A stretch of 64,000 bases of DNA from Actinospica robiniae DSM 44927. GTDB taxonomy: Bacteria; Actinomycetota; Actinomycetes; Streptomycetales; Catenulisporaceae. The translations under genes were made by a program, and so were the position numbers. Of the stretch, positions 1 to 64,000 are shown piece by piece. Location: positions 4,027,372 through 4,091,371 of the forward strand of contig NZ_KI632511.1 in assembly GCF_000504285.1 (NCBI RefSeq). The letters are read 5' to 3'. Position 1 is the first letter of the stretch. Every line of letters starts with the position of its first letter. Under the pieces are notes generated by a model that ran no database searches, was not told the origin of the DNA, and worked only from the letters and a program-made list of their open reading frames with translations.

Positions 1-1106
1 CGCCGCATGTGACGGCGTATCTGACGATGGCGATGGCGCTGTTCGCGCAGGATGCCGCGGAGGAGGTCGCCACGAGGGTGACCGGGTCGCTCGACGCGTT
101 CGGGGTGTGGGACGCGTCCTGGGGCGTGCCGACCTCCTCCGGGATCACGCAGGCGCGTAAACGGTTGGGCCGTGATGTGCTGCGGCGGGTGTTCGGGTAC
201 TGTGCCGAGCCGGTCGCGGTTCAGGATGAGACCCGGGGCGCGTTCGCGTGCGGGCTGCGGGTGATGGCGATCGACGGGTTCGCGATGGACGTGCCCGACA
301 CGCCGGGCAACGTCGCGGAGTTCGGGTACTCCACGACCGGGGGCAATCCGTCGGCGTTCCCGAAGGTGCGGGTGGTCGGGATCACCGAGTGCGCCAGCCA
401 CTGTTTCGTCGACGCGCGTATCGGTCCGTACACCACCGGGGAGCAGAGTCTGGCCGCGCCGCTGCTCGCGCGTCTGGACCGGTCTTGGCTGCTCACGGCG
501 GACCGCGGGTTCTACAGCTTCCCGGCCTTCTCGGACGCGGCCGAGACCGGGGCCGGGCTGCTGTGGCGGGTCAAGGCCGACCTGCGCCTGCCACCCCTGC
601 GGGTACTCGAGGACGGCACGTACGTGTCCGTGGTGATCGACCGCGAGATCCGCGGCGCACGGCGCGAGGCGATCGTGCGGGCCGCCGAAGCCGGAGAAGA
701 GCTCGACCCGCACCAGGCCCGCCGGGTACGGGTGCTCCAGTACGACGTGCCCGACCGCGCCGGGCCCGCCGGCACGGAACTCATCTGCCTGATCACGAAC
801 CTGCTCGACCCGCAGAGCGCGCCGGCCGAGACCCTCGCGTACTGCTACCACCAGCGGTGGGAACAGGAGAGCGCGCACGACCAGCTCGAGACCGACCTGC
901 GCGGCTCCGGGCGCGTCCTACGCTCGAAGCTACCCGACCTCGTCTACCAGGAGGTGTGGGCCTACCTCCTGGTCCACTACGCGATCAACGCGCTGATCTG
1001 CCGGGCCGCGACCGGCGCGGACATCGACCCGGACCGCGTCTCCTTCGTCAAAGCCGTGCGCATCGCGCGCCGTACCGCCACCGGTACCGCGCGCTTTTCC
1101 CCCTGA
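1..1106 (+). CDS. IS4 family transposase, main reading frame (5' partial)
   Basis: This is a DDE-type cut-and-paste transposase. The frame is open to the left edge, and the GTG at 9 lies inside the usual N-terminal IS4 domain (TAYLTMAMALF...), so the true start is upstream. The catalytic core shows the first Asp in MAIDGFAMDVPDT, the second in LLTADRGFYS, and the IS4 Y-R-E signature in YCYHQRWEQE (roughly residues 277-286). The frame ends at a TGA (1104-1106) after ARFSP, before the family's usual C-terminal region. That region continues in the +1 frame (next entry). Either the gene carries a frameshift mutation or it is read by slippage at CCC TGA. Confidence 0.9.
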   Translation, partial: PHVTAYLTMAMALFAQDAAEEVATRVTGSLDAFGVWDASWGVPTSSGITQARKRLGRDVLRRVFGYCAEPVAVQDETRGAFACGLRVMAIDGFAMDVPDTPGNVAEFGYSTTGGNPSAFPKVRVVGITECASHCFVDARIGPYTTGEQSLAAPLLARLDRSWLLTADRGFYSFPAFSDAAETGAGLLWRVKADLRLPPLRVLEDGTYVSVVIDREIRGARREAIVRAAEAGEELDPHQARRVRVLQYDVPDRAGPAGTELICLITNLLDPQSAPAETLAYCYHQRWEQESAHDQLETDLRGSGRVLRSKLPDLVYQEVWAYLLVHYAINALICRAATGADIDPDRVSFVKAVRIARRTATGTARFSP

Positions 1107-1107
1107 A

Positions 1108-1335
1108 CAGATGAAAGCCCCCGCCGCCCGCGCCGCCGCGCAACTGACCGCACCCGCCGCACTCAACCCGCCCCGTCGCGAACGCACCTACCCCCGCGCC
1201 GTCAAACGCATCCGACACAACCCACACCGGGTGAAAAAGGCCGCTGATACCGGCATACGGCACCCTGACCCGCCCACCATCCGGATCTTCCGCACCAACC
1301 CACCCGCCACCAGCGGCCGAACAAGATCAACATAA
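1108..1335 (+). pseudogene. IS4 transposase C-terminal segment in +1 frame
   Basis: The frame downstream of the TGA reads PPEQMKAPAARAAAQ and then NPPRRERTYPRAVKRIRHN. This matches the usual arginine-rich C-terminus of actinobacterial IS4 transposases (PRVVKR.RHN..RVK). It lies one base out of phase with the main frame. The ATG at 1111 has no convincing ribosome site, so this is a displaced 3' exon-like tail and not a separate gene. A single-base indel in the tract TTTTCCCCC at 1095-1103 would restore one frame. Confidence 0.7.
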
Positions 1336-1350
1336 GCTACGTGGCATTGA

Positions 1351-2694
1351 TCCCTGATCGGTCAGCTGCCGGTCCGGCTGATGCAATTGTTCCTCGACGT
1401 GCCGTTCACCGCTGAACAAGCTCGGCTCGCCACCGCGCTTCGGGCTCAAACGCAGGAGACTGCGAGGGCAGAGAGGCGGGCGAAGGAGGACACTCAGGCT
1501 CGAACCGCGAAGATCGAACCGCTGAAGACTGCGCTGGAAGGCGCGCGGAGTCGCCTTCGGGCCTTGAAGGCGAACGCACCGGACACGACCGCGCTGGCGT
1601 CCTCCGTCGATCAGCATGCAGCCTCGCTTGCCGAGCTCCAGGAGACCCATCGACTCGCCGCCGAGAACCACGCCGCCGCGCGTCGGGCCCGGCAGTCCGA
1701 CGAACGCGCGGCACGACGGGCGAGACAGAGCAGTGCCGCGCGCATGCTGCTCGGTGCGTTGGAGCCCGAGGCCTGTCCGCGATGCGACCATGAGATCGAT
1801 GATGCTCGACGCGCCACCGAGGAAAACGAGCATGTGTGCTCAGTCTGCGCGCACCCCTTGCCAGAGGGAACCGAAGACGAAGCGGCGAAGGCTGTCGCGC
1901 TGGCGCAGATCGATGCACGCCTCGCCGTATCCCAGGGTGCCGAGACCACCTGCAAGGACGCCCTTGACAAGGCAAAGAGCGCGCTCGACGCCGGGCGTGC
2001 CAAACACGACCAGGCCGTCTCGAATCTAGCTCAGGCCCGTTCGAACACGTGGTTCACGCACTTCGAAGAGACCCAGCGCGAGGTCTACCTGCTCGAGGGC
2101 GCCGTTGCGTTGGCCACGGGAGGCACGAGCGGGCTGACGCCGGCGGTGGCCGCATTGATCGACGTCAAGGCAGAGTCGGCAGCTGAAGACGACACAACGG
2201 TCGCCGATACGACCATCCTGGAAATGACGGCCGAGGTTCTCAAGGAGGTCGTCGACGGACACAGCCGCGCACTGTTCGCCGAGCTCAACTCCGAGATCGT
2301 CTCCATCGCCCACGATCTCGGCGTGACCAACCTGAACAGCGTCAAGCTCTCGCTAGGTGGCCAACTCGGCGCTATCAAGTCAGGCAAACGGCACAAGTTC
2401 TCAGCGTTCAGCCCGGTCGACCGCCTTCGCATGCGGATCGCAGTCGTCGTGGGGATGATCCGCGTCGGACGCCGTCGGGGCATCATGTCGCACCCCGGTC
2501 TGCTCCTTATCGACGCGCCGACGGCCGATGAGCTGTCCGAGGACGTCGTACACCAGGTGCTGCAGACCCTCCACGACATGGGCAACGACATCCCGGGTAT
2601 GCAGGTGCTGATCACGTCGATCGAGAATGCCGTCTGGGACATCTTCGAGCAAAGCCACATCATCACAAGCAGCAATCGCCGCGAGCTGTTCTAA
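1351..2694 (+). pseudogene. SMC/Rad50-like ATPase, N-terminus removed by IS4 element
   Basis: The frame is open from 1351, and the ATG at 1381 is internal. The protein (437 aa from that ATG) has long Ala/Arg/Glu-rich coiled coils either side of a paired-cysteine element, CPRC then CSVC (about residues 132-158), like a zinc hook or ribbon. The C-terminal ATPase half has a degenerate ABC-signature region (FSPVDRLRMRIAVVVG, about 345-360) and a Walker B strand LLLIDAP (about 377-383). No Walker A is present, and the IS4 element abuts the break, so the N-terminal nucleotide-binding half should lie left of the element. The TAA at 2692 is 53 bp before the next gene, suggesting an operon. I do not recognise the exact family. 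SbcC-like repair or defence ATPases are the nearest match by architecture. Confidence 0.6.
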
Positions 2695-2747
2695 GATCAA
2701 CAAGCCGCGCGGTATCGCAGAGCGCGAGTGAGAAGGAAGGGGAAACC

Positions 2748-4082
2748 GTGCATGACATGGACGAGCGCATCGTCGCTTGGACGGCCGGTGCGACCCCTGA
2801 GCAGCGCCGGACCGGACCGACTATCGACGATCTCGGCGGCCTCGAGCAAGTACTTCTCGCCGCGGACTACTTTGCCACCGGCCCGTTCCTCGACCATCTC
2901 ATCAGGGCAACTGCGCAGGCCGGCGCAGCCGACGGGCGTGTGGAATCTTGTAAGATCATCCTCTCCGGGCTGGCTAGTTCGACACGCCACTCCGCTTTCG
3001 CTCAGGCAGTCAGTGCCCTCGCTACCTATCCCGACCTAGCCCGCGAGCTCGGCCCGACACTCGCCAAGATCCTCCTCAATCGGATCACCAATGCCCGCGA
3101 CGCCGGCGACGATGTCGCACAAGCCCTGATCGGCGCCGAGGCTGCCGACTGCCTCGTACAACTGACCCTCGCAGACGTCATCAGCCCCGCTCGGCTGCTC
3201 GGAAAGATGGACGAGATTACCGAGGACCCGGCGGAACTGCCTGTGGAATTCGCCTCACGGCTGCCGAGGCTTCTGGGCGTGCTCGAAGCGCACCATCCCA
3301 CCGCGGGCCTCCGCGATGCCCTCGAACGGTGCCTGACCCCGGAGCACACTTCCCGCGACGCCGCCTTTGAACTCGCCCTCGCCGACGTCCGTGGCGCACT
3401 CGAGCAAGACAGCTATCAGGCGATCGCCGACGGGCTGGCCGGAACCCGCGACCGTTTCGCCGAACTGGCCGCCATCGACCCTGCAAGGATCGACGCCCAG
3501 ATCTATCGCGCCGGAATCGATGGCCTGCTCGGACTTACCTCACCGGACGCCGCGGAGCGGGTCGCTACGGCCGCAGCCTGCCTCCAGGAGAACTTGCACC
3601 GATATCGCGCCTGGAGCGGGGTCCTCTCCGGCCCGGTATGGGCAGCCGATCGCCAGAGCGACCTTGTGGCCTGGTCCGAGCTGACCACCTTGTTGAGTGA
3701 GGCCGCCAAGTACGTCGGCACAGACAATCCCTGGTACGAGGACGGCCACGGCATTATCACCGCGCTTCTGCGAGCCTACTGCGCACACAACACCGTCACT
3801 GTACTGACCGAGAGCACCGCGCAGTCGGTCATCGAAGTCATGGTCGCCCCTGTCATCGAGGATGCATTCCTCACCCACGAGAACCGGCTGCGATGCCTCG
3901 ACCACGCACTGACCCACGATCCCGACTTCACTGCAGATCCGGCCGCACAACAGCTGCGGGCCGCCCTGAAGAACCGTGTGAGCCGGCCACCTTCTCCCGA
4001 TCCCGGCAGCGGGGTGGATCCGGGAAAAGCCCGACGCGCAACTCTCGCGCCAGCTACCCGACCACTTCCCCACAATCGTTGA
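2748..4082 (+). CDS. Helical-repeat protein, N-terminal part of a nuclease fusion or partner of the ATPase
   Basis: The GTG start at 2748 has a strong ribosome site (GGAAGGGG, 2735-2742) 5 nt upstream; ATG 2757 is an alternative. The 444-residue product is almost wholly alpha-helical with Leu/Ala-rich repeats and no recognised enzyme motif. After about residue 410 it becomes Pro/Arg-rich (from VSRPPSPDPG), while the +1 frame becomes well coding (REKPDAQLSRQLPDHFP from 4021). This suggests that it once continued into the nuclease domain that follows, split by a one-base indel near 4015-4022. Function unknown. Co-orientation with the ATPase suggests a two-component defence-type cassette. Confidence 0.55.
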   Translation: MHDMDERIVAWTAGATPEQRRTGPTIDDLGGLEQVLLAADYFATGPFLDHLIRATAQAGAADGRVESCKIILSGLASSTRHSAFAQAVSALATYPDLARELGPTLAKILLNRITNARDAGDDVAQALIGAEAADCLVQLTLADVISPARLLGKMDEITEDPAELPVEFASRLPRLLGVLEAHHPTAGLRDALERCLTPEHTSRDAAFELALADVRGALEQDSYQAIADGLAGTRDRFAELAAIDPARIDAQIYRAGIDGLLGLTSPDAAERVATAAACLQENLHRYRAWSGVLSGPVWAADRQSDLVAWSELTTLLSEAAKYVGTDNPWYEDGHGIITALLRAYCAHNTVTVLTESTAQSVIEVMVAPVIEDAFLTHENRLRCLDHALTHDPDFTADPAAQQLRAALKNRVSRPPSPDPGSGVDPGKARRATLAPATRPLPHNR

Positions 4083-4785
4083 CGCGGTTCCGGACCATGT
4101 CCTGGACAGGCTGGAGTTGCGCTTCCGATCCGTGGAAGGCTTCGAACAGTCGATCACCGATCCTCGCTACAGCCAGCTCCTCAAACGGCTGACGGACGAG
4201 CTGAAGCAGTCGAGCGACTGGATCCCCGGGGTGGCCGAGGCGTTCCACAGCCTACTGACCGCGACCGTGAAGTACGCGTACTACTGCTATGACGTGGGCC
4301 GGAAGATGGGCGGCAGCTACACCGAGTTCCTGCGCCTACGCGATAAGGACGGAAAGAAGCAGAAGGTCGACGAGGCGCTGTTCCACCAGCACTACCGCGA
4401 GTACCTCGCGAGCACAGCGCTGTTCCGGCAGGTCCAGTCCGAGGTGATCGATACGGCCGGAGGCCGTGCAGACATCCTTTTCATTTTCGATGCGGCCACC
4501 TTCAACGTCGAGTGCAAGATCGAAGAAGACGACGCAAGCGAAGCGTCTCTCCGCAAGTACGTCGCCCAAGCCAGCGAGTACCAGAACACCGGACCCGGCT
4601 TGGCCGTTCTGCTCGCCCTCGACAAGACAGTCGGGGCCGAGGGAGCCGTCAACCTCTTCGAGAGTATCTGGATCGAGCGCGTCCAGCGCGCCGGCGAGAG
4701 CGCACCGCGTCTAGTCGTGATCGTCCGGATCCCAGGCGGGCGCGAGAACCCGAACCAGCTACGTCCCGCCCCGCCGATGACATGA
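3982..4785 (+). CDS. PD-(D/E)xK nuclease-like domain, probably the 3' part of the preceding gene
   Basis: This frame is open from 3982. It has no ATG or GTG near its coding onset, and the first usable codons are CTG 4102/4111 and TTG 4117, which argues for a displaced 3' half and not a free gene. The C-terminal half reads GGRADILFIFDAATFNVECK (about 4456-4518). Its Asp followed by the E-x-K of VECK fits the PD-(D/E)xK fold, with a downstream helix YVAQASEYQ that is typical of the Q motif in such nucleases. The N-terminal part has helical sequence with several aromatic residues (KYAYYCYDVG). The fold call rests on motif spacing alone. Confidence 0.55.
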   Translation, partial: AGHLLPIPAAGWIREKPDAQLSRQLPDHFPTIVDAVPDHVLDRLELRFRSVEGFEQSITDPRYSQLLKRLTDELKQSSDWIPGVAEAFHSLLTATVKYAYYCYDVGRKMGGSYTEFLRLRDKDGKKQKVDEALFHQHYREYLASTALFRQVQSEVIDTAGGRADILFIFDAATFNVECKIEEDDASEASLRKYVAQASEYQNTGPGLAVLLALDKTVGAEGAVNLFESIWIERVQRAGESAPRLVVIVRIPGGRENPNQLRPAPPMT

Positions 4786-4881
4786 CCAGGAGCTCGGAGT
4801 ACATGCGGCGGACCGCTTCCGTGCAGCCGGTCTGAGCTCTGGTTGCCCTCGCTGGGTGGCCGTAGATGTGCTTGAGCCACT

Positions 4882-4897
4882 GGTCTGCCGGCAGACC
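4882..4897. repeat. Perfect 16-bp palindrome, possible operator
   Basis: GGTCTGCCGGCAGACC is an exact palindrome with no loop, which suits a dimeric DNA-binding protein better than an RNA hairpin. It lies about 100 bp after the nuclease-like frame and just before the GGGACTTTC repeats. No regulator gene is adjacent. Confidence 0.4.
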
Positions 4898-4912
4898 GTC
4901 AGGGATTTTTCT

Positions 4913-4942
4913 GGGACTTTCCTACCTGTCGGAGGGACTTTC
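4913..4942. repeat. Direct repeat GGGACTTTC, two copies
   Basis: Two identical 9-mers (4913-4921 and 4934-4942) are spaced 21 bp start to start, two helical turns. They could be paired protein-binding sites or remnants of an attachment region. Nothing else identifies them. Confidence 0.35.
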
Positions 4943-5652
4943 GTGGGAGGTTCTGGCCGACAGCATGGAAAGAGCTTGAAAGCCTGGAAAGGGTCGAGCC
5001 ACCAGCTCAACGCTGGCCATGCGGTCGACAACGACTCTGACCGCGTGCCAGCCAACCGCCGCTTATGAGTACATGTTCTTCACGAGAGCCGCCACACACG
5101 GCGAAGGCGCGGCCGGAGCATGTTGTACGAACCCCGCTCGACCGAGCTCTCATGTGTCCCGCGGGCCGGACGACACACGGCCGTACGCGTATGGCGAGCC
5201 GACGACCTGCGCCACCCGCCGTGGTATGGCTTACTCAAGGGCTCCCTCGTACGCAGGTCTGCGGTCGTCGGCGAGGTCGCCATCTTCGTATTAGTAGCGC
5301 GGACGGCTGGATACCCAGAAAGTCGCGGTTCCTGATGCTGAACCGGAGCCCCTTGACAACCTTTCAGCCCCATCAGGTTCATCGAAGTCTGCCAGGAGCA
5401 GAGATCATCCCTAGCCTGCCGGAACGCTGGCTCGCGGTGCGCGATAGACAAGCTCGACCGTCCGGGCCGTTGGCTTCGAGAGAGTAGCGCCAGCCGGCGG
5501 CTGCGCGGCACGCGGCCTCGTGGATCTGAACCGGGGTCTTGGCAGTCCTTGGGAGACGCTGACACCACACATCACGAGTAGGCACCGATTTCCGCGGACG
5601 TGCCATCCCCTGACGTCCTATCCCACGGTCAAACGACGGTCAGAGACGCGGA

Positions 5653-5686
5653 AGAGGCCCCGTCCGATTTCTCGAACAGGGCCTCT
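5653..5686 (-). terminator. Hairpin downstream of tRNA-Pro
   Basis: AGAGGCCC (5653-5660) pairs with GGGCCTCT (5679-5686) across an 18-nt loop, 17 bp past the tRNA 3' end on the minus strand. There is no clear U-tract, so this is a GC-rich actinobacterial-type terminator candidate. Confidence 0.5.
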
Positions 5687-5703
5687 CACCTGCTGCTTCT
5701 CCG

Positions 5704-5777
<74 letters not shown>

Positions 5778-5857
5778 AAGTCCGATGCAGGAAGAACCAT
5801 ACCGCATCCGAGCGGCGGTTCTCACCTTTGATAGCGGGGGCGGGTTGGGGGCGGGGG

Positions 5858-6901
5858 CTAGACGACGAGGCGGAGGGTCTGGGCGGCGGGGGTGATGGTG
5901 ACGGTCTGGCCCCAGCTCAGGGTGAGGCGGTCGGCTTCGATGCCGTCGCCGAAGACGACGAGGTCCTCGCTCTGGACGAGGACGCGGAGGGCTTGGGCGG
6001 GCTCGATGAGGCCTTCGGTGAGGTCGGCGCCGGTGGCGGGTGAGGGCCAGGCTTCGCGGACGAACCAGCCGAGGCGGCGCTCGGTGGGGGCGGGGAGCGT
6101 CAGGGCGCTGTGGCGCTCGCGGGCGGCGGAGCGGAGCCAGCCGGTGGCGCCGGTGCCGGTGCCGGCGAGCAGGCCGGAGGACGACTGCTGCTCGCTGCGG
6201 CCGTCGGGGAGGGTCAGCACGTAGCGGGCGGACTGGTGGGTGGGGCTGCCGAGGTACACCTCGTTGAGGGCATGGAGGGTGAGGAGGGAACCATCTTGAA
6301 CGGGAGGTGCGGGTGGGGAGGGAGGGGAGAGAAGGGCGGCGGAGGAGCCGCCGTCGGCAGAAGCGGACGTGCCGTAGCCGGGGCCGCCTCCGCCTGAGTA
6401 AGCAGCCGTCTGCGCGGCCGCGGCCTGGGGGGCGGTGGAACTGACGGCGGCGGCGACCATCGTGCGCTCCTCGATCTCCGCCCGGCCCTCGGCGGCTTCG
6501 GCGATCAGCGCGGCGCAGTGGTCGGGGCGGTGGCGGGTGAGGACGCCGAGACCGGTGCCGGGACTGGGGTCGATGCCGATGACGGGCTGGCCGCTGAGGT
6601 ATTTGGCCACGTTCGCGGCGAGGCCGTCTTGGCCGACGACCACGACGATGTCCTCCGGCTCGAACAGGAAGCGGTCCAGGTCCTCCCGCTCGACCGCGCC
6701 GCGGCGCCAGGTGCCGGGGACTGCGGACGAGACCGTCTGGAGGGCGCGGTCGGTGGCCGAGTGCCGCTCCTCCACCGCGGACAGCGACAGGCTCGCGGCT
6801 TTGGCCTGGAACTTCGCCTGGCCCCAGGTGCCGCGCTCGCGGACGATCTGCTCGCGCTCAGTACGGCGGTGGACCACGACGACCCGGGGGACGAGGCTCA
6901 T
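5858..6901 (-). CDS. NAD-kinase-like protein with degenerate GGDGT motif
   Basis: The 347-aa product follows the NAD/NADH kinase fold. Its nucleotide-binding loop reads VVVGQDGLAAN (about residues 88-98) where active enzymes have GGDGT. Later blocks are ALNEVYLG (usual NE motif), a glycine/threonine loop AGTGTGATGW (usually TPTGSTAY) and VVFGDGIEAD near the C-terminus. A low-complexity Ala/Gly/Ser/Pro insert lies at about 150-200. The ATG overlaps the stop of the SPFH gene by 4 bp (ATGA, 6898-6901), so the two are translationally coupled. Whether it still phosphorylates NAD is doubtful given the altered motif. Confidence 0.75.
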   Translation of the reverse strand: MSLVPRVVVVHRRTEREQIVRERGTWGQAKFQAKAASLSLSAVEERHSATDRALQTVSSAVPGTWRRGAVEREDLDRFLFEPEDIVVVVGQDGLAANVAKYLSGQPVIGIDPSPGTGLGVLTRHRPDHCAALIAEAAEGRAEIEERTMVAAAVSSTAPQAAAAQTAAYSGGGGPGYGTSASADGGSSAALLSPPSPPAPPVQDGSLLTLHALNEVYLGSPTHQSARYVLTLPDGRSEQQSSSGLLAGTGTGATGWLRSAARERHSALTLPAPTERRLGWFVREAWPSPATGADLTEGLIEPAQALRVLVQSEDLVVFGDGIEADRLTLSWGQTVTITPAAQTLRLVV

Positions 6902-8073
6902 CGGGCGTCGGCCTGGTCACCGGTGGCGGGGAGGGCAGGGCGGGGGCCGCTGCCGAGCATGCCGCCGAGGACGGTGCTGAGCAGGTCGGGGCTGAGGTTC
7001 ACGCTGCCGATCTGGGGCAGTGCGCCGGCGAGCTCCTGCGCGGCGAGCGCGAGCAGGATCTTCGGGTCCTGACCCTGGTAGACGGTCATCCGCGCGTCCT
7101 GAGCCGCCGCTTCGGACATGCCGAGCTCGCGGACGCGCTCGGCGTCGGCGGCCGCGGCCAGCCGGATCCGCTCGGCGTCGGCCGCGGCGGCGAGGCGGAT
7201 ACGTTCGGCGTCCGCGGCGGCGTTGATCCGGGTGCGCTCGGCTTCGCCCTCCGCGGCGATCCGCGTCCGCTCCGCCTCGGCTTCCGCGGCGATCCGGGAC
7301 CTTTCGGCCTCGCCGACGGCCCGGATGCGCGCCGCCTCGGCCGCTTCCTCCGCCTTCTTGCGCTCGTTCGCGCCCTGCTGCGCCAGCAACTGCTCTTCGC
7401 GGGTGGCGAGCTCGATCCGGTTCTGCAGCTCGTTCTCGGCGATGGCCCGCTCGCGGTTGACGGCTTCGGCACGACGCTCGAAGCCGGCGCGGTCGGCTTG
7501 CTGCTGGATCAGTTCGCGGGCGGGGGCTCGCAGCGCCCGCTCGACTTCGGTCTCGGGGCGGACGGCGACGATGCGGGTGTCGACGATCTCCAGCCCGGTT
7601 TCGGCCAGCCGCTCGTCTCCGGACAGGCCTTCGGCCACCCGGGTGCGTACGGCCGCCGGGCCCTCGGCGAGTGCGGCGGCCAGCGGGAGGGAGGCGAGCA
7701 GCGACAGCGCGTGCTGTTGGGCGAGCTCGGTCAGCAGGCCGGCGACCTGGTCGAGCGGGGTGCCTTGGGCTGCTCCGGTGGCCGTGTCGATGCCGAAGTC
7801 GAGGCGGCGCGCGGCCTTGAGCGGGTCGGCGAAGCGGTAGGTGACCGAGCCTTGCACGGCCGCTTCCTGGAAGTCGGCGGTGCGGCCGCGGAAGACGAGC
7901 GGCAGCTCGCGGTCGTCGACGGGCACTTCGGACAGCACGGTGCCGAGCGGCCGGAACCAGAAGGACTGGCCGACGCCCTGGTGCGCGACGTCGCCGCGGC
8001 GCAGGTGTACGACGTGGCCGGTGCCGGTGCCGCGATAGTGGCTGACGAACGGCCGCTTGGTGATGTGTGCCAT
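6898..8073 (-). CDS. SPFH/Band 7 (prohibitin-flotillin) family protein
   Basis: This is a membrane-scaffold-type protein of about 391 aa. The SPFH domain occupies about residues 1-200 (FVSHYRGTGTGHVVHLRRGD at the start). It is followed by a long Ala/Glu/Arg coiled coil with repeated 11-residue units such as AERIRLAAAAD (about 230-330), then a hydrophobic C-terminal segment. ATG 8073 is preferred over GTG 8082 because AGGGG sits 8 nt before the ATG on the minus strand. It forms a two-gene operon with the NAD-kinase-like gene. No N-terminal transmembrane helix is evident, so membrane association would be peripheral or through acylation. Confidence 0.85.
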   Translation of the reverse strand: MAHITKRPFVSHYRGTGTGHVVHLRRGDVAHQGVGQSFWFRPLGTVLSEVPVDDRELPLVFRGRTADFQEAAVQGSVTYRFADPLKAARRLDFGIDTATGAAQGTPLDQVAGLLTELAQQHALSLLASLPLAAALAEGPAAVRTRVAEGLSGDERLAETGLEIVDTRIVAVRPETEVERALRAPARELIQQQADRAGFERRAEAVNRERAIAENELQNRIELATREEQLLAQQGANERKKAEEAAEAARIRAVGEAERSRIAAEAEAERTRIAAEGEAERTRINAAADAERIRLAAAADAERIRLAAAADAERVRELGMSEAAAQDARMTVYQGQDPKILLALAAQELAGALPQIGSVNLSPDLLSTVLGGMLGSGPRPALPATGDQADAR

Positions 8074-8210
8074 GTATTCCACCCCTGCTTCCTACGGTAT
8101 GAGGGCCCTGCCTCCCCGGTGCCCGCCGCAGACGATACGCCGCCCACGGCATTATCGTCAAGATGACGAAAAGGGGGACGTCGCGACGCCATGGACACCA
8201 TCGAACTCTC

Positions 8211-8223
8211 TAGACTCGAGGTA
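8211..8223 (+). promoter_or_regulatory. Leaderless-type -10 (TAGACT) for the KAS III gene
   Basis: TAGACT (8211-8216) is followed by 6 nt and then the ATG at 8223. No ribosome site fits, so transcription probably starts at the ATG. A clear -35 is not visible. Confidence 0.5.
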
Positions 8224-9164
8224 TGACCGCATCCCGGATCGCCGCCGTCGGGCACTACCAGCCTGCGGAGACGCTGACCAACGCCGACCTCGAGCAGCTC
8301 GTCGACACCAACGACGAGTGGATCCGCACCCGCGTCGGCATCGTGGAACGCCGTATCGCGCGCACCGAGTCTGTGGCCGATCTCGCCGTGCAGGCGAGTG
8401 CCAAGGCCTTGGCGAGCTCGGGACGAGCGGCGAACGAGATCGACATGGTGGTGGTCGCGACGACTACCGCGATCGACCGCTGCCCGAACACGGCGGCGCG
8501 GGTGGCCGCTGCGCTCGGGCTCGGTAGTCCGGCGGTGCTGGACGTCAACACCGCTTGCTCCGGCTATAGCCACGCGCTGGCAGTGGCCGACCACGCCGTG
8601 CGGGCCGGCGCCGCTCGAGCCGCCCTGGTGGTGGCCTCGGAGAAGATGTCGGACGTGACGGACTGGACCGATCGGAGCACCTGCATCCTGATCGGCGACG
8701 GCGCGGGCGCTGCGGTCATCGAGGCCTGTGACGACGCGGAGTGGGGCGTGGGTCCGGTGTTCTGGGGGTCGGCGCCGGACAAGTCGCGGATGGTGCTGAT
8801 CGAGGGCGACGTACCGCGGTTCAGCCAGGAGGGGCAGGCGGTCTACCGCTGGGTCACCGGCGAGGTGGCGGCTCTGGCACGCCGGGCCTGCGACGCGGCG
8901 GGTGTGACGCCGGATCAGCTCGCCGGGTTCGTGCCGCACCAGGCGAACCTGCGCATGATCGAGCCGTTGGCCCGGCAGCTCGGTCTGGCAGGCAAGGTGA
9001 TCGCGCGCGACGTCGTGAACTCGGGCAACACGTCGGCCGCGAGTGTGGGCATCGCGCTCTCGAAGCTGGTCGAGTCGGGCGAGCTGGTCAGCGGGGATCT
9101 GGCGTTGCTGTTCGGGTTCGGCGGCGGTCTGGCGTACGCGGGACAGGTCGTACGCTGCCCATAG
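8223..9164 (+). CDS. fabH: 3-oxoacyl-ACP synthase III (KAS III, FabH-like)
   Basis: This is a thiolase-fold enzyme that condenses an acyl-CoA starter with malonyl-ACP. All three catalytic residues are visible: Cys in VNTACSGYSHA (about 113), His in FVPHQANLRMI (about 240) and Asn in VNSGNTSAAS (about 270). Length (313 aa) is normal for FabH. It stands alone, with no acyl carrier protein or other fatty-acid genes beside it, so a starter or specialised role is as likely as the main fatty-acid pathway. It diverges from the SPFH gene and is followed by a metallo-hydrolase in the same direction. Confidence 0.88.
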   Translation: MTASRIAAVGHYQPAETLTNADLEQLVDTNDEWIRTRVGIVERRIARTESVADLAVQASAKALASSGRAANEIDMVVVATTTAIDRCPNTAARVAAALGLGSPAVLDVNTACSGYSHALAVADHAVRAGAARAALVVASEKMSDVTDWTDRSTCILIGDGAGAAVIEACDDAEWGVGPVFWGSAPDKSRMVLIEGDVPRFSQEGQAVYRWVTGEVAALARRACDAAGVTPDQLAGFVPHQANLRMIEPLARQLGLAGKVIARDVVNSGNTSAASVGIALSKLVESGELVSGDLALLFGFGGGLAYAGQVVRCP

Positions 9165-9221
9165 AGGTACGAGGTATGAGGACCGGTCGGCGCAAGACGA
9201 GCCACGGAGCAGGTGGCCGAG

Positions 9222-9235
9222 TACATTCGGCTTCA
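9222..9235 (+). promoter_or_regulatory. Leaderless-type -10 (TACATT) for the MBL hydrolase
   Basis: TACATT (9222-9227) precedes ATG 9235 by 7 nt, and no Shine-Dalgarno is present. This also supports 9235 over the far upstream in-frame ATG at 9043, which lies inside the KAS III gene. Confidence 0.5.
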
Positions 9236-10308
9236 TGACCACCACGGCCATCACAGCTCTCGGCTCCGACGTCCACCTGATCGATACCGCCATGTCGGGC
9301 TACGACGGGATCACCGCCGCGTACGCGATCCTCGGCGACCGGCCCTGCCTGGTCGAGACCGGCACGGCGACCAGCGCCCGCACAGTCGTCGAGGCGTTGG
9401 CCTCGCTCGGCGTCGGAGCGGCAGACTTGGCCACGATCGTGGTCACGCACATCCACCTGGACCACGCCGGCGGCGTGGGCGATCTGGCCAAGGCCTTTCC
9501 GCGTGCCCGCATCGTGGTGCAGGAGGCGGGGGCACGGCATCTCGCCGACCCGTCACGGCTCATGGCCAGCGCGCGCCGCGTGTTCGGCGACGCGATGGAC
9601 GACGTCTTCGGCGAACTGCTGCCCACTCCGGCCGAGCGGATCGAGGCCATCGGCGCGCGTGGACGGGTGGATCTCGGCGGCGGGCGCTACCTCGAGGGGC
9701 ACCATACGCCCGGGCACGCGCGGCATCACCTAGGCCTGGTCGACTCGGTGAGCGGCGACCTCTATGTCGGCGACGCGGCAGGGCTCTATATCCCGCCGGA
9801 CGGGGCCGACCCGCTGACCGGGCTCGCCCCCGGCTCCGCGAACGGGAGCGGGAACTCGGACATGAACGGGAGCGGCGAGGTCTCAGCTGGAGCAGGGGCT
9901 GGCGCTGCGGCCGGGGCTGACGTGGCCGGCACGATACTGCCCGGCACGCCGCCGCCGGACTTCGACCTCGACCTCGCGCTGGACTCGCTCGCCCGGATGC
10001 GACAGCTCGGGTCGACCAGGCTGCTGTTCTCGCACTACGGACCGATCACGCGCGTCGACGAATCGCTGGAGCGCGCGGAGGAGGAACTGCGCGTGTGGGT
10101 CGGGCTGGTGCGCGAAGCCCGGTCCGAGCAGATGGACCTCGACCATACGCTGGCGCTGGTACGTGACCGCACCCGGGAGCGCTACGCGCGGCTGCTGGCC
10201 AGACCGGAGATCGCGGCGAAGTTCGAGGCGCTCTCGTCGAGCGTCGCGAACGTGGCGGGGATCAGTCGCTGGCTGGAGAGCTTGGACGCGGCGGCGCAGA
10301 CGGACTGA
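9235..10308 (+). CDS. Metallo-beta-lactamase fold hydrolase
   Basis: This is a zinc-dependent hydrolase of the glyoxalase II-like group. The metal motif THIHLDHAGG lies at about residues 72-81, a further metal-ligand block EGHHTPGHARHH at about 157-168, and an Asp ligand in VGDAAGLY at about 180. A Gly/Ala/Ser-rich insert (about 200-235) interrupts the fold between the core and the C-terminal helices. A terminal ligand candidate is LLFSHYGP. Substrate is unknown. The gene is 357 aa. Confidence 0.85.
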   Translation: MTTTAITALGSDVHLIDTAMSGYDGITAAYAILGDRPCLVETGTATSARTVVEALASLGVGAADLATIVVTHIHLDHAGGVGDLAKAFPRARIVVQEAGARHLADPSRLMASARRVFGDAMDDVFGELLPTPAERIEAIGARGRVDLGGGRYLEGHHTPGHARHHLGLVDSVSGDLYVGDAAGLYIPPDGADPLTGLAPGSANGSGNSDMNGSGEVSAGAGAGAAAGADVAGTILPGTPPPDFDLDLALDSLARMRQLGSTRLLFSHYGPITRVDESLERAEEELRVWVGLVREARSEQMDLDHTLALVRDRTRERYARLLARPEIAAKFEALSSSVANVAGISRWLESLDAAAQTD

Positions 10309-10384
10309 CGACGAGTCGGTTCTTGTCAGTCGTCGGCGTTAAAGTCGATCTCACACGACAAGGTGCGAAAGTCAGGGAGTAATC

Positions 10385-10678
10385 ATGCTGGTAGCTTTCT
10401 CGGTCACGCCCATCGGGGCCGGCGAGGACGTCGCGGCGCCGGTCGCCGCAGCAGTGAAGGTCGTGCGGGAGTCGGGGCTGCCCAACCGCACGGACTCGAT
10501 GTTCACGACGATCGAGGGCGAGTGGGACGAGGTGATGGACGTGGTCAAGCGGGCGTGCGAGGCGGTGCAGGACGGCAGCGGGCGGGTCAGCCTGGTGCTC
10601 AAGGCGGACATCCGGCCCGGAGTGGTGAACGCGATGACGGCCAAGGTGGAGAAGGTGGAGCAACTGCTGGCGGAGTAG
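10385..10678 (+). CDS. MTH1187 family thiamine-binding protein
   Basis: This small (97 aa) cytoplasmic protein of the DUF77/YkoF-like family has a ferredoxin-like fold. It begins [16 protein letters not shown] and has the conserved mid-region [17 protein letters not shown] and [13 protein letters not shown]. Family members bind thiamine or related pyrimidines. The start has GGGAG 5-9 nt upstream (CAGGGAGTAATCATG). It is a single-gene unit after the MBL gene. Confidence 0.85.
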
Positions 10679-10993
10679 GGACGGGGGCGCGAAGAGCGCG
10701 ATAAAGGAGGAACGCAGCGACGGGGAGTGCGGCGAGACTGGACCGCGGTGGTGGAAACCACGGCAAGACTGGACCGCGGCTACAGGGACCGCAGCTACAG
10801 GGATCGCGGAAAGAGAGAGCTGCGGTAACGGGGCCGCGGTGGGGCCGAACTGCGGCACGGGGACCGCGGTGGAAGAGAGCTGCGGTGAGGACCGGCCGCG
10901 GTCGGGTCCGCGATGACGGGAACCAAGTGGCTGCGCGCTCCGTCCAAGCGCTGATTCCCGGCGGTCGGCGCCGGGCGGGCGGAGGGGGCTGCG
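10679..10993. repeat. Non-coding stretch with degenerate CCGCGG-type repeats
   Basis: Between the thiamine-binding gene and the serpin gene there is no plausible gene. From about 10735 to 10905 short units such as GACCGCGGT, AGAGAGCTGCGGT and CTACAGGGACCGC recur irregularly, four to six times each with changes. The bias is to purines on the plus strand. It may be a decaying repeat array or a structured leader for the serpin gene. Confidence 0.5.
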
Positions 10994-12628
10994 ATGATGC
11001 GGCGACGCATTCCGGTTCGGCGTCCTGGACGGGGCCAAGGGACTGAAGGGGGATGGATTCGGCGGGAGGGCTCCAGCCACAGTCAGAGTCGTGGGCTGGG
11101 CTGGATACAAATCCGAGGCGGGCGACGGGTAAGGGAACAGGTACGGGGGCAGGACACGGGTCTTGGGCTGGGCCGCCTGGGACGGGGGCGCGAGAGGGGG
11201 CTCAGTCAGGAACTGGGACAGGACACGGGTCTTGGGCTGGGCCGCCTGGGACGGGGGCGCGAGAGGGGGCTCAGTCAGGAACTGGGACGGGAACGGGCAC
11301 GTAGCCAGGGACGGGGACTAGGTCAGGGCAGCGCTCGGCGGCCGGTGGCGGCGGCCGTGGCGATGGGTGCCGCGATGACGCTGGTGGGGTTGGGCCTCTC
11401 GGGGTGCTCGGGGTCAGACCTTCCGGCGGGGACGAGCCTCGTCATGGCGGCGCACGCTGCTTCGATCCCGGTGTCCGACGCTCAGCGGCAGCTGGCGACG
11501 CAGGGGTCTAACGCGTTCGCCGTGTCGCTGCTGCGAGCGCTGGGCACGGGCGACGGCGACCTGACCTTTTCGCCGCAAACGCTCAGCGACCTGCTCGCGC
11601 TGGTCGCGCCGGGTGCGCGTGGGCAGACGGCAGCTCAGCTGCTTTCCGCCTTAGGTTTGAGCACTTCGGGACTGACGGCCGATCAGGTGAGTGCCGCGCT
11701 GGGCGGGGACGACTCCGTGGCCTTGGCCGATGCGAAGCAGGGGTCTATCACGCTGCGCATCTCGAGCGATGTCTGGACGGCTACCACCGTCAAGCCGTCG
11801 CAGAGCTACCTCTCGGCGATCGACGGCGCGTTCGGCTCGGGGCTGCACCAGACCGACTTCGGCAAGGATCCGGACGCGGCTCGCCGGGCCGTCAACCAGC
11901 TCGTGGAACAGGAGACCAACGGCTACATCTCAGACCTCTTCCCGCCGAACAGCATCGATGAGGACACGCGGATGGTGCTGACCGACGCGCTCTACCTCGA
12001 CGCTGCTTGGGCCTCGCCGTTCGACCCTTCGGACACGAACACGTCGGGCACGTTCACTCGCGCGGACGGGTCGACCGAGACCGCGGCGCTTATGGAGCAG
12101 AGCGGATCGTTCGGCTACGCCGCCGGGTCGGGCTGGCAGCTGGCCGAGCTGCCGTACCAGGGCGGCAAGCTCGCCATGGACGTACTGCTCCCCGACTCCG
12201 GTCGCGGCACGCTCGCGAGCTTGCGCGGGCAGCTGACCAGCGCGTCACTGACGTCCATGCTCGGCGGGATCCGGCCGGTGTCGATGCAGCTGACGCTGCC
12301 GCGCTTCACCACGGATTCGAGTCTGGGCTCGCTCAAGCAGGTGCTCGGGCAGCTCGGCGTCAAGGATCTGTTCAACCCGGACGCGGCCGACTTGAGCGGG
12401 ATGACTGCCGATCGGGAGAGCCTCTACGTCTCCGCGGTGGTAGCGAAGGCGCACATCGCGGTGGGTGAACATGGCACGGTCGCGGCGGCTGCCGCGGGCG
12501 GGGCGGCTGGAGCTACGGCGGCGCGGGCGCCCGGGGTGACCTTCACTGTCGACCACCCGTTCCTTTACCTGATCCGTGACCTGACGACCGGGCAGATTCT
12601 GTTCATGGGGCAGGAGAGCTCGATCTGA
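10994..12628 (+). CDS. Serpin (serine protease inhibitor) with lipobox and long basic N-terminal extension
   Basis: The serpin fold runs from about residue 165 to 544, starting at GSNAFAVSLLRALG. Conserved blocks are LTFSPQTLSDLLAL, VLTDALYLDAAWASPF and the C-terminal VTFTVDHPFLYLIRD. The reactive-centre hinge is HGTVAAAAAGGAAGATAARA. Ahead of it a hydrophobic stretch ends in the lipobox LSGC (about residues 134-137), so it should be a surface lipoprotein. ATG 10994 has a strong GGAGGG (10981-10986) 7 nt upstream. That start gives about 115 Arg/Gly-rich residues before the signal-like helix, including a duplicated 23-residue unit. A later GTG at 11345 would make a short signal peptide but lacks basic residues and a ribosome site. 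Confidence 0.8.
   Translation: MMRRRIPVRRPGRGQGTEGGWIRREGSSHSQSRGLGWIQIRGGRRVREQVRGQDTGLGLGRLGRGRERGLSQELGQDTGLGLGRLGRGRERGLSQELGRERARSQGRGLGQGSARRPVAAAVAMGAAMTLVGLGLSGCSGSDLPAGTSLVMAAHAASIPVSDAQRQLATQGSNAFAVSLLRALGTGDGDLTFSPQTLSDLLALVAPGARGQTAAQLLSALGLSTSGLTADQVSAALGGDDSVALADAKQGSITLRISSDVWTATTVKPSQSYLSAIDGAFGSGLHQTDFGKDPDAARRAVNQLVEQETNGYISDLFPPNSIDEDTRMVLTDALYLDAAWASPFDPSDTNTSGTFTRADGSTETAALMEQSGSFGYAAGSGWQLAELPYQGGKLAMDVLLPDSGRGTLASLRGQLTSASLTSMLGGIRPVSMQLTLPRFTTDSSLGSLKQVLGQLGVKDLFNPDAADLSGMTADRESLYVSAVVAKAHIAVGEHGTVAAAAAGGAAGATAARAPGVTFTVDHPFLYLIRDLTTGQILFMGQESSI
11151..11288 (+). repeat. 69-bp tandem duplication inside the serpin N-terminal region
   Basis: Two adjacent, essentially identical 69-bp copies (11151-11219 and 11220-11288) begin AGGACACGGGTCTTGGGCTG. 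The period equals 23 codons, so the serpin frame is kept and the peptide unit GQDTGLGLGRLGRGRERGLS is repeated. The near-identity indicates a recent duplication. Confidence 0.9.
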
Positions 12629-12733
12629 GCGAACGGGCATCGGCAGCGTGCAGAGGCGGGGGCTCGACTGAGCGAACCCGCTTAGGCAAGGGGGCGGGGC
12701 AAGGGGGCAGGACGGCGACGGGGAACGGCGCGG

Positions 12734-13513
12734 TCAGACCCTGCTTTCCTTCACCGGGCCGAAGATGCCGAAGACGGCGCCCTGCGGGTCGCGGAGCACG
12801 CTGATCCGCAGGGTGTCCCCGGGGACGTTCTCCGGGGGCATCAGCACTCCGCCGGCGGCGGCCGCGGCTTTCGAGGCGACCACGTCGACGTCGGCGACGT
12901 TGAAGTACGGCTTCCAGTGGGGGGCGGCGTCAGCGACGGGGACGGGGAGGGTGTTCAGGTCGATCAGGCCGCCGAAGTGGGCGCCGTCGAGGCTCCACTC
13001 CGTGTAGAAGTCGCTCAGGTGGGTGGCCCAGCCGAAGATCGCGGGGTAGAACTCGAGGGCTTGCGGGACGTCGCGGGTGGACAGTTCGATCCAGCCGAGC
13101 GAGTTGGGGTCGCCGAGGATCTCGGCTCCGGTGAACGACTTGGCCTGCCAGATCGAGAAGGCCGCGCCGCCCGGGTCGGACAGGACGCCGTAGGTGCCGA
13201 GGTCGAACACCTCGGTCGGCGGCATCAGCACCTTGCCGCCGTGGGCGACGGCCTCGGTGGTGATGTTCTCCGCGTCGGCGACGCCGAGGCAGACGCTCCA
13301 GGCCACCGGCTGGGTCTCGTTGAACAGCGGCATCACCGCCGCCACCGGGGACTGGCCGATCTTGAACATGGTGTAGCCGCCGGCTTCGGGGCGCGGGTCG
13401 GTGTCGCCGCGCCAGCCGAAGACCTCGCCGTAGAAGCGCTGAGCGGCCGCGGGGTCCGGGACGCTCAGCTCCGTCCAGCACGGGGTGTGCAGCGCCGCCT
13501 TCAGTTCCACCAT
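12734..13513 (-). CDS. VOC family protein (two glyoxalase/bleomycin-resistance domains)
   Basis: This 259-aa product contains two tandem vicinal-oxygen-chelate modules. The first starts PCWTELSVPDPAAAQRFYGE (about 11-30) and ends with VLSDPGGAAFSIWQA. The second starts GWIELSTRDVPQALEFYPAI (about 140) and ends with VLRDPQGAVFGIF. Such paired-domain VOC proteins are common in actinomycetes and are usually of unknown substrate. It converges on the serpin gene. Confidence 0.88.
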   Translation of the reverse strand: MVELKAALHTPCWTELSVPDPAAAQRFYGEVFGWRGDTDPRPEAGGYTMFKIGQSPVAAVMPLFNETQPVAWSVCLGVADAENITTEAVAHGGKVLMPPTEVFDLGTYGVLSDPGGAAFSIWQAKSFTGAEILGDPNSLGWIELSTRDVPQALEFYPAIFGWATHLSDFYTEWSLDGAHFGGLIDLNTLPVPVADAAPHWKPYFNVADVDVVASKAAAAAGGVLMPPENVPGDTLRISVLRDPQGAVFGIFGPVKESRV

Positions 13514-13666
13514 GGTCCGGAACCCTTCCGTTTCTCCGTATCGCGTGGGGATCGCGTGGGATCGGATGGATTGCCCACGTTCCGCTTGTGCACCCTAGCG
13601 GCGGGAGAGCTACGGGAGCGTCCGGACCACGGCTCACTGCGCCATCGGACTGACCGCTGTCACCCG

Positions 13667-15340
13667 TTACCCGCTGACGGAGGGGGGAGAGACGGCGGCG
13701 GACGAGGGCGAAGAGGAAGAGACAGGGGCAGAGGGAGAGGATGAGGTGGGGGCGGACGAAGAGGGGGATGGCGAAGGGGAGTTCGGCGGAGCGGACGAAG
13801 CGGACGGGGTGTCAGCTAGAGCCTCGGCGGCGCTCGTGGCATCGGCTGCACCAGTGGTACCGGCGTCAGCGGCAGCCCGGGCGGCCGCGGCCTTGCGCGG
13901 GTCGGGGAGCAGCAGGATCAGGGCGGCCGCGGCTGCGGCGACGAGCACCAGCAGCACCAGGGACGCGGCGAAGGCGTCGGTGTACGCGGCGGCGTCGAGG
14001 CGGACGCCCAGGCGGTCGAAGTACACGATCCCGGCGAGTGCGACGCCGATCGCACCGCCGATCTGCTGGACCGTCGAGAGCAGGCCGGAGGCCGAGGACG
14101 AGTGGCGCGGGTCGACGCCGGCGAGCACGAGGCCGAACATCGGCGTGTACACGTAGCCCATGCCCGCTCCGATCACCGCCATGGCCGGGATCAGCCAGCA
14201 GATCGTGTGCCCGGCGCCGGCCTGATGCACCGTCACGGCCATCAGTCCGTAGCCGGCGCCCTGGACGACCGCGCCGACGGCGAGCAGGTTGCGGCCGAAG
14301 CGCTTGGCGTACTTTCCCGAGGTCATCGAGGTCAGCAGGTAGGGGCCGCCGACGGCGCCGAAGAGCAGGCCCGAGTCGAGGGCGGACAGGCCGCGGCCCT
14401 GCTGCAGGTAGAGCGCGAGGATGAAGAAGTACGAGGCGATGGTGAGGTTGTAGACCAGCGCGACCGGCATGCCGACGGCGAAGGCGCGCGACTTGAACAG
14501 CACCGGGTTGAGCACCGGGGTGCCGCCGCCCACGATCAGCCGGCGCTGGTGGGCATAGAAGAGCCCGAGCAGGATGGGGCAGGCGGCGAGGCAGCACCAG
14601 GTCCACAGCGGCCAGCCGTCGGAGCGGCCTTCGACCAGCGGGACGACGAGCGCGAGTACCGCGGCGGCGACCAGGCCGGTGCCGATCGGGTCGAGCCGGG
14701 TGCGGGCGGCGCCGCGCACGACGGGCAGGGCGCGCATGGCCATCACCGCGGCCGCCACGCCGATGGGGACGTTGATCCAGAACACCAGTCGCCAGCCCAG
14801 GTCCCACAGGTTCGCCTGGATCAGCGCGCCGCCGATCAGCTGGCCGAACACGGCGCCGAGTCCGGCGGTCAGGCCGTAGCCGCTGAACGCCCGGATCTGG
14901 GCGGGCCCGCTGAAGGCCGCGCCGATGACGCCGAGGATCTGCGGCAGGAAGATGGCCGCGGCCAGGCCTTGGACGGCGCGGGCGGCGATCAGCACGTTGG
15001 GGTCGGGGGCGATGCCGCAGCCGGCCGAGGCGAGGGTGAACAGCAGCATGCCGAGGATGAAGGCGCGGCGCCGGCCGAACAGGTCGCCGATGCGGCCGCC
15101 GGTGATCAGTCCGGCGGCGAGCGCGATGCCGTAGGCCGCCACCACCCACTGGATCCCGGCGGTGCTCGCGTGCAGCTCCTTCTGGGCGGAGGGCAGCGCG
15201 ACGTTCACGATGAAGAAGTCGAGGATGGCCATGAAGACGCCGATCAGCAGCACGAACAGCGTGAAGGGGCTGTTGTGCCGCGGGTCGGCGGAGGGCTTGA
15301 GCCCGTCGCGGCGGTCCGAGCGCAGTTCGGTTGTCGTCAT
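13667..15340 (-). CDS. MFS transporter, DHA2 (EmrB/QacA-like) family
   Basis: This is a 14-helix proton-coupled drug-exporter type protein, 557 aa. It begins with a cytoplasmic N-terminus and TM1 (FTLFVLLIGVFMAILDFFIV), then the loop 2-3 motif GRIGDLFGRRRAFI and motif C-like glycines in TM5. The last 60 or so residues are a Ser/Pro/Ala-rich low-complexity tail after TM14 (ALILLLPDPRKA). It is divergent from the LAL regulator at 15462, which could control it. That link is inferred from position only. Confidence 0.9.
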   Translation of the reverse strand: MTTTELRSDRRDGLKPSADPRHNSPFTLFVLLIGVFMAILDFFIVNVALPSAQKELHASTAGIQWVVAAYGIALAAGLITGGRIGDLFGRRRAFILGMLLFTLASAGCGIAPDPNVLIAARAVQGLAAAIFLPQILGVIGAAFSGPAQIRAFSGYGLTAGLGAVFGQLIGGALIQANLWDLGWRLVFWINVPIGVAAAVMAMRALPVVRGAARTRLDPIGTGLVAAAVLALVVPLVEGRSDGWPLWTWCCLAACPILLGLFYAHQRRLIVGGGTPVLNPVLFKSRAFAVGMPVALVYNLTIASYFFILALYLQQGRGLSALDSGLLFGAVGGPYLLTSMTSGKYAKRFGRNLLAVGAVVQGAGYGLMAVTVHQAGAGHTICWLIPAMAVIGAGMGYVYTPMFGLVLAGVDPRHSSSASGLLSTVQQIGGAIGVALAGIVYFDRLGVRLDAAAYTDAFAASLVLLVLVAAAAAALILLLPDPRKAAAARAAADAGTTGAADATSAAEALADTPSASSAPPNSPSPSPSSSAPTSSSPSAPVSSSSPSSAAVSPPSVSG

Positions 15341-15448
15341 GGCCGTGACGCTACGGAGCGGGGCGCGATCCGGAATCAGTCACGAATCAGTAATCGGGTA
15401 GGTAGGGCGCGGCGGCGAAACCCGCCTGATCTCGTCGGCGGGCGTGAT

Positions 15449-15462
15449 TAGACTCGTTCCTA
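15449..15462 (+). promoter_or_regulatory. Leaderless-type -10 (TAGACT) for the LAL regulator
   Basis: TAGACT (15449-15454) lies 7 nt before ATG 15462. It overlaps the upstream GTG at 15444, which argues against that codon being the start. Confidence 0.5.
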
Positions 15463-18314
15463 TGCTGAGCGGGCGGGATCGGGAACTTCAGGCTCTGCGC
15501 GCGCTGCTCGCGGGTGCGCGGGCGGGGCGCGGCGGGGCGCTGGCGCTCGTGGGCGAGGCAGGGATCGGCAAGTCGGCGCTGCTGGAGTCGCTGGGCCTCG
15601 AGCAGGGCGTCAGGGTTCTGCGGGCGACGGGGTTCGAGGCGGAGTCGGGGCTGGCGTACGCGGGGCTGCATCTGCTGCTGCAGCCGGTGCTGGGCCGGCT
15701 CGCGGCGCTGCCGGCGCCGCAGCGGGAGGCGCTGGAGGCGGCGTTCGGGCTGGGTCCGGCGGAGGCTTCGGGCGCGTCCGACCGTCTGCTGATCGGGCTG
15801 GCGGTGCTGACGCTGCTGTCGGATCTGGCCGGAACCGAGGCCGAAGCCGAGGGTGAAAGCGACAGCGACGCGGAGCGCCCGGTGTTGTGCCTGGTCGACG
15901 ACGCGCACTGGCTGGACAAGCCCTCGCTCGAGGCGCTGGTCTTCGCGGCGCGGCGGCTGGGGTCGGAGCGAGCGGCGATCGTCTTCGCGGGGCGGCCGGG
16001 TCACGCATTGCTCGATCGGTCCGGGCTCACTGAGCTCGAAGTACGGGGCCTGACACCGGAGGCTGCGGCCGAGCTGCTGGGGCAACGGCGGGGCGAGGGG
16101 CTTTCGCCGGCGGCGACGGAGCGGATCCTGGCGCAGGCGCAGGGCAATCCGCTCGCGCTGCTGGAGCTGCCGGCCGAGGCGGCGAGCCCGAACCAGGGCT
16201 TTGACATGTTGGGCGAAACCTGCCTGCCCGAGCTGCCGGACCGGCTGATGGACGCCTTCCGCACGCAGGTGGAGGCGCTGCCGTCGGAGAGCCGGGCGCT
16301 GGTGCAGCTGGCCGCGGCGGCGGACGGGCTGAGCCTGGACGTGCTGCTGCGGGCGGCGCCGGCGTTCGGGGCGCCGCCGGAGGCGATCGGACCGGCCGAG
16401 CGGGCCGGCATCTTGCAGGCGAATCAGGGGTCGTTCACGTTCCGGCATCCCTTGCTGCGCACGGCGGTGGCCTCGACCACGCCGGTGCCGGTGCGGCTGG
16501 CCGCGCATCGCGCGCTGGCCGGGGCGCTGAGCGGGCCGGAGGACGCGGACCGTCGGATCTGGCACGAGTCCGCGGCGGCGACGGAGCCGGACGAGCGGCT
16601 CGCGGCGGAGCTGGAGCGCACGGCGGAGCGGGCGGCGTCGCGCGGCGGCCGGCAAGCGGCGGTCGCGGCGTACGAGCGGGCCGCGCGGTTGAGCCCGGAT
16701 CCGGCGCGGCGGCTGGGGCGCTGGGTGGCCGCGGCGGAGGCGGCGGTGGAGCACGACGACGCGGAGCGGGCGCAGGAGTGCGCGCGGGCGGCGGAGGCGG
16801 TGCTTGCGGAGCTGGCCGCAGCGGGCGGCGTCGCCGATCTGGAGTTGCGTTCGCGGCTGGTGCTGGCGCGGGCGGCGGCCAAGTTCGAGCTCGGCGATCT
16901 GCGCTCGGCGTATCAGATCGCGTATACCGGTGCGGCCGAGCTCGGCGCGGCCGGCGAGTATCGGCACGCGGGCTGGCTGCTGTGTCAGACCGTGGACATC
17001 GCCTGGTATCTCGGTGACCGCGAGGTGGAGTCGTACAGCCAGCTGTTCATGTCGTTCACGGACCTCTCGCCCGAGGATCCGGCGTACACGGTGGGGCTGT
17101 TCGTGGAGTCCGCGCTGCTGCTGTCCCTGCGCGAGCAACTCAACTTCCTGCCATTCCGCCTGGCCGACGCGGTGGCGAAGGCAAGGGATGCGGGGGCGGA
17201 CAGCACGCCGGCGCTGCTCACCATGGGCGCACTGGCGCCGATCCTGGCCCAGGACGAGGAAGCACTGGAGCTGTTCGCGCGGGTGCTCACGGATTCCCGG
17301 GAGCACGGGCGGATCGCCTGGGTCTCCCCCGCGCTCGGCGCGCTGGGTCGGATGCAGGCGCACCTCGGCCGGCTGCCGGAGGCGCGTGCTTCGGCGCTGG
17401 AGGCGAGTGCGCTGGCCGAGGCCGCCGGGCAGTCGCAGTGGCTGAGCCAGGTCGCCGGCCTGTCGGCGTATCTGGCGGCGGCTGCGGGCGAGGAGGAGCA
17501 GTGCCGGGCGTACGCGCGGCAGGCGCTGACCGACTTGGCGCCGACGGTGATGTCACTGGGCGAGTCGTGGGGACGGTGGGCGCTCGGGCTGCTGGATCTG
17601 GGTCTCGGGCGGCCGTCGGCGGCGCTGGAACACTTGCGGATACTGGAGAACGGGCCCGCGGTGCACCAGCTCGCGGCGACGCGCGCGTTGCCGGACCTGC
17701 TCGAGGCGGCGCTGCGGGCGGGCGACCGCGAGACGGCCGAGCGCGCGCACGACCGGCTGGTGCGATGGGCGGCGGGAATCAGGCAGGACGCGGCGGACGC
17801 GCTGGTGTTGCGCGGAGAAGCAATGCTGGCCGAGGACGATGCGGGCACTGCCTTGGGTGCGTTCGAGGCGGCAGTGCGGCTGTACGAGCGCCGCGACCTT
17901 CCGTTCGACCGCGCGCGGACGCAACTGCTGTGGGGCGAGCGGCTGCGGCGGGAGCGGCGCAGGACGGAGGCGCGCGGGCCGCTCAACGCCGCGTTGGAGA
18001 CGTTCGAGCTGCTCGGCGCGACGCCGTGGGCCGAGCGGGCGCGGCAGGAACTCGCGGCGAGCGGCGGTCCCGCGTCGACGACGGCCGCGGCCGTGGTCAC
18101 GCCGACGAACGGACCGGCCGCGGCGGCGCTGGCGGTGCTGACGTCGCAGGAGGCTCAGATCGTAAGGCTGGCCGCGCAGGGATTGTCGAACCGTGACATC
18201 GCCGCGCAGCTGATTCTCAGCCCTCGAACGGTTGGTCACCACCTCTACAAGGCGTACCCGAAGCTCGGCGTGCTCTCGCGCGGCGAGCTCCCGGCGCTGC
18301 TCGGGACGAAGTAG
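15462..18314 (+). CDS. LuxR-family transcriptional regulator with AAA ATPase domain (LAL type)
   Basis: This large regulator of about 950 aa is built like MalT. The N-terminal ATPase has Walker A GEAGIGKSALLE (about 33-44) and Walker B LCLVDDAHWLD (about 143-153). A long middle part of helical (TPR-like) repeats follows. The C-terminal LuxR HTH reads LTSQEAQIVRLAAQGLSNRD and SPRTVGHHLYKAYPKLGV (about 890-935). ATP and an inducer are expected to control DNA binding. It is divergent from the MFS exporter, a common arrangement for a local activator. Confidence 0.9.
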   Translation: MLSGRDRELQALRALLAGARAGRGGALALVGEAGIGKSALLESLGLEQGVRVLRATGFEAESGLAYAGLHLLLQPVLGRLAALPAPQREALEAAFGLGPAEASGASDRLLIGLAVLTLLSDLAGTEAEAEGESDSDAERPVLCLVDDAHWLDKPSLEALVFAARRLGSERAAIVFAGRPGHALLDRSGLTELEVRGLTPEAAAELLGQRRGEGLSPAATERILAQAQGNPLALLELPAEAASPNQGFDMLGETCLPELPDRLMDAFRTQVEALPSESRALVQLAAAADGLSLDVLLRAAPAFGAPPEAIGPAERAGILQANQGSFTFRHPLLRTAVASTTPVPVRLAAHRALAGALSGPEDADRRIWHESAAATEPDERLAAELERTAERAASRGGRQAAVAAYERAARLSPDPARRLGRWVAAAEAAVEHDDAERAQECARAAEAVLAELAAAGGVADLELRSRLVLARAAAKFELGDLRSAYQIAYTGAAELGAAGEYRHAGWLLCQTVDIAWYLGDREVESYSQLFMSFTDLSPEDPAYTVGLFVESALLLSLREQLNFLPFRLADAVAKARDAGADSTPALLTMGALAPILAQDEEALELFARVLTDSREHGRIAWVSPALGALGRMQAHLGRLPEARASALEASALAEAAGQSQWLSQVAGLSAYLAAAAGEEEQCRAYARQALTDLAPTVMSLGESWGRWALGLLDLGLGRPSAALEHLRILENGPAVHQLAATRALPDLLEAALRAGDRETAERAHDRLVRWAAGIRQDAADALVLRGEAMLAEDDAGTALGAFEAAVRLYERRDLPFDRARTQLLWGERLRRERRRTEARGPLNAALETFELLGATPWAERARQELAASGGPASTTAAAVVTPTNGPAAAALAVLTSQEAQIVRLAAQGLSNRDIAAQLILSPRTVGHHLYKAYPKLGVLSRGELPALLGTK

Positions 18315-18477
18315 CTGGTGTCCCGATCCGGAAATTCGCTGCATAAGAAATCGGTTCCAGCGTTCGTCTGGCAAGGCGCCGGGATGCCCTCATACTCGCC
18401 TCGTCTGTGGGCATTTCGGCAACGCGGCCAGGCGGGCGCTGGGGCCGATTTCTGCAGCGTATTTGCGGTGAGGGACA

Positions 18478-19140
18478 CTAGACGAGTCGAGCCCGCACAG
18501 CTTCGTCGAAGTAGAGCTCCGGGCGCAGCTCGGCCAGGAATTCCAGTGCCAGCAGGCGAATCCGAGCGCGGCCATCGTCATCGAGGGATGCGATGTCGTC
18601 CGGGCTGCTGTCTGCCTCCCTGCGCGCGAGCAGTCGCTCCATGCTGTGCTCGTAGTCGGCGACGATCGCGTCAGCGGGCACGCCGGCGTGGGCGAGCAGC
18701 AGCATCGAGGCGAGTCCGGTGCGGTCCCTGCCTGCGGCGCAGTGTACGACGATGACACCGGGCCCTGATTCGGTTATCGCCTTGCCGAGGTCCACCGCGG
18801 CTTCCGGATAGTCCCTCAGGTACTGCGCGAGGTTGCGTGGCAAGCCGGGCGGATCCCACTGCGCGATCCATTCAGGGCTCGCATACGCGTCGAAGGGCAC
18901 GCGCAGGAACGCGATGCCGTCGGGGCGTTCGATCTCGCCGCACTCTTCCTCGTTGCGCAGATCGATGACGGTGGTGACGCCGTATTCCTTCAGCGCGGCC
19001 CACCCAAGCGGGGTGAGGCCGTCGAGGCTGTCCGCGCGCACGAACCGGCGCGGCGCGGTCGTGCCGCCACCGGCGATCGGCAGACCGCCGAGGTCCCGGA
19101 CGTTGACGCAGCCCTCCCAGTCCAGGTCCCGGTTCTTCAC
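18478..19140 (-). CDS. Tyrosine-protein phosphatase (PTP-like, PF13350 type)
   Basis: The P-loop signature VVHCAAGRDRTGLAS (about residues 122-136) gives the catalytic Cys and Arg. Earlier blocks NVRDLGGLP and TTVIDLRNEEECGEIERPDG are those of the bacterial protein-tyrosine/phosphoinositide phosphatase family. The GTG start (19138-19140) overlaps the TGA of the upstream inositol-phosphatase-like gene in GTGA. A much longer upstream frame exists but lies wholly over that gene and is not real. Product about 220 aa, cytoplasmic. Confidence 0.85.
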   Translation of the reverse strand: MKNRDLDWEGCVNVRDLGGLPIAGGGTTAPRRFVRADSLDGLTPLGWAALKEYGVTTVIDLRNEEECGEIERPDGIAFLRVPFDAYASPEWIAQWDPPGLPRNLAQYLRDYPEAAVDLGKAITESGPGVIVVHCAAGRDRTGLASMLLLAHAGVPADAIVADYEHSMERLLARREADSSPDDIASLDDDGRARIRLLALEFLAELRPELYFDEAVRARLV

Positions 19141-20009
19141 GCGAATGCCGTGTCCGCCTGCGGAGACGGGCGTCGCTGCGCGAGTCCGGCGACCATCGCC
19201 TGTGCGGTCGCGAGATCCGGCGCGGCGACGAAGGGGAGGGCGTTGCCGCCGGTCAGCTGGAAGGGGGTTCCGTCGGCGCACAGCGTCACGCCGCCGGCCT
19301 CGGCGTAGAGGAGCAGTCCGGCGGCGTGGTCCCAGACGTACTCCCACGTCATCACGGCGGCCGTGCGCTCGCCGGAGGACAGCGCCAGGTACGCCGTGCC
19401 CGCGCCGTCGATGTAGTTCATGGCGAGGCCGTGGGTGCTCAGCCGCGCCATCGCCTCGCGCGTCGCCGCGAGCCAGTAACGCGGCTGCGAGCCGATCGCG
19501 TCGAGGCCGATCAGGCCGTTCGCGGGGTCGGGCGGGGGCGCCGCGTGCAGTCGGTTCCCGTCCAGGTAGGCGCCGCGGCCTTTGACCGCGTGGGCCATCC
19601 GATCGAGCCATGGCACGTATATCCATGACGCGACCAGTTCGGTGCGCACGGCCAGCGCGACGAGGACGGTGAACCTGGCGTTGCCGTTGGCGTAGTTCTC
19701 GGTACCGTCGATCGGATCGATGATCCACACCGGCGCGTCGCCGGCGAGCAGGTCGAGCACGGCGCGGTCGGCGAAGACCGCCTCCTCGCCGACCACGCGC
19801 GAACCCGGCAGCAGCGCGGTCAGCCTGGCCCCGAGCTCGCGCTCGGCGGCGCGGTCGGCGACCGTGACCAGGTCGTCGGGGGCCTTCTCGTCGATATCGT
19901 CCGCGGTCAGACGTCCGAACCGGGGCAGGATCTCCTGCGCTGCCACCGCGCGTATCGCCGCAGTCACCTGCTCCACGGTGCCCTCCGGCACGGTGAACTC
20001 ATCCGTCAT
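19137..20009 (-). CDS. Inositol monophosphatase family protein
   Basis: This is a metal-dependent phosphatase of about 290 aa. The first metal block is VVGEEAVFAD (the Glu usually in GEE), the second WIIDPIDGTENYANG (about 96-110) and the third WDHAAGLLLYAEAGG (about 213-227). These are the three IMPase signatures. ATG 20009 (MTDEFTVPEG) is chosen because it precedes the conserved N-terminal helix and the upstream codons look non-coding. Substrate could be inositol phosphate, histidinol phosphate or PAP. It is coupled to the tyrosine phosphatase. Confidence 0.87.
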   Translation of the reverse strand: MTDEFTVPEGTVEQVTAAIRAVAAQEILPRFGRLTADDIDEKAPDDLVTVADRAAERELGARLTALLPGSRVVGEEAVFADRAVLDLLAGDAPVWIIDPIDGTENYANGNARFTVLVALAVRTELVASWIYVPWLDRMAHAVKGRGAYLDGNRLHAAPPPDPANGLIGLDAIGSQPRYWLAATREAMARLSTHGLAMNYIDGAGTAYLALSSGERTAAVMTWEYVWDHAAGLLLYAEAGGVTLCADGTPFQLTGGNALPFVAAPDLATAQAMVAGLAQRRPSPQADTAFA

Positions 20010-20101
20010 GTGATCACTGTGCCACAGCATGGGGCAAACGCGGCAGGGCCGCGGAGTGAACGCTGCCGTCGCCGTCCGCGCTGGCGTTACCATCCAGCAC
20101 T

Positions 20102-20884
20102 GTGGACATTTCAGCGGTGCTAGAACTCTTCGACCGCCAGCTGCGCCGCGACCTCGTCGCCGAGGCGCCCGACGTGATCGAGCGAGCCGGGTCCGTGGTG
20201 CGGCAGGTGGGGGCGGGCGACGCCTGGACCGGGGTGATCTGGTCGGACCTGGGCGAGGACGGGGCGGCGGCGGACGCGGCGATCGCGGAGCAGGTGCGCC
20301 ACTTCACCGAGTCGCGGAGCGAATTCGAGTGGAAGCTCTACGCGCACGACCGGCCTGCGGATCTGGGCGAGCGGCTGGCCGCGGCCGGGTTCACGGCCGA
20401 GGAGCCCGAGACGGTTCTGGTCGCCTCGGTCGCCGACCTGCCGGTCGAGCCCGTGCTGCCCGAGGGGATCAGCCTGCTGAGAGTGGTCGACGTTGCCGGG
20501 GTGGAGCTCATGATGCAGGTGCACGACGAGGCCTTCGGCCGGCCTTCGCCGCGGCTGCACCGGCAGTTGCTGCACCAGGTGGCGAACGACCCTGATTCGG
20601 TCGACGCGATCGTCGCCATGGCCGGAGACCGGCCGGTGTGCGGCGCGCGGACGGAGTTCCACCGCGGCACGCGGTTCGCCAGCCTGTGGGGCGGCGGGAC
20701 GGCGAAAGACTGGCGTGGCAAGGGAATCTACCGCGCTACCGTGGCCTACCGGACGGCGCTGGCCGCGGAACGCGGGTATCAGTACCTTCAGGTCGATGCC
20801 TCGGACCAGAGCCGTCCGATCCTGGAGCGCCTCGGATTCAGTGCGCTGACGACGACGACTCCGTACACGTACACGCCTCACTAG
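20102..20884 (+). CDS. GNAT family N-acetyltransferase
   Basis: The 260-aa protein has an N-terminal divergent half and a C-terminal GNAT fold. The acetyl-CoA loop is WRGKGIYRATVAYR (about 203-216), and the following strand YQYLQVDASDQSRPILERLG is typical. The start is GTG 20102, with a TACCAT box 8 nt upstream and no ribosome site. It is divergent from the inositol-phosphatase-like gene. Substrate unknown. Confidence 0.85.
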   Translation: MDISAVLELFDRQLRRDLVAEAPDVIERAGSVVRQVGAGDAWTGVIWSDLGEDGAAADAAIAEQVRHFTESRSEFEWKLYAHDRPADLGERLAAAGFTAEEPETVLVASVADLPVEPVLPEGISLLRVVDVAGVELMMQVHDEAFGRPSPRLHRQLLHQVANDPDSVDAIVAMAGDRPVCGARTEFHRGTRFASLWGGGTAKDWRGKGIYRATVAYRTALAAERGYQYLQVDASDQSRPILERLGFSALTTTTPYTYTPH

Positions 20885-20964
20885 AGCAGCCGCAGCCGAA
20901 CCCGCGCAGGCACCCGCCGCCGCGCGCGCCGTCGCCCCGCAGGACGACGCGCGCGGGACGCGGC

Positions 20965-21666
20965 CTACTTGGAGCCGAGCAGCCGGGAGAAGAAGCCCCG
21001 CTTGGGCTTGAGCTCGGCCGACGCGGGGCCGTCGGAAGCAGACGAACCCGCGGAATCGCCCTCGGACGCAGCGGCCGCAGCCGCCCCAGCTCCGGAAACA
21101 GCGCCGGAAACAGCGCCGGCAGGCGCCTGGCGCGGGATCGCATAACCCTGGTTCACCAGCCGCTCGGCCACGACCGCGTACGCGGCGGGGTCGTGCGGGG
21201 TGAGCGTGGCCAGGCCGTCGACGTAGCGGTTGTACATGCAGAAGGCCGCGGCCACCAGGACGGTGTCGTGGATGTCGCGGTCCTCGGCACCGGCCGCGCG
21301 CGCGGCCGCGATCTGCTCCTCGGAGACCGCCCAGCCGCCCTGCGCGACCGAGCCCGCTATCGCCAGCAGCGCGCGCAGCTTGTCGTCGATCGCCGCCTGG
21401 GCCGGGTCCTTGCGCACCTGGTCCACGAGCGGGGTGCCCTCGGGCAGCAGCATCGCGGCACAGGCGCCGTGCGAGGCGGCGCAGTACTCGCAGTCGTTCT
21501 GCTCGGAGACGTAGGCCGCGATCAGCTCGCGCTCGCCCCGGGTGAGCGGGGAGTCGCCGCGCAGCAGCACCTCAGCGAGGTCCATCAGGGCTTTGGCGGT
21601 CTCTTTGCGGTAGTCCAGCAGAGATCGGATACCGGCGAGATTGGGGTCCAGGAAGATGTGCGGCAC
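20965..21666 (-). CDS. AhpD-like carboxymuconolactone decarboxylase-family peroxidase
   Basis: The redox motif CEYCAASH (about residues 58-65) is the AhpD-type CxxC plus distal His, preceded by the helix LTRGERELIAAYVSEQND. The fold ends with HDTVLVAAAFCMYNRYVDGL. After about residue 185 an Ala/Ser/Gly-rich linker leads to a basic tail KPKRGFFSRLLGSK, which is unusual for the family and might anchor it to membrane or partner. 233 aa, single gene convergent with the GNAT gene. Confidence 0.87.
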   Translation of the reverse strand: MPHIFLDPNLAGIRSLLDYRKETAKALMDLAEVLLRGDSPLTRGERELIAAYVSEQNDCEYCAASHGACAAMLLPEGTPLVDQVRKDPAQAAIDDKLRALLAIAGSVAQGGWAVSEEQIAAARAAGAEDRDIHDTVLVAAAFCMYNRYVDGLATLTPHDPAAYAVVAERLVNQGYAIPRQAPAGAVSGAVSGAGAAAAAASEGDSAGSSASDGPASAELKPKRGFFSRLLGSK

Positions 21667-21759
21667 AGGAACTCCCGTGTATTCAGATGCGTCGTCAGAT
21701 TCGGGCGTACATTAGCGTACGCGCCCGCCTCCGCCCACCCCCGCTTCAGTCGGGGCCGA

Positions 21760-21773
21760 TAGGGTGCCGCCTA
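21760..21773 (+). promoter_or_regulatory. Leaderless-type -10 (TAGGGT) for the PemK-like gene
   Basis: TAGGGT (21760-21765) is 7 nt from ATG 21773 and overlaps the alternative GTG at 21764, so the ATG is the better start. Confidence 0.5.
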
Positions 21774-22351
21774 TGACCGAGACCCATCACCCGAGCCCGC
21801 TGGACCTGCCGCACCACCAGATAGAGCACTTGGTGGAGAACCACGCCGGGCACGCCGCGGAGATATCCGAGGGCGGCCACGCGCACGGCGCGGAGCACGA
21901 CCCGTTCGCCGACTCGCCCGGACGCCAGGGCCCTTACGCCACCGAGGAAGTGGACCCGCACTCCGTCGGGTCGGTGCACACGCAGTACGCCCCGAAGCAC
22001 GACGGGCAGCCCGACCCGGGCGAGGTCGTCTGGACCTGGGTGCCCTACGAGGAGCACGACGGGCGCGGCAAGGACCGGCCGGTGCTGCTCGTGGCCCGGG
22101 AGAAGGAGGGGGCGCGGCGGGACGAGACGCTGCTGGCGATCAAGCTCACCAGCAAGTGGCACGCGGACGCCGAGAACTGGGTGGATGTGGGCGCGGGCAA
22201 CTGGGACCGGGAGGCGCGCGAGTCCTGGGCCGTGATCGACCGGGTGATGCGGGTGCACCACGACGGCATCCGGCGCGAGGGCTGCGCGATGGAGCGGGCC
22301 GACTTCGACAAGGTCATCGAGCACCTGCACCAGCGCTACCGCTGGAGCTGA
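21773..22351 (+). CDS. PemK/MazF-fold protein, solitary
   Basis: The first 80 residues are His/Asp/Gly-rich and probably disordered. The C-terminal part has the PemK/MazF barrel pattern GEVVWTWVPYEEHDG and KDRPVLLVAREK (about 82-110), then DETLLAIKLTSK. Annotated homologues in actinomycetes are called PemK-like toxins. No antitoxin gene adjoins it and the long acidic N-terminus is unlike true PemK, so a housekeeping or RNA-binding role is equally possible. 192 aa. Confidence 0.7.
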   Translation: MTETHHPSPLDLPHHQIEHLVENHAGHAAEISEGGHAHGAEHDPFADSPGRQGPYATEEVDPHSVGSVHTQYAPKHDGQPDPGEVVWTWVPYEEHDGRGKDRPVLLVAREKEGARRDETLLAIKLTSKWHADAENWVDVGAGNWDREARESWAVIDRVMRVHHDGIRREGCAMERADFDKVIEHLHQRYRWS

Positions 22352-22469
22352 CCCCGGGCCGCGGCCGGCGGGGCCGGACGGCGGCGGAGACCGCCGGGCC
22401 CCGCCATCGGTGGGCTACCCTGGAACTTTACGAACCTTCCGACGCCGGCGAGGGGAAACCAGGCGAGCG

Positions 22470-25400
22470 ATGTACGTGCTGCACGCGCTGTTCAGCGAGG
22501 CCGGCTCCTGGGAGCTGTGGGCCGAGGATTCGCGGCGCGATCGGCACGCCCCGCCCGCCAGGAAGGGGCCGAAGGGTGCCCCCTCCCCCGCCGCGCGCCA
22601 CCCTTTCGCCGCAGAACCCGCCGAGCTGGCCCGGGTGCTGGCCGGCGCCGGTCCGGCCGTGGCCGATTCACTGACCGGGGCCGACGTGCGCGGCGCGGTG
22701 CCGCTGGCGCTGCCCTCGGGAGCCCGCGGGCCGGTGCCGAGCGAGCGCCTCGCCCGGCTCGCCACCTCGGCCGCGCCGTCCGGGTCGGCCGACGCGCCGA
22801 AGCTGCGCGCCTGGATCGTGCCGACGCTGGTGCTCGACCCGGCCGCCGGCGCCGGGCTGCTCGACGCGCTCGGCGAGGACGACGTGCTCGCCGTCTACGA
22901 CGAGGACGGGACCGAGCGGGAGCTGCCGCTCGACCCCACCGTCCGGTACGCGCACGCGGTCGCCACCTTCGCCGGGGCGCTGGTCGGCCGGGGGGCGCTG
23001 CGTCCGACGCTCGGCTACGACCCGGAGGCCGAGGGCTACTTCGCCGGCTGGGTGCCGGACTACACGCTGGAGACGGCGGCGCATCGGCGGTCCCTGGTCG
23101 CGGCGATGCCTCCGTCCTTCCGCTGCCAGCTTCTCAACGACTCCCTGGACGGACGCAGGGCCGGCGAGGTTTTCGACGGGGCGCTCGAGGCGCTGGTCGA
23201 CGCGTACGCGACGGCGGCGTTCACCGGGCCGCACGGCTTGCACGGCGAGCCGCTGGCCCCGCCCCTGCGCGGCAGCCGGCCGACCGTGGAGCGGCTCTGG
23301 CTGGACGCGCTGACCTCGGCCAAGAGCCGGCGGCTGGACTCGGAGCTGCTCTCTCCGGATGCGGCGGACGAGCTGATCGACCTGCTCGAGGCCTGGACGA
23401 GCGCGCCGCAGGACGAGGCCGGGCCGGTGCGCACCTGCTTCCGGCTGCGCGATCCGGGCCAGCAGGAGCACGACGTCGAGGACTGGACGGTCGAGCTGCT
23501 GCTGGCCTCCACCCAGGACCCGTCGCTGCTCGCCACCGCGCCGGAGGTCTGGCACCGCAGCGGCGCGGCCCGGGTGCTGCGGCAGTCCGGGGTGGATCCG
23601 CAGCAGGCGTTGCTGCAGGGTCTGGGCCGGGCGGCGCGGTACTTCCCCGAGCTCGACGAGGCGCTGCGCCAGCCGCGACCGGTCTCGGTCTCGCTCACCG
23701 CGGGCCAGGCGCTGAACTTCCTGCGGCGGGTCGCCCCGGCGCTGCGCGAGCGCGGCTTCGGCGTGCTGCTGCCGCCGTGGTGGGCCGGGCGGCGCAAGCG
23801 GATCTCGCTCACCCTGCACACCGACTCCACCTCGCCGCAGCCGGGCGCGGCCGAGCTCGACGCGAAGTTCGGTCTCAAGGAGCTGGTCGAGTACCGCTGG
23901 CAGGCCGCGATCGGGGCGACGGAACTGACCGAGGCCGAGTTCCTGGAGCTCGCCGCGGCCAAGTCCGACCTGGTCAAGCTGCGCGGCGAGTGGGTCGAGG
24001 TGGACACGGCGCGGCTGGCCGCGGCCGCCGAGGCGGTGGGCCGGCACCAGTCCGGCACGATGACGGCGGCCGAGGTGCTCAACCGGGCCATGCACGGCCT
24101 GGACCAGCAGCGGCTGCCGCGTTCGCTGCGGGACCAGCCGCTGGAGGTCAAGGTCAGCTCGACCGGCTGGCTCGGCGATCTGCTCGCCGGCACGGCCGAG
24201 CAGCGGTACGCGATGGCCGGCACGCCGCGCGGGCTCAAGGCGACGCTGCGGCCGTATCAACGTCGCGGCGTCGGCTGGCTGACCTTCATGGACGGTCTCG
24301 GGCTGGGCGCGATCCTGGCCGATGACATGGGTCTGGGCAAGACCGTGCAGGTGCTCGCGGTGCTCGAGCAGGAGCGTGCCGAAGCGGGCCGGCGCCGGAT
24401 CGAGCCGACGCTGCTGGTGTGCCCGATGTCGCTCGTGGCCAACTGGCAGCGGGAGGCCGAGCGGTTCACCCCGCGGCTTCGCGTCCACGTGCACCACGGT
24501 TCGGAGCGGCTCAGCGGCACCGAGTTCCACGACGCCGTGCGCGGGGTGCACCTGGTGGTCACCACGTACGCGCTGGCCTTGCGCGACCGGGCGCAGCTGA
24601 GCGAGGTGGAGTGGCGCCGGATCGTGCTGGACGAGGCACAGGCGATCAAGAACGCGGCGACGAAGCAGGCCAAGGCCGTGCGCTCGTTGCGCGCGCCGCG
24701 CCGGATCGCGCTCAGCGGCACCCCGGTGGAGAACCGGCTGGCCGACCTGTGGTCGCTGATGGAGTTCGCCAACCCCGGCCTGCTGGGCACGGCCGAACAG
24801 TTCAAGGACCGCTTCGCCCGGCCGATCGAGCGCGGCAACGAAGGGGCCGAGGCGGCGGAGGCGCGGCTGCGCCAGGCCACCTCGTCCTTCATCCTGCGAC
24901 GGGTCAAGACCGATCCGGCGATCATCAGCGACCTGCCGGAGAAGGTCGAGATGAAGGTGGTGTGCAACCTGACCCGGGAGCAGGCCAGCCTGTATCAGAG
25001 CACGGTCGACCAGATGCTCGCGGCGATCCAGGGTTCGAAGGAGGGCATCGCCAAGAAGGGCATGGTGCTGGCGATGCTCACCCGGCTCAAGCAGATCTGC
25101 GACCACCCGGCCCTGTTCCTCAAGGACGGCTCGCGCCTGGCCGGCCGCTCCGGCAAGCTGGCCCGGGTCGAAGAACTCTGCGACGAGGTGCTCGCGGCGG
25201 GCGAGAAGGCGCTGCTGTTCACCCAGTACGCCGAGTTCGGCGGGATGCTCCAGGCGCACCTGTCCGAGCGGTTCGGCCGGCCGGTCTCGTTCCTGCACGG
25301 CGGGGTGGGCAAGCCGGCCCGGGACGCGATGGTGCGCGCCTTCGAGGAGGCGGACGGACCGCCGCTGTTCGTGCTCTCGCTCAAGGCGGGCGGGGTGGGC

Positions 25401-25688
25401 CTGAACCTGACAGCGGCCAACCACGTGGTGCACGTGGACCGGTGGTGGAACCCGGCGGTGGAGAACCAGGCGACCGACCGGGCGTTCCGGATCGGCCAGC
25501 GGCGCAACGTGCAGGTGCGCAAGCTGATGTGCGCCGGCACGCTGGAGGAGCGGATCGACCGGGTGATCGAGGACAAGAAGGGCCTGGCCGAGCGGATCGT
25601 GGGCACCGGCGAGGGCTGGCTGACCGAGCTCTCGGTCAACCAGCTGCGCGACCTGGTGCTGCTCTCGGGCGACGCGGTCTCGGAATGA
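22470..25688 (+). CDS. SNF2-family DNA-dependent ATPase/helicase (DEAD/DEAH superfamily 2)
   Basis: This remodeller-type translocase has about 1072 aa. The N-terminal half is the bacterial SNF2-associated domain. The ATPase has motif I ADDMGLGKTVQVLAVL (about 616-631), motif II LDEAQAIKN (DEAQ box, about 719) and motif III SGTPVENRL. The helicase C-terminal lobe has LKAGGVGLNLTAANHVVHVD and motif VI TDRAFRIGQRR (about 1000). ATG 22470 follows AGGCGAGCG and fits the family start MYVLHA. The next gene encodes a SWIM protein. This pair recurs in actinomycetes, and a role in DNA repair or nucleoid remodelling is inferred. Confidence 0.93.
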   Translation: MYVLHALFSEAGSWELWAEDSRRDRHAPPARKGPKGAPSPAARHPFAAEPAELARVLAGAGPAVADSLTGADVRGAVPLALPSGARGPVPSERLARLATSAAPSGSADAPKLRAWIVPTLVLDPAAGAGLLDALGEDDVLAVYDEDGTERELPLDPTVRYAHAVATFAGALVGRGALRPTLGYDPEAEGYFAGWVPDYTLETAAHRRSLVAAMPPSFRCQLLNDSLDGRRAGEVFDGALEALVDAYATAAFTGPHGLHGEPLAPPLRGSRPTVERLWLDALTSAKSRRLDSELLSPDAADELIDLLEAWTSAPQDEAGPVRTCFRLRDPGQQEHDVEDWTVELLLASTQDPSLLATAPEVWHRSGAARVLRQSGVDPQQALLQGLGRAARYFPELDEALRQPRPVSVSLTAGQALNFLRRVAPALRERGFGVLLPPWWAGRRKRISLTLHTDSTSPQPGAAELDAKFGLKELVEYRWQAAIGATELTEAEFLELAAAKSDLVKLRGEWVEVDTARLAAAAEAVGRHQSGTMTAAEVLNRAMHGLDQQRLPRSLRDQPLEVKVSSTGWLGDLLAGTAEQRYAMAGTPRGLKATLRPYQRRGVGWLTFMDGLGLGAILADDMGLGKTVQVLAVLEQERAEAGRRRIEPTLLVCPMSLVANWQREAERFTPRLRVHVHHGSERLSGTEFHDAVRGVHLVVTTYALALRDRAQLSEVEWRRIVLDEAQAIKNAATKQAKAVRSLRAPRRIALSGTPVENRLADLWSLMEFANPGLLGTAEQFKDRFARPIERGNEGAEAAEARLRQATSSFILRRVKTDPAIISDLPEKVEMKVVCNLTREQASLYQSTVDQMLAAIQGSKEGIAKKGMVLAMLTRLKQICDHPALFLKDGSRLAGRSGKLARVEELCDEVLAAGEKALLFTQYAEFGGMLQAHLSERFGRPVSFLHGGVGKPARDAMVRAFEEADGPPLFVLSLKAGGVGLNLTAANHVVHVDRWWNPAVENQATDRAFRIGQRRNVQVRKLMCAGTLEERIDRVIEDKKGLAERIVGTGEGWLTELSVNQLRDLVLLSGDAVSE

Positions 25689-25743
25689 AGTACGGATTGC
25701 AGCGCGGAATGAACTGCGGACGCGGGCGGACGGAGGTGCGCGG

Positions 25744-26529
25744 ATGACGGCGACCCAGGGCGGTGCGGGACCGGTCTCACACCGCTGGTCGAAGCGGCTG
25801 ATCATGGTGCTGGAGGGGTTCAGCGACCGGGAGCGGCTGCACCGCGGCCGCACCTACGCGGCCAGCGGGGACGTGGAGGACCTCGACGTGCGGCCGGGCG
25901 AGGTCTACGCCAGCGTGCGCGGCACCAGGCGGCGGCCCTACAGCGTGACCATCCGGATCAGCGTGCTGACACCTGATCAGTGGTCCCGGGTGGAGCGGAT
26001 GATGGCCGCCCGCACCGACCTCTACACCCCGCTGCTCGAGGGCCGGATGCCAGAACACGTGGAGGACGTCTTCCACGACACCGGCCTCTCGCTCTACCCG
26101 AGCCGGCGCGAGTTCGACGCCGACTGCACCTGCCCCGACCTGGTGCGCCCGTGCAAGCACATCGCGGCCACCTGCTACGTGCTGGCCGACCGCCTCGACC
26201 AGGACCCGTTCGACCTGATGCTCTGGCGCGGCCGGCGCAAGATCGACCTGCAGCGCCGGCTCGAGTCGCTGCGGGACGAGCAGTCCTGGGAGCAGTCCGA
26301 GACCGCCCCCGAGCCGGAGGACGTGCCGCTGGCGGAGGCGCTCGGCGGGTTCTGGTCCGGGACGCAGCCGCTGCCGGCGCTGCCCGCCGCCCCGGAGGAG
26401 GCGCGGCCCGGCGCGATCCTGGACCGGCTCGGGCCGCTCGGCGTCGGCGTCTCGGGCGAGGGCGGCCGGGGCGAGCCGGACCTGACCGACCTGCTGCGCC
26501 CGGCGTACGACGCGCTGGCCCGCGGCTGA
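25744..26529 (+). CDS. SWIM zinc-finger protein, partner of the SNF2 helicase
   Basis: The zinc motif DCTCPDLVRPCKHIAATCYVL (C-x-C ... C-x-H, about residues 125-145) is a SWIM finger, usually a nucleic-acid or protein-binding module. The N-terminus (SKRLIMVLEGFSDRERLHRG) matches the family. The start is ATG 25744 with GGAGG (25732-25736) 7 nt upstream. The gene starts 55 bp after the helicase stop and is almost certainly cotranscribed with it. The C-terminal third is acidic and proline-rich. 261 aa. Confidence 0.87.
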   Translation: MTATQGGAGPVSHRWSKRLIMVLEGFSDRERLHRGRTYAASGDVEDLDVRPGEVYASVRGTRRRPYSVTIRISVLTPDQWSRVERMMAARTDLYTPLLEGRMPEHVEDVFHDTGLSLYPSRREFDADCTCPDLVRPCKHIAATCYVLADRLDQDPFDLMLWRGRRKIDLQRRLESLRDEQSWEQSETAPEPEDVPLAEALGGFWSGTQPLPALPAAPEEARPGAILDRLGPLGVGVSGEGGRGEPDLTDLLRPAYDALARG

Positions 26530-26547
26530 GGCTGAGGCTGAGGCTGA
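26524..26547 (+). repeat. (GGCTGA)x4 hexamer array at the SWIM gene stop
   Basis: Four exact GGCTGA units run from the stop codon of the SWIM gene onward. Each unit contains a TGA in the gene's frame, giving serial stops. Likely slippage-derived. Confidence 0.7.
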
Positions 26548-26625
26548 GGGCAGACCGAGAACCACGAGCCGGGGCAGGGCCGGAAGGCGGGGCCGCGACG
26601 CCTGGCGTGGCCTGGGGCGAGCTGC

Positions 26626-26638
26626 TAATTTCGCCGGG
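26626..26638 (+). promoter_or_regulatory. Leaderless-type -10 (TAATTT)
   Basis: TAATTT (26626-26631) lies 6 nt before GTG 26638. It is the only AT-rich patch in a very GC-rich interval. Confidence 0.5.
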
Positions 26639-26982
26639 TGACCTCGAAGCCGAAGCAGCCGCACGCGCAGGCGCACATCGACGAGTTGCAGTCGTGGGCG
26701 GCGAGGGAGAACCGGACCGGCGCCCGGCCCGTGCCCGACCCGGCCGACACCGCGATGACGTTCTCCGTCGCCGCGCCGGCGCGCGACAACGGCCGCGTGG
26801 CGGAACGGACCCCGGCCCCGTGGGGCGGATCGCTGCTGCCCAAGGTGCTGATGGTGGCCGGGCTGGGCATCGTCGGCTACGTGGTGTACTCCTTCATCGT
26901 CGGCCTGCTGATGATGCTGGTGCTGGTGGCGGGCGCGGCCGCCGTGGCCTACCTGCTCTTCCGGTTCGCGCGCCGGCACTGA
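26638..26982 (+). CDS. Small membrane protein, function unknown
   Basis: This is a 114-aa protein. The first 65 residues are polar with a region rich in Ala/Pro/Arg. Then come two closely spaced hydrophobic segments, VLMVAGLGIVGYVVYSFIVG and LLMMLVLVAGAAAVAYLLF (about 72-108), and a short basic end RFARRH. It probably sits in the inner membrane with the long N-terminus in the cytoplasm. Codon bias supports it as a real gene. I do not recognise the family. Confidence 0.65.
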   Translation: MTSKPKQPHAQAHIDELQSWAARENRTGARPVPDPADTAMTFSVAAPARDNGRVAERTPAPWGGSLLPKVLMVAGLGIVGYVVYSFIVGLLMMLVLVAGAAAVAYLLFRFARRH

Positions 26983-27036
26983 CGGCGGGACCCGGCGAGG
27001 GCGGTCGACCGGCCGACCTGCTGACGCGCGGGTGGA

Positions 27037-27522
27037 TCAGGACAATGCCTTGGCTTGGATCAGCTCGGCGACGAGGCTGATCGCCTCGGTGCGGCCGGCG
27101 GACTCCGCCGCGTCGCGCAGCTCGGAGAGCTTGTCGACCACGTCGTGCACGTCGGTGTCCTGATGAGCGGCCTCGTCCAGGTCGAGTACGACCACTGATT
27201 CGTCGGCGTAGTGCACCCGGCCGTCCCGGAAGACCACCAGGGCCTTGCTGCCCGCCGCCGACTTGGCCGAGCGGGGCGCGCTCTTGCGCTTCTTCACCTT
27301 GGCCGCCGGCTCGGGTTCGGGCTCAGGCTCCGGCCCCGATTCCGGCTCGGTTGTCGGCTCCGGCTCGGCGCCGCGCTGCTCCGGAACCTCGGGCTCGGCC
27401 GCGTCCTCAGGCTCCGCCGCGGCTTCCGCTTCCGCCTCCGGCTCCGGCTCCACCGACACCGAGGCCGAGGTCCCGTTCGGGACCTCGGCCTCGGCTGCGT
27501 TCTGACTGCTCATCACGTCCAT
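27037..27522 (-). CDS. Acidic Glu/Pro-rich protein, function unknown
   Basis: Residues 10-75 are a low-complexity acidic region of Glu-Pro-Ala repeats, followed by a basic patch KVKKRKSAPRSAKSAAG. A compact C-terminal domain (about 93-161) begins ALVVFRDGRVHYADESVVVL and ends in two helices. The acidic then basic layout suggests a partner-binding protein. It lies 33 bp downstream of the flotillin gene on the same strand, so it may belong to that operon. Family not recognised. Confidence 0.6.
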   Translation of the reverse strand: MDVMSSQNAAEAEVPNGTSASVSVEPEPEAEAEAAAEPEDAAEPEVPEQRGAEPEPTTEPESGPEPEPEPEPAAKVKKRKSAPRSAKSAAGSKALVVFRDGRVHYADESVVVLDLDEAAHQDTDVHDVVDKLSELRDAAESAGRTEAISLVAELIQAKALS

Positions 27523-27555
27523 GCCCGGACCAACGAACGAGGTCCGGGCCGGTTA

Positions 27556-28695
27556 CTACGCCCGGTCGTCCTCGATCCGGACCCGCTCGACCTCGGCGCC
27601 GGTGCCGTTCTGCTCGATGGTCTGGCCGAGGCCCGACTTGACCGAGTCCAGAATGGTAAGGCCCTGGCTCACCAGGCCGGCCGCGATCTGGCCGAGGCCG
27701 TCCGCGCCGTTGAGCACGTTGATGTTCGCGCCCTGCAGGCCGTTGGCGGCCTCGCGGACGATCTGCGGCAGCTGGTCGATGATCATCTTGTCCAGCGCGA
27801 CCCGGCCGTTCGAGGCGGCCGCCTCGGCCTGGATCCGCATCCGGTCCGCCTCGGCCTGGGCCAGCACCTTGATGCGCGCGGCCTCCGCCTCGGCGGGCTT
27901 GACCACCTCGGCCACCAGTTGCTGCTGGCGCAGCTCGGCGGCCCGCTGGGCCAGCTCGGTCTGCGCCGCGAGCACCTGCTGGGTGGCCTGGGCCTGGGCC
28001 AGCGGGCCGGCCTGCGCCGCCTCCGCCTGCGCCTTGTCTATCTGCGCCTTGTACTCGGCCTGGACCACGGCGGTCTGCCGGGCGTACTCGGCCCGCTGCC
28101 GCTCGGCGTCCTGCTCCGCCATGGACGAGGCCCGGGTCGCCTCGGCCTGCGCGACCTGCGCCTGCCGCCGGATCTCGGCCTTGTGCGGCGCGCTCATCGC
28201 CTCGATGTAGCCGCTGCCCATGTCGTCGATCGACTGGATCTGCAGCGAGTCCACCAGCAGGCCGATCTTCGCCATCTCCGCCTTCGAGGTGTCGAGCACC
28301 TCCTCGGCCAGCTTCTGCCGCTCGGTGATGATCTCCTCGACCGTCATCGAGCCGATGATCGAGCGCAGGTGGCCGGCGAAGATCCGCCCGGTCAGGATGC
28401 TCATCTGGCTCTGGTCCGAGAGGAACCGCTGGCCCGCGTTGACCACCGACTCCGGGTCGTTGCCCACCTTGAACGCGATCACCGCCTTGACCTGCAACGG
28501 GATCGCCTGCTTGGTGACGCAGGTCTCCGAGACCTCCGCCTCGCACATGGCCAGGGTCAGGAACCTGACCTTGCGGAAGACCGGCAGCACATAGGTGCCG
28601 TGCCCGGTCACCACCCGGAACGGTGCTCCGCCCTGCCGCCTCCCGCCAGAGATCAGCATCGCCTGGTCAGGGGCCGGCACCTTGTAGAACAACAT
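27556..28695 (-). CDS. Flotillin-like SPFH domain protein
   Basis: This 379-aa protein has an SPFH domain at about 1-180 (DQAMLISGGRRQGGAPFRVV, then IPLQVKAVIAFKVGNDPES). A long Ala/Gln/Glu coiled coil follows (about 180-310, e.g. AQAQATQQVLAAQTELAQRA), with a C-terminal oligomerisation-like segment ending ERVRIEDDRA. Flotillins scaffold membrane microdomains. The gene just upstream encodes an NfeD-like OB-fold protein, the usual partner of prokaryotic flotillins, which supports the call. Confidence 0.9.
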   Translation of the reverse strand: MLFYKVPAPDQAMLISGGRRQGGAPFRVVTGHGTYVLPVFRKVRFLTLAMCEAEVSETCVTKQAIPLQVKAVIAFKVGNDPESVVNAGQRFLSDQSQMSILTGRIFAGHLRSIIGSMTVEEIITERQKLAEEVLDTSKAEMAKIGLLVDSLQIQSIDDMGSGYIEAMSAPHKAEIRRQAQVAQAEATRASSMAEQDAERQRAEYARQTAVVQAEYKAQIDKAQAEAAQAGPLAQAQATQQVLAAQTELAQRAAELRQQQLVAEVVKPAEAEAARIKVLAQAEADRMRIQAEAAASNGRVALDKMIIDQLPQIVREAANGLQGANINVLNGADGLGQIAAGLVSQGLTILDSVKSGLGQTIEQNGTGAEVERVRIEDDRA

Positions 28696-28751
28696 GGTCG
28701 TCTCCGCCTACCTTCCGTCTTCCTCAACGCCGCGCTCCGGCTGCCGCCCGA

Positions 28752-29006
28752 TCACGGCGCCACCCCTCCGGGAACCTCGAGCGGATCTTCCGGCCAGGGT
28801 ACGACGTCCACCTCGCGCGGACCCCGTTTGGTGACCGCGAGCACCTGCGTCCCGCGTGGCAGGGCGTGTTCGGACCAGGCGATATAGGCCTCGGTCCCCC
28901 CGCTCACCCGCAACAGCGCCTCGCCGGGACCGCTCGCTCCGCGGGTGCCGATCGTGAGCACGCCGATCGCACCCAGAGCCGGCTCCTCGTGCACCGCCAG
29001 CCACAC
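28752..29006 (-). CDS. NfeD-like OB-fold protein
   Basis: This short 84-aa product (GTG start) has the pattern of the NfeD C-terminal OB domain: GAIGVLTIGTRGASGPGEAL, then a strand with EAYIAWSEHALPRGTQVLAV and a final strand VDVVPW. No transmembrane helices are present, unlike full NfeD. It is 56 bp upstream of the flotillin gene in the same direction. The call rests on pattern and context. Confidence 0.65.
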   Translation of the reverse strand: MWLAVHEEPALGAIGVLTIGTRGASGPGEALLRVSGGTEAYIAWSEHALPRGTQVLAVTKRGPREVDVVPWPEDPLEVPGGVAP

Positions 29007-29199
29007 CCCTCACCCGTCGATCCAGGACGTCATCCGGACATCCACCCGTAACCGTACTCCTCGCCGACCGGGCCGGACAGGGGGGACGCGCGGCGCCGCG
29101 GGCAGCGGACCTGGGGCGTCGCCGAACGGATTTCCACCGCCGCAACCGGTAAGGGACAATCGTGATCTCCACCCCTTCATCCGCCCGGGAGACGCCCGC

Positions 29200-30432
29200 A
29201 TGGCCCTGTCCGCCGAGTCCTTCGACGCGCTCGAGCCGGCCGCCGCACGCGCGCCGGCCGCGCAGCCGATCGTGCTGCTCGGCACGCTCAGCGCGCTGGC
29301 CGCGCTCTCGCTGGACATGTACGTGCCGGGGCTGCCCGCCCTCGCCGCCGACCTCGGCACCACCGCGTCGGCGGCGCAGCTCACCCTCACCGCCTGCCTG
29401 ATCGGCCTCGCCCTCGGGCAGCTGCTAGCCGGGCCGCTGAGCGACGCGCGGGGACGGCGGCGGCCGGTGCTCACCGGGATGGCCCTGTACACGGCGGCCT
29501 CGGTGCTGTGCGCGCTGGCGCCCTCGATCTGGCTGCTGGTGCCGCTGCGGCTGGTGCAGGGCGCGGCCGGCGGGACCGCCATGGTGGTGGCCACGGCCGC
29601 GGTGCGCGACCGGGGCGAGGACGGCACCGGCACGGCCCGGCTGTTCGCGGCGCTGATGGTGGTCAACGGGCTCGCGCCGATCCTCGCGCCGGTGGTGGGC
29701 GGGCAGCTGCTGCACGTCACCGACTGGCGCGGGGTGTTCCTGGTGCTCGGCGGCGTGGGCGCGGTGCTGCTGGCGGCCTCGGCGCTGTGGTTCGGCGAGT
29801 CGCTGCCGGCCGAGCGGCGCCGGCGCGGGCTGGGGCCGCGCGCGCTGCTTCCGGTCTACCGCAGGGTGCTGGCGGACCGGGTTTTCCTGGGCTGCCTGCT
29901 CGGCAACGGCCTGGCCTTGGGCGCGATGTTCGGCTACATCTCCGGCTCCCCGTTCGTGCTCCAGGACATCCACGGCCTCACGGCGCAGCAGTACAGCCTG
30001 GTGTTCGCTTCCAACGGCGCCGGAATCGTGCTCGGCAGCCAGCTCAGCCGGATCCTGGTCGGCCGGTTCGGAGCCAGGGCCCTGATGCTGGCCGGGCTGT
30101 GCGGGACCGCGGCCGGCGGCGCCGGGGTGTGGGCCGCGGCGGTCACCGGCGCGGGGCTGCCGGTGCTGCTGCCGCTGCTGTTCGTGAACGTGGGCTGCCT
30201 CGGCCTGGTGCTGCCCAACGCCGGGGCGCTGGGCCTGGCCGCGCACGGCGACGCGGCCGGCGCGGCCGCCTCGCTGCTCGGGCCCACCCCGTACATCGTG
30301 GGCGCGTTGGCCTCTCCGCTCGTAGGCTTGGGCGGACGGCACGACGCGGCGCCGATGGGCGCGGTGATCGCGCTGTTCGACGCCGCCGCTCTGGGCGCGT
30401 TCGCGGTACTCGGCAGGAAGGCGAAGCAGTGA
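29200..30432 (+). CDS. MFS multidrug exporter, Bcr/CflA subfamily
   Basis: This is a 12-helix drug/H+ antiporter of about 410 aa. TM1 holds the subfamily pattern LSLDMYVPGLPALAADLGTT. The loop 2-3 motif is GPLSDARGRRRPVLTG (about 77-92) and TM4-5 has LRLVQGAAGGTAMVVATAAV. ATG 29200 (MALSAESFDA) is preferred over upstream codons that lie over the NfeD-like gene in the opposite strand. It is coupled to the NAD(P)-binding gene, whose GTG/ATG start overlaps or abuts its stop. Confidence 0.9.
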   Translation: MALSAESFDALEPAAARAPAAQPIVLLGTLSALAALSLDMYVPGLPALAADLGTTASAAQLTLTACLIGLALGQLLAGPLSDARGRRRPVLTGMALYTAASVLCALAPSIWLLVPLRLVQGAAGGTAMVVATAAVRDRGEDGTGTARLFAALMVVNGLAPILAPVVGGQLLHVTDWRGVFLVLGGVGAVLLAASALWFGESLPAERRRRGLGPRALLPVYRRVLADRVFLGCLLGNGLALGAMFGYISGSPFVLQDIHGLTAQQYSLVFASNGAGIVLGSQLSRILVGRFGARALMLAGLCGTAAGGAGVWAAAVTGAGLPVLLPLLFVNVGCLGLVLPNAGALGLAAHGDAAGAAASLLGPTPYIVGALASPLVGLGGRHDAAPMGAVIALFDAAALGAFAVLGRKAKQ

Positions 30433-30434
30433 CC

Positions 30435-31088
30435 ATGGCGAAGATCGTGCTGTTCGGTGCCAGCGGGATGATCGGGAGCAGGGCGCTGGCCGAGGCGCTG
30501 GAGCGCGGGCACGAGGTGACCGCCGTGGTGCGCGATCCGACCCGGGTGACCGCCGCCCATCCGAACCTGGCCGTGGTGGCCGGCGACGTGACCGACCCGG
30601 CCACCGTCGCCCGGCTGGCCGAGGGCGCCGACGTGGTGGTCAGCGCGGTCTCCCAGCGCGGCCCCGGCGTGGACCAGACGGCCGCGTACGACGCGGTCGC
30701 GCGCGGCCTGGTCGAGGGCCTGCGCGCGCTCGACGGCCACACGCCGCGGCTGATCGTGGTGGGCGGCGCGGGCACGCTCGAGGTGGCGCCCGGGCAGCGG
30801 CTGGTGGACCAGCCCGGCTTCCCGGACGGCTACAAGCCCGAGGCGCTGGCGCACGGCGAGGTGCTCGCGAAGCTGCGCGGGGTGACCGACGTGAAGTGGG
30901 CCTACCTCAGCCCGGCCGCGGAGATCGCGCCGGGCGAGCGCACCGGCAGCTTCCGCGTCGGCGGGGACGCGCTGATGAGCGACGCGGAGGGCAAGAGCTT
31001 CATCACCGCCGAGGACTACGCCATCGCGCTGATCGACGAGGCGGAGTCGGGCAAGCACGTCGGCGAGCGCTTCAGCGTCGCCTACTGA
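30435..31088 (+). CDS. NAD(P)-binding Rossmann protein (NmrA/SDR-a5-like)
   Basis: The N-terminal dinucleotide motif is VLFGASGMIGSRALAEAL (about 5-22), followed by the acidic/basic strand end TAVVRDPTRV and DVVVSAVSQRG. The mid-region RLIVVGGAGTLEVAPGQRLV and the C-terminal SFITAEDYAIALIDE are typical of the small atypical SDRs annotated as NAD(P)H-binding. The start could be GTG 30429 (overlapping the exporter stop as GTGA) or ATG 30435. 217 aa from the ATG. Confidence 0.85.
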   Translation: MAKIVLFGASGMIGSRALAEALERGHEVTAVVRDPTRVTAAHPNLAVVAGDVTDPATVARLAEGADVVVSAVSQRGPGVDQTAAYDAVARGLVEGLRALDGHTPRLIVVGGAGTLEVAPGQRLVDQPGFPDGYKPEALAHGEVLAKLRGVTDVKWAYLSPAAEIAPGERTGSFRVGGDALMSDAEGKSFITAEDYAIALIDEAESGKHVGERFSVAY

Positions 31089-31135
31089 GCGTACTGAGTC
31101 CGGGTCGGAGCCGAGCCCGGGCCCGAGCCGAAGCC

Positions 31136-31163
31136 CGAGCCGCCGGACCGCATCGGCGGCTCG
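31136..31163. terminator. Bidirectional hairpin between convergent genes
   Basis: CGAGCCGCCG (31136-31145) pairs perfectly with CGGCGGCTCG (31154-31163) over an 8-nt loop. It lies between the NAD(P)-binding gene (plus) and der (minus), so it can serve both. Confidence 0.65.
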
Positions 31164-31183
31164 GCGACTCGAGACCTGACGGA

Positions 31184-32641
31184 CTACTTCTTGGCGCGCG
31201 CGCCGCGCTTCTCCCGCACCCGCACCGAGATCTCGATCGGGGTGCCGACGAAGCCGAACTCCTCGCGCAGCCGGCGCTCGATGAACCGGCGGTAGCCCGC
31301 CTCCAGGAAGCCGGAGGCGAACAGGACGAAGCGCGGCGGCTTGGCCGAGGGCTGGGTGCCGAACAGGATGCGCGGCTGCTTGCCGCCGCGCACCGGGTGC
31401 GGGTGCTCGGCCACGAGGGTGCCGAGGAAGGCGTTGAGCTTGCCGGTGGCGATGCGGGTCTCCCAGCCGCCGAGCGCGGCCTCGATCGCCGGGACCAGCT
31501 TGTCCACGTGCCGGCCGGTGGTGGCGGAGATGTTCACCCGCGGCGCCCACTGCACCTGGACCAGCTCCTGCTCGATCTCGCGCTCGAGGTAGTAGCGGCG
31601 CTCGTCGTCCAGGGTGTCCCACTTGTTGTAGGCGATCACCAGCGCGCGGCCGGCCTCGGAGACCTTCGAGATGATCCGCAGGTCCTGCTCGGCCAGCGAC
31701 TCGCTCACGTCCACCAGCACGACCGCGACCTCGGCCTTCTCGATCGCGGCGGCGGTGCGCAGGGAGGCGTAGTAGTCGGCGCCGTAGGTCTGGTGCACGC
31801 GGCGGCGGATGCCTGCGGTGTCGACGAAGCGCCAGGTGCGCCCGCCGAGCTCGACCAGCTCGTCCACCGGGTCGCGGGTGGTGCCGGCCAGCGAGTCGAC
31901 CACCACGCGCTCCTCCCCGGCCAGCCGGTTGAGCAGCGAGGACTTGCCCACGTTGGGCTTGCCGACGAGGGCGACCCGGCGCGGGCCGCCGAGCGGGGTG
32001 CCCAGCCGTTCGGCCGGCGGGCGCTCCGGCAGCGCGTCGAAGATCGCGTCGAGCAGGTCGCCCGAGCCGCGGCCGTGCATGGCCGAGACCGGGTGCGGCT
32101 CGCCCAGGCCGAGCGACCACAGCGCGGCCGCCTCGGCCTCCAGCTGCGGGTTGTCTGCCTTGTTGGCCACCAGCACGACCGGCTTCTTACCGCGTCGCAG
32201 CACCCGGACGAAGGCCTCGTCGGTGTCGGTCAGGCCGACCGTGGTGTCCACCACGAAGACCACCGCGTCGGCGAGCTCGACCGCGATCTCGGCCTGCTCG
32301 GCCACCCGCTTGTCCAGCCCGGCGACGTCCACCTCCCAGCCGCCGGTGTCCACCACGACGAACTGCCGGCCGGACCAGTTGGCCTCGTAGTACACCCGGT
32401 CCCGGGTGACGCCGGGCACGTCCTGCACGACCGCCTCGCGGCGGCCCAGGATCCGGTTGACCAGGGTGGACTTGCCCACGTTGGGGCGGCCGACGATGGC
32501 CAGCACCGGCAGCGGACCGCTGGCGCCGGCGAGCTCGGCCTCGGTGGCGCCGGACAGGTCCAGCGGCTCGGCGTTGCCGAATTCGTCGACGAACTCGCTC
32601 GGGTCGAACGGAGCGTCGAACGCGAACTCTTCGTCGTACAT
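31184..32641 (-). CDS. der: Ribosome-assembly GTPase Der (EngA)
   Basis: Two tandem Era-like GTPase domains are visible: G1 [13 protein letters not shown] (about 50-62) with NKAD at about 160, and G1 [13 protein letters not shown] (about 230-242) with NKWD at about 340. The C-terminal KH-like domain carries [20 protein letters not shown]. The N-terminal 45 residues are acidic, as in other actinobacterial Der proteins. Der is needed for 50S subunit maturation. It is the last gene of the minus-strand block aroH-tyrA-cmk-der. Confidence 0.97.
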
Positions 32642-32766
32642 GCGGTTGGGATCCTCACCGGGCCGGGATGGCTAACCCCTCCATTGTGCCTGCTGCCGGA
32701 CACCGCCTCGGCACGCGGCCGGATCGGCCCAGCTCAGCGCGGGATCAGCGGGCGGCCGACACCGGT

Positions 32767-33495
32767 TCAGCGCCCTTTGGCGAGCCCGACGATCTCCTCG
32801 ACGACCTCGTCCAGGGTCAGATGGGTGCCGTCGACCACCACCGCGCCGGGCGCCGCGTCGAGCGGGCGGGTGGTCTTGGCGTCCTCGGCGTCGCGCCGGG
32901 CCAGCTCGGCCAGGGTCACCGCGGCCTCCCGGCCCCGGCCCGCGCCGGCGTGCTCGGCCTCGCGCCGGGCGGCGCGCACCGCCTGATCCGCCGTCAGATA
33001 CACCTTGGTGGGGGCGATCGGCCACACGACCTCGGCGATGTCCCGGCCCTCCACCACGATCCCCGGGCCCTCGGCCACGGCCGAGCGCACGCACTCGCGC
33101 TGGGCCTCGATCAGCCGGGTGCGCACCGCGTGCACCCCGGCCACCTTGGAGACCGCCGCGTCCACCTCGGCCGAGCGGATCTCGTCCACCAGCACCCGGC
33201 CGTCCACGGTGATGCCGTACCCGTCCGGGTCGGTGGCCGAGGCCAGCTGCGGCAGCAGGCTGGCCGCGGCCACCGCGTCGGCGTCGGTCGTCTCCACCCC
33301 GTGCTCGAGCATCCACCAGGTCAGCGCCCGGTACTGGGCGCCGGTGTCGAGGTAGCGCAGCCCGAGCCGCCGGGCCACACCGCGCGAGGTGCTCGACTTG
33401 CCCGAGCCCGATGGTCCGTCGATGGCGATCACGATCCCGCCGCCGCGCTCGTCCTGTGAAGGCGACACGCCTACTCCTCGCTGTCCTGCGTCCAT
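32767..33495 (-). CDS. cmk: Cytidylate kinase
   Basis: This enzyme phosphorylates CMP and dCMP with ATP. The P-loop is AIDGPSGSGKSSTSRGVA (about 23-40), followed by YLDTGAQYRALTWW and the CMP-binding VVEGRDIAEVVWP (about 145-157). ATG 33495 (MDAGQRGVGV) is taken as start; a short N-terminal extension precedes the P-loop strand. Gene order der-cmk-tyrA is conserved in actinomycetes, although plsC, often found between cmk and der, is absent here. Confidence 0.95.
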   Translation of the reverse strand: MDAGQRGVGVSPSQDERGGGIVIAIDGPSGSGKSSTSRGVARRLGLRYLDTGAQYRALTWWMLEHGVETTDADAVAAASLLPQLASATDPDGYGITVDGRVLVDEIRSAEVDAAVSKVAGVHAVRTRLIEAQRECVRSAVAEGPGIVVEGRDIAEVVWPIAPTKVYLTADQAVRAARREAEHAGAGRGREAAVTLAELARRDAEDAKTTRPLDAAPGAVVVDGTHLTLDEVVEEIVGLAKGR

Positions 33496-33515
33496 TTCTC
33501 CGCCCACGATCACGC

Positions 33516-34610
33516 TCAGGCCTGTACGGTCCAGCCGCGCTCGGCCAGGCGCTCGGACAGGCCGGGCGCCGCGTCCGGATCAACGTACAGGGTGACCAGA
33601 CCGACCTGCTGCCCGGGTGAATGCTCGATGGTCAGATCCTCGATGTTGACCCCGGCCGCGCCGGCCGCCGCGAAGAGCCGGGCCAGCTCGCCCGGGGCGT
33701 CCCCGATGACCACCGGCACCGCGGCGTACGCGGCCCGGGGCGCGCCGTGCTTGCCCGGGATCCGGGCCACCCCGGAGTTGCCCCGGCGCAGCTGCCCGAC
33801 CAGCCCGGTCCCGGCCTCCGGGGCCAGCGCCGCGCCCTTGTCGGCGATCGCGCGCAGGTCGGCGATCACCGCGCCGAGGTCCCCGGCGTACTCCTCGAGC
33901 ACGTCCGCGACCGCGCCGGCGTTGGCGCTGAGGATCTCCAGCCACAGCTCCGGGTCGCCCGCGGCGATCCGGGTGACATCGCGCACACCCTGCCCGGCGA
34001 TGCGCGCGGCGTCCTCGGTGGCGTACTCGAGCCGGGCCGCCATCAGCGCCGAGACCAGGTGCGGGGCGTGCGAGATCAGCGCGACGGCGCGGTCGTGCTC
34101 GGCCGGGTCCATCACCACCGGCACCGAGCCGCACAGCGAGACCAGCTCCAGCGCGCGGTTGAGCGCCTCCCGGCCGGTGTCCGCGGTCGGGGTCAGCACC
34201 CACGGCCGGCCCTCGAACAGGTCGGCCCGGGCGGCCAGCGGCCCGCTCTTCTCCCGGCCGGCCAGCGGGTGCCCGCCGATGTACGAGGCGGTGTCCAGGC
34301 CGCGGGCGACGGCGTCGGCGACCGGGCCGCCCTTGACCGAGCACACGTCGGTGTAGCAGCGGGCCAGGCCGCGCCGCTGCGCCTCGGCCAGCGCCGAGGC
34401 CACGTGCGCCGGCGGCACGGCGAGCACGGCCAGGTCGGCCGGCTGCCCGGCGCCCTCGGGCGCGAGCAGCGTGCCGGCGCCCAGCGAGGCGGCCGTGCGC
34501 ACGGCGTCCTGGTCCCGGTCCTCGAGCAGCACCAGCACGCCGTGCCGGCTCAGCGCCAGCGCGACCGAAGTGCCGACCAGGCCGGTGCCGATCACTACCG
34601 CGGTTTTCAT
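33516..34610 (-). CDS. tyrA: Prephenate dehydrogenase (TyrA) with C-terminal ACT domain
   Basis: The NAD(P)-binding loop is VVIGTGLVGTSVALALS (about 4-20), and the active-site block YIGGHPLAGREKSGPLAARA (about 115-134) contains the catalytic His. The C-terminal ACT region (VVIGDAPGELARLFAAAGAA to LVTLYVD, about 285-350) should bind tyrosine for feedback control. ATG 34610 is used; an upstream ATG at 34625 lacks support. It forms a tyrosine/phenylalanine pathway pair with the adjacent chorismate mutase. Confidence 0.94.
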   Translation of the reverse strand: MKTAVVIGTGLVGTSVALALSRHGVLVLLEDRDQDAVRTAASLGAGTLLAPEGAGQPADLAVLAVPPAHVASALAEAQRRGLARCYTDVCSVKGGPVADAVARGLDTASYIGGHPLAGREKSGPLAARADLFEGRPWVLTPTADTGREALNRALELVSLCGSVPVVMDPAEHDRAVALISHAPHLVSALMAARLEYATEDAARIAGQGVRDVTRIAAGDPELWLEILSANAGAVADVLEEYAGDLGAVIADLRAIADKGAALAPEAGTGLVGQLRRGNSGVARIPGKHGAPRAAYAAVPVVIGDAPGELARLFAAAGAAGVNIEDLTIEHSPGQQVGLVTLYVDPDAAPGLSERLAERGWTVQA

Positions 34611-34677
34611 CAGTTCCCTCAACATGGCTCGGGACGTGGTACAGGTCTTGAGATTCCGGCGCGGGCGCGCCCGGGAG

Positions 34678-35052
34678 CTACTGCGCGATGTCGCGGCGCA
34701 GCACGGCCGCGCCGCCCAGATAGACGTGCCTGACCTCGGCCTTGGCCCGCATCGTCTCCACGTGCGCGAGGACGCGCACCACCCGGGGCAGCGCGTCCGG
34801 CTTGGCGATCTCGGTCGCGCACAGCAGCGGAGTGTCGGCCAGGCCCAGCTCGCGGGCGGCCAGCGCCGGGAACTCGCTGGTCAGGTCCGGGGTGGCGGTG
34901 AACAGCAGGGAGATGACGTCGTCCGGGGTGAGCGCGTTGGCCTCGAGCAGCGCCGTCACCAGCTCGGTCGTCGCGGCCAGCACCTGCTCGCGCCGGTCCG
35001 CGGCCACCTGGACCGCGCCGCGCACCGCCCTGACCGCCACTCGCGTCTTCAC
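34678..35052 (-). CDS. aroH: Chorismate mutase, AroH type
   Basis: This 124-aa enzyme of the trimeric pseudo-alpha/beta-barrel class converts chorismate to prephenate, the TyrA substrate. Conserved residues appear in VRAVRGAVQVAADRREQVL (Arg near the N-terminus), LLFTATPDLTSEFPA (about 52-66) and PLLCATEIAKPDALPRVVRV (Cys and Arg of the active site, about 78-97). GTG 35052 is chosen because the family begins a few residues before VRAVRGA; upstream codons are Pro/Arg-rich noise. Confidence 0.92.
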   Translation of the reverse strand: MKTRVAVRAVRGAVQVAADRREQVLAATTELVTALLEANALTPDDVISLLFTATPDLTSEFPALAARELGLADTPLLCATEIAKPDALPRVVRVLAHVETMRAKAEVRHVYLGGAAVLRRDIAQ

Positions 35053-35231
35053 CGCCTCGTCGAGCCCGTCCCGCCCCCCGCGCGCCGCGGCGGTCGTCGT
35101 CCGGGCCAGGGTATCCGGGGGTGGGCCCGGGCCGCCAACGCTCGCCGGCCGGCCGTCCTCACCCGTACGAGTACACCGGCTGACGAACTCCCGGCGGCTT
35201 GCTGATAAGCTGGTAGCCCGTGGATGCGTAA

Positions 35232-36941
<1,710 letters not shown>

Positions 36942-36987
36942 CGCGGGCTCGGCCCGGTCGGGGCCGGAACCGGGCAGAATCTGAGCC

Positions 36988-37620
36988 ATGGTGAAGTACG
37001 AGTTCGAGGACATCCCGGAGCACTGGCCGGTGCTGGAGAGCCGGGTGCTGGCCGAGGGCGGCATCACGGACTACCGCGAGGACCTGGTGCGGATGGTCGA
37101 CGGCACGAAGGGCCGGCGGCAGTACACCACGCACCACGGCGCGGTGGCCGTGCTCGCGCTGGACGAGCAGGACCGGATGCTGACGCTGCGTCAGTACCGT
37201 CACCCGGTGCGGCTGCTGATGTGGGAACTGCCCGCCGGGCTGCTCGACCAGCCCGGGGAGCACCCGCGCGAGGCGGCCGAGCGGGAGCTGTTCGAGGAGG
37301 CGTACCTGGTGGCGGACGACTGGCGGGTGCTGGTCGACTACCGCAACTCCACCGGCACCTCGGACGAGGCGACCCGGGTCTTCCTGGCGCACGGGGTGCG
37401 CGAGGCCACCGGCGAGCGGTACGCGCGCACGGCCGAGGAGGCGGGCATCGTGGCGCAGTGGGTGCCGGTCTCCGAGATGCTCGGGCAGGTGCTCGCCGGC
37501 CGGATCGGCACCTCCTCCATCGTGGCGGCCGTCTGTGCCCTGACGGCGGCCCGGGCACAGCCGGGCGGGATCGACGCGCTGCGCCCGGCGGACGCGCCCT
37601 GGCCGGCCCGCCCCTTCTGA
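36988..37620 (+). CDS. NUDIX hydrolase (ADP-ribose pyrophosphatase-like)
   Basis: The Nudix box lies at about residues 80-105 within LPAGLLDQPGEHPREAAERE and LFEEAYLV, with the REx-EE core intact. The upstream strand TLRQYRHPVRLLMWELPAG is characteristic of ADP-ribose pyrophosphatases. ATG 36988 has a CAGAAT box 7 nt upstream and no ribosome site. In Streptomyces an analogous gene lies next to pyrG and xerD; xerD is missing here. 210 aa. Confidence 0.9.
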   Translation: MVKYEFEDIPEHWPVLESRVLAEGGITDYREDLVRMVDGTKGRRQYTTHHGAVAVLALDEQDRMLTLRQYRHPVRLLMWELPAGLLDQPGEHPREAAERELFEEAYLVADDWRVLVDYRNSTGTSDEATRVFLAHGVREATGERYARTAEEAGIVAQWVPVSEMLGQVLAGRIGTSSIVAAVCALTAARAQPGGIDALRPADAPWPARPF

Positions 37621-37637
37621 ATCTGACGAAGAATCCC

Positions 37638-37668
37638 GCCCCTGGCCTTGCATATCAAGGCCAGGGGC
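37638..37668 (+). terminator. Strong intrinsic terminator after the NUDIX gene
   Basis: A perfect 13-bp stem (37638-37650 with 37656-37668) encloses a CATAT loop and is followed by ACTTTCTT. This separates pyrG-nudix from ald. Confidence 0.85.
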
Positions 37669-37819
37669 ACTTTCTTCCTAAGAAGCAAGACGGAACCTGC
37701 CGACACTTCGTCGGGGCTTGCTGGAAACGCGGTGCACGATGTAAGGCGTTTCACGGCGGGGAGCGCATTAGGCTACGCGGCAGATCCCTACCCAGTTCCC
37801 CCCTCTTGGACGGTTCGTC

Positions 37820-38935
37820 GTGAAGGTCGGTATTCCCCGAGAAGTCAAGAACCACGAGTATCGCGTCGCGATCACCCCCGCCGGTGTGCACGAGCTCGTC
37901 CAGCACGGGCACGAGGTGTTCGTCGAGACCGACGCCGGGGTGGGCTCCTCCATCCCGAACGAGGAGTACGCGGCGGCCGGGGCGGCCATACTGCCGAGCG
38001 CGGACGAGATCTGGGCCACCGGCGAGCTGATCCTGAAGGTCAAGGAGCCGATCGCGTCCGAGTACCACCGGATGCGCGCGGACCAGACCCTGTTCACCTA
38101 CCTGCACCTGGCCGCCTCGCGCGAGTGCACGGACGCGCTGCTGCAGGCCGGCACCACCGCCATCGCCTACGAGACGGTGCAGCTGCCCAACGGCGCGCTG
38201 CCGCTGCTCGCCCCCATGTCCGAGGTGGCCGGCCGGCTCGCCCCGCAGGTCGGCGCGTACAACCTGATGCGCTTCTCCGGCGGCCGCGGCGTGCTGCCGG
38301 GCGGCGTGCCGGGCGTGACCCCGGCCCAGTGCGTGGTCGTCGGCGCGGGCGTGTCCGGCTGGCACGCGGCCACCATCGCGATCGGCATGGGCTTCGACGT
38401 GACCCTGCTCGACCGCGACATCACCAAGCTGCGCGAGGCCGACAAGGTCTTCGGCAACCGGGTCAAGACGCAGGCCTCGAACGCCTACAACCTCGAGCGC
38501 GCCTGCCTGACCGCCGACCTGGTGGTCGGCGCGGTGCTGATCCCGGGCGCCAAGGCGCCGAAGCTGGTGACCAACGAGCTGGTGTCCCGGATGAAGCCGG
38601 GCTCGGTGCTGGTGGACATCGCCATCGACCAGGGCGGCTGCTTCGAGGACTCGCACCCGACCACGCACGCCGAGCCCACCTTCAAGGTGCACGAGTCGGT
38701 TTTCTACTGCGTGGCCAACATGCCGGGCGCGGTGGCGAACACCTCCACCTTCGCGCTCACCAACGTCACCCTGCCGTACGCGGTGGAGCTGGCCAACAAG
38801 GGCTGGCGCGAAGCCTGCCGCTCGGACCACGCGCTCGCCCTGGGTCTCAACACCCATCAGGGCGAGCTCACCTACGCCCCGGTCGCCGACGCTCACGGAC
38901 TCGGCCACCTCAAGCTGGACGAGGTGCTCTCCTAA
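37820..38935 (+). CDS. ald: Alanine dehydrogenase
   Basis: This NAD-dependent enzyme interconverts alanine and pyruvate plus ammonia. The N-terminus [20 protein letters not shown] is diagnostic. The catalytic Lys lies in LILKVKEPI (about 74) and the His in FTYLHLAA (about 95). The NAD loop [19 protein letters not shown] is at about 172-190. The GTG start at 37820 fits this N-terminus. 371 aa, normal. A TAGGCT box about 50 bp upstream could be the -10 element. Confidence 0.96.
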
Positions 38936-38964
38936 GAGCCCGGACTCCCAGCAGGGGCAGACGA

Positions 38965-39003
38965 CAGCGCCCCGGTTCCGCGTGCGGGCGAACCGGGGCG
39001 CTG
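38965..39003. terminator. Bidirectional terminator between ald and the four-helix protein
   Basis: A perfect 14-bp stem (38965-38978 with 38990-39003) has an 11-nt loop. It sits between two converging genes and just clears both stop codons. Confidence 0.8.
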
Positions 39004-39011
39004 ACGTGTGT

Positions 39012-39932
39012 TCAGCTCCACTGCTGCGGCGGCTGCTGGGGCTGCTGCGGCGGCTGGGGCTGGCCGTAAGGCTGCTGCTGCTGGGGCGGCTGCTGCGGCT
39101 GATCGTAAGGCTGCTGCGGGTACTGCGGCTGCTGGCCGTACTGGCCCTGCTGCGGCGGCTGGCCGTACTGCGGCTGCTGCTGGGGCGGCTGACCGTAAGG
39201 CTGCTGCGGCTGCTGCGGGTACTGGGGCTGCTGGCCGTACTGGCCCTGCTGCGGGGGCTGGCCGTATTGCGGCTGCTGCCCGTACTGCGGCTGCTGCTGG
39301 GGCGGCTGACCGTAAGGCTGCTGAGGCTGCTGCGGGTACTGCGGCTGCTGACCGTACTGCGGCTGGCCGTAGGCCTGCTGCTGCGGCTGGCCGAACGGCT
39401 GCTGACCGTAGGCGCCGAACGCCGGGGCGGCCGCGGCGGCCGGCGGCTGTCGCATCCCCCAGATCGAGACGCCGACGACCGCGAGGGCGGCGAGCAGGCC
39501 GAGGTAGAGCCCGAAGTCGGCGCCGGAGGAGACGTCCAGCTTGACGCCGTCCTCCTCGGTCGGCGGCTTGAAGAACGTCAGCCACCGCACCACCACCAGG
39601 ATCACGCCCAGCGCCCCGACGCCGATGCCCACCTGGTAGAAGAGTTTGCCCGCGAGCAGCTGCGGCGCGAACAACGAACGCAGCGCCAGGATGCCGAGGA
39701 TCAGCAGGAGCACCATCGGAATCCACACCAGCGGACCGGCGATGGTCTGACCGTCGAGGCTTCCGGACGAGGGCGAGTTCCAGCCGCTCACCGTGACGGA
39801 GAGGCTCTGCGACGCGTCTCCGGCGGTGGCCGTATCAGACAGCTTGTACCAGGGCAGGAAGGTGGCGATGAAAGCGATCAGTCCCGCGGCGGCGATCACG
39901 ATGTCCGGCGTGGCGAGCTTACGTTGATTCAC
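39012..39932 (-). CDS. Four-helix membrane protein with Gln/Pro/Tyr-rich tail
   Basis: GTG 39932 is the start: GGAGGGG lies 6 nt upstream on the minus strand, and an overlapping ATG is followed at once by a stop. The first 170 residues hold four hydrophobic helices (e.g. [40 protein letters not shown]). The remaining 130 are built from repeats such as [20 protein letters not shown], a prion-like low-complexity tail expected in the cytoplasm. Similar layouts occur in other actinobacterial proteins of unknown function. The repeats are also visible in DNA (about 39040-39390). Confidence 0.8.
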
Positions 39933-40369
39933 ATGGATCCCCTCCGTGAACGATAAGTCGGGTTGCAGCATACGGTAATCGGGACGTCAGAAAACAGATG
40001 AGTCGTCTTCTTTGACGCGTTCTCAGCCTGCACGCTCCGCCCTGACGATCCGTCAGGACGATGACCCCACCGTGGAGACTTGTCGACAAATCTGCAACAG
40101 TCTGCGGGCGTTAGCCCGCATGGGCGATGCTTCTTTGCTCTCATTGCACCATATTGTCTAGAGTCTGCACCGTCCGGCCTGGCGGAACGCGGTGAAGTGA
40201 GCGAGTCGATAGGTCGACAATTGCACCCGGAGCGGTGGACACTAGGGCGTGCGAGTACGAGCGCTGCCCGCCCGGCGGGCGCCGTCCACCGGCCACCGGC
40301 GCGCACTCGCGGCGCGGTGACGACAAGACGCCATCTACGAACTGGGGGGCCTGGGAGGATGACCGGCAG
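39933..40369. other. Intergenic region upstream of parA
   Basis: No gene is visible in these 437 bp. There is a short hairpin CCTGACG-ATC-CGTCAGG (40041-40057) and an octamer GTCGACAA present twice (40082-40089 and 40213-40220). No 16-bp parS-like palindrome is seen. The region must hold divergent promoters for the membrane-protein gene and for parA. Confidence 0.5.
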
Positions 40370-41404
40370 GTGACTGATTCGACCATGACGACGGCTTCGG
40401 GCGGTCAGGCCGGCCGTTGGGCCGGCGACGTCGAGATCGACGATCCATACGGCATCGACGACGAGCTTCGCTACGAGGACGGGTTCGACCCCGATGCGGA
40501 GATAGAGCCCGATCCCGAGTACGCGGCCACCCTGGCCCCGGACCCGGCGACGCAGCGGCGCGAGCGGGTCGGCCCGACCGGGCGCCCGATGCCGCGCTTC
40601 CCGGCCCCGCGGCCGGCCATGGAGCACGGCCCGGCCAAGATCATCGCCATGTGCAACCAGAAGGGCGGGGTGGGCAAGACCACCTCGACCATCAACCTGG
40701 GCGCGGCGCTGGCCGAGTACGGACGCAAGGTGCTGCTGGTCGACTTCGACCCGCAGGGCGCGCTGTCGGTGGGCCTGGGCGTGAACCCGATGGAGCTCGA
40801 CCGCACCGTCTACAACCTGCTGATGGAGCGGGGTGTCTCGATCGAGGACATCCTGCTCAAGACCATCACGCCGGGGATGGACCTGCTGCCGAGCAACATC
40901 GACCTGTCCGCGGCCGAGGTGCAGCTGGTCACCGAGGTGGCCCGGGAGTCGGCGCTGGCGCGCTCGCTCAAGCCCGCGCTGAGCGAGTACGACTACGTCA
41001 TCATCGACTGCCAGCCCTCGCTCGGCCTGCTCACCGTCAATGCCCTGACGGCCGCGCACAGCGTGATCGTGCCGCTCGAGTGCGAGTTCTTCGCGCTGCG
41101 CGGCGTGGCCCTGCTGACCGAGACGATCGAGAAGGTGCGCGAGCGGCTCAACCCGGACCTCGAGCTCGACGGCATCCTGGCCACCATGTACGACGCGCGC
41201 ACCGTGCACAGCCGGGAGGTGCTCGCCCGGGTCGTGCAGGCCTTCGGCGAGCAGGTCTTCCACACCGTGATCGGCCGCACCGTCCGCTTCCCGGAGACCA
41301 CGGTCGCCGGCGAGCCGATCACCTCCTACGCCTCGAGCTCGGTCGGCGCCGCCGCCTACCGCCAGCTGGCGAGGGAGGTGCTCGCGCGGTGCCCCGTCGC
41401 GTGA
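40370..41404 (+). CDS. parA: ParA/Soj family ATPase
   Basis: A deviant Walker A box MCNQKGGVGKTTSTINLG (about 92-109) and the later IDCQPSLGLLTVNAL define a ParA-type ATPase. An acidic 80-residue N-terminal extension precedes it. GTG 40370 has GGGAGG (40353-40358) 11 nt upstream; ATG 40385 is an alternative. No ParB partner follows. Instead a small RHH-like gene and scpAB come next, an arrangement conserved in actinomycetes, so this is the scpAB-linked ParA and not the origin-linked one. Confidence 0.9.
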   Translation: MTDSTMTTASGGQAGRWAGDVEIDDPYGIDDELRYEDGFDPDAEIEPDPEYAATLAPDPATQRRERVGPTGRPMPRFPAPRPAMEHGPAKIIAMCNQKGGVGKTTSTINLGAALAEYGRKVLLVDFDPQGALSVGLGVNPMELDRTVYNLLMERGVSIEDILLKTITPGMDLLPSNIDLSAAEVQLVTEVARESALARSLKPALSEYDYVIIDCQPSLGLLTVNALTAAHSVIVPLECEFFALRGVALLTETIEKVRERLNPDLELDGILATMYDARTVHSREVLARVVQAFGEQVFHTVIGRTVRFPETTVAGEPITSYASSSVGAAAYRQLAREVLARCPVA

Positions 41405-41406
41405 GG

Positions 41407-41820
41407 ATGCCCGGGGCCGACGAGCTGTTCGGGCGCGGCCCCGTGACGCTGGGCAACACGGCGGCGCGGTTGCGGGCCGTGCCCGACCCGGTGGAGGACG
41501 AGGACGAGGCGGACGAGCCGGCGTTGCCGCCGCAGCGCTCCGCCGCCCCGCGGCTGCCGGCCTCCTCGGCCGGCCGCTCCGGGGGGCGGGCCTCGGGCCG
41601 GGAGCGGCACGACGAGAAGATCACCGTGTACGTCTCGCCGGAGGAGCTCGTCGGGCTCGAGCAGGCCCGGATCATGCTGCGCGCCGGGCACGGGCTCTCG
41701 GTGGACCGGGGCCGGATCGTGCGCGAGGCGGTGAACCTGGTGCTGGCCGACCTGAGCGAGCACGGCGAGGACTCCAGCCTGGTCCGGATCCTGCGCGCCG
41801 AGTGCTACCGGCAGCGCTAG
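41407..41820 (+). CDS. Small conserved protein with ribbon-helix-helix-like C-terminus, between parA and scpA
   Basis: The 137-aa product begins 2 bp after the parA stop, so it is cotranscribed. Residues 1-70 are low complexity. The C-terminal 65 residues start DEKITVYVSPEELVGLEQAR and include GLSVDRGRIVREAVNLVLAD, a strand-helix-helix pattern like Arc/CopG DNA-binding domains. By position it resembles the small protein between parA and scpA in Streptomyces. It may serve as the DNA-binding partner of this ParA (inference). Confidence 0.7.
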   Translation: MPGADELFGRGPVTLGNTAARLRAVPDPVEDEDEADEPALPPQRSAAPRLPASSAGRSGGRASGRERHDEKITVYVSPEELVGLEQARIMLRAGHGLSVDRGRIVREAVNLVLADLSEHGEDSSLVRILRAECYRQR

Positions 41821-41931
41821 AGCTGTCTTCAGAACCTGTCTTCGAGGTGGCGCCGGGCGCGGCCGGGCGGGTGCGTCCGGCACGAGGGCGCGGCCGCGTG
41901 CGCGTGCTACAGCGGCGCCGCCACCACGTAA

Positions 41932-41944
41932 TAGAGTGATCGGG
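41932..41944 (+). promoter_or_regulatory. Leaderless-type -10 (TAGAGT) for scpA
   Basis: TAGAGT (41932-41937) precedes GTG 41944 by 6 nt. It gives scpAB its own promoter about 110 bp after the RHH-like gene. Confidence 0.5.
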
Positions 41945-42978
41945 TGGAGCAGAGTGTGGCCGAGGACGAGTCGGCGTCCGCGGCGCCGGAGGAGACCGAT
42001 GAGTCCCGCCCGCCCGCGGCCGTCGGCCCCGAGCCGGTCGTCCCGTTCTTCGGCCCCCCTGAGCCCGATCCGGACGACCCGAGTGTCTTCCGCGTACACC
42101 TGGCCGAGTTCCAAGGCCCGTTCGACCTGCTGCTCTCGCTGATCGCCCGGCACAAGCTGGACGTCACCACACTCGCCCTCTCGCAGGTCACCGACGACTT
42201 CATCGCCTACATCCGGGCCCAAGGCTCGGACTGGGACCTGGACGCCGCCAGCGAGTTCCTGCTGATCGCGGCCACCCTGCTGGATCTCAAGGCGGCCCGG
42301 CTGCTGCCGTCCGCGGAGGTCGAGGACGAGGAGGACCTCGCCCTGCTCGAGGCGCGCGACCTGCTCTTCGCCCGGCTGCTGCAGTACCGCGCGTACAAGC
42401 AGATCGCGGCCGGCCTGTCCGAGTGGTACGCGCACGGCTCGCTGCGCCACCCGCGCTCGGTGCCGCTCGAGCCCGAGTTCCGCGACCTGCTGCCGGAGCT
42501 GGTCTTCGCGCTCACCCCGGAGCAGTTCGCCAAGCTGGCCGTGAAGGCGATGACGCCGAAGGTGCCGCCGCAGGTCTCGATCGCGCACATCCACCAGATC
42601 CAGGTGTCCGTGCGCGAACAGGCCGCGATCGTGGTGGAGAAGCTGCGGGTGCTGCGCACCGCCACGTTCCAGACCCTGGTCGCCGACGCCCCCGACACCC
42701 TGCACGTGGTGGCCCGGTTCCTCGCACTGCTCGAGCTCTTCCGGGAGCGCGCGGTCGGCTTCGACCAGGACCAGTCCGCCGCGTACGCGGAGCTGACGGT
42801 GCATTGGACCGGCGACGAGGACGGCGACATCGACGTGGACGGCGAGTACGACGAGGGCGACGCCGACGGCGAGGAAGAGGACGGCGCCGAGCGGCCGGCC
42901 CGGGCCGACTTCGCCGACATCACCGAGCTCACCGGTATTGCAGAGAGCGAATACGGCGACGAGGAGGACGAGTCGTGA
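41944..42978 (+). CDS. scpA: Segregation and condensation protein A
   Basis: This is the kleisin subunit that bridges SMC heads. The core starts VFRVHLAEFQGPFDLLLSLI (about 43-62) with the ScpA motif, then RHKLDVTTLALSQVTDDFI and AATLLDLKAARLLPS. The C-terminal winged helix (TFQTLVADAPDTLHVVARFL) follows. Acidic extensions lie at both ends; the last 60 residues are nearly all Asp/Glu/Gly. The stop overlaps scpB in GTGA. 344 aa. Confidence 0.95.
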   Translation: MEQSVAEDESASAAPEETDESRPPAAVGPEPVVPFFGPPEPDPDDPSVFRVHLAEFQGPFDLLLSLIARHKLDVTTLALSQVTDDFIAYIRAQGSDWDLDAASEFLLIAATLLDLKAARLLPSAEVEDEEDLALLEARDLLFARLLQYRAYKQIAAGLSEWYAHGSLRHPRSVPLEPEFRDLLPELVFALTPEQFAKLAVKAMTPKVPPQVSIAHIHQIQVSVREQAAIVVEKLRVLRTATFQTLVADAPDTLHVVARFLALLELFRERAVGFDQDQSAAYAELTVHWTGDEDGDIDVDGEYDEGDADGEEEDGAERPARADFADITELTGIAESEYGDEEDES

Positions 42979-43874
42979 CCGAGCAGGACCAGCCGACCAG
43001 CCCCGGCGCGGCGTTCTGGGCGGCCCGCGGCGTGCGGATCGAACCCGAGGCCGTCGAGGGCGGCGAGAGCGACGAGGCGCGGGACGAGCCCGGGCCCGAG
43101 TCGTCTCCGGGGGCGGTCCCGGAGGCGTTCGCGGAGCTGCCGGCCCAGCGCGCCGTCGGGCTCGGGCCGGACGCCGCGCCGGCGGTGGGCATCCCCGCGC
43201 CGACCCCGGCGCCGGAGCCCGTCACCGCGTACGCCGCGTACGCCCCGCCTGCCGAGGCCGCCGCGGCCGAGCCGGCCTGGCAGCTGACCGGCGGCGAGCT
43301 CGCGCTGCCGCTGCCCCCGCTCAAGACCTGCCTCGAGGCGATCCTGATGGTCGTGGACGAGCCGGCCACCGTGATCTCGCTGGCCCAAGTGCTCGAACGG
43401 CCCAAGGACGAGGTGGCCGAGGCTCTGACCGAGCTCGCGGAGGAATACACTGTCCAGGGTCGCGGGTTCGAACTGCGCGAGGTGGGCCTCGCCGGCGACG
43501 GCTCGCGCACCGGCTGGCGGATCTACTCGCGGGCCGAGTGCGCACCGGTGGTCGAGCGCTTCGTGCGCGACGGCCAGCAGGCCAAGCTGACCCAGGCGGC
43601 GCTGGAGACCCTGGCCGTGGTGGCTTACCGCCAGCCGGTGAGCCGGTCGAAGGTCTCCGCGATCCGCGGCGTGAACTGCGACGGGGTGATGCGCACGCTG
43701 CTGGCGCGCGGCCTGGTCGAGGAGTACGGCAGCGACCTGGAGACCGGCGCCGTGCTCTACCAGACCACCGGCTACTTCCTGGAGCGGATGGGCCTGCGGT
43801 CGCTGGAGGAACTGCCCGACCTGGCCCCGCTGCTGCCCGGCGCGGCCGAGGTCGAGGTGGAGGACTTCGCCTGA
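42975..43874 (+). CDS. scpB: Segregation and condensation protein B
   Basis: ScpB is the kite protein that binds ScpA. After a 110-residue acidic/proline-rich N-terminus, the tandem winged-helix core reads LKTCLEAILMVVDEPATVIS (about 116-135), AALETLAVVAYRQPVSRSKV (about 210-229) and IRGVNCDGVMRTLLARGLVE. The GTG at 42975 overlaps the scpA stop by 4 bp. 299 aa. Confidence 0.95.
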   Translation: MTEQDQPTSPGAAFWAARGVRIEPEAVEGGESDEARDEPGPESSPGAVPEAFAELPAQRAVGLGPDAAPAVGIPAPTPAPEPVTAYAAYAPPAEAAAAEPAWQLTGGELALPLPPLKTCLEAILMVVDEPATVISLAQVLERPKDEVAEALTELAEEYTVQGRGFELREVGLAGDGSRTGWRIYSRAECAPVVERFVRDGQQAKLTQAALETLAVVAYRQPVSRSKVSAIRGVNCDGVMRTLLARGLVEEYGSDLETGAVLYQTTGYFLERMGLRSLEELPDLAPLLPGAAEVEVEDFA

Positions 43875-43947
43875 CCCCGGGCCGCGCGGTGGGAGCCGCG
43901 GCCGTGATCGACTTCGAGCACTGTGAAACAAGGAAGGCACCACGACG

Positions 43948-44745
43948 ATGGAGCGGCGCACGGCCGGATCGGGCCGCGGCGGATCGAGCGGCGGGCGGCG
44001 GCCCCTGGCCGACCCCAACGAGGAGGGCGTGCGCCTGCAGAAGGTGCTGGCCGCGGCGGGCATCGGCTCGCGGCGGGTGTGCGAGGAGATCATCGAGATG
44101 GGCCGGGTCTCCGTGGACGGGAAGCGGGTGACCGAGCAGGGTATGCGGGTCAAGCCCGAGTCCGCGGTCATCCACGTGGACGGGATGCGCATCTCCTCCG
44201 CCCCGGACGCCTTCTACGTGGCCTTCAACAAGCCGCGCGGGGTCCTGTCCGCGATGCACGACCCGGAGGGCCGCCAGACCGTCGGCGACTACGTGGCCGA
44301 CCGCGGCCAGCGCCTGTTCCACGTGGGCCGGCTGGACGCGGACACCGAGGGCCTGATCCTGCTGATGAACGACGGCGAGCTGGCCAACCGGCTGGCCCAC
44401 CCGTCGTACGGCGTGCAGAAGACCTACCTGGCCCGGGTCGAGGGCGTCATCCCGCGGGACCTGGGCAAGCGGCTGCGCGACGGCATCGAGCTCGAGGACG
44501 GCTTCGCCCGGGTGGACTCGTTCCGGATGGTCGACGCGGTGGGCCGCAACGCGCTGGTCGAAGTGGTGATCCACGAGGGCCGCAAGCACATCGTGCGGCG
44601 GCTGCTGGCCGAGGCCGGGTTCCCGGTCAACCGGCTGGTGCGCACCCACTTCGGGCCGATCGCGCTGGGCGACCAGCGTCCCGGCAAGGTGCGCAACCTC
44701 AACCAGCAGGAGATCGGCTCGCTGTACAAGGCCGTCGGGCTCTGA
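43948..44745 (+). CDS. rluB: 23S rRNA pseudouridine synthase (RluB type)
   Basis: An S4 RNA-binding domain (RLQKVLAAAGIGSRRVCEE, about 29-47) is followed by the RsuA/RluB catalytic domain. The catalytic Asp is in VGRLDADTEGLILLMNDG (about 126-143), and KTYLARVEG and HEGRKHIVRRLLAEAGFPV are conserved. The N-terminus is Gly/Arg-rich. RluB modifies the peptidyl-transferase region of 23S rRNA. Last of the conserved plus-strand block. 265 aa. Confidence 0.94.
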   Translation: MERRTAGSGRGGSSGGRRPLADPNEEGVRLQKVLAAAGIGSRRVCEEIIEMGRVSVDGKRVTEQGMRVKPESAVIHVDGMRISSAPDAFYVAFNKPRGVLSAMHDPEGRQTVGDYVADRGQRLFHVGRLDADTEGLILLMNDGELANRLAHPSYGVQKTYLARVEGVIPRDLGKRLRDGIELEDGFARVDSFRMVDAVGRNALVEVVIHEGRKHIVRRLLAEAGFPVNRLVRTHFGPIALGDQRPGKVRNLNQQEIGSLYKAVGL

Positions 44746-44894
44746 ACCGTGCCCTGACCGGGCTCTGATTCAACCGGGCGCCGATTTCACCGGGCGCCGA
44801 TTCTGCCTCGGGTGATGGGCGCAGCGCACAGAAATCCCCGCGCATATGCTGGACCGGACATCGATCCGGCCCGTGTACGGCGAAGGAACAGCGC

Positions 44895-47435
44895 ATGCCC
44901 ATCGCAGAGATCACCCGCGCAGAATCGGCCGTCCGGGCCGGGCTGCTGCGGGTGGAGAAGTACCACGTCTCGCTCGATCTGACCCGCGGGGAGAAGGTCT
45001 TCGGGTCCGCCTCGGTGATCCGCTTCTCCTGCGCCGAACCGGGCGCGGACAGCTACGCGGACCTGGTCGCCGAGCAGATCCACTCGGTGACCCTCAACGG
45101 CCGCGCCCTCGACCCGGACGCGGTCTACGCGGGCGGGCGGATCGCACTGGCCGGCCTGGCCGCGGAGAACGAGCTGCGGGTGGTGGCCTCCTGCGCCTAC
45201 GGCAGCGACGGCGGCGGGCTCGGCCGGTACACCGACTCGGCCGACGGCAAAGTGTATACGTACACGAACTTCGAGCCGTCGGACGCCCGCCGGGTGTTCG
45301 CGAACTTCGAGCAGCCCGACCTCAAGGCGGTCTTCCACGTCGAGGTCACCGCGCCGGCGCACTGGAGCGTGCTGGGCAACACCCCCGCGCCCGAGCCCGC
45401 GCCGGCCGAGGAGGACGCGTCCGTCGCCACCTGGTCCTTCCCGCCGACCGAGCGCCTCTCGACCTATCTCGTCTGCGTCACCGCGGGCGAGTACGAGGTC
45501 GTGTACGGCTCGCACACCACCACCCGCGGCCAGGTGATCCCGCTGGAGCTGGCCGCCCGCGCCTCGCTCGCACGCCACCTCGAGCCCGAGGACATGTTCC
45601 TGATCACCGGTCAGGGCCTGGACTACTTCACCACCCTGTTCGACTGCGACTTCCCGTACCCGAAGTACGGCCAGATCTTCGTGCCCGAGTTCCGTGCTGG
45701 GGCGATGGAGAACCCGGGCCTGGTCACCTTCACCGAGCGGCTGCTGTTCCGCTCGAAGGTCACCGACGCGCTCTACGAGACCCGCGCCGTGGTGATCCTG
45801 CACGAGATGGCACACATGTGGTTCGGCGACTACGTCACCATGAAGTGGTGGGGCGACCTGTGGCTCAACGAGTCCTTCGCCGAGTTCTCCGGCAGCTTCG
45901 TCTCGGCCGAGGCCACCCGGTTCACCGAGGCCTGGACCACCTTCGCCAACGGCCGTAAGACCTGGGGCTACGCGCAGGACCAGCTGCCCTCCACCCACCC
46001 GATCGCGGCCGACGTGCAGACGTTGAACGAGGCGCTGGCCAACTTCGACGGCATCAGCTACGCCAAGGGCGCCTCCGTGCTCAAAGCCCTGGTGGCCTAC
46101 GTCGGCCGGGAGCAGTTCTTCGCCGGCCTACGGGCTTACTTCACTGAGTACGCCTGGAGCAACGCCTCTCTCGGCGACCTGCTGACCAAGCTGGAGGAGG
46201 CGAGCGGGAAGAGCCTGGCCGACTGGTCGAAGGCCTGGCTGGAGACGGCCGGCCCGAACACCCTGGCCGCCGAGTTCGAGCTCGACCAGGAGGGCCGCTT
46301 CACCGCCTTCACGGTCGTCCAGACCGCCCCGGAGGCGCATCCGCACCTGCGGCCGCACCGGATCGCGGTGGGCCTGTACGAGCGGCGGGACGGCTCGCTG
46401 GTGCGCACCGGGCAGGTGGACGTGGACGTGGTCGGCGCGCGCACCGAGGTGCCCGGCCTCGTCGGCACGGCGCAGCCGGACCTGGTGCTGCTCAACGACG
46501 ACGACCACACCTTCGCGCTGATCGAGTTCGACGAACGGTCGCTGGCCACTCTGGTGGAGTCGATCGGCGACTTCGCCGAGTCGCTGCCGCGCGCGCTGTC
46601 CTGGAGCACCGCGATCCGGATGATGTTCCAGGCCCGGCTGGAGGTCCCCGCGTTCGTGCGGATGCTCGCGCGCGGCATGGCCAAGGAGACGTCCGTCTCC
46701 GTGCTCGAATTCCTGCACGTGCAGGCGTCGATGGCGCTGCGCCGGTTCGCCGCCCCGGAGCAGATCGCCGCGGCGAAGACGCAGCTGGCCTCGGCCGCGC
46801 TGGAGCTGCTGCGCACGGCCGAGCCGGGCAGCGACCACCAGCTCGCCTGGGCGCAGCTGCTGGCCTGGTCCGCGGCGGACGAGGAGCAGCAGGAGTTCGT
46901 CAGCGGCCTGCTCTCCGGCGCGCAGAGCGTGCCGGGGCTGGTCGTGGACACCGAGCTGCGCTGGATGCTGCTCCGCCGCCTAGCCGCCCTCGGCCGCGCC
47001 GGCGACGACGAGATCGACGCCGAGCTGCAGCGCGACGCGACCGACCAGGGCCGCAACCACGCCCTCGCCGCCCGCGCCGCGATCCCCGACGCCGAGCACA
47101 AGGAGGCCGCCTGGCGCAGGCTTACCGGCGAGGAGTTCGGCCCGGACGCGGTCCGCGCACTCACCGGCGGCCTCGGCAACGGCGAGCACGCCGAGCTGCT
47201 CGCCCCCTACGCCGAGCGCTACTTCGAGGACCTGCCGAACCTGTGGGAGCAGCGCCCGGAGCAGATGCGCGCGCTGCTGGCCGAGGTGATGTTCCCGTAC
47301 TGGGCGGCGTCGGAGGAGTTGCTCGCCCGGATCGACGCCTTCACTGAGGCGAACGAGTGCGACAGCTCCCTGCTGCGGGTGCTGATCGAGGCCCGCGACA
47401 CCGTCGAGCGGATCCTGCTCTCCCGGGCGCTCTGA
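44895..47435 (+). CDS. pepN: Aminopeptidase N (M1 family zinc metallopeptidase)
   Basis: This is an 846-aa cytosolic aminopeptidase. The substrate-binding motif GAMENPGLVTF lies at about 270-280, and the zinc motif HEMAHMWFGDYVTMKWW with the third ligand Glu in LWLNESFAEF lies at about 303-330. The C-terminal helical ERAP1-like domain completes the fold. ATG 44895 has AAGGAA 7-12 nt upstream, and a TATGCT box at 44844-44849 fits a -10. Normal length for actinobacterial PepN. Confidence 0.96.
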   Translation: MPIAEITRAESAVRAGLLRVEKYHVSLDLTRGEKVFGSASVIRFSCAEPGADSYADLVAEQIHSVTLNGRALDPDAVYAGGRIALAGLAAENELRVVASCAYGSDGGGLGRYTDSADGKVYTYTNFEPSDARRVFANFEQPDLKAVFHVEVTAPAHWSVLGNTPAPEPAPAEEDASVATWSFPPTERLSTYLVCVTAGEYEVVYGSHTTTRGQVIPLELAARASLARHLEPEDMFLITGQGLDYFTTLFDCDFPYPKYGQIFVPEFRAGAMENPGLVTFTERLLFRSKVTDALYETRAVVILHEMAHMWFGDYVTMKWWGDLWLNESFAEFSGSFVSAEATRFTEAWTTFANGRKTWGYAQDQLPSTHPIAADVQTLNEALANFDGISYAKGASVLKALVAYVGREQFFAGLRAYFTEYAWSNASLGDLLTKLEEASGKSLADWSKAWLETAGPNTLAAEFELDQEGRFTAFTVVQTAPEAHPHLRPHRIAVGLYERRDGSLVRTGQVDVDVVGARTEVPGLVGTAQPDLVLLNDDDHTFALIEFDERSLATLVESIGDFAESLPRALSWSTAIRMMFQARLEVPAFVRMLARGMAKETSVSVLEFLHVQASMALRRFAAPEQIAAAKTQLASAALELLRTAEPGSDHQLAWAQLLAWSAADEEQQEFVSGLLSGAQSVPGLVVDTELRWMLLRRLAALGRAGDDEIDAELQRDATDQGRNHALAARAAIPDAEHKEAAWRRLTGEEFGPDAVRALTGGLGNGEHAELLAPYAERYFEDLPNLWEQRPEQMRALLAEVMFPYWAASEELLARIDAFTEANECDSSLLRVLIEARDTVERILLSRAL

Positions 47436-47442
47436 ACGCTCA

Positions 47443-47493
47443 CGTGCTCGGCTCGGGCCATGCCACTCCGGCGCGTGGCCCGAACCGAGCACG
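47443..47493 (+). terminator. Terminator hairpin after pepN
   Basis: An 18-bp stem with one mismatch (47443-47460 with 47476-47493) has a 15-nt loop and begins 8 bp after the pepN stop. It marks the left limit of ordinary sequence before the inverted-arm locus. Confidence 0.75.
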
Positions 47494-47559
47494 GCGACGG
47501 CTGGGGGCTATGGACGGGCGCGACGGTTGGGGCGGGCAATGCCTAACCGGAAAATCTCC

Positions 47560-48115
47560 CAAGCCCTGGGCGTGACTGATGGGCCGGGCGGGTGCTTCGC
47601 TTCGCCCACGGTTTCGTTTGCCCACCCTGCCCACTCGTTGCGTTGGCGGGGTGGGCTGGGGTTTCAAGACGAAAATCGCCGCTGGCAGGCCCTTCCTCGG
47701 AGAGAGTGCCGGGCTCGTGTGGGTGCTGGCGTTGGTGGGGCGGGTTGGGGTTCGGGGTGGTGGGGTTGCGGGGGTGTGCTCTCTCCTCGGTCGGTCCCCG
47801 GAGGCAATCAGGGACCTGCCGGGAGGTCAAGCGGCGGTGGCTTGGGCTGATGCTCGATTTTGCAGGGCGCCGCTTGACCTCCCGGCAGAACCCTGATCGG
47901 GCTTCGCCTGCCCGACCGAGGAGAGAGCCCACCCCCTGAGGTCCGGTGTGAGCTGTGCTCGGGCCCGGGTCCCATCCCGTGGCCTGGCCGTGCTCGATCC
48001 GGAGGAATCGTGCATCGCTCGTATGCGGCCGCTTCTCTTCGACTGCGTGGTCTGGGAGCCGTGCGGGTCAGTGTCCGGCGGCTTGGCCGCGGCCGATACA
48101 GGATCGTGCATCACC
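47560..48115. repeat. Left arm of long inverted repeat flanking the HNH locus
   Basis: About 550 bp here match the reverse complement of about 51095-51650, with gaps and substitutions. Shared landmarks in order are GCTTCGCTTCG, GTTGCGTTGG.GGGGTGGGCT, GGGGTTTCAAGA, a large hairpin, GCTCGGGCCCGGGTCCC, and GATACAGGAT..TGCATCA at the inner end. The inner end coincides with the stop codon of the HNH gene (48111-48113). No gene is believable, although a plus-strand frame ending PLDLPAEP (47896) has a similar counterpart in the other arm. Confidence 0.85.
47779..47927. repeat. Large hairpin in left arm (57/59-nt arms, 33-nt loop)
   Basis: 47779-47835 pairs with 47869-47927. The outer 16 nt (CTCTCTCCTCGGTCGG) and the inner 19 or so (CTGCCGGGAGGTCAAGCGGC) match perfectly and the middle is imperfect. 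It resembles a MITE or other palindromic mobile unit. Confidence 0.85.
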
Positions 48116-48677
48116 GCTCCTGGTGGACGGTGGTGTGATGCTTCGCGCAGTACAGGCGGAGGTTTCCGACTCTCGTCTCTCCGCCGTGCGCGAACGGGAC
48201 GATGTGGTGGGCGTGCAGGGCGAACGTGAGGGGGCGGTCACAGCCCGGGTAGGTGCAGTACCGGTCGCGCCATGCGAGAAACCCGCGCTGCGCGGGCGAG
48301 GCCAGGCGCGCCCGGGGGTCATGGTCCAGCGCGATCCCGTCGAAGGTGCCCGTGTGCCCGTCGGTCACCAGCTCGTGGCGCCGCGGATCACCGCGCTTGG
48401 GCAGGCGCCCGGCCGGAACCAACGCCCCGAACACCGTGCGCGCACAGCCGGCGGGGATCTCGGTGTGCACGGCAGGATCCTTCATGCCCGCCACATGCGC
48501 GGAAGGGTCCTTCACGGCCGCCGCGGGCACGGCAGGCTTCTTCACGGCCGCCGCGGGTGCGGGAGGCTCGATGGTGACGGCGAGCGCGGGCAGGGAGAAG
48601 TGGGCGTGGCGCTGCTCGGGCGGGGCATCGAGGAAGACCTGTGCGAGCCGGGTGACCGCTTCCGCGTTCATCTGCTC

Positions 48678-48685
48678 GGTGCTGC
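48678..48685. repeat. 8-bp target duplication of IS256 element, left copy
   Basis: GGTGCTGC directly abuts the left terminal repeat and is repeated at 50203-50210. Eight bp is usual for IS256-family insertion. Confidence 0.9.
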
Positions 48686-50202
48686 GGGCTTGTCAATTGG
48701 AGTGTGTAAGTTTGGGGACGGTTCTTCCTTCTTCGGGTCTCCGTCGGCGGTTGCCGTCGGTGACGGTTTTGCTGGTCAGACCGGGAGTTTGCCGGGGAAG
48801 CGGATCGCGAAGTCGTTCAGGGCCCGCTTCCAGCCGTAGGTTCCGGTGCCGCGCAGCTGTCCGGCCGGCACGTGGCGGCCCTCGCCGTCGATGTGGCGGC
48901 CCTCGATGCGGCGGATGCCGAGGTAGAGCAGTTTGATCGCGGCGTCGTCGTCGGGAAAGTGCCCGCGGGTCTTGCTGATCTTGCGGAGCTGGAAGTTCAT
49001 CGACTCGATGGCGTTGGTCGTGTAGATGACCCGTCGCAGCTCGAGGGGGAAGTCGAGAAACGGTATGAACGTCTCCCAGGACCGCTCCCATGCGGAGATC
49101 ACCCCGGGTGCGCTGCGGGCGAACGTGCCGCGCAGCGCTTCGAGCGCGGCCTCGGCGGCCGAGGCGTTCGCGGCGGTGTAGATCGGGCGCAGCGCGGCGG
49201 CGATCTTCTTGCGGTCGGCGTAGGCGACATACCGCATCGAGGTGCGGATCAGGTGGACCACGCAGGTCTGCACGATCGCCTCGGGCCATACGTGCCCGAT
49301 CGCCTCGGGCAGCCCGCTCAGCCCGTCACAGCACACGACGAGGGCGTCTTTCAGGCCCCTGTTGCGCAGGGAGGTCAGGACGTTGAGCCAGAACCGGGAG
49401 CCCTCCTTCTGTTCGATCCAGATGCCGAGCACCTGCTTGTACCCGTCGGTGTCCACGCCGATCACCAGGTGCGCGGCCTTGTTCACGACGCTGCCGGACT
49501 CGCGGACCTTCACCACGATCGCGTCGATGTAAAGGATCGGATACACCGCGTCGAGCGCGCGGTTCTGCCATTCGGCGATCTCCTCGCGCACCACCTCGGT
49601 CACGTTGGAGACCAGCGCGGGGGAGATCTCGGCGCCGTAGACCTCGGCGAGGTGGTCGCGGATGTCGCGGGTGGACATCCCCCGGGCGTAGAGCGAGAGG
49701 ATCATCTCGTCGACCTGCCCGAGCCTCTTGGTGCGCTTGGGCACGATCCGCGGCTCGAACGAGCCGGCCCGATCACGCGGGACCTGCAGGCGCACCGGCC
49801 CGGACGCGGTGACCACGGTCTTGGGGTAGGAGCCGTTGCGCGAGTTGGGCGAGCCGACCCCGGCCGGATCCCCCTTCTCGTAGCCGAGGTGATCCGCCAT
49901 CTCCACCTGCAGCGCCCGCTCGAGCACCGCCTTGGTGATCGCAGCCAGCAGCTCCTGCGCCCCGCCCCCGGCCTTCTCGGCCTCGGCCAGCAGAGAGTCG
50001 ATCGCCTCCGGAGCCAGGATCGCAGCGACCCGACGGGCACCCTCGACCTGCTCGAGCTCCTCCACCAGATGCTCCTCGGCCTCCACCGACAGCACCTGGT
50101 CCATCTTCTTGCCACTCACAGCGTGTCACCATTTCTAGCAGCCAGGCACTACCACCTGCTGCTCAACAGGTCACCCGCTTACACACTCCATTAGACACGC
50201 TC
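48686..50202 (-). mobile_element. IS256-family (Mutator) insertion sequence, 1517 bp, apparently intact
   Basis: The terminal repeats are 25 bp: GGGCTTGTCAATTGGAGTGT at the left (48686 on, continuing GTAAG) and GAGCGTGTCTAATGGAGTGT reading inward from the right (50202 down). They differ at five positions. Both are flanked by GGTGCTGC. The element lies inside the HNH gene and its transposase reads in the same direction. Confidence 0.93.
48776..50119 (-). CDS. IS256-family transposase
   Basis: This full-length Mutator-type DDE transposase has 447 aa. The N-terminal region carries GAQELLAAITKAVLERALQV and the HTH-like SLYARGMSTRDIRDHLAEVY. The catalytic region has the first Asp in LYIDAIVVKVRE (about 190), the second in VVCCDGLSGLPEAI (about 257) and the signature VQTCVVHLIRTSMRYV (about 277). 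The final Glu is in TNAIESMNFQLRK (about 390). No frameshift or early stop is seen, so the element may be active. Confidence 0.95.
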   Translation of the reverse strand: MSGKKMDQVLSVEAEEHLVEELEQVEGARRVAAILAPEAIDSLLAEAEKAGGGAQELLAAITKAVLERALQVEMADHLGYEKGDPAGVGSPNSRNGSYPKTVVTASGPVRLQVPRDRAGSFEPRIVPKRTKRLGQVDEMILSLYARGMSTRDIRDHLAEVYGAEISPALVSNVTEVVREEIAEWQNRALDAVYPILYIDAIVVKVRESGSVVNKAAHLVIGVDTDGYKQVLGIWIEQKEGSRFWLNVLTSLRNRGLKDALVVCCDGLSGLPEAIGHVWPEAIVQTCVVHLIRTSMRYVAYADRKKIAAALRPIYTAANASAAEAALEALRGTFARSAPGVISAWERSWETFIPFLDFPLELRRVIYTTNAIESMNFQLRKISKTRGHFPDDDAAIKLLYLGIRRIEGRHIDGEGRHVPAGQLRGTGTYGWKRALNDFAIRFPGKLPV

Positions 50203-50210
50203 GGTGCTGC
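50203..50210. repeat. 8-bp target duplication of IS256 element, right copy
   Basis: GGTGCTGC, identical to 48678-48685, abuts the right terminal repeat. Confidence 0.9.
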
Positions 50211-51079
50211 GCACATCCTCCGGTACGATCTCTCCGCCGTCGAACTGCCGGGTCCGGATCATCTCGGCGACCTGCAGATCGATCGCGGCCTGGAAAACGG
50301 CGCCGCGCACCGGATCGAGCAGGATCTCACACCGGTGCATCTGACCCTCCCCGCACGTGCTGATCCGGGCGAAAGAACGCTCGCGCTCCCGCGCGTGACG
50401 CGCCTCGATCGAACCCGGCGCGACTTGCTCCTCGAGCACCCGTACCCGTTCCAACCCGGCCCGCGCACCGCGCTCCCGGGTCACCTCGAGCGTCTTGGCG
50501 GCTTCCTCCGCGGGGTCCAGGCCCGTCGCCCGCACCGCCTTGACCGTGCGCGCCAACGCCCGCGCCGAATCAGGCCCGATCATCCCGGAGCACAACTGCG
50601 CCTCCACCCCCGGCAGCCGTGCCAGCAGCCGGGCGTCGTGCGCCAGCGCGCGGGCCCGGCCCTCGGTCACATCCAGCACCGTCCCCAGCCACGGACCCAC
50701 ACCCCCACGCGCGATACCCAGCCGGTCGCCCTCACCGACCAGCGCCAGCAGCATCCCCTGCAGCGCCTGCGCCGCCCGGCCCACCTCCACGATCGCCTCA
50801 CGCACCGCATCAACCCGCCCCACATCATCCCCACCCGCCCGCGCACGCTCGAGCACCCCCCGCACCACGCGGGACATCGACGCGACCTGCCCAGCCACCC
50901 CGTCCACGACACCCTCCCATCACCGGCCCCGACATCCCCGAACACTTCTATTCTAGAGGCCGCCACTGACAAAAGACGTGTATACGACCCTTGCGTGGTA
51001 AAAGAATCAGGGATATTCCCGGGAACTCGCGGACGTCCCCGGGCGTTGAAGTAGGAGATGGGAGCGGTACCGCAACCGG

Positions 51080-51116
51080 CGATACAGGAATCTACGTGAT
51101 GCAACATCCTGTATCG
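51080..51116. repeat. Small palindrome at inner end of right arm
   Basis: CGATACAGGA (51080-51089) pairs with TCCTGTATCG (51107-51116), with a 17-nt loop containing GTGATGCA. Half of it, TGATGCA..ATCCTGTATCG, also occurs at the inner end of the left arm immediately at the HNH stop codon. It is thus a candidate boundary or recognition motif. Confidence 0.7.
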
Positions 51117-51650
51117 AGCACAGCCGAACCACCGGACACCACACCACAAGGCTGAGCGAACCAGGCAGCCGAAGAGGAGCGTCGGTCGGGTCAGGGCGGT
51201 GCAGGATTCTTCCGCACCGAGCGCGACCGGGACACCGGCCGGGACCCGGGCCCGAGCGCAGCTCGCACCACTCCCCAGGGGGTGGGCTCTCTCCTCGGTC
51301 GGGCAGGCGAAGCCCGATCAGGGTTCTGCCGGGAGGTCAAGCGGCGCGATGCACAATCGACCATCAGCGGAAGCTACCGCCGCTTGACCTCCCGGCAGGT
51401 CCCTGATTGCCTCCGGGGACCGACCGAGGAGAGAGCACACACCCGGCACCCGACCACCCCGAACAACAGCCCGCCCCGCCAACGCCAGCACCCCACAGAC
51501 TCCGGCATCTCTCTCCGAGAGAAGGGCCCCCGCCGGAGGCGAGATCTTGAAACCCCAGCCCACCCCACCAACGCAACGGGGTGGGCGGGTGGACAGACGA
51601 AACCAGCGAAGCGAAGCGCCCACCCCCACCCCGACGATCACCCAGCCGAG
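51095..51650. repeat. Right arm of long inverted repeat flanking the HNH locus
   Basis: This is the reverse-complement counterpart of 47560-48115, carrying the same landmarks in opposite order. It ends about 30 bp short of the AraC pseudogene stop. The 190 bp between the HNH start (50907) and this arm are relatively AT-rich and probably hold the HNH promoter. No gene is believable in the arm. Confidence 0.85.
51287..51435. repeat. Large hairpin in right arm (59/57-nt arms, 33-nt loop)
   Basis: 51287-51345 pairs with 51379-51435. It is the exact inverse arrangement of the left-arm hairpin, with the same 33-nt loop length although loop sequence differs at several positions. Confidence 0.85.
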
Positions 51651-51679
51651 AATCAATCCGTACGAGAAGCCCGAACTGC

Positions 51680-52482
51680 TCAGCTCTCTTGGCGGCTGCT
51701 GCGGGCGAAGCGGCCCGGGGGCGCGCCGAGGATCCGGGTGAAGTGGCGGGTGAGGTGGGGCTGGTCGTAGAAGCCTGACTCGGTCGCCACGGCGGCGGGG
51801 GCATTCCTGCCAGCAGTAGCCGGCGGGAGTAGTCGACGCGGAGGCTGGTGAGGTATTGATGCGGGCTCATGCCGTATTCCCGGCTGAAGGTGCGCACGAG
51901 GTGCGCGGGGTGCGCGTGCAGGAGCGCGGCCGCTTCGCTCAGGGCCAGGCCCTCGCGGAAGCGCTCTGTGAGCAGGTCGCGCAGTGCCCGCGCTAGCGGC
52001 GGATCGGTGATGGGCGCGGCTTCTCCTACTCGGCGGCGCAGGTGCTCGCCGAGCCGCTCGGCGACTAGGGCGAGCCGGCTCTCCGCCTCGAACTCCTCCC
52101 CCGGGTGCGCGAGCGCGCCGTGGATCTGGTGGATTCGGCGGCGCAGCGCGGCGTCGACGAAGACGGGCTGATCGACCGCGCGCCCGATGAAGGCCTCCGG
52201 GAGCTGCGCGGAGTCCAGGTAGACCACGCGCTTGCGGAACCCGGCGGCGGTGGCGGAGCGGCCGTTGTGCGGGACGTGTGGGGGGAGCAGGGTGACTGCG
52301 TCGGCGACGAGGTGCGAGTGCCGGTCGAGGTCGTAGCTGACCGCGCCGTCGTCGACGATGAGCAGGGTCCACGAGGCGTGCACGTGCATCGGGTACGCGT
52401 GCTCGACGAAGTGCGCGTGGAGCACCTCGGTCACCCCCGCGACCGCCGGGCGCCACGCACGGAACCGGTCGTGAGCCGCCAT
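51680..52482 (-). pseudogene. AraC-family transcriptional regulator with frameshift
   Basis: The product begins MAAHDRFRAWRPAVAGVTEV with a cupin-type sensor domain (HAHFVEHAYPMHVHASWTLL). The AraC HTH begins ALSEAAALLHAHPAHLVRTF and SREYGMSPHQYLTSLRVDYS. After RRLLLAGMPP the frame is lost. The expected AAVATESGFYDQPHLTRHFT and RILGAPPGRFARSS continue in another frame to a stop at 51680. A run of five G (51797-51801; C on the coding strand) where six would keep the frame is the break point. A base-calling error would look the same. It is divergent from the DUF2000 gene, a known pairing. Confidence 0.8.
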
Positions 52483-52530
52483 GCAAAGATCGTACAAGAT
52501 CTGGGCGACAAAACGGGCTTTGATCAGTAC

Positions 52531-52965
52531 ATGAACCCAGAGATCCCGTCGCCCGCCCGCTTCACGAACAAGATCGCCGTCCTGCTGCGCGAGGACCTCG
52601 AAGCCTGGCAGCGCCTGAACGTGACCGCTTTCCTGGTCAGCGGTTTCGGTACGCACGACCCGGAGGTGATCGGCCAACCCTACGCAGACGGGGACGGCAC
52701 GCCGTACCTGCCGATGTTCCGGCAGCCCGTGATGGTCTTCGAGGGCAGCAAAGAGCAGTTGGCCACCGCTCACGCCCGAGCGCTCGAACGTGGCGTCGCG
52801 ACCTCGGTCTTCATCGCCGACATGTTCGTCACCGGCAATGACGAGGACAACCGGGCCGCCGTGCGTGCGGTCGGCCGCGACGCGCTGGACTTGGTCGGCA
52901 TCGCCTTCTACGGCCCGCGCAACATCGTGGACAAGGTCGTGAAGGGCGCGCGCAAGCACCCCTAG
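52531..52965 (+). CDS. DUF2000 family protein
   Basis: This 144-aa protein starts MNPEIPSPARFTNKIAVLLR, with conserved features LNVTAFLVSGFG, YLPMFRQPVMVFEG and a C-terminal LVGIAFYGPRNIVDKVVKG. DUF2000 proteins adopt a peptidyl-tRNA hydrolase II-like fold of unknown role. They are often divergent from an AraC regulator, as here, so the regulator probably controls it. Confidence 0.8.
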   Translation: MNPEIPSPARFTNKIAVLLREDLEAWQRLNVTAFLVSGFGTHDPEVIGQPYADGDGTPYLPMFRQPVMVFEGSKEQLATAHARALERGVATSVFIADMFVTGNDEDNRAAVRAVGRDALDLVGIAFYGPRNIVDKVVKGARKHP

Positions 52966-52978
52966 TCCGTGAGACCCC

Positions 52979-52992
52979 TATCATCAGGCTCG
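52979..52992 (+). promoter_or_regulatory. Leaderless-type -10 (TATCAT)
   Basis: TATCAT (52979-52984) is 7 nt before GTG 52992, in the 26-bp gap after the DUF2000 gene. Confidence 0.5.
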
Positions 52993-53348
52993 TGATTAAG
53001 GACTCGAATACACTCTCGCCCCGCGACCTCGCTCAGCAGTATTTCGCCATGTGGAACACAGGCGACACCGCCGCCGCTCCGCAAATCCTCAGCGCCACCT
53101 GGAACGACCACTCCCACCCCGAGGTGGCCGACCCGGCCGGTGTGCAGGCCGCGGTGGCCGCGATCCGCGCTGCTCGCCCGGAGATGCGCTTCGAGATCGA
53201 GGCGATCCTGGCGGAGGACCACCGCGTCTGCGTGGTCGGCGGCATCGGCGGCGTGAACCTCCCCGGCCAGGCCGGCGCCCGCCTCGTCTGGCTGTTCCAC
53301 GTGGCCGACGGGCGCCTGACCGACCTCTGGACCTACCGCGCCGCGTAA
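52992..53348 (+). CDS. SnoaL-like/NTF2-fold protein
   Basis: The 118-aa product has the cone-shaped NTF2 fold pattern: an initial helix DLAQQYFAMWNTGD, then DHSHPEVADPAGVQAAVAAI, and strands RFEIEAILAEDHRVCVVGG and ARLVWLFHVADGRLTDLWTY. Such proteins include polyketide cyclases, limonene epoxide hydrolases and many of unknown role. Catalytic residues cannot be assigned with confidence. Confidence 0.82.
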   Translation: MIKDSNTLSPRDLAQQYFAMWNTGDTAAAPQILSATWNDHSHPEVADPAGVQAAVAAIRAARPEMRFEIEAILAEDHRVCVVGGIGGVNLPGQAGARLVWLFHVADGRLTDLWTYRAA

Positions 53349-53361
53349 TCGGCCCGCGACC

Positions 53362-53374
53362 TATCCTGCAGCCA
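53362..53374 (+). promoter_or_regulatory. Leaderless-type -10 (TATCCT)
   Basis: TATCCT (53362-53367) is 6 nt before ATG 53374, with no ribosome site. Confidence 0.5.
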
Positions 53375-53817
53375 TGCCGGTCCATCAGTACGCTTATTTC
53401 GTCCTCGCCAGCGACTCCACCCCGGCCACCGAGATCACGGCCGCTCTCGATATCGAACCCGACCGAACCGACGTCCGCGGCAGCCGCAGGACCGAGCCGC
53501 GGCCCTCCCCGCCCGTGCACCGGTGGCGCGTGGAGTGCCGAGAGCCAGGGCTGGCGGTGGACGAGCAGATCGCATGCGTCCTGCGACGCCTCAGGCCGCA
53601 CACCGACGCCATCGCAGCCCTGACGAACGCCCCCGACGCCGAGATCAGCGCCACACTCCAGGTCGTGCGTTACTTCGACGACGGCGAGAGCCGGTTCACG
53701 GAGGCGAGGTGGGTGCCCACGGGCGACTTCGGCTGGCACCTCGGACGCGACATCCTCGACTTCCTCCAGGCCACCCGCGCGGTCCTGGACGTCGACGAGT
53801 ACGGCACAGACTCCTGA
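53374..53817 (+). CDS. DUF4279 domain protein
   Basis: The N-terminus QYAYFVLASDSTPATEITAA followed by DIEPDRTDVRGSRRTEPRP matches the DUF4279 pattern. The rest alternates helices and strands (AEISATLQVVRYFDDGESRF). DUF4279 proteins are often found with polymorphic toxins as presumed immunity proteins, but no toxin gene is near. 147 aa. Its stop codon directly abuts the stop of the convergent HAD gene (53817/53818). Confidence 0.75.
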   Translation: MPVHQYAYFVLASDSTPATEITAALDIEPDRTDVRGSRRTEPRPSPPVHRWRVECREPGLAVDEQIACVLRRLRPHTDAIAALTNAPDAEISATLQVVRYFDDGESRFTEARWVPTGDFGWHLGRDILDFLQATRAVLDVDEYGTDS

Positions 53818-54429
53818 TCACGCTGACACGTGCGTGCCCAGCCACGCCGGGAACGCCGACAGGTCCGCCAGAACCACGGCGGCGCCCGCGTCGAGCAGCT
53901 GGTCGGCGGTGAAAGCGCCCGTGGCCACGCCCACCGGGACGGCGCCTCCGGCCCGCGCGCCAAGGACATCAGCGGGGTGGTCCCCCACGTAGGCGGACAC
54001 GTCGTGCTCGCGAATCGCAGTGCCCTTCGCCGCACCGAACACCGACCCGACGACCACATCGACATCCAGTCCGACCTGCTGCAGGCACTGCTCGGCGATC
54101 GCGGGGATCTTCCCCGTGATCACGACGATCCGCCCGCCGCGGCCACGCACAGCATCAGTAGCCTGATGCGCACCGGACAGTGCACTGAGATGTGCGATGC
54201 CTTGATGCGGATAGATCTCCCGGTACTGCGCAACGGCATCCGCGACCTGCGCCGGCGGAAACCAGTTCGCGAGCTCGTCCTCGATCGGCGGCCCCAGCCG
54301 CGCGGCGGCCGCAGCGCTGTCGATGAAGACGCCCGTCTGCGCCGAGAGCTCGTCGAGAACGGCCTTGAACGCGGCCGCGGAGTCGATCAGCGTCATGTCC
54401 AGGTCGAAACCGATCGACAGTCGGGGCAC
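53818..54429 (-). CDS. HAD-superfamily hydrolase (phosphoglycolate phosphatase-like)
   Basis: The HAD motifs are visible: motif I GFDLDMTLIDS (about 7-17), motif II Thr in IVVITGKIPA (about 100-109) with a following Lys in AAKGTAI, and motif IV VGDHPADVLGARAGG (about 150-164). The Asp-x-Asp of motif I is present. A helical cap lies between motifs I and II. 203 aa, GTG start with GAGG upstream. Substrate unknown. Confidence 0.87.
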   Translation of the reverse strand: MPRLSIGFDLDMTLIDSAAAFKAVLDELSAQTGVFIDSAAAAARLGPPIEDELANWFPPAQVADAVAQYREIYPHQGIAHLSALSGAHQATDAVRGRGGRIVVITGKIPAIAEQCLQQVGLDVDVVVGSVFGAAKGTAIREHDVSAYVGDHPADVLGARAGGAVPVGVATGAFTADQLLDAGAAVVLADLSAFPAWLGTHVSA

Positions 54430-54499
54430 GCGATCCTCATTCCCAGCGGCGGTTGCACGCTCAAGATACCGAGCCCTGGGCGACAGAAGTCAGCGGCGC

Positions 54500-54841
54500 C
54501 TATTCGAGCCGTGCCAGCCGAAGCGCATCCGTGAGCTCGCGCAGCTTCGCCGGCGAGAGCGTTCCCGCCCGCTCGACCAAGTCCTCGCGGGTCAGCGTCA
54601 CGAGCCACGTGCAAGGGATGAGCCCGACGCGAGGCAGCGCGACACGCACGACACCTGCTTCCGTGAGCCCTTCCTCGACACCCAATCGGACCTCGACGGC
54701 GGCACCGGTGATGTCCGCGTCAGCGGGAGCGACGATCTGCATGCACCGCAACTCCTCCCCCGCCGACGAGAGGATCACCACCGGTCGCTTCTCATCGAGA
54801 ACCGCCCACCACACCTCGCCCCGCTGCACTCGCGGTATCAA
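54500..54841 (-). CDS. PemK/MazF-family toxin-like endoribonuclease
   Basis: The barrel begins VQRGEVWWAVLDEKRPVVIL (about 5-24), with the RGE-W and KRP-VVILS motifs of MazF and later VALPRVGLIPCTWLVTL. The TTG at 54841 overlaps the TGA of the upstream membrane gene (TTGA); GTG 54829 is an alternative start. No antitoxin is adjacent. The coupled upstream gene encodes a small membrane protein, not a DNA-binding antitoxin. 113 aa. Confidence 0.8.
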   Translation of the reverse strand: MIPRVQRGEVWWAVLDEKRPVVILSSAGEELRCMQIVAPADADITGAAVEVRLGVEEGLTEAGVVRVALPRVGLIPCTWLVTLTREDLVERAGTLSPAKLRELTDALRLARLE

Positions 54842-55077
54842 ACGTCCCGCTCCGGCGCCTGCCCCGACCGCTTGACGCGCGCGTACACGCCGAGCCCGAT
54901 CAGCGCGACGGCGATCCCGAACGACGGCGCCGCCAGCGCGAGCGGCAGCGGCGTCCCGTTGTGGCGGCCTTTCAGATACCAGCCCAGGGCGGTGCCCCCC
55001 GTCCCAGCGACGTCAAGCACGACGAACACTGTGATCCTCTGCCACTCGAACCGTCTCACCGCACCCTCCCAGATCAC
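54838..55077 (-). CDS. Small two-helix membrane protein coupled to the MazF-like gene
   Basis: The 79-aa product has hydrophobic segments at about residues 14-33 (ITVFVVLDVAGTGGTALGWY) and 45-65 (LALAAPSFGIAVALIGLGVY), then a basic/acidic tail ARVKRSGQAPERDV. It overlaps the MazF-like start by 4 bp. No known antitoxin resembles it. Family unrecognised. Confidence 0.6.
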   Translation of the reverse strand: MIWEGAVRRFEWQRITVFVVLDVAGTGGTALGWYLKGRHNGTPLPLALAAPSFGIAVALIGLGVYARVKRSGQAPERDV

Positions 55078-55154
55078 GGCAAAATGACAGCTTCCTGGTT
55101 AAAGATACAGCGCCGTCGCGGCAAGGGAGCCAGATGGCTGCGGCGGCGCCACCG

Positions 55155-56873
55155 TCAGGACGTCGGGGTCCCGTCGGCCACGAAGCCGACGTTCTGCCAG
55201 ACGACGTCGGCGTATCCGAACGCGCCGTAGTTGGCCAGGTTCGGCGCCTGCACGTCGATCTCAGGCCCCTGGTAGAACGGGATGCTGCCGGCCTCCTGCC
55301 AGACCTGCTGGTCAGCTTGGTTGATGATCGTGGTCTCGTCCGCGAGTGTCACGGCCGAGGTCGCCTTCGCGAGCAGCGAGTCAAGCGAAAGGCTGGCCAG
55401 GTGGGAGTAGTTGGTGCCCCAGGTGCCGCCCTGCGCGGTGTCGCCCTGGTAGTGGGCGACGTTGCTGGAGACGGGGAACTCGTCGAGGGTCCGGGCGAAC
55501 ACGGCCAGATCGAAACCGCCCGCGGCGACCTTGGTGAGGAAGTCGTCGCCTTCCTGCGTGACGGTGACCTTGATGCCGACCTGTTCGAGCATTGAAATGA
55601 TCTGACTCGCCTCGCCGGCTGCGACCTGCACACCCTTCTGGATCAGTAGACTGAGATCGAGCTGCTTGCCGCCCTTGGTCCGGTAGCGGCTGCCCGCCGC
55701 CTGGATCCAGCCGGCCCGGGTCAGCAGTCGCCTGGCGGCGGCCGGGTCGTAGGCGCCCACTTCGCCGGCGTCGTCGGCGTAGCCGAGCTGGCTGGGCATG
55801 AAGAAGTGGCTGTCGAGTACCGTCTCCGGCACGTCCATACCGGCGAGGTCGGACTGCGCGATCGCCTGGCGGTCAAGGGCTTCGGCGATGGCCTGGCGCA
55901 CCGATTGGTCGGCCAGGTAGGGGCTCGCGGCGTTCATGGTCAGCTGGCGGTACTGCGAGCTGCCCGCCCTCACGACGACGGCGTTCTTCGCGGCCTCGGC
56001 GGTCTTCAGAGCGGCGGGGTCCACGCCGATGTCGACGGAGTCGATCTCGCCGTCGGCGAACGCCTGCGCCTGGCCGTCCGCGGCGACCGTGGTGAACGTG
56101 ATCGCGCTCAGCATCGGCGGCTCGCCCCACCACTTCGGGTTCGCGACCAGGGTGACGGTCTGGTCCGCCGCATTGATCGAGCCCTGCGTGAACGGGCCGG
56201 CGGAGAGGCCGAGGGAGGCGGTCAGCTTGTGGTTGAAGGCTTCCGCGGTCGCGACCTCAGAGGCCGGATACAGGGGGGCGAACAGCGACTTCCAGTCCGT
56301 GAAGGCGCTGGCGAAGGTGACGACGACCTCGTGCTCGTTCACGCCTTCGGCCACGGAGGAGATCCGGTCGTAGCCTTCGGTGTCCGCCGGCGCATACGCC
56401 TTGTCGCCGCCGTCGAGCGCCTTCCAGTCGGCGACCCAGTCCTTGTAGGTGATCGGAGTGCCGTCGGACCAGATCGCCTTCGGGTTCAGGTCGTAGGTGA
56501 TGGTCTGCTTGCCCGCGACGGTGGTCTCGACCGGCTCCGCGGTGAGGTAGTCGCCGTCGGAGACCGGCGTGCCGTCGGCGCCGAAGTGGAACGGCGAGGG
56601 CAGCATCGCCGACATGACCAACGCCGTGTCCGCGCCCGTGTCGCCGTTCCTCGACTCGACCTGCCAGTTGGTGCTCCACTGGTCCATGGCGAGATGCAGG
56701 GTGCCGCCCTGCTGCAGCGCGTCACGGGGCTGGTAGGCGACCTGCTCCAGCATCGAGATCGGCGCGGTGCGGCCCGCGTTCCGGGAGTCCTTCGCGCCGC
56801 CGCACGCGCTGATCGCCAGCGCGAGCGCGACCAACGAAGCGGCGAGTGCGCCACTCGGCTTCCTGAGGCGCAT
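55155..56873 (-). CDS. Peptide ABC transporter substrate-binding lipoprotein (second copy)
   Basis: This is an SBP family 5 protein of 572 aa. The signal peptide ends in the lipobox ISAC (about 21-24), so it is anchored to the outer face of the membrane. Family landmarks are the strand around QGGTLHLAMDQWSTNW, the motif KAIWSDGTPITYKDWVADWK (about 133-152) and SVRQAIAEALDRQAIAQSDL (about 323-342). It lies downstream of oppF, separated by a 17-bp-stem hairpin. It is clearly related to, but diverged from, the first binding protein (61341-63200). Confidence 0.92.
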   Translation of the reverse strand: MRLRKPSGALAASLVALALAISACGGAKDSRNAGRTAPISMLEQVAYQPRDALQQGGTLHLAMDQWSTNWQVESRNGDTGADTALVMSAMLPSPFHFGADGTPVSDGDYLTAEPVETTVAGKQTITYDLNPKAIWSDGTPITYKDWVADWKALDGGDKAYAPADTEGYDRISSVAEGVNEHEVVVTFASAFTDWKSLFAPLYPASEVATAEAFNHKLTASLGLSAGPFTQGSINAADQTVTLVANPKWWGEPPMLSAITFTTVAADGQAQAFADGEIDSVDIGVDPAALKTAEAAKNAVVVRAGSSQYRQLTMNAASPYLADQSVRQAIAEALDRQAIAQSDLAGMDVPETVLDSHFFMPSQLGYADDAGEVGAYDPAAARRLLTRAGWIQAAGSRYRTKGGKQLDLSLLIQKGVQVAAGEASQIISMLEQVGIKVTVTQEGDDFLTKVAAGGFDLAVFARTLDEFPVSSNVAHYQGDTAQGGTWGTNYSHLASLSLDSLLAKATSAVTLADETTIINQADQQVWQEAGSIPFYQGPEIDVQAPNLANYGAFGYADVVWQNVGFVADGTPTS

Positions 56874-56974
56874 GCTGCCCCCACATTCCTGTTCGTCGGT
56901 TCTCGGCGGGTGGTACGCCGTGAGCCGCGGCCGGTGCGTGGGGCAGTCTATGACGGCCGCTCAGACCAACGCGA

Positions 56975-57014
56975 ATCGCCCCTTTTCCGGGGGTATTCCC
57001 GGGAAAGGGGCGAT
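56975..57014 (-). terminator. Intergenic hairpin between oppF and second binding-protein gene
   Basis: 56975-56991 pairs with 56998-57014 (17 bp, one mismatch; stem core ATCGCCCCTTT) with a 6-nt loop. It may be a partial terminator or RNA stabiliser inside the operon. Confidence 0.65.
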
Positions 57015-57055
57015 CACGTGATAGCCGGCAGCATGGGCGGATACCGCCGGTGTCG

Positions 57056-58084
57056 TCAGCCGTTCTCCGCAAAGTGGCAGGCCACCCGGTGCGCTTCACT
57101 CCGGCCGCGGCCGACCAGCGCCGGCTCCTCGCCCGCGCACCGTTCCTGGTTCGCCTCGGACAGGGTCATCCGCAGCGGGCAGCGGGTGCGGAACCGGCAA
57201 CCCGAGGGCGGGTTGGCCGGCGAGGGCACGTCGCCCTGCACGATGATCCGCTCCCGCTCGCGCTCCCGGCGCGGGTCCGGGATCGGGATCGCCGAGATCA
57301 GTGCCTTCGTATACGGGTGCTGGCTGTGATCGAACAGCTCCGTGGTCGAGGCGATCTCCACGATCTTGCCCAGGTACATCACCGCGACCTCGTCGGCGAT
57401 GTGCCGGACCACGGACAGGTCGTGCGCGACGAACAGGTACGCCAGGCCAAGCTCGTCCTGCAGGTCCTCCAGCAGGTTGATCACGCCGGCCTGGATGGAG
57501 ACGTCGAGCGCGGAGACCGGTTCGTCGAGCACCAGCACCTTCGGCTTGAGCGCGAGCGCGCGGGCGATGCCGATGCGCTGGCGCTGGCCGCCGGAGAACT
57601 CGTGCGGATACCGGTTGCCGTGCTCGGGGTTCAGCCCGACGCGGGCCATCAGCGAGGCCACCTGCTGCGGGCCCGCGTCGTCGAAGAGCCCGTGGATCTT
57701 GAGCGGCTCGGCGATGATCTCGTTGACCGTGATCCGCGGGTTGAGCGAGGCGTACGGGTCCTGGAACACGATCTGCATGTTCCGGCGCATCCGGCGCAGC
57801 TCGGCCGGGCTCATCGTGGTGACGTCGCGGCCCTCGAACAGCACCTGGCCGGAGTTGGCCGGCTGCAGGTGCAGGATCGCGCGGCTGGTCGTGGTCTTGC
57901 CGCAGCCGGACTCGCCCACCAAGCCCAGGGTGTGGCCGGGCCGGATCGCGAAGCTCACGCCGGACACGGCCTGCACCGCGCCGACCGTGCGCCGGATCAC
58001 CCCGCCCGATTTGATCGGGAACTCCTTGACCAGGTCGCGCACCTCCAGAATGGGCGCGCCGAGGTCGGTGTCTGTAACGGTCAT
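57056..58084 (-). CDS. oppF: Oligopeptide/dipeptide ABC transporter ATP-binding protein (OppF/DppF type)
   Basis: Walker [19 protein letters not shown] (about 54-71), signature [20 protein letters not shown] (about 161-180) and Walker [15 protein letters not shown] are intact. The C-terminal cysteine cluster typical of Opp ATPases reads [12 protein letters not shown] (about 300-311). The ATG overlaps the oppD stop in ATGA. 342 aa. It powers peptide import with OppD. Confidence 0.94.
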
Positions 58085-59232
58085 TCGGCTTGCTCCGCCT
58101 TCGGCTGTTCGGGGATCGCGGTGATGTGTCCGGTGACGCCCTCGATCTCGGCGCCGTAGGACGCCGGCAGGGAGGAGTCGGCGGCGGTGGCCGCGAACAC
58201 CTCGTCGGCCCGCTTGCCGATCAGCGAGGCGCTGAAGTGGCAGGCCGCGGAGTGACCGGGTTCGCCGGTCGGCACCAGCTCAGGCTCCTGCTCGTCGCAG
58301 ATCGGCTTGGCCAGCGGGCAGCGCGGGACGAACGGGCAGCCCGGCGGCAGCGAGAGCAGCGAGGGCGGAGATCCCTGGATCGGGGTGAGCCGGTCGGCCC
58401 GGTCCGCGTCCAGCCGCGGCAGCGAGCCGAGCAGGCCGAGGGTGTAGGGCATCCGCGGCTCGTAGTAGATCTCGTCGACGCCGCCGATCTCCACCGGCTT
58501 GCCCGCGTACATCACGACCACCCGGTCGGCCTGGCCGGCCACCACGCCCAGGTCGTGCGTGATCAGCACCATGGCGGCGCCGGTCTCGCGCTGCGCGGCG
58601 CGCAGCGCGTCGAGCACCTGCGCCTGCACGGTCACGTCGAGCGCGGTGGTCGGCTCGTCCGCGATGATCACGTCCGGGTTGTTGGCCATCGCGATCGCGA
58701 TCACCACACGCTGGCGCATACCGCCGGAGAACTCGTGCGGATACTGATCGATCCGCTTCTCCGGGAAGGGGATGCCGACGAGCTCGAGCAGCTCCAGCGC
58801 GCGCTTGCGCGCCTCCTGACGGGAGATGTCGTTGTGCGCCAGCACCGCCTCGGCCAGCTGGAAGCCGATCTTGTAGACCGGGTTGAGCGAGGTCATCGGG
58901 TCCTGGAAGATCATCGCGATCTTGTTCCCGCGGATCCGCATGAACTCCTTCTCGGTCCGCCCGAGCAGCTCCTCTCCGCGGAACGTGATGGAACCGTTGA
59001 TCCGCGCCGTCTTCGGCAGCAGGCCCATCACGGCCATGGAGGAGACCGACTTGCCCGAACCGGACTCGCCGACGATGCCCAGCACCTCACCGGCGCGCAG
59101 CTCGTACGAGACTCCGCGCACCGCCCGCACGACGCCGTCGGCCGTCGGGAAGTCCACGGTCAGGTTGTCGACCGCGAGCAGCACGTCGGAGCCGGTGAGG
59201 GAGGTGGAGAATTCGGTCGCGAACTCGGTCAT
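58081..59232 (-). CDS. oppD: Oligopeptide/dipeptide ABC transporter ATP-binding protein (OppD/DppD type)
   Basis: Walker [19 protein letters not shown] (about 52-69), signature [20 protein letters not shown] (about 165-184) and Walker [15 protein letters not shown] are intact. The Opp-type cysteine block is [20 protein letters not shown]. The ATG overlaps the oppC stop (ATGA, 59229-59232). 383 aa. Confidence 0.94.
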
Positions 59233-60182
59233 GCGCGCACCCTTGTCTGTTGCGGATCGAAGGCGTCACGCAGGCCGTCGCCGATGAAGTTGATGGTCAG
59301 CACGATCAGCACGATGAACAGCGCCGGGAAGTAGAACAGCCACGAGTAGCCGTCCTGGATCGAGGTCTGCCCGTTGCTCACGAGCGTGCCGAGCGAGGTG
59401 TCCGGCGGCTGCACACCGAAGCCCAGGTAGGACAGCGCCGTCTCGGTCAGCACCGTGTTGGCCACCGTGAGGGTGAGCACCACGATGATCGAGCCCAGGC
59501 AGTTCGGCAGGATGTGGCGGAAGATGATCCGGCCGTCCCGCGCGCCCAGTGCCCGCGCGGCCTCCACGTACTCCTTCTCCCGCAGGGAGAGCACCTGGCC
59601 GCGCACGATTCGGGCGCACACCGGCCAGAACAGCGCGGACAGGACGAACGCGAGGAAGTACCAGGCGGTGGCGATGGACGCGCTGAGCTTGTCCGCGATG
59701 ATGATCGCCAGGACGATCGCGGGGATGGTCAGGATCAGGTCGGCGAAGCGCATCAGCAGGGTGTCGACCCAGCCGCGGTAGTACCCGGCGACGGCGCCGT
59801 AGATCGCCCCGATCACGGTGGACCCGATGGCGACCGACAGGGCGATCTCCAGGCTCCGGGCCGTGCCGTGCATCACCTGGGCGAACAGGTCGTAGCCGTT
59901 GCTGTCGGTGCCGAACGGGTGCGTCCCGGACGGCGGCACCTGGATGTCGTTGGACATGGTCGTGTACTGCTGGCCCCACAGCAGCGGGCCGATGAAGGCG
60001 AACAGCACGACCAGCAGGAAGATGATCGTCGAGGCGACGGCCGCGCGGTGCTTGAGGAAGCGCCCGAAGACGATCTCCCGCTGGGTACGCACCTTGACCG
60101 TGAACTCGCGCTCCGGATGCGCCGCGGTGGCCACCTGATCGAACGGGGCCCCGGGGGTGGCGACGGTGTTCTTGTCAGGCAA
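59229..60182 (-). CDS. oppC: Peptide ABC transporter permease (OppC/DppC type)
   Basis: This inner-membrane permease has five or six helices; TM1 is STIIFLLVVLFAFIGPLLWG. The EAA loop is EYVEAARALGARDGRIIFRH (about 205-224). TTG 60182 (MPDKNTVATP) overlaps the oppB stop by 8 bp and is preferred over an upstream in-frame codon lying inside oppB. An OppC-type N-terminal extension precedes TM1. 317 aa. Confidence 0.92.
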   Translation of the reverse strand: MPDKNTVATPGAPFDQVATAAHPEREFTVKVRTQREIVFGRFLKHRAAVASTIIFLLVVLFAFIGPLLWGQQYTTMSNDIQVPPSGTHPFGTDSNGYDLFAQVMHGTARSLEIALSVAIGSTVIGAIYGAVAGYYRGWVDTLLMRFADLILTIPAIVLAIIIADKLSASIATAWYFLAFVLSALFWPVCARIVRGQVLSLREKEYVEAARALGARDGRIIFRHILPNCLGSIIVVLTLTVANTVLTETALSYLGFGVQPPDTSLGTLVSNGQTSIQDGYSWLFYFPALFIVLIVLTINFIGDGLRDAFDPQQTRVRA

Positions 60183-61167
60183 GGCGGATCCTCGGGTCCA
60201 GGACCGCATAGAGCAGGTCGGCGATCAGGTTGAAGACGATCACGAGCGTGGCGGTGACGATCAGCCACGCCAACAACGGATACAGGTCGTAGTTGCCGAT
60301 CGCCTGCAGGAACATGTAGCCCATGCCGTGCCACTCGAAGATGTGCTCGGTGATCACCGCACCGCCGAGCAGGCCGGCGGTGTCCAGAGCCACCTGCGTG
60401 GTCAGCGGGATCAGGGCGTTGCGCAGCGCGTGGCGCAGCAGCACCCGGGTGCGCGAGAGGCCCTTGGCGCGCGCGAGGCGGATGTAGTCGCTGTTGAGCA
60501 CTTCGAGCATCGAGGCGCGCTGGTAACGCGACCAGGACGCGTAGGAGATCAGCGAGAGCACGATGGTCGGCAGCAGCAGGTGGCCCGCGGAGTCGCCGAT
60601 CTTGCCGAGGAAGCTCGTCGGCGGATTGGGACTCGCCTCGAACAACGTCGCGATCAACGGCGGCCCGTTGGGGCGCACGGCCTGGTTGAACTCGATCGCC
60701 CAGGACTTGAGCAGGATCGCGAAGACGAAGGTCGGCAGCGACAGGAACAGGAAGCCGATCGCCGTGGCGACGTAGTCGATCTTGCTGTACTGCCGGACGG
60801 CGGTCAGCACGCCCACGGCGACCGCCAGGATGAGCGAGAACAGGATCGAGAGGAACACCAGGCGGAAGGTGACGAAGAACGAGCTGGTCAGGCGCTGGCC
60901 GATGTCGTAGCCGGGCGAGACGGTCGGGCCCCAGTTGCCGTGCAGGACGAGGCCGGTGAGCCAGTCCCAGTAGCGCACGACCAGCGGATGGTCCAGGCCG
61001 AGTCGGTGCGCCTCGGCCAGCTTGGTCGCCTCCGGGATCGGGGGGTTACGTGCTTCCAGCGGTGCGAGCGGGTCGATGGACGACGCGACGAGGAAGAACA
61101 CGAGCATGGTCGAGAAGAAGAGCACTGGTATGGATACCAGTAGTCTGCGAACGGTGAATGCGAACAT
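60175..61167 (-). CDS. oppB: Peptide ABC transporter permease (OppB/DppB type)
   Basis: This six-helix permease begins MFAFTVRRLLVSIPVLFFST, the usual OppB start. The EAA loop is DYIRLARAKGLSRTRVLLRH (about 219-238). It ends with LIADLLYAVLDPRIRLA. 330 aa. It pairs with OppC to form the channel. The stop overlaps the oppC start. Confidence 0.93.
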   Translation of the reverse strand: MFAFTVRRLLVSIPVLFFSTMLVFFLVASSIDPLAPLEARNPPIPEATKLAEAHRLGLDHPLVVRYWDWLTGLVLHGNWGPTVSPGYDIGQRLTSSFFVTFRLVFLSILFSLILAVAVGVLTAVRQYSKIDYVATAIGFLFLSLPTFVFAILLKSWAIEFNQAVRPNGPPLIATLFEASPNPPTSFLGKIGDSAGHLLLPTIVLSLISYASWSRYQRASMLEVLNSDYIRLARAKGLSRTRVLLRHALRNALIPLTTQVALDTAGLLGGAVITEHIFEWHGMGYMFLQAIGNYDLYPLLAWLIVTATLVIVFNLIADLLYAVLDPRIRLA

Positions 61168-61241
61168 GAGTGCCTCGCTGATGAGGCCGCGCGGCGTGTG
61201 CTTGTGACCTCGCCGCCGCGCGGATAGACGTGACGTAAGGA

Positions 61242-61277
61242 ACCGGGGCGGGCGGACTGAGTCCGGCCCGCCCCGGT
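61242..61277 (-). terminator. Attenuator-type hairpin between oppA and oppB
   Basis: A perfect 12-bp stem (61242-61253 with 61266-61277), extended by an inner GGAC/GTCC, lies between the binding-protein gene and the permease genes. Such hairpins stabilise or terminate most transcripts so that the binding protein is made in excess. Confidence 0.8.
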
Positions 61278-61340
61278 CTGTCGCTCGGGGTCAGGACGCA
61301 CGCGGGGTGCGCGGGTTGAGCCGTTGCGAACCGTACTTGA

Positions 61341-63200
61341 CTACTGGCTCGCCGCCGTCGCCGAGTAACCCCACTGCTGGAGGTTGTAGGTCGGGCCGGC
61401 CGAGGTCAGGTTGTCACGCACGTTCACCAGGTCCGAGCTGAACGCGATCATCGTGTCCTTCTGGAACAGCGGCAGCGTGTACGCGTCCTGGGAGACGAGC
61501 TGGTCGGCCTGGTTCTCCAGCGACGCGGCCTTGGTCAGGTCCGTCGTGCCGGTGGCCTGCTCCAGCAGCGAGTCGACCGTGCTGTTGGTGTAGAAGCCGT
61601 AGTTGCCGCCGGTCACCGTCGAGGTCGGGTTCGTCTCGTACAGCGGCGCGTTGCCGGTGTCCCAGAACGGGGTGTCCACCCACGCGAAGACGATGATGTC
61701 GTACGTGTGGTTGGAGTCGGCCTGGGTCAGCGTCGCACCGAGGTCGTCGGTGCCCTCGACCTTGATCGTGATACCGAGCTGGGCCATCTCCTGCGCGAAG
61801 ATCTGGCACTCGGTGGCACGCTCGGTGTTGGTCGTGGTGTAGCGCATCAGGAACGCCGGCACCTGCTGGCCGCTCGGCGTGGTCAGCTTCTGGCCGGGAC
61901 CGATGTTCTTGTAGCCCGCGGTCGTCAGAATCTGCTTGGCCTTGGCGATGTCACCGTTGCCCAGGTCGTACTTGGAGATGTTGTCCTGGTACTGCGACTG
62001 GCTCGGCACGAACATCCGGCTGTTGAGCGGCTTCGAGGCCGGGTCCACCAGGGCCTGGGTGCGCGCGATGATCGCGGAGCGGTCGGTCGCGGTGAACATG
62101 GCCTGGCGCAGCGCCAGCTTGACCGGGTCCTCCTGCGCGGCCTGGGTGGTGCCGCCGAGGAAGGTGTTCTTCAGGTTCAGGTCGATGTGCTCGTACGTCA
62201 GACCCGCGTCGAGCTGGTACTTGACCTTAGAGCCGATGGCCTTGACACCCTTGACGATGTTCTGGTCCGGCTGCGGGATGATGGCGTTGACTTCGCCGTT
62301 CTGCAGCGCCGGGACCTCCTGCGCGGAGTCCGTGATCGTCACGAAGGTGATCTTGTCGAAGTAGGGGCCGTCCTTGCCGAACCACTTGGGGTTGGGCACC
62401 TCGACGATGGTGGATCCGTCCGACGAGGAGGACTGGATCAGGTACGGGCCCTCAGACCAGGTCGGGACGGTCTTGTCGAACCAGTTCCAGGACTGCTCGA
62501 TGCCAGTGGCCTGGGCCGACTTGGCGGTGCTCAGCTGCGCGATCGTCGACGACGTGTCGTAGCCGTGCTGGGCGGCCAGGTGTGCCGGCAGGAGGTCGAA
62601 CAGGCCCTTCCAGTCCGGGTCGAGCTTGCCCGGCTTGAAGGTGACCGTGACGGTCTGGTTGTTGGTGCCGGAACCGACCACCGAGGCGATGTCCGTGTAG
62701 CCCGTGGTGGAGGCAGCGCTGACGTTGGGGTCCGCGCCGGACTGGGCCAGCCAGTTGTAGATGAAGTCGTCGGCGTTGATCGCCGTGCCGTCGCTCCAGA
62801 CCGCCTTCGGGTTGATCACGTACTGGATCGTCTCGGGCGAGGAGCTGGTCAGCGTGGCCGACGTCAACAGGTCGGCGTTGAGAGCGACCGAACCGTCAGG
62901 CTGGGGGACGTACGGGTCTCCCGTCGAGGAGTAGATGCCGTTCTCGAGGTAGATGTAGTCCTCGGTGTTGCCGTTGGCGTCGAGCGAGTTCCAGTCGGTG
63001 ACGTTCTTCTCGATGCCGATCGTGATCGATCCTCCCTTCTTGGGAGTACCGCTGTTGATCGTATTGAGGCCGGTGGTCGACTTGGTGACCGGCGTAGTGG
63101 ACTTCGCTGCGCTGCTGCTGCTGCAGGCGGTCGCGGCGAGAGCGAGGGCCCCCACCGCGGCTATGCCGCCCGCGAAGCGCCGCTTACCGTACCCAGACAT
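61341..63200 (-). CDS. oppA: Peptide ABC transporter substrate-binding lipoprotein (first gene of operon)
   Basis: This is an SBP family 5 lipoprotein of 619 aa. The signal peptide MSGYGKRRFAGGIAAVGALA ends in the lipobox ATAC (about 23-26), followed by a Ser/Thr-rich linker. Landmarks include NPKAVWSDGTAINADDFIYN (about 130-149) and PVKLALRQAMFTATDRSAII. It opens the operon oppABCDF, and its promoter must lie in 63201-63400. Confidence 0.94.
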   Translation of the reverse strand: MSGYGKRRFAGGIAAVGALALAATACSSSSAAKSTTPVTKSTTGLNTINSGTPKKGGSITIGIEKNVTDWNSLDANGNTEDYIYLENGIYSSTGDPYVPQPDGSVALNADLLTSATLTSSSPETIQYVINPKAVWSDGTAINADDFIYNWLAQSGADPNVSAASTTGYTDIASVVGSGTNNQTVTVTFKPGKLDPDWKGLFDLLPAHLAAQHGYDTSSTIAQLSTAKSAQATGIEQSWNWFDKTVPTWSEGPYLIQSSSSDGSTIVEVPNPKWFGKDGPYFDKITFVTITDSAQEVPALQNGEVNAIIPQPDQNIVKGVKAIGSKVKYQLDAGLTYEHIDLNLKNTFLGGTTQAAQEDPVKLALRQAMFTATDRSAIIARTQALVDPASKPLNSRMFVPSQSQYQDNISKYDLGNGDIAKAKQILTTAGYKNIGPGQKLTTPSGQQVPAFLMRYTTTNTERATECQIFAQEMAQLGITIKVEGTDDLGATLTQADSNHTYDIIVFAWVDTPFWDTGNAPLYETNPTSTVTGGNYGFYTNSTVDSLLEQATGTTDLTKAASLENQADQLVSQDAYTLPLFQKDTMIAFSSDLVNVRDNLTSAGPTYNLQQWGYSATAASQ

Positions 63201-63614
63201 GAGTATGTCAATCTCCTCGCACGCGCTGGCCGGTCTCGTAAACCGGGCTGCTGCTCGTCGGTCCCCACGTAGCGACTCTCGCAGCGCGGGGTCTTGCTGC
63301 CTTAGCCGGGGCGCTCTCGCCCGCGTGATTGCACATCGCGAGTTTGTGGAATCACGTTGTGCTTGGCTGAATTTGTAGCGCAGAAATCCCCGTGCAGGAC
63401 ATGGGGTCGCGTCACAATCCGATCAAGAAGTCATGAAGATCGCGACGTGTCATGGGTATGATGGCCTTGCGCCCCGTACATACCCAGGTCCCACGCAACA
63501 CATCCGCAACAAATGACCACTCGCGCCCCGGGGACAGCGCAGTGCCCGGAGTTCGTCCGGGCACTGTCGTTGAGATCGCAACAGGGTTCCAAAGTACGGA
63601 CCTGAACGCGCCGG
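63201..63614. other. Intergenic region upstream of oppA
   Basis: There is no convincing gene in these 414 bp. The part from about 63330 to 63500 is relatively AT-rich and should hold the oppA promoter on the minus strand. A short minus frame (63687 to 63412) mostly overlaps the MFS gene and looks spurious. Confidence 0.5.
63540..63566 (-). terminator. Terminator hairpin after the MFS gene
   Basis: CAGTGCCCGGA (63540-63550) pairs perfectly with TCCGGGCACTG (63556-63566) over a 5-nt loop, about 50 bp past the MFS stop on the minus strand. Confidence 0.7.
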
Positions 63615-64000
63615 TCAGCTTCGCCGAGGCCGCGGGATCCGGCTCGCGAGCGCCGCGCCGAACACGGCGAGCCCGGCGGTGACGCACAGCGCCACGGCCA
63701 CCGCGTGCGCCGAGGCGTGCGGCGTCCCGGCTCCGTCCAGGTCGAGGAACAGGGTGCCGACCGTGGCCACGCCGGTAACCTGACCCAGCTGGGTCAGCGT
63801 GTTGATCACGCCGCTGGCGTCCGCCGCGTCGGCCGGCGGCACCCGGGAGATGATCAAGCCCATCAGGGGGCTGAAGGCCAGTCCGAGACCGAAGCCCAGC
63901 GCGGTCATCAGCGCCCAGCGATCGAATCCGCCGGCGCCGCCGCCCCGCAGCGTCCCGGCCAGCAGCAGCAGGGTGGCGGCGAGCAGCCCGAACCCGGCCA
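63615..64000 (-). CDS. MFS transporter, C-terminal part (gene runs off the right edge)
   Basis: The frame is open to base 64000, so the ATG at 63908 is internal. The visible 128 residues contain the last helices of a DHA2-type exporter. The motif GLGLAFSPLMGLIISRVPPA followed by DASGVINTLTQLGQVTGVAT is the conserved TM11-13 region of EmrB/QacA relatives. It ends with a short basic tail RIPRPRRS. Confidence 0.85.
   Translation of the reverse strand, partial: AGFGLLAATLLLLAGTLRGGGAGGFDRWALMTALGFGLGLAFSPLMGLIISRVPPADAADASGVINTLTQLGQVTGVATVGTLFLDLDGAGTPHASAHAVAVALCVTAGLAVFGAALASRIPRPRRS

What the first reader, a model, noticed from the sequence alone, without database searches (positions are those of the whole stretch)
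5858..8073. SPFH protein translationally coupled to an NAD-kinase-like protein with altered motif
The GGDGT loop of NAD kinases is replaced by GQDGL and the TPTGST-type loop is changed, yet the rest of the fold and a 4-bp coupling to a membrane-scaffold gene are kept. This suggests a nucleotide-sensing or altered-substrate partner for an SPFH assembly.
Basis: partly seen in the sequence, partly recalled or inferred. Interest (0 to 1): 0.5.

Follow-up and report, generated by a model that had tools for sequence, protein, structure and literature searches.

The report
NAD-regulated SPFH and kinase-like gene pair
Two overlapping genes, one for a ring-forming SPFH-type protein and one for a relative of NAD kinase with an altered active-site loop, are found together in very different bacteria and appear to be switched on with the genes that make and recycle NAD, so they are probably an unstudied part of how bacteria manage that vital coenzyme.

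Summary
On the minus strand an SPFH gene (8073-6898) overlaps by 4 bp a 347-aa NAD-kinase-fold gene (6901-5858) with GQDGL in place of GGDGT. It is a widespread family, not a local oddity. Of 144 distinct members, 135 carry GQDGL and 143 have an SPFH gene in the same fetched stretch; the exception lies at a contig end. None of 22 relatives outside the family has one. The family forms one branch (support 100/99), nearest by profile and model to human mitochondrial NADK2. The altered second loop (TGTG...W) is NADK2-like, so not new. The catalytic Asp and NE pair are kept in the main subfamily.

A 21-bp palindrome at window 8152-8172 precedes the pair in 51 of 60 actinobacterial loci (control 0 of 1390). 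In this genome the box also precedes pncB-pncA, nadA, pnuC-nadR and an nrtR gene. The pair therefore looks like a member of the NrtR NAD regulon. Whether the protein phosphorylates or only senses a NAD-type nucleotide is untested. The SPFH protein has no clear membrane segment, so 'membrane scaffold' is unproven.

The parts
6898..8073 (-). SPFH/Band_7 gene, 391 aa; no clear transmembrane segment, long C-terminal helix (res. 218-332)
   Evidence: Band_7 43.2 bits > 23.6; model pLDDT 85, pTM 0.53; best fold matches HflK, flotillin, stomatin; vault lower; hydropathy
5858..6901 (-). NAD-kinase-fold gene, 347 aa, NADK2-related, GQDGL at res. 90-94
6898..6901 (-). ATGA overlap: stop of SPFH and start of NADK-like; the commonest arrangement in the family (50 of 111 loci, counted with duplicates)
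6620..6634 (-). GQDGL loop (res. 90-94) replacing GGDGT; Asp92 is at the catalytic-base position of NAD kinases
   Evidence: role of the Asp from PMC8553519 (passages)
6260..6265 (-). Asn213-Glu214, the NE/D motif of NAD kinases
   Evidence: 104 of 104
6137..6157 (-). Region-II loop GTGATGW (res. 249-255), NADK2-like
8152..8172 (.). 21-bp palindrome TTATCGTCAAGATGACGAAAA, inferred NrtR operator, 79-99 bp upstream of the SPFH start; overlaps a -35-like TTGACG on the minus strand
   Evidence: (0 expected by chance)
6281..6460 (-). about 50 extra Ala/Gly/Ser/Pro-rich residues in the NADK-like protein (within approx. res. 148-207), in no other of 45 aligned members
   Evidence: res. 172-197 pLDDT < 50; 66 vs 16 residues in that segment

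Best explanation
The pair is a fixed two-gene unit of NAD homeostasis. NrtR represses it at the 8152-8172 palindrome together with NAD synthesis, salvage and uptake genes, and ADP-ribose, a product of NAD breakdown, should release it. The SPFH protein would form a cytosolic or peripheral ring or cage; the NADK2-related protein, made at matched amounts through the ATGA overlap, would bind to it. There it most likely acts as a kinase on a NAD-type dinucleotide (NAD(H) or ADP-ribose, at the adenosine-ribose 2'-OH), with donor use or kinetics altered by Gln91 and Leu94. Shown here: genes, overlap, fold, near-invariant motif, co-occurrence with SPFH, adjacency to NrtR, a box shared with NAD genes. 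Inferred: NrtR binding, derepression by ADP-ribose, complex formation, catalysis, substrate.
For: Co-occurrence: 110 of 110 homologue loci have SPFH (two collections overlap, 104 distinct sequences); 143 of 144 distinct family members vs 0 of 22 relatives outside the family. Genome surveys: 12 NADK-like vs 13 SPFH of 296 Actinomycetota and 26 vs 27 of 199 Planctomycetota; both odd ones lie at contig ends. Single branch 100/99. NrtR-like ORF within flanks in 52 of 75 loci, 10 of 10 tested have NUDIX + NrtR_WHD above cut-off; trio also in Rhizobium, Methylomonas, Providencia. Box: 51 of 60 actinobacterial loci, including 16 of 22 without an NrtR in the flanks, control 0 of 1390; own genome: 5 of 7 sites precede this pair, pncB-pncA, nrtR, nadA, pnuC-nadR; sister genome G002: pair, pncB-pncA, nadA, nrtR in 4 of 5. 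Catalytic Asp and NE in 104 of 104 in the main set. ADP-ribose releases M. smegmatis NrtR from DNA (PMC6800001, passages).
Against: No activity, binding or expression data. Gly-to-Gln in the phosphate-binding loop could abolish ATP use, which would make it a pseudo-enzyme. One member (L147) reads GGNGL, losing the catalytic Asp. The M. smegmatis NrtR box (GTTTTCGA-N7-TCGAAAAC, PMC6800001) differs from this one, so NrtR binding here is inferred. 9 of 60 actinobacterial loci (6 of 22 without NrtR in the flanks, 3 of 38 with it) and 16 of 17 non-actinobacterial loci lack the box (other NrtR boxes may serve there). The window box also lies 51 bp upstream of the divergent 8223 gene. A canonical NAD kinase exists in the same genome. 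Mantel r 0.73 between the two proteins is also expected from shared ancestry alone.
Confidence: 0.55

Rival explanations
1. Catalytically dead sensor: the NADK-like subunit binds NAD(P) or ADP-ribose without phosphorylating it and gates assembly or partner binding of the SPFH ring.
For: Second Gly of the GGDG loop replaced by Gln or Pro in all 104 sequences of the main set; separate ordinary NAD kinase in the genome; shared box with NAD genes.
Against: Asp92, Asn213-Glu214, T253 and the DG of FGDGIE stay near-invariant over several phyla, which pseudo-enzymes seldom keep; the subfamily with VND/TGLG keeps the Asp too.
Confidence: 0.3
2. Plain extra NAD kinase: an ordinary ATP or poly(P) NAD kinase induced when NAD is resynthesised; the SPFH protein only stores or localises it.
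For: NADK2 fold and loops; the last residue of the motif can be T, S, M or N in active kinases (PMC8553519, passages); regulon context.
Against: No GQDG NAD kinase is described in the passages seen; the motif change coincides with the SPFH partner, so something beyond plain NADP supply is probably selected.
Confidence: 0.15

Closest known systems
Human mitochondrial NAD kinase NADK2 (PDB 7r4j-m, 7n29)
   Same: Fold over the whole length (Z 24.8), N-terminal RVVVV..T.YE stretch, ALNEVF.G, SSG and TGTG..W segments
   Different: NADK2 keeps GGDGT and has Lys in TGTGSK; no SPFH partner gene in the bacterial GGDGT relatives examined; C-terminal WFVREAWPSPATG and FGDGIEAD blocks mark this family
SPFH proteins with a fixed operon partner (SPFH1/2/5 with NfeD; PMC2636767, passages)
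   Same: An SPFH gene in a conserved two-gene operon; Band_7 match
   Different: Partner is an NAD-kinase-fold protein, not NfeD; no clear N-terminal transmembrane segment; 'NAD' and 'kinase' do not occur in that paper's main text
NrtR regulon of NAD biosynthesis and salvage
   Same: Adjacent or distant nrtR, shared palindrome before nadA, pncB-pncA, pnuC-nadR
   Different: An SPFH/NADK-like pair as a member; not found in the papers searched, but the founding paper (Rodionov 2008, doi 10.1093/nar/gkn047) was not held and could list it

Membership tests
NAD kinase (PF01513 / ATP-NAD kinase) | Profile score above curated cut-off | tested here: not met
   19.4 vs 25.5 bits for the window protein; 26 of 45 members match at E <= 0.1, best 4.1e-07
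NAD kinase (PF01513 / ATP-NAD kinase) | GGDG motif | tested here: not met
   GQDGL; Q in 100 of 104, P in 4
NAD kinase (PF01513 / ATP-NAD kinase) | Catalytic Asp of the GGDG loop and NE/D motif | tested here: met
   D92 and N213-E214 in 104 of 104
NAD kinase (PF01513 / ATP-NAD kinase) | NAD kinase fold | tested here: met
   AlphaFold2 model; the 50 listed VIA-align rows are NAD kinases, Z 19.5-24.8, with one annotated only as 'putative kinase' (2an1); Foldseek likewise
NAD kinase (PF01513 / ATP-NAD kinase) | Phosphorylates NAD or NADH | not testable with these tools
   needs an enzyme assay
NADK2 subfamily | SSG and TGTG..W region-II segment | tested here: met
   alignments; W255 in 103 of 103 rows with a letter there
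NADK2 subfamily | GGDGT | tested here: not met
SPFH / Band 7 | Band_7 profile | tested here: met
   43.2 vs 23.6 bits; Foldseek to HflK, flotillin, stomatin
SPFH / Band 7 | N-terminal membrane segment (present in most prokaryotic subfamilies) | tested here: not met
   max 19-aa hydropathy 1.43 at residue 124 in the window protein; above 1.6 in 5 of 44, one of the top four starting at residue 33 and three beyond 100; strands, not a helix, at the N terminus of the model. PMC2636767 (passages) names two soluble subfamilies, SPFH8 and 9
NrtR regulon | Shared operator with NAD genes and nrtR in the same genome | tested here: met
NrtR regulon | NrtR binds the box and ADP-ribose releases it | not testable with these tools
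   needs gel-shift or ChIP

The most novel reading that the evidence does not exclude
The pair is a NAD-responsive compartment: an SPFH cage, without a membrane anchor, that houses a kinase making or sequestering a 2'-phosphorylated ADP-ribose or NAD derivative, and so closes a feedback loop on the ADP-ribose signal read by NrtR. This would be a NAD-metabolic role for an SPFH assembly and a new acceptor or donor specificity in the NAD kinase superfamily.
Probability: 0.2. Interest if true: 0.85.

Novelty: new variant of a known kind. Interest (0 to 1): 0.7.

Why it matters
SPFH proteins are widespread and mostly of unknown function; a fixed enzyme-like partner and a defined NAD regulon give one of their families a testable job. 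The family also offers a natural experiment on the GGDG loop of NAD, lipid and sugar kinases, where a Gln was fixed at a glycine position while the catalytic Asp was kept. If ADP-ribose drives the pair, bacteria have an SPFH-linked response to NAD breakdown, as may happen in stress and in phage defence.

Tried and rejected
Sequencing error or local decay of the motif: rejected, fixed in the family. Chance adjacency: rejected. Known defence system: PADLOC gave only a weak HTH match to the SPFH protein. Phage origin: no match in phages for the Providencia homologue. E. coli: no match for the Providencia region. Other recurrent neighbours: an all-against-all of flanking ORFs gave only clusters of at most 8 loci, mostly close relatives (the first attempt, timed out). 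NrtR box in non-actinobacteria: 1 of 17 with this consensus; other palindromes seen were not pursued. In one search the script picked the wrong record for the window, so its empty window row is void; replace it. In one search the row L228 'GGDGL' is an alignment slip; its sequence reads GGDGT. Among the 22 outside relatives two read GGDNH and one GGDGS. L198 has its SPFH match (66 bits) about 0.9 kb away and not next to the gene. In one search two loci listed as 'downstream -' (L059, L072) are long stop-to-stop ORFs overlapping the divergent position. In one search a few large negative gaps are wrongly chosen starts. Labels actino/non-actino come from record titles; L045 (titled Acidobacteria) carries the actinobacterial box and branches with an Acidimicrobiales row, and L106 is titled both ways. 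Papers: SPFH + NAD kinase 0 hits, ATP-NAD kinase + SPFH 0, NAD kinase + NADK2 + bacteria + stomatin 0, SPFH/NUDIX/NrtR 41 papers with two or more of three, 20 listed, none of these with all three, NrtR + Band 7 one unrelated, nrtX/nrtY none relevant. That the pair is unreported rests on these searches only; Rodionov et al. 2008 is not held (one search used a wrongly recalled DOI). I have a vague recollection, unverified, that it lists hypothetical NrtR-regulated genes.

Full report
WHAT IS THERE. They share the four bases ATGA. The genome is 9.9 Mb, one contig; the closest named relatives of the NADK-like gene are from Catenulispora and other Catenulisporales.

THE ALTERED MOTIF IS A FAMILY SIGNATURE. 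A scan of one genome per species found 110 relatives, 80 kept; 38 of 60 near genomes have one. In 104 distinct sequences residues 90-94 read G-[QP]-D-G-L without exception. Asp92, which by PMC8553519 (passages) is the position of the catalytic base in NAD kinases, and Asn213-Glu214 are invariant there. A profile of the family finds human NADK2 first among solved structures (9e-19), and the model agrees. The second changed loop is therefore shared with the NADK2 branch. PMC8553519 reports GGDGT, GGDGS, GGDGM and GGDGN in working kinases, so the final Leu is not alarming; the Gln in place of the second Gly is the real oddity.

THE PAIR IS FIXED. Every one of the 110 loci L008-L117 has an SPFH homologue (the two sources overlap), on the same strand as the NADK-like gene in all 111 loci tested. 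The overlap of exactly four bases is the commonest spacing, 50 of 111, and 102 of 111 lie between -10 and +20. Surveys with both profiles gave 12 and 13 of 296 Actinomycetota and 26 and 27 of 199 Planctomycetota, counting matches well above the ordinary NAD kinases; the two unmatched SPFH genes sit at contig ends. The family was also found in 6 of 149 Acidobacteriota and 10 of 249 Pseudomonadota, all 16 with an SPFH match in the fetched stretch. Pooling what was fetched, 143 of 144 distinct family members have an SPFH gene in the fetched stretch, while 22 relatives outside the family have none; of 25 such relatives fetched, 0 have SPFH and none appears in the NrtR list, though their flanks are short. 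A second subfamily has GQDG[LVM] with ND and TG[LA]G motifs, also with SPFH. The family is one side of a branch with support 100/99 (61 rows chosen from those fetched).

LINK TO NAD REGULATION. Annotated plasmid records showed a NUDIX gene beside the pair. It is NrtR-like: NUDIX plus NrtR winged helix above Pfam cut-offs, though below the NCBIfam equivalog cut-off. Among 80 loci, 75 have at least 700 bp upstream; 52 of these have an NrtR-like ORF in the flanks, 36 in divergent and 10 in co-directional upstream position, 6 scored elsewhere, and 23 have none. Ten of ten tested are NrtR-type. Literature states that NrtR senses ADP-ribose (PMC9503650, section 3.8 read; PMC6800001, passages).

THE OPERATOR. 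A 21-bp palindrome, TTATCGTCA-N3-TGACGATAA, recurs upstream of SPFH in the actinobacterial loci, often twice about 34 bp apart. With up to four mismatches it is present in 51 of 60 actinobacterial loci, including 16 of 22 without an NrtR in the flanks, in 1 of 17 others, and in 0 of 1390 control stretches. The window has one copy at 8152-8172, one mismatch, none expected, overlapping a -35-like element. In the window's genome a related pattern has seven places: this pair; pncB followed by a pncA-like gene; an nrtR gene; nadA; pnuC followed by a nadR-like gene; a PhyH-family gene; and one weak place. The pncA-like and nadR-like genes score below their NCBIfam equivalog cut-offs. In the sister genome G002 four of five places precede the pair, pncB-pncA, nadA and nrtR. 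The box is thus very probably the NrtR operator, although binding was not tested and the M. smegmatis box differs (PMC6800001).

HOW IT MAY WORK. NAD breakdown raises ADP-ribose, NrtR lets go, and NAD synthesis, salvage, uptake and this pair are made together. The SPFH model has an SPFH-type N-terminal part and a long helix, like HflK/C, flotillin and vault proteins, but no clear membrane segment in the window protein. The conserved catalytic residues make an enzyme likelier than a dead sensor; the substrate and donor are open. I put catalysis of some kind at about two in three.

LIMITS. Counts rest on fetched loci; closely related rows are included. Family membership fails two formal NAD kinase tests (cut-off, GGDG), so the protein is filed as a NAD-kinase-fold, NADK2-related family and not as a NAD kinase.

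Noticed in passing
window 6281-6460 (approx.): About 50 extra Ala/Gly/Ser/Pro-rich residues in this species' NADK-like protein; absent from the congener G002 (L009) and from all other 44 aligned members.
   Followed up: partly
L266:2932-5504; L295: In two genomes of the window's family the same box lies between a phoH-like gene and a pair of a protein that resembles a vWA protein by eye (no Pfam match) and an adenylosuccinate-synthetase-like protein, suggesting another NrtR target.
   Followed up: partly
L239:5345-6891: A family member, with a short upstream ORF without Pfam match, sits next to tetR-tet(H) on a small mobilizable plasmid; partial matches occur on Psychrobacter and Actinobacillus plasmids.
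   Followed up: no
window 8223-9164: A ketoacyl-ACP synthase III-like gene starts 51 bp from the operator on the other strand and might share it.
   Followed up: no
L147:1420-2415: A planctomycete member reads GGNGL: the glycine is present and the catalytic Asp is lost, in a locus that keeps SPFH.
   Followed up: no
L163 and L093 (G349): One Thermoanaerobaculia genome carries two copies of the module, both with an NrtR-like gene in the flanks.
   Followed up: no
window 10994-12628: A bacterial serpin gene (PF00079, 288 bits).
   Followed up: no
window 5703-5777: tRNA-Pro (GGG) just downstream of the pair.
   Followed up: no
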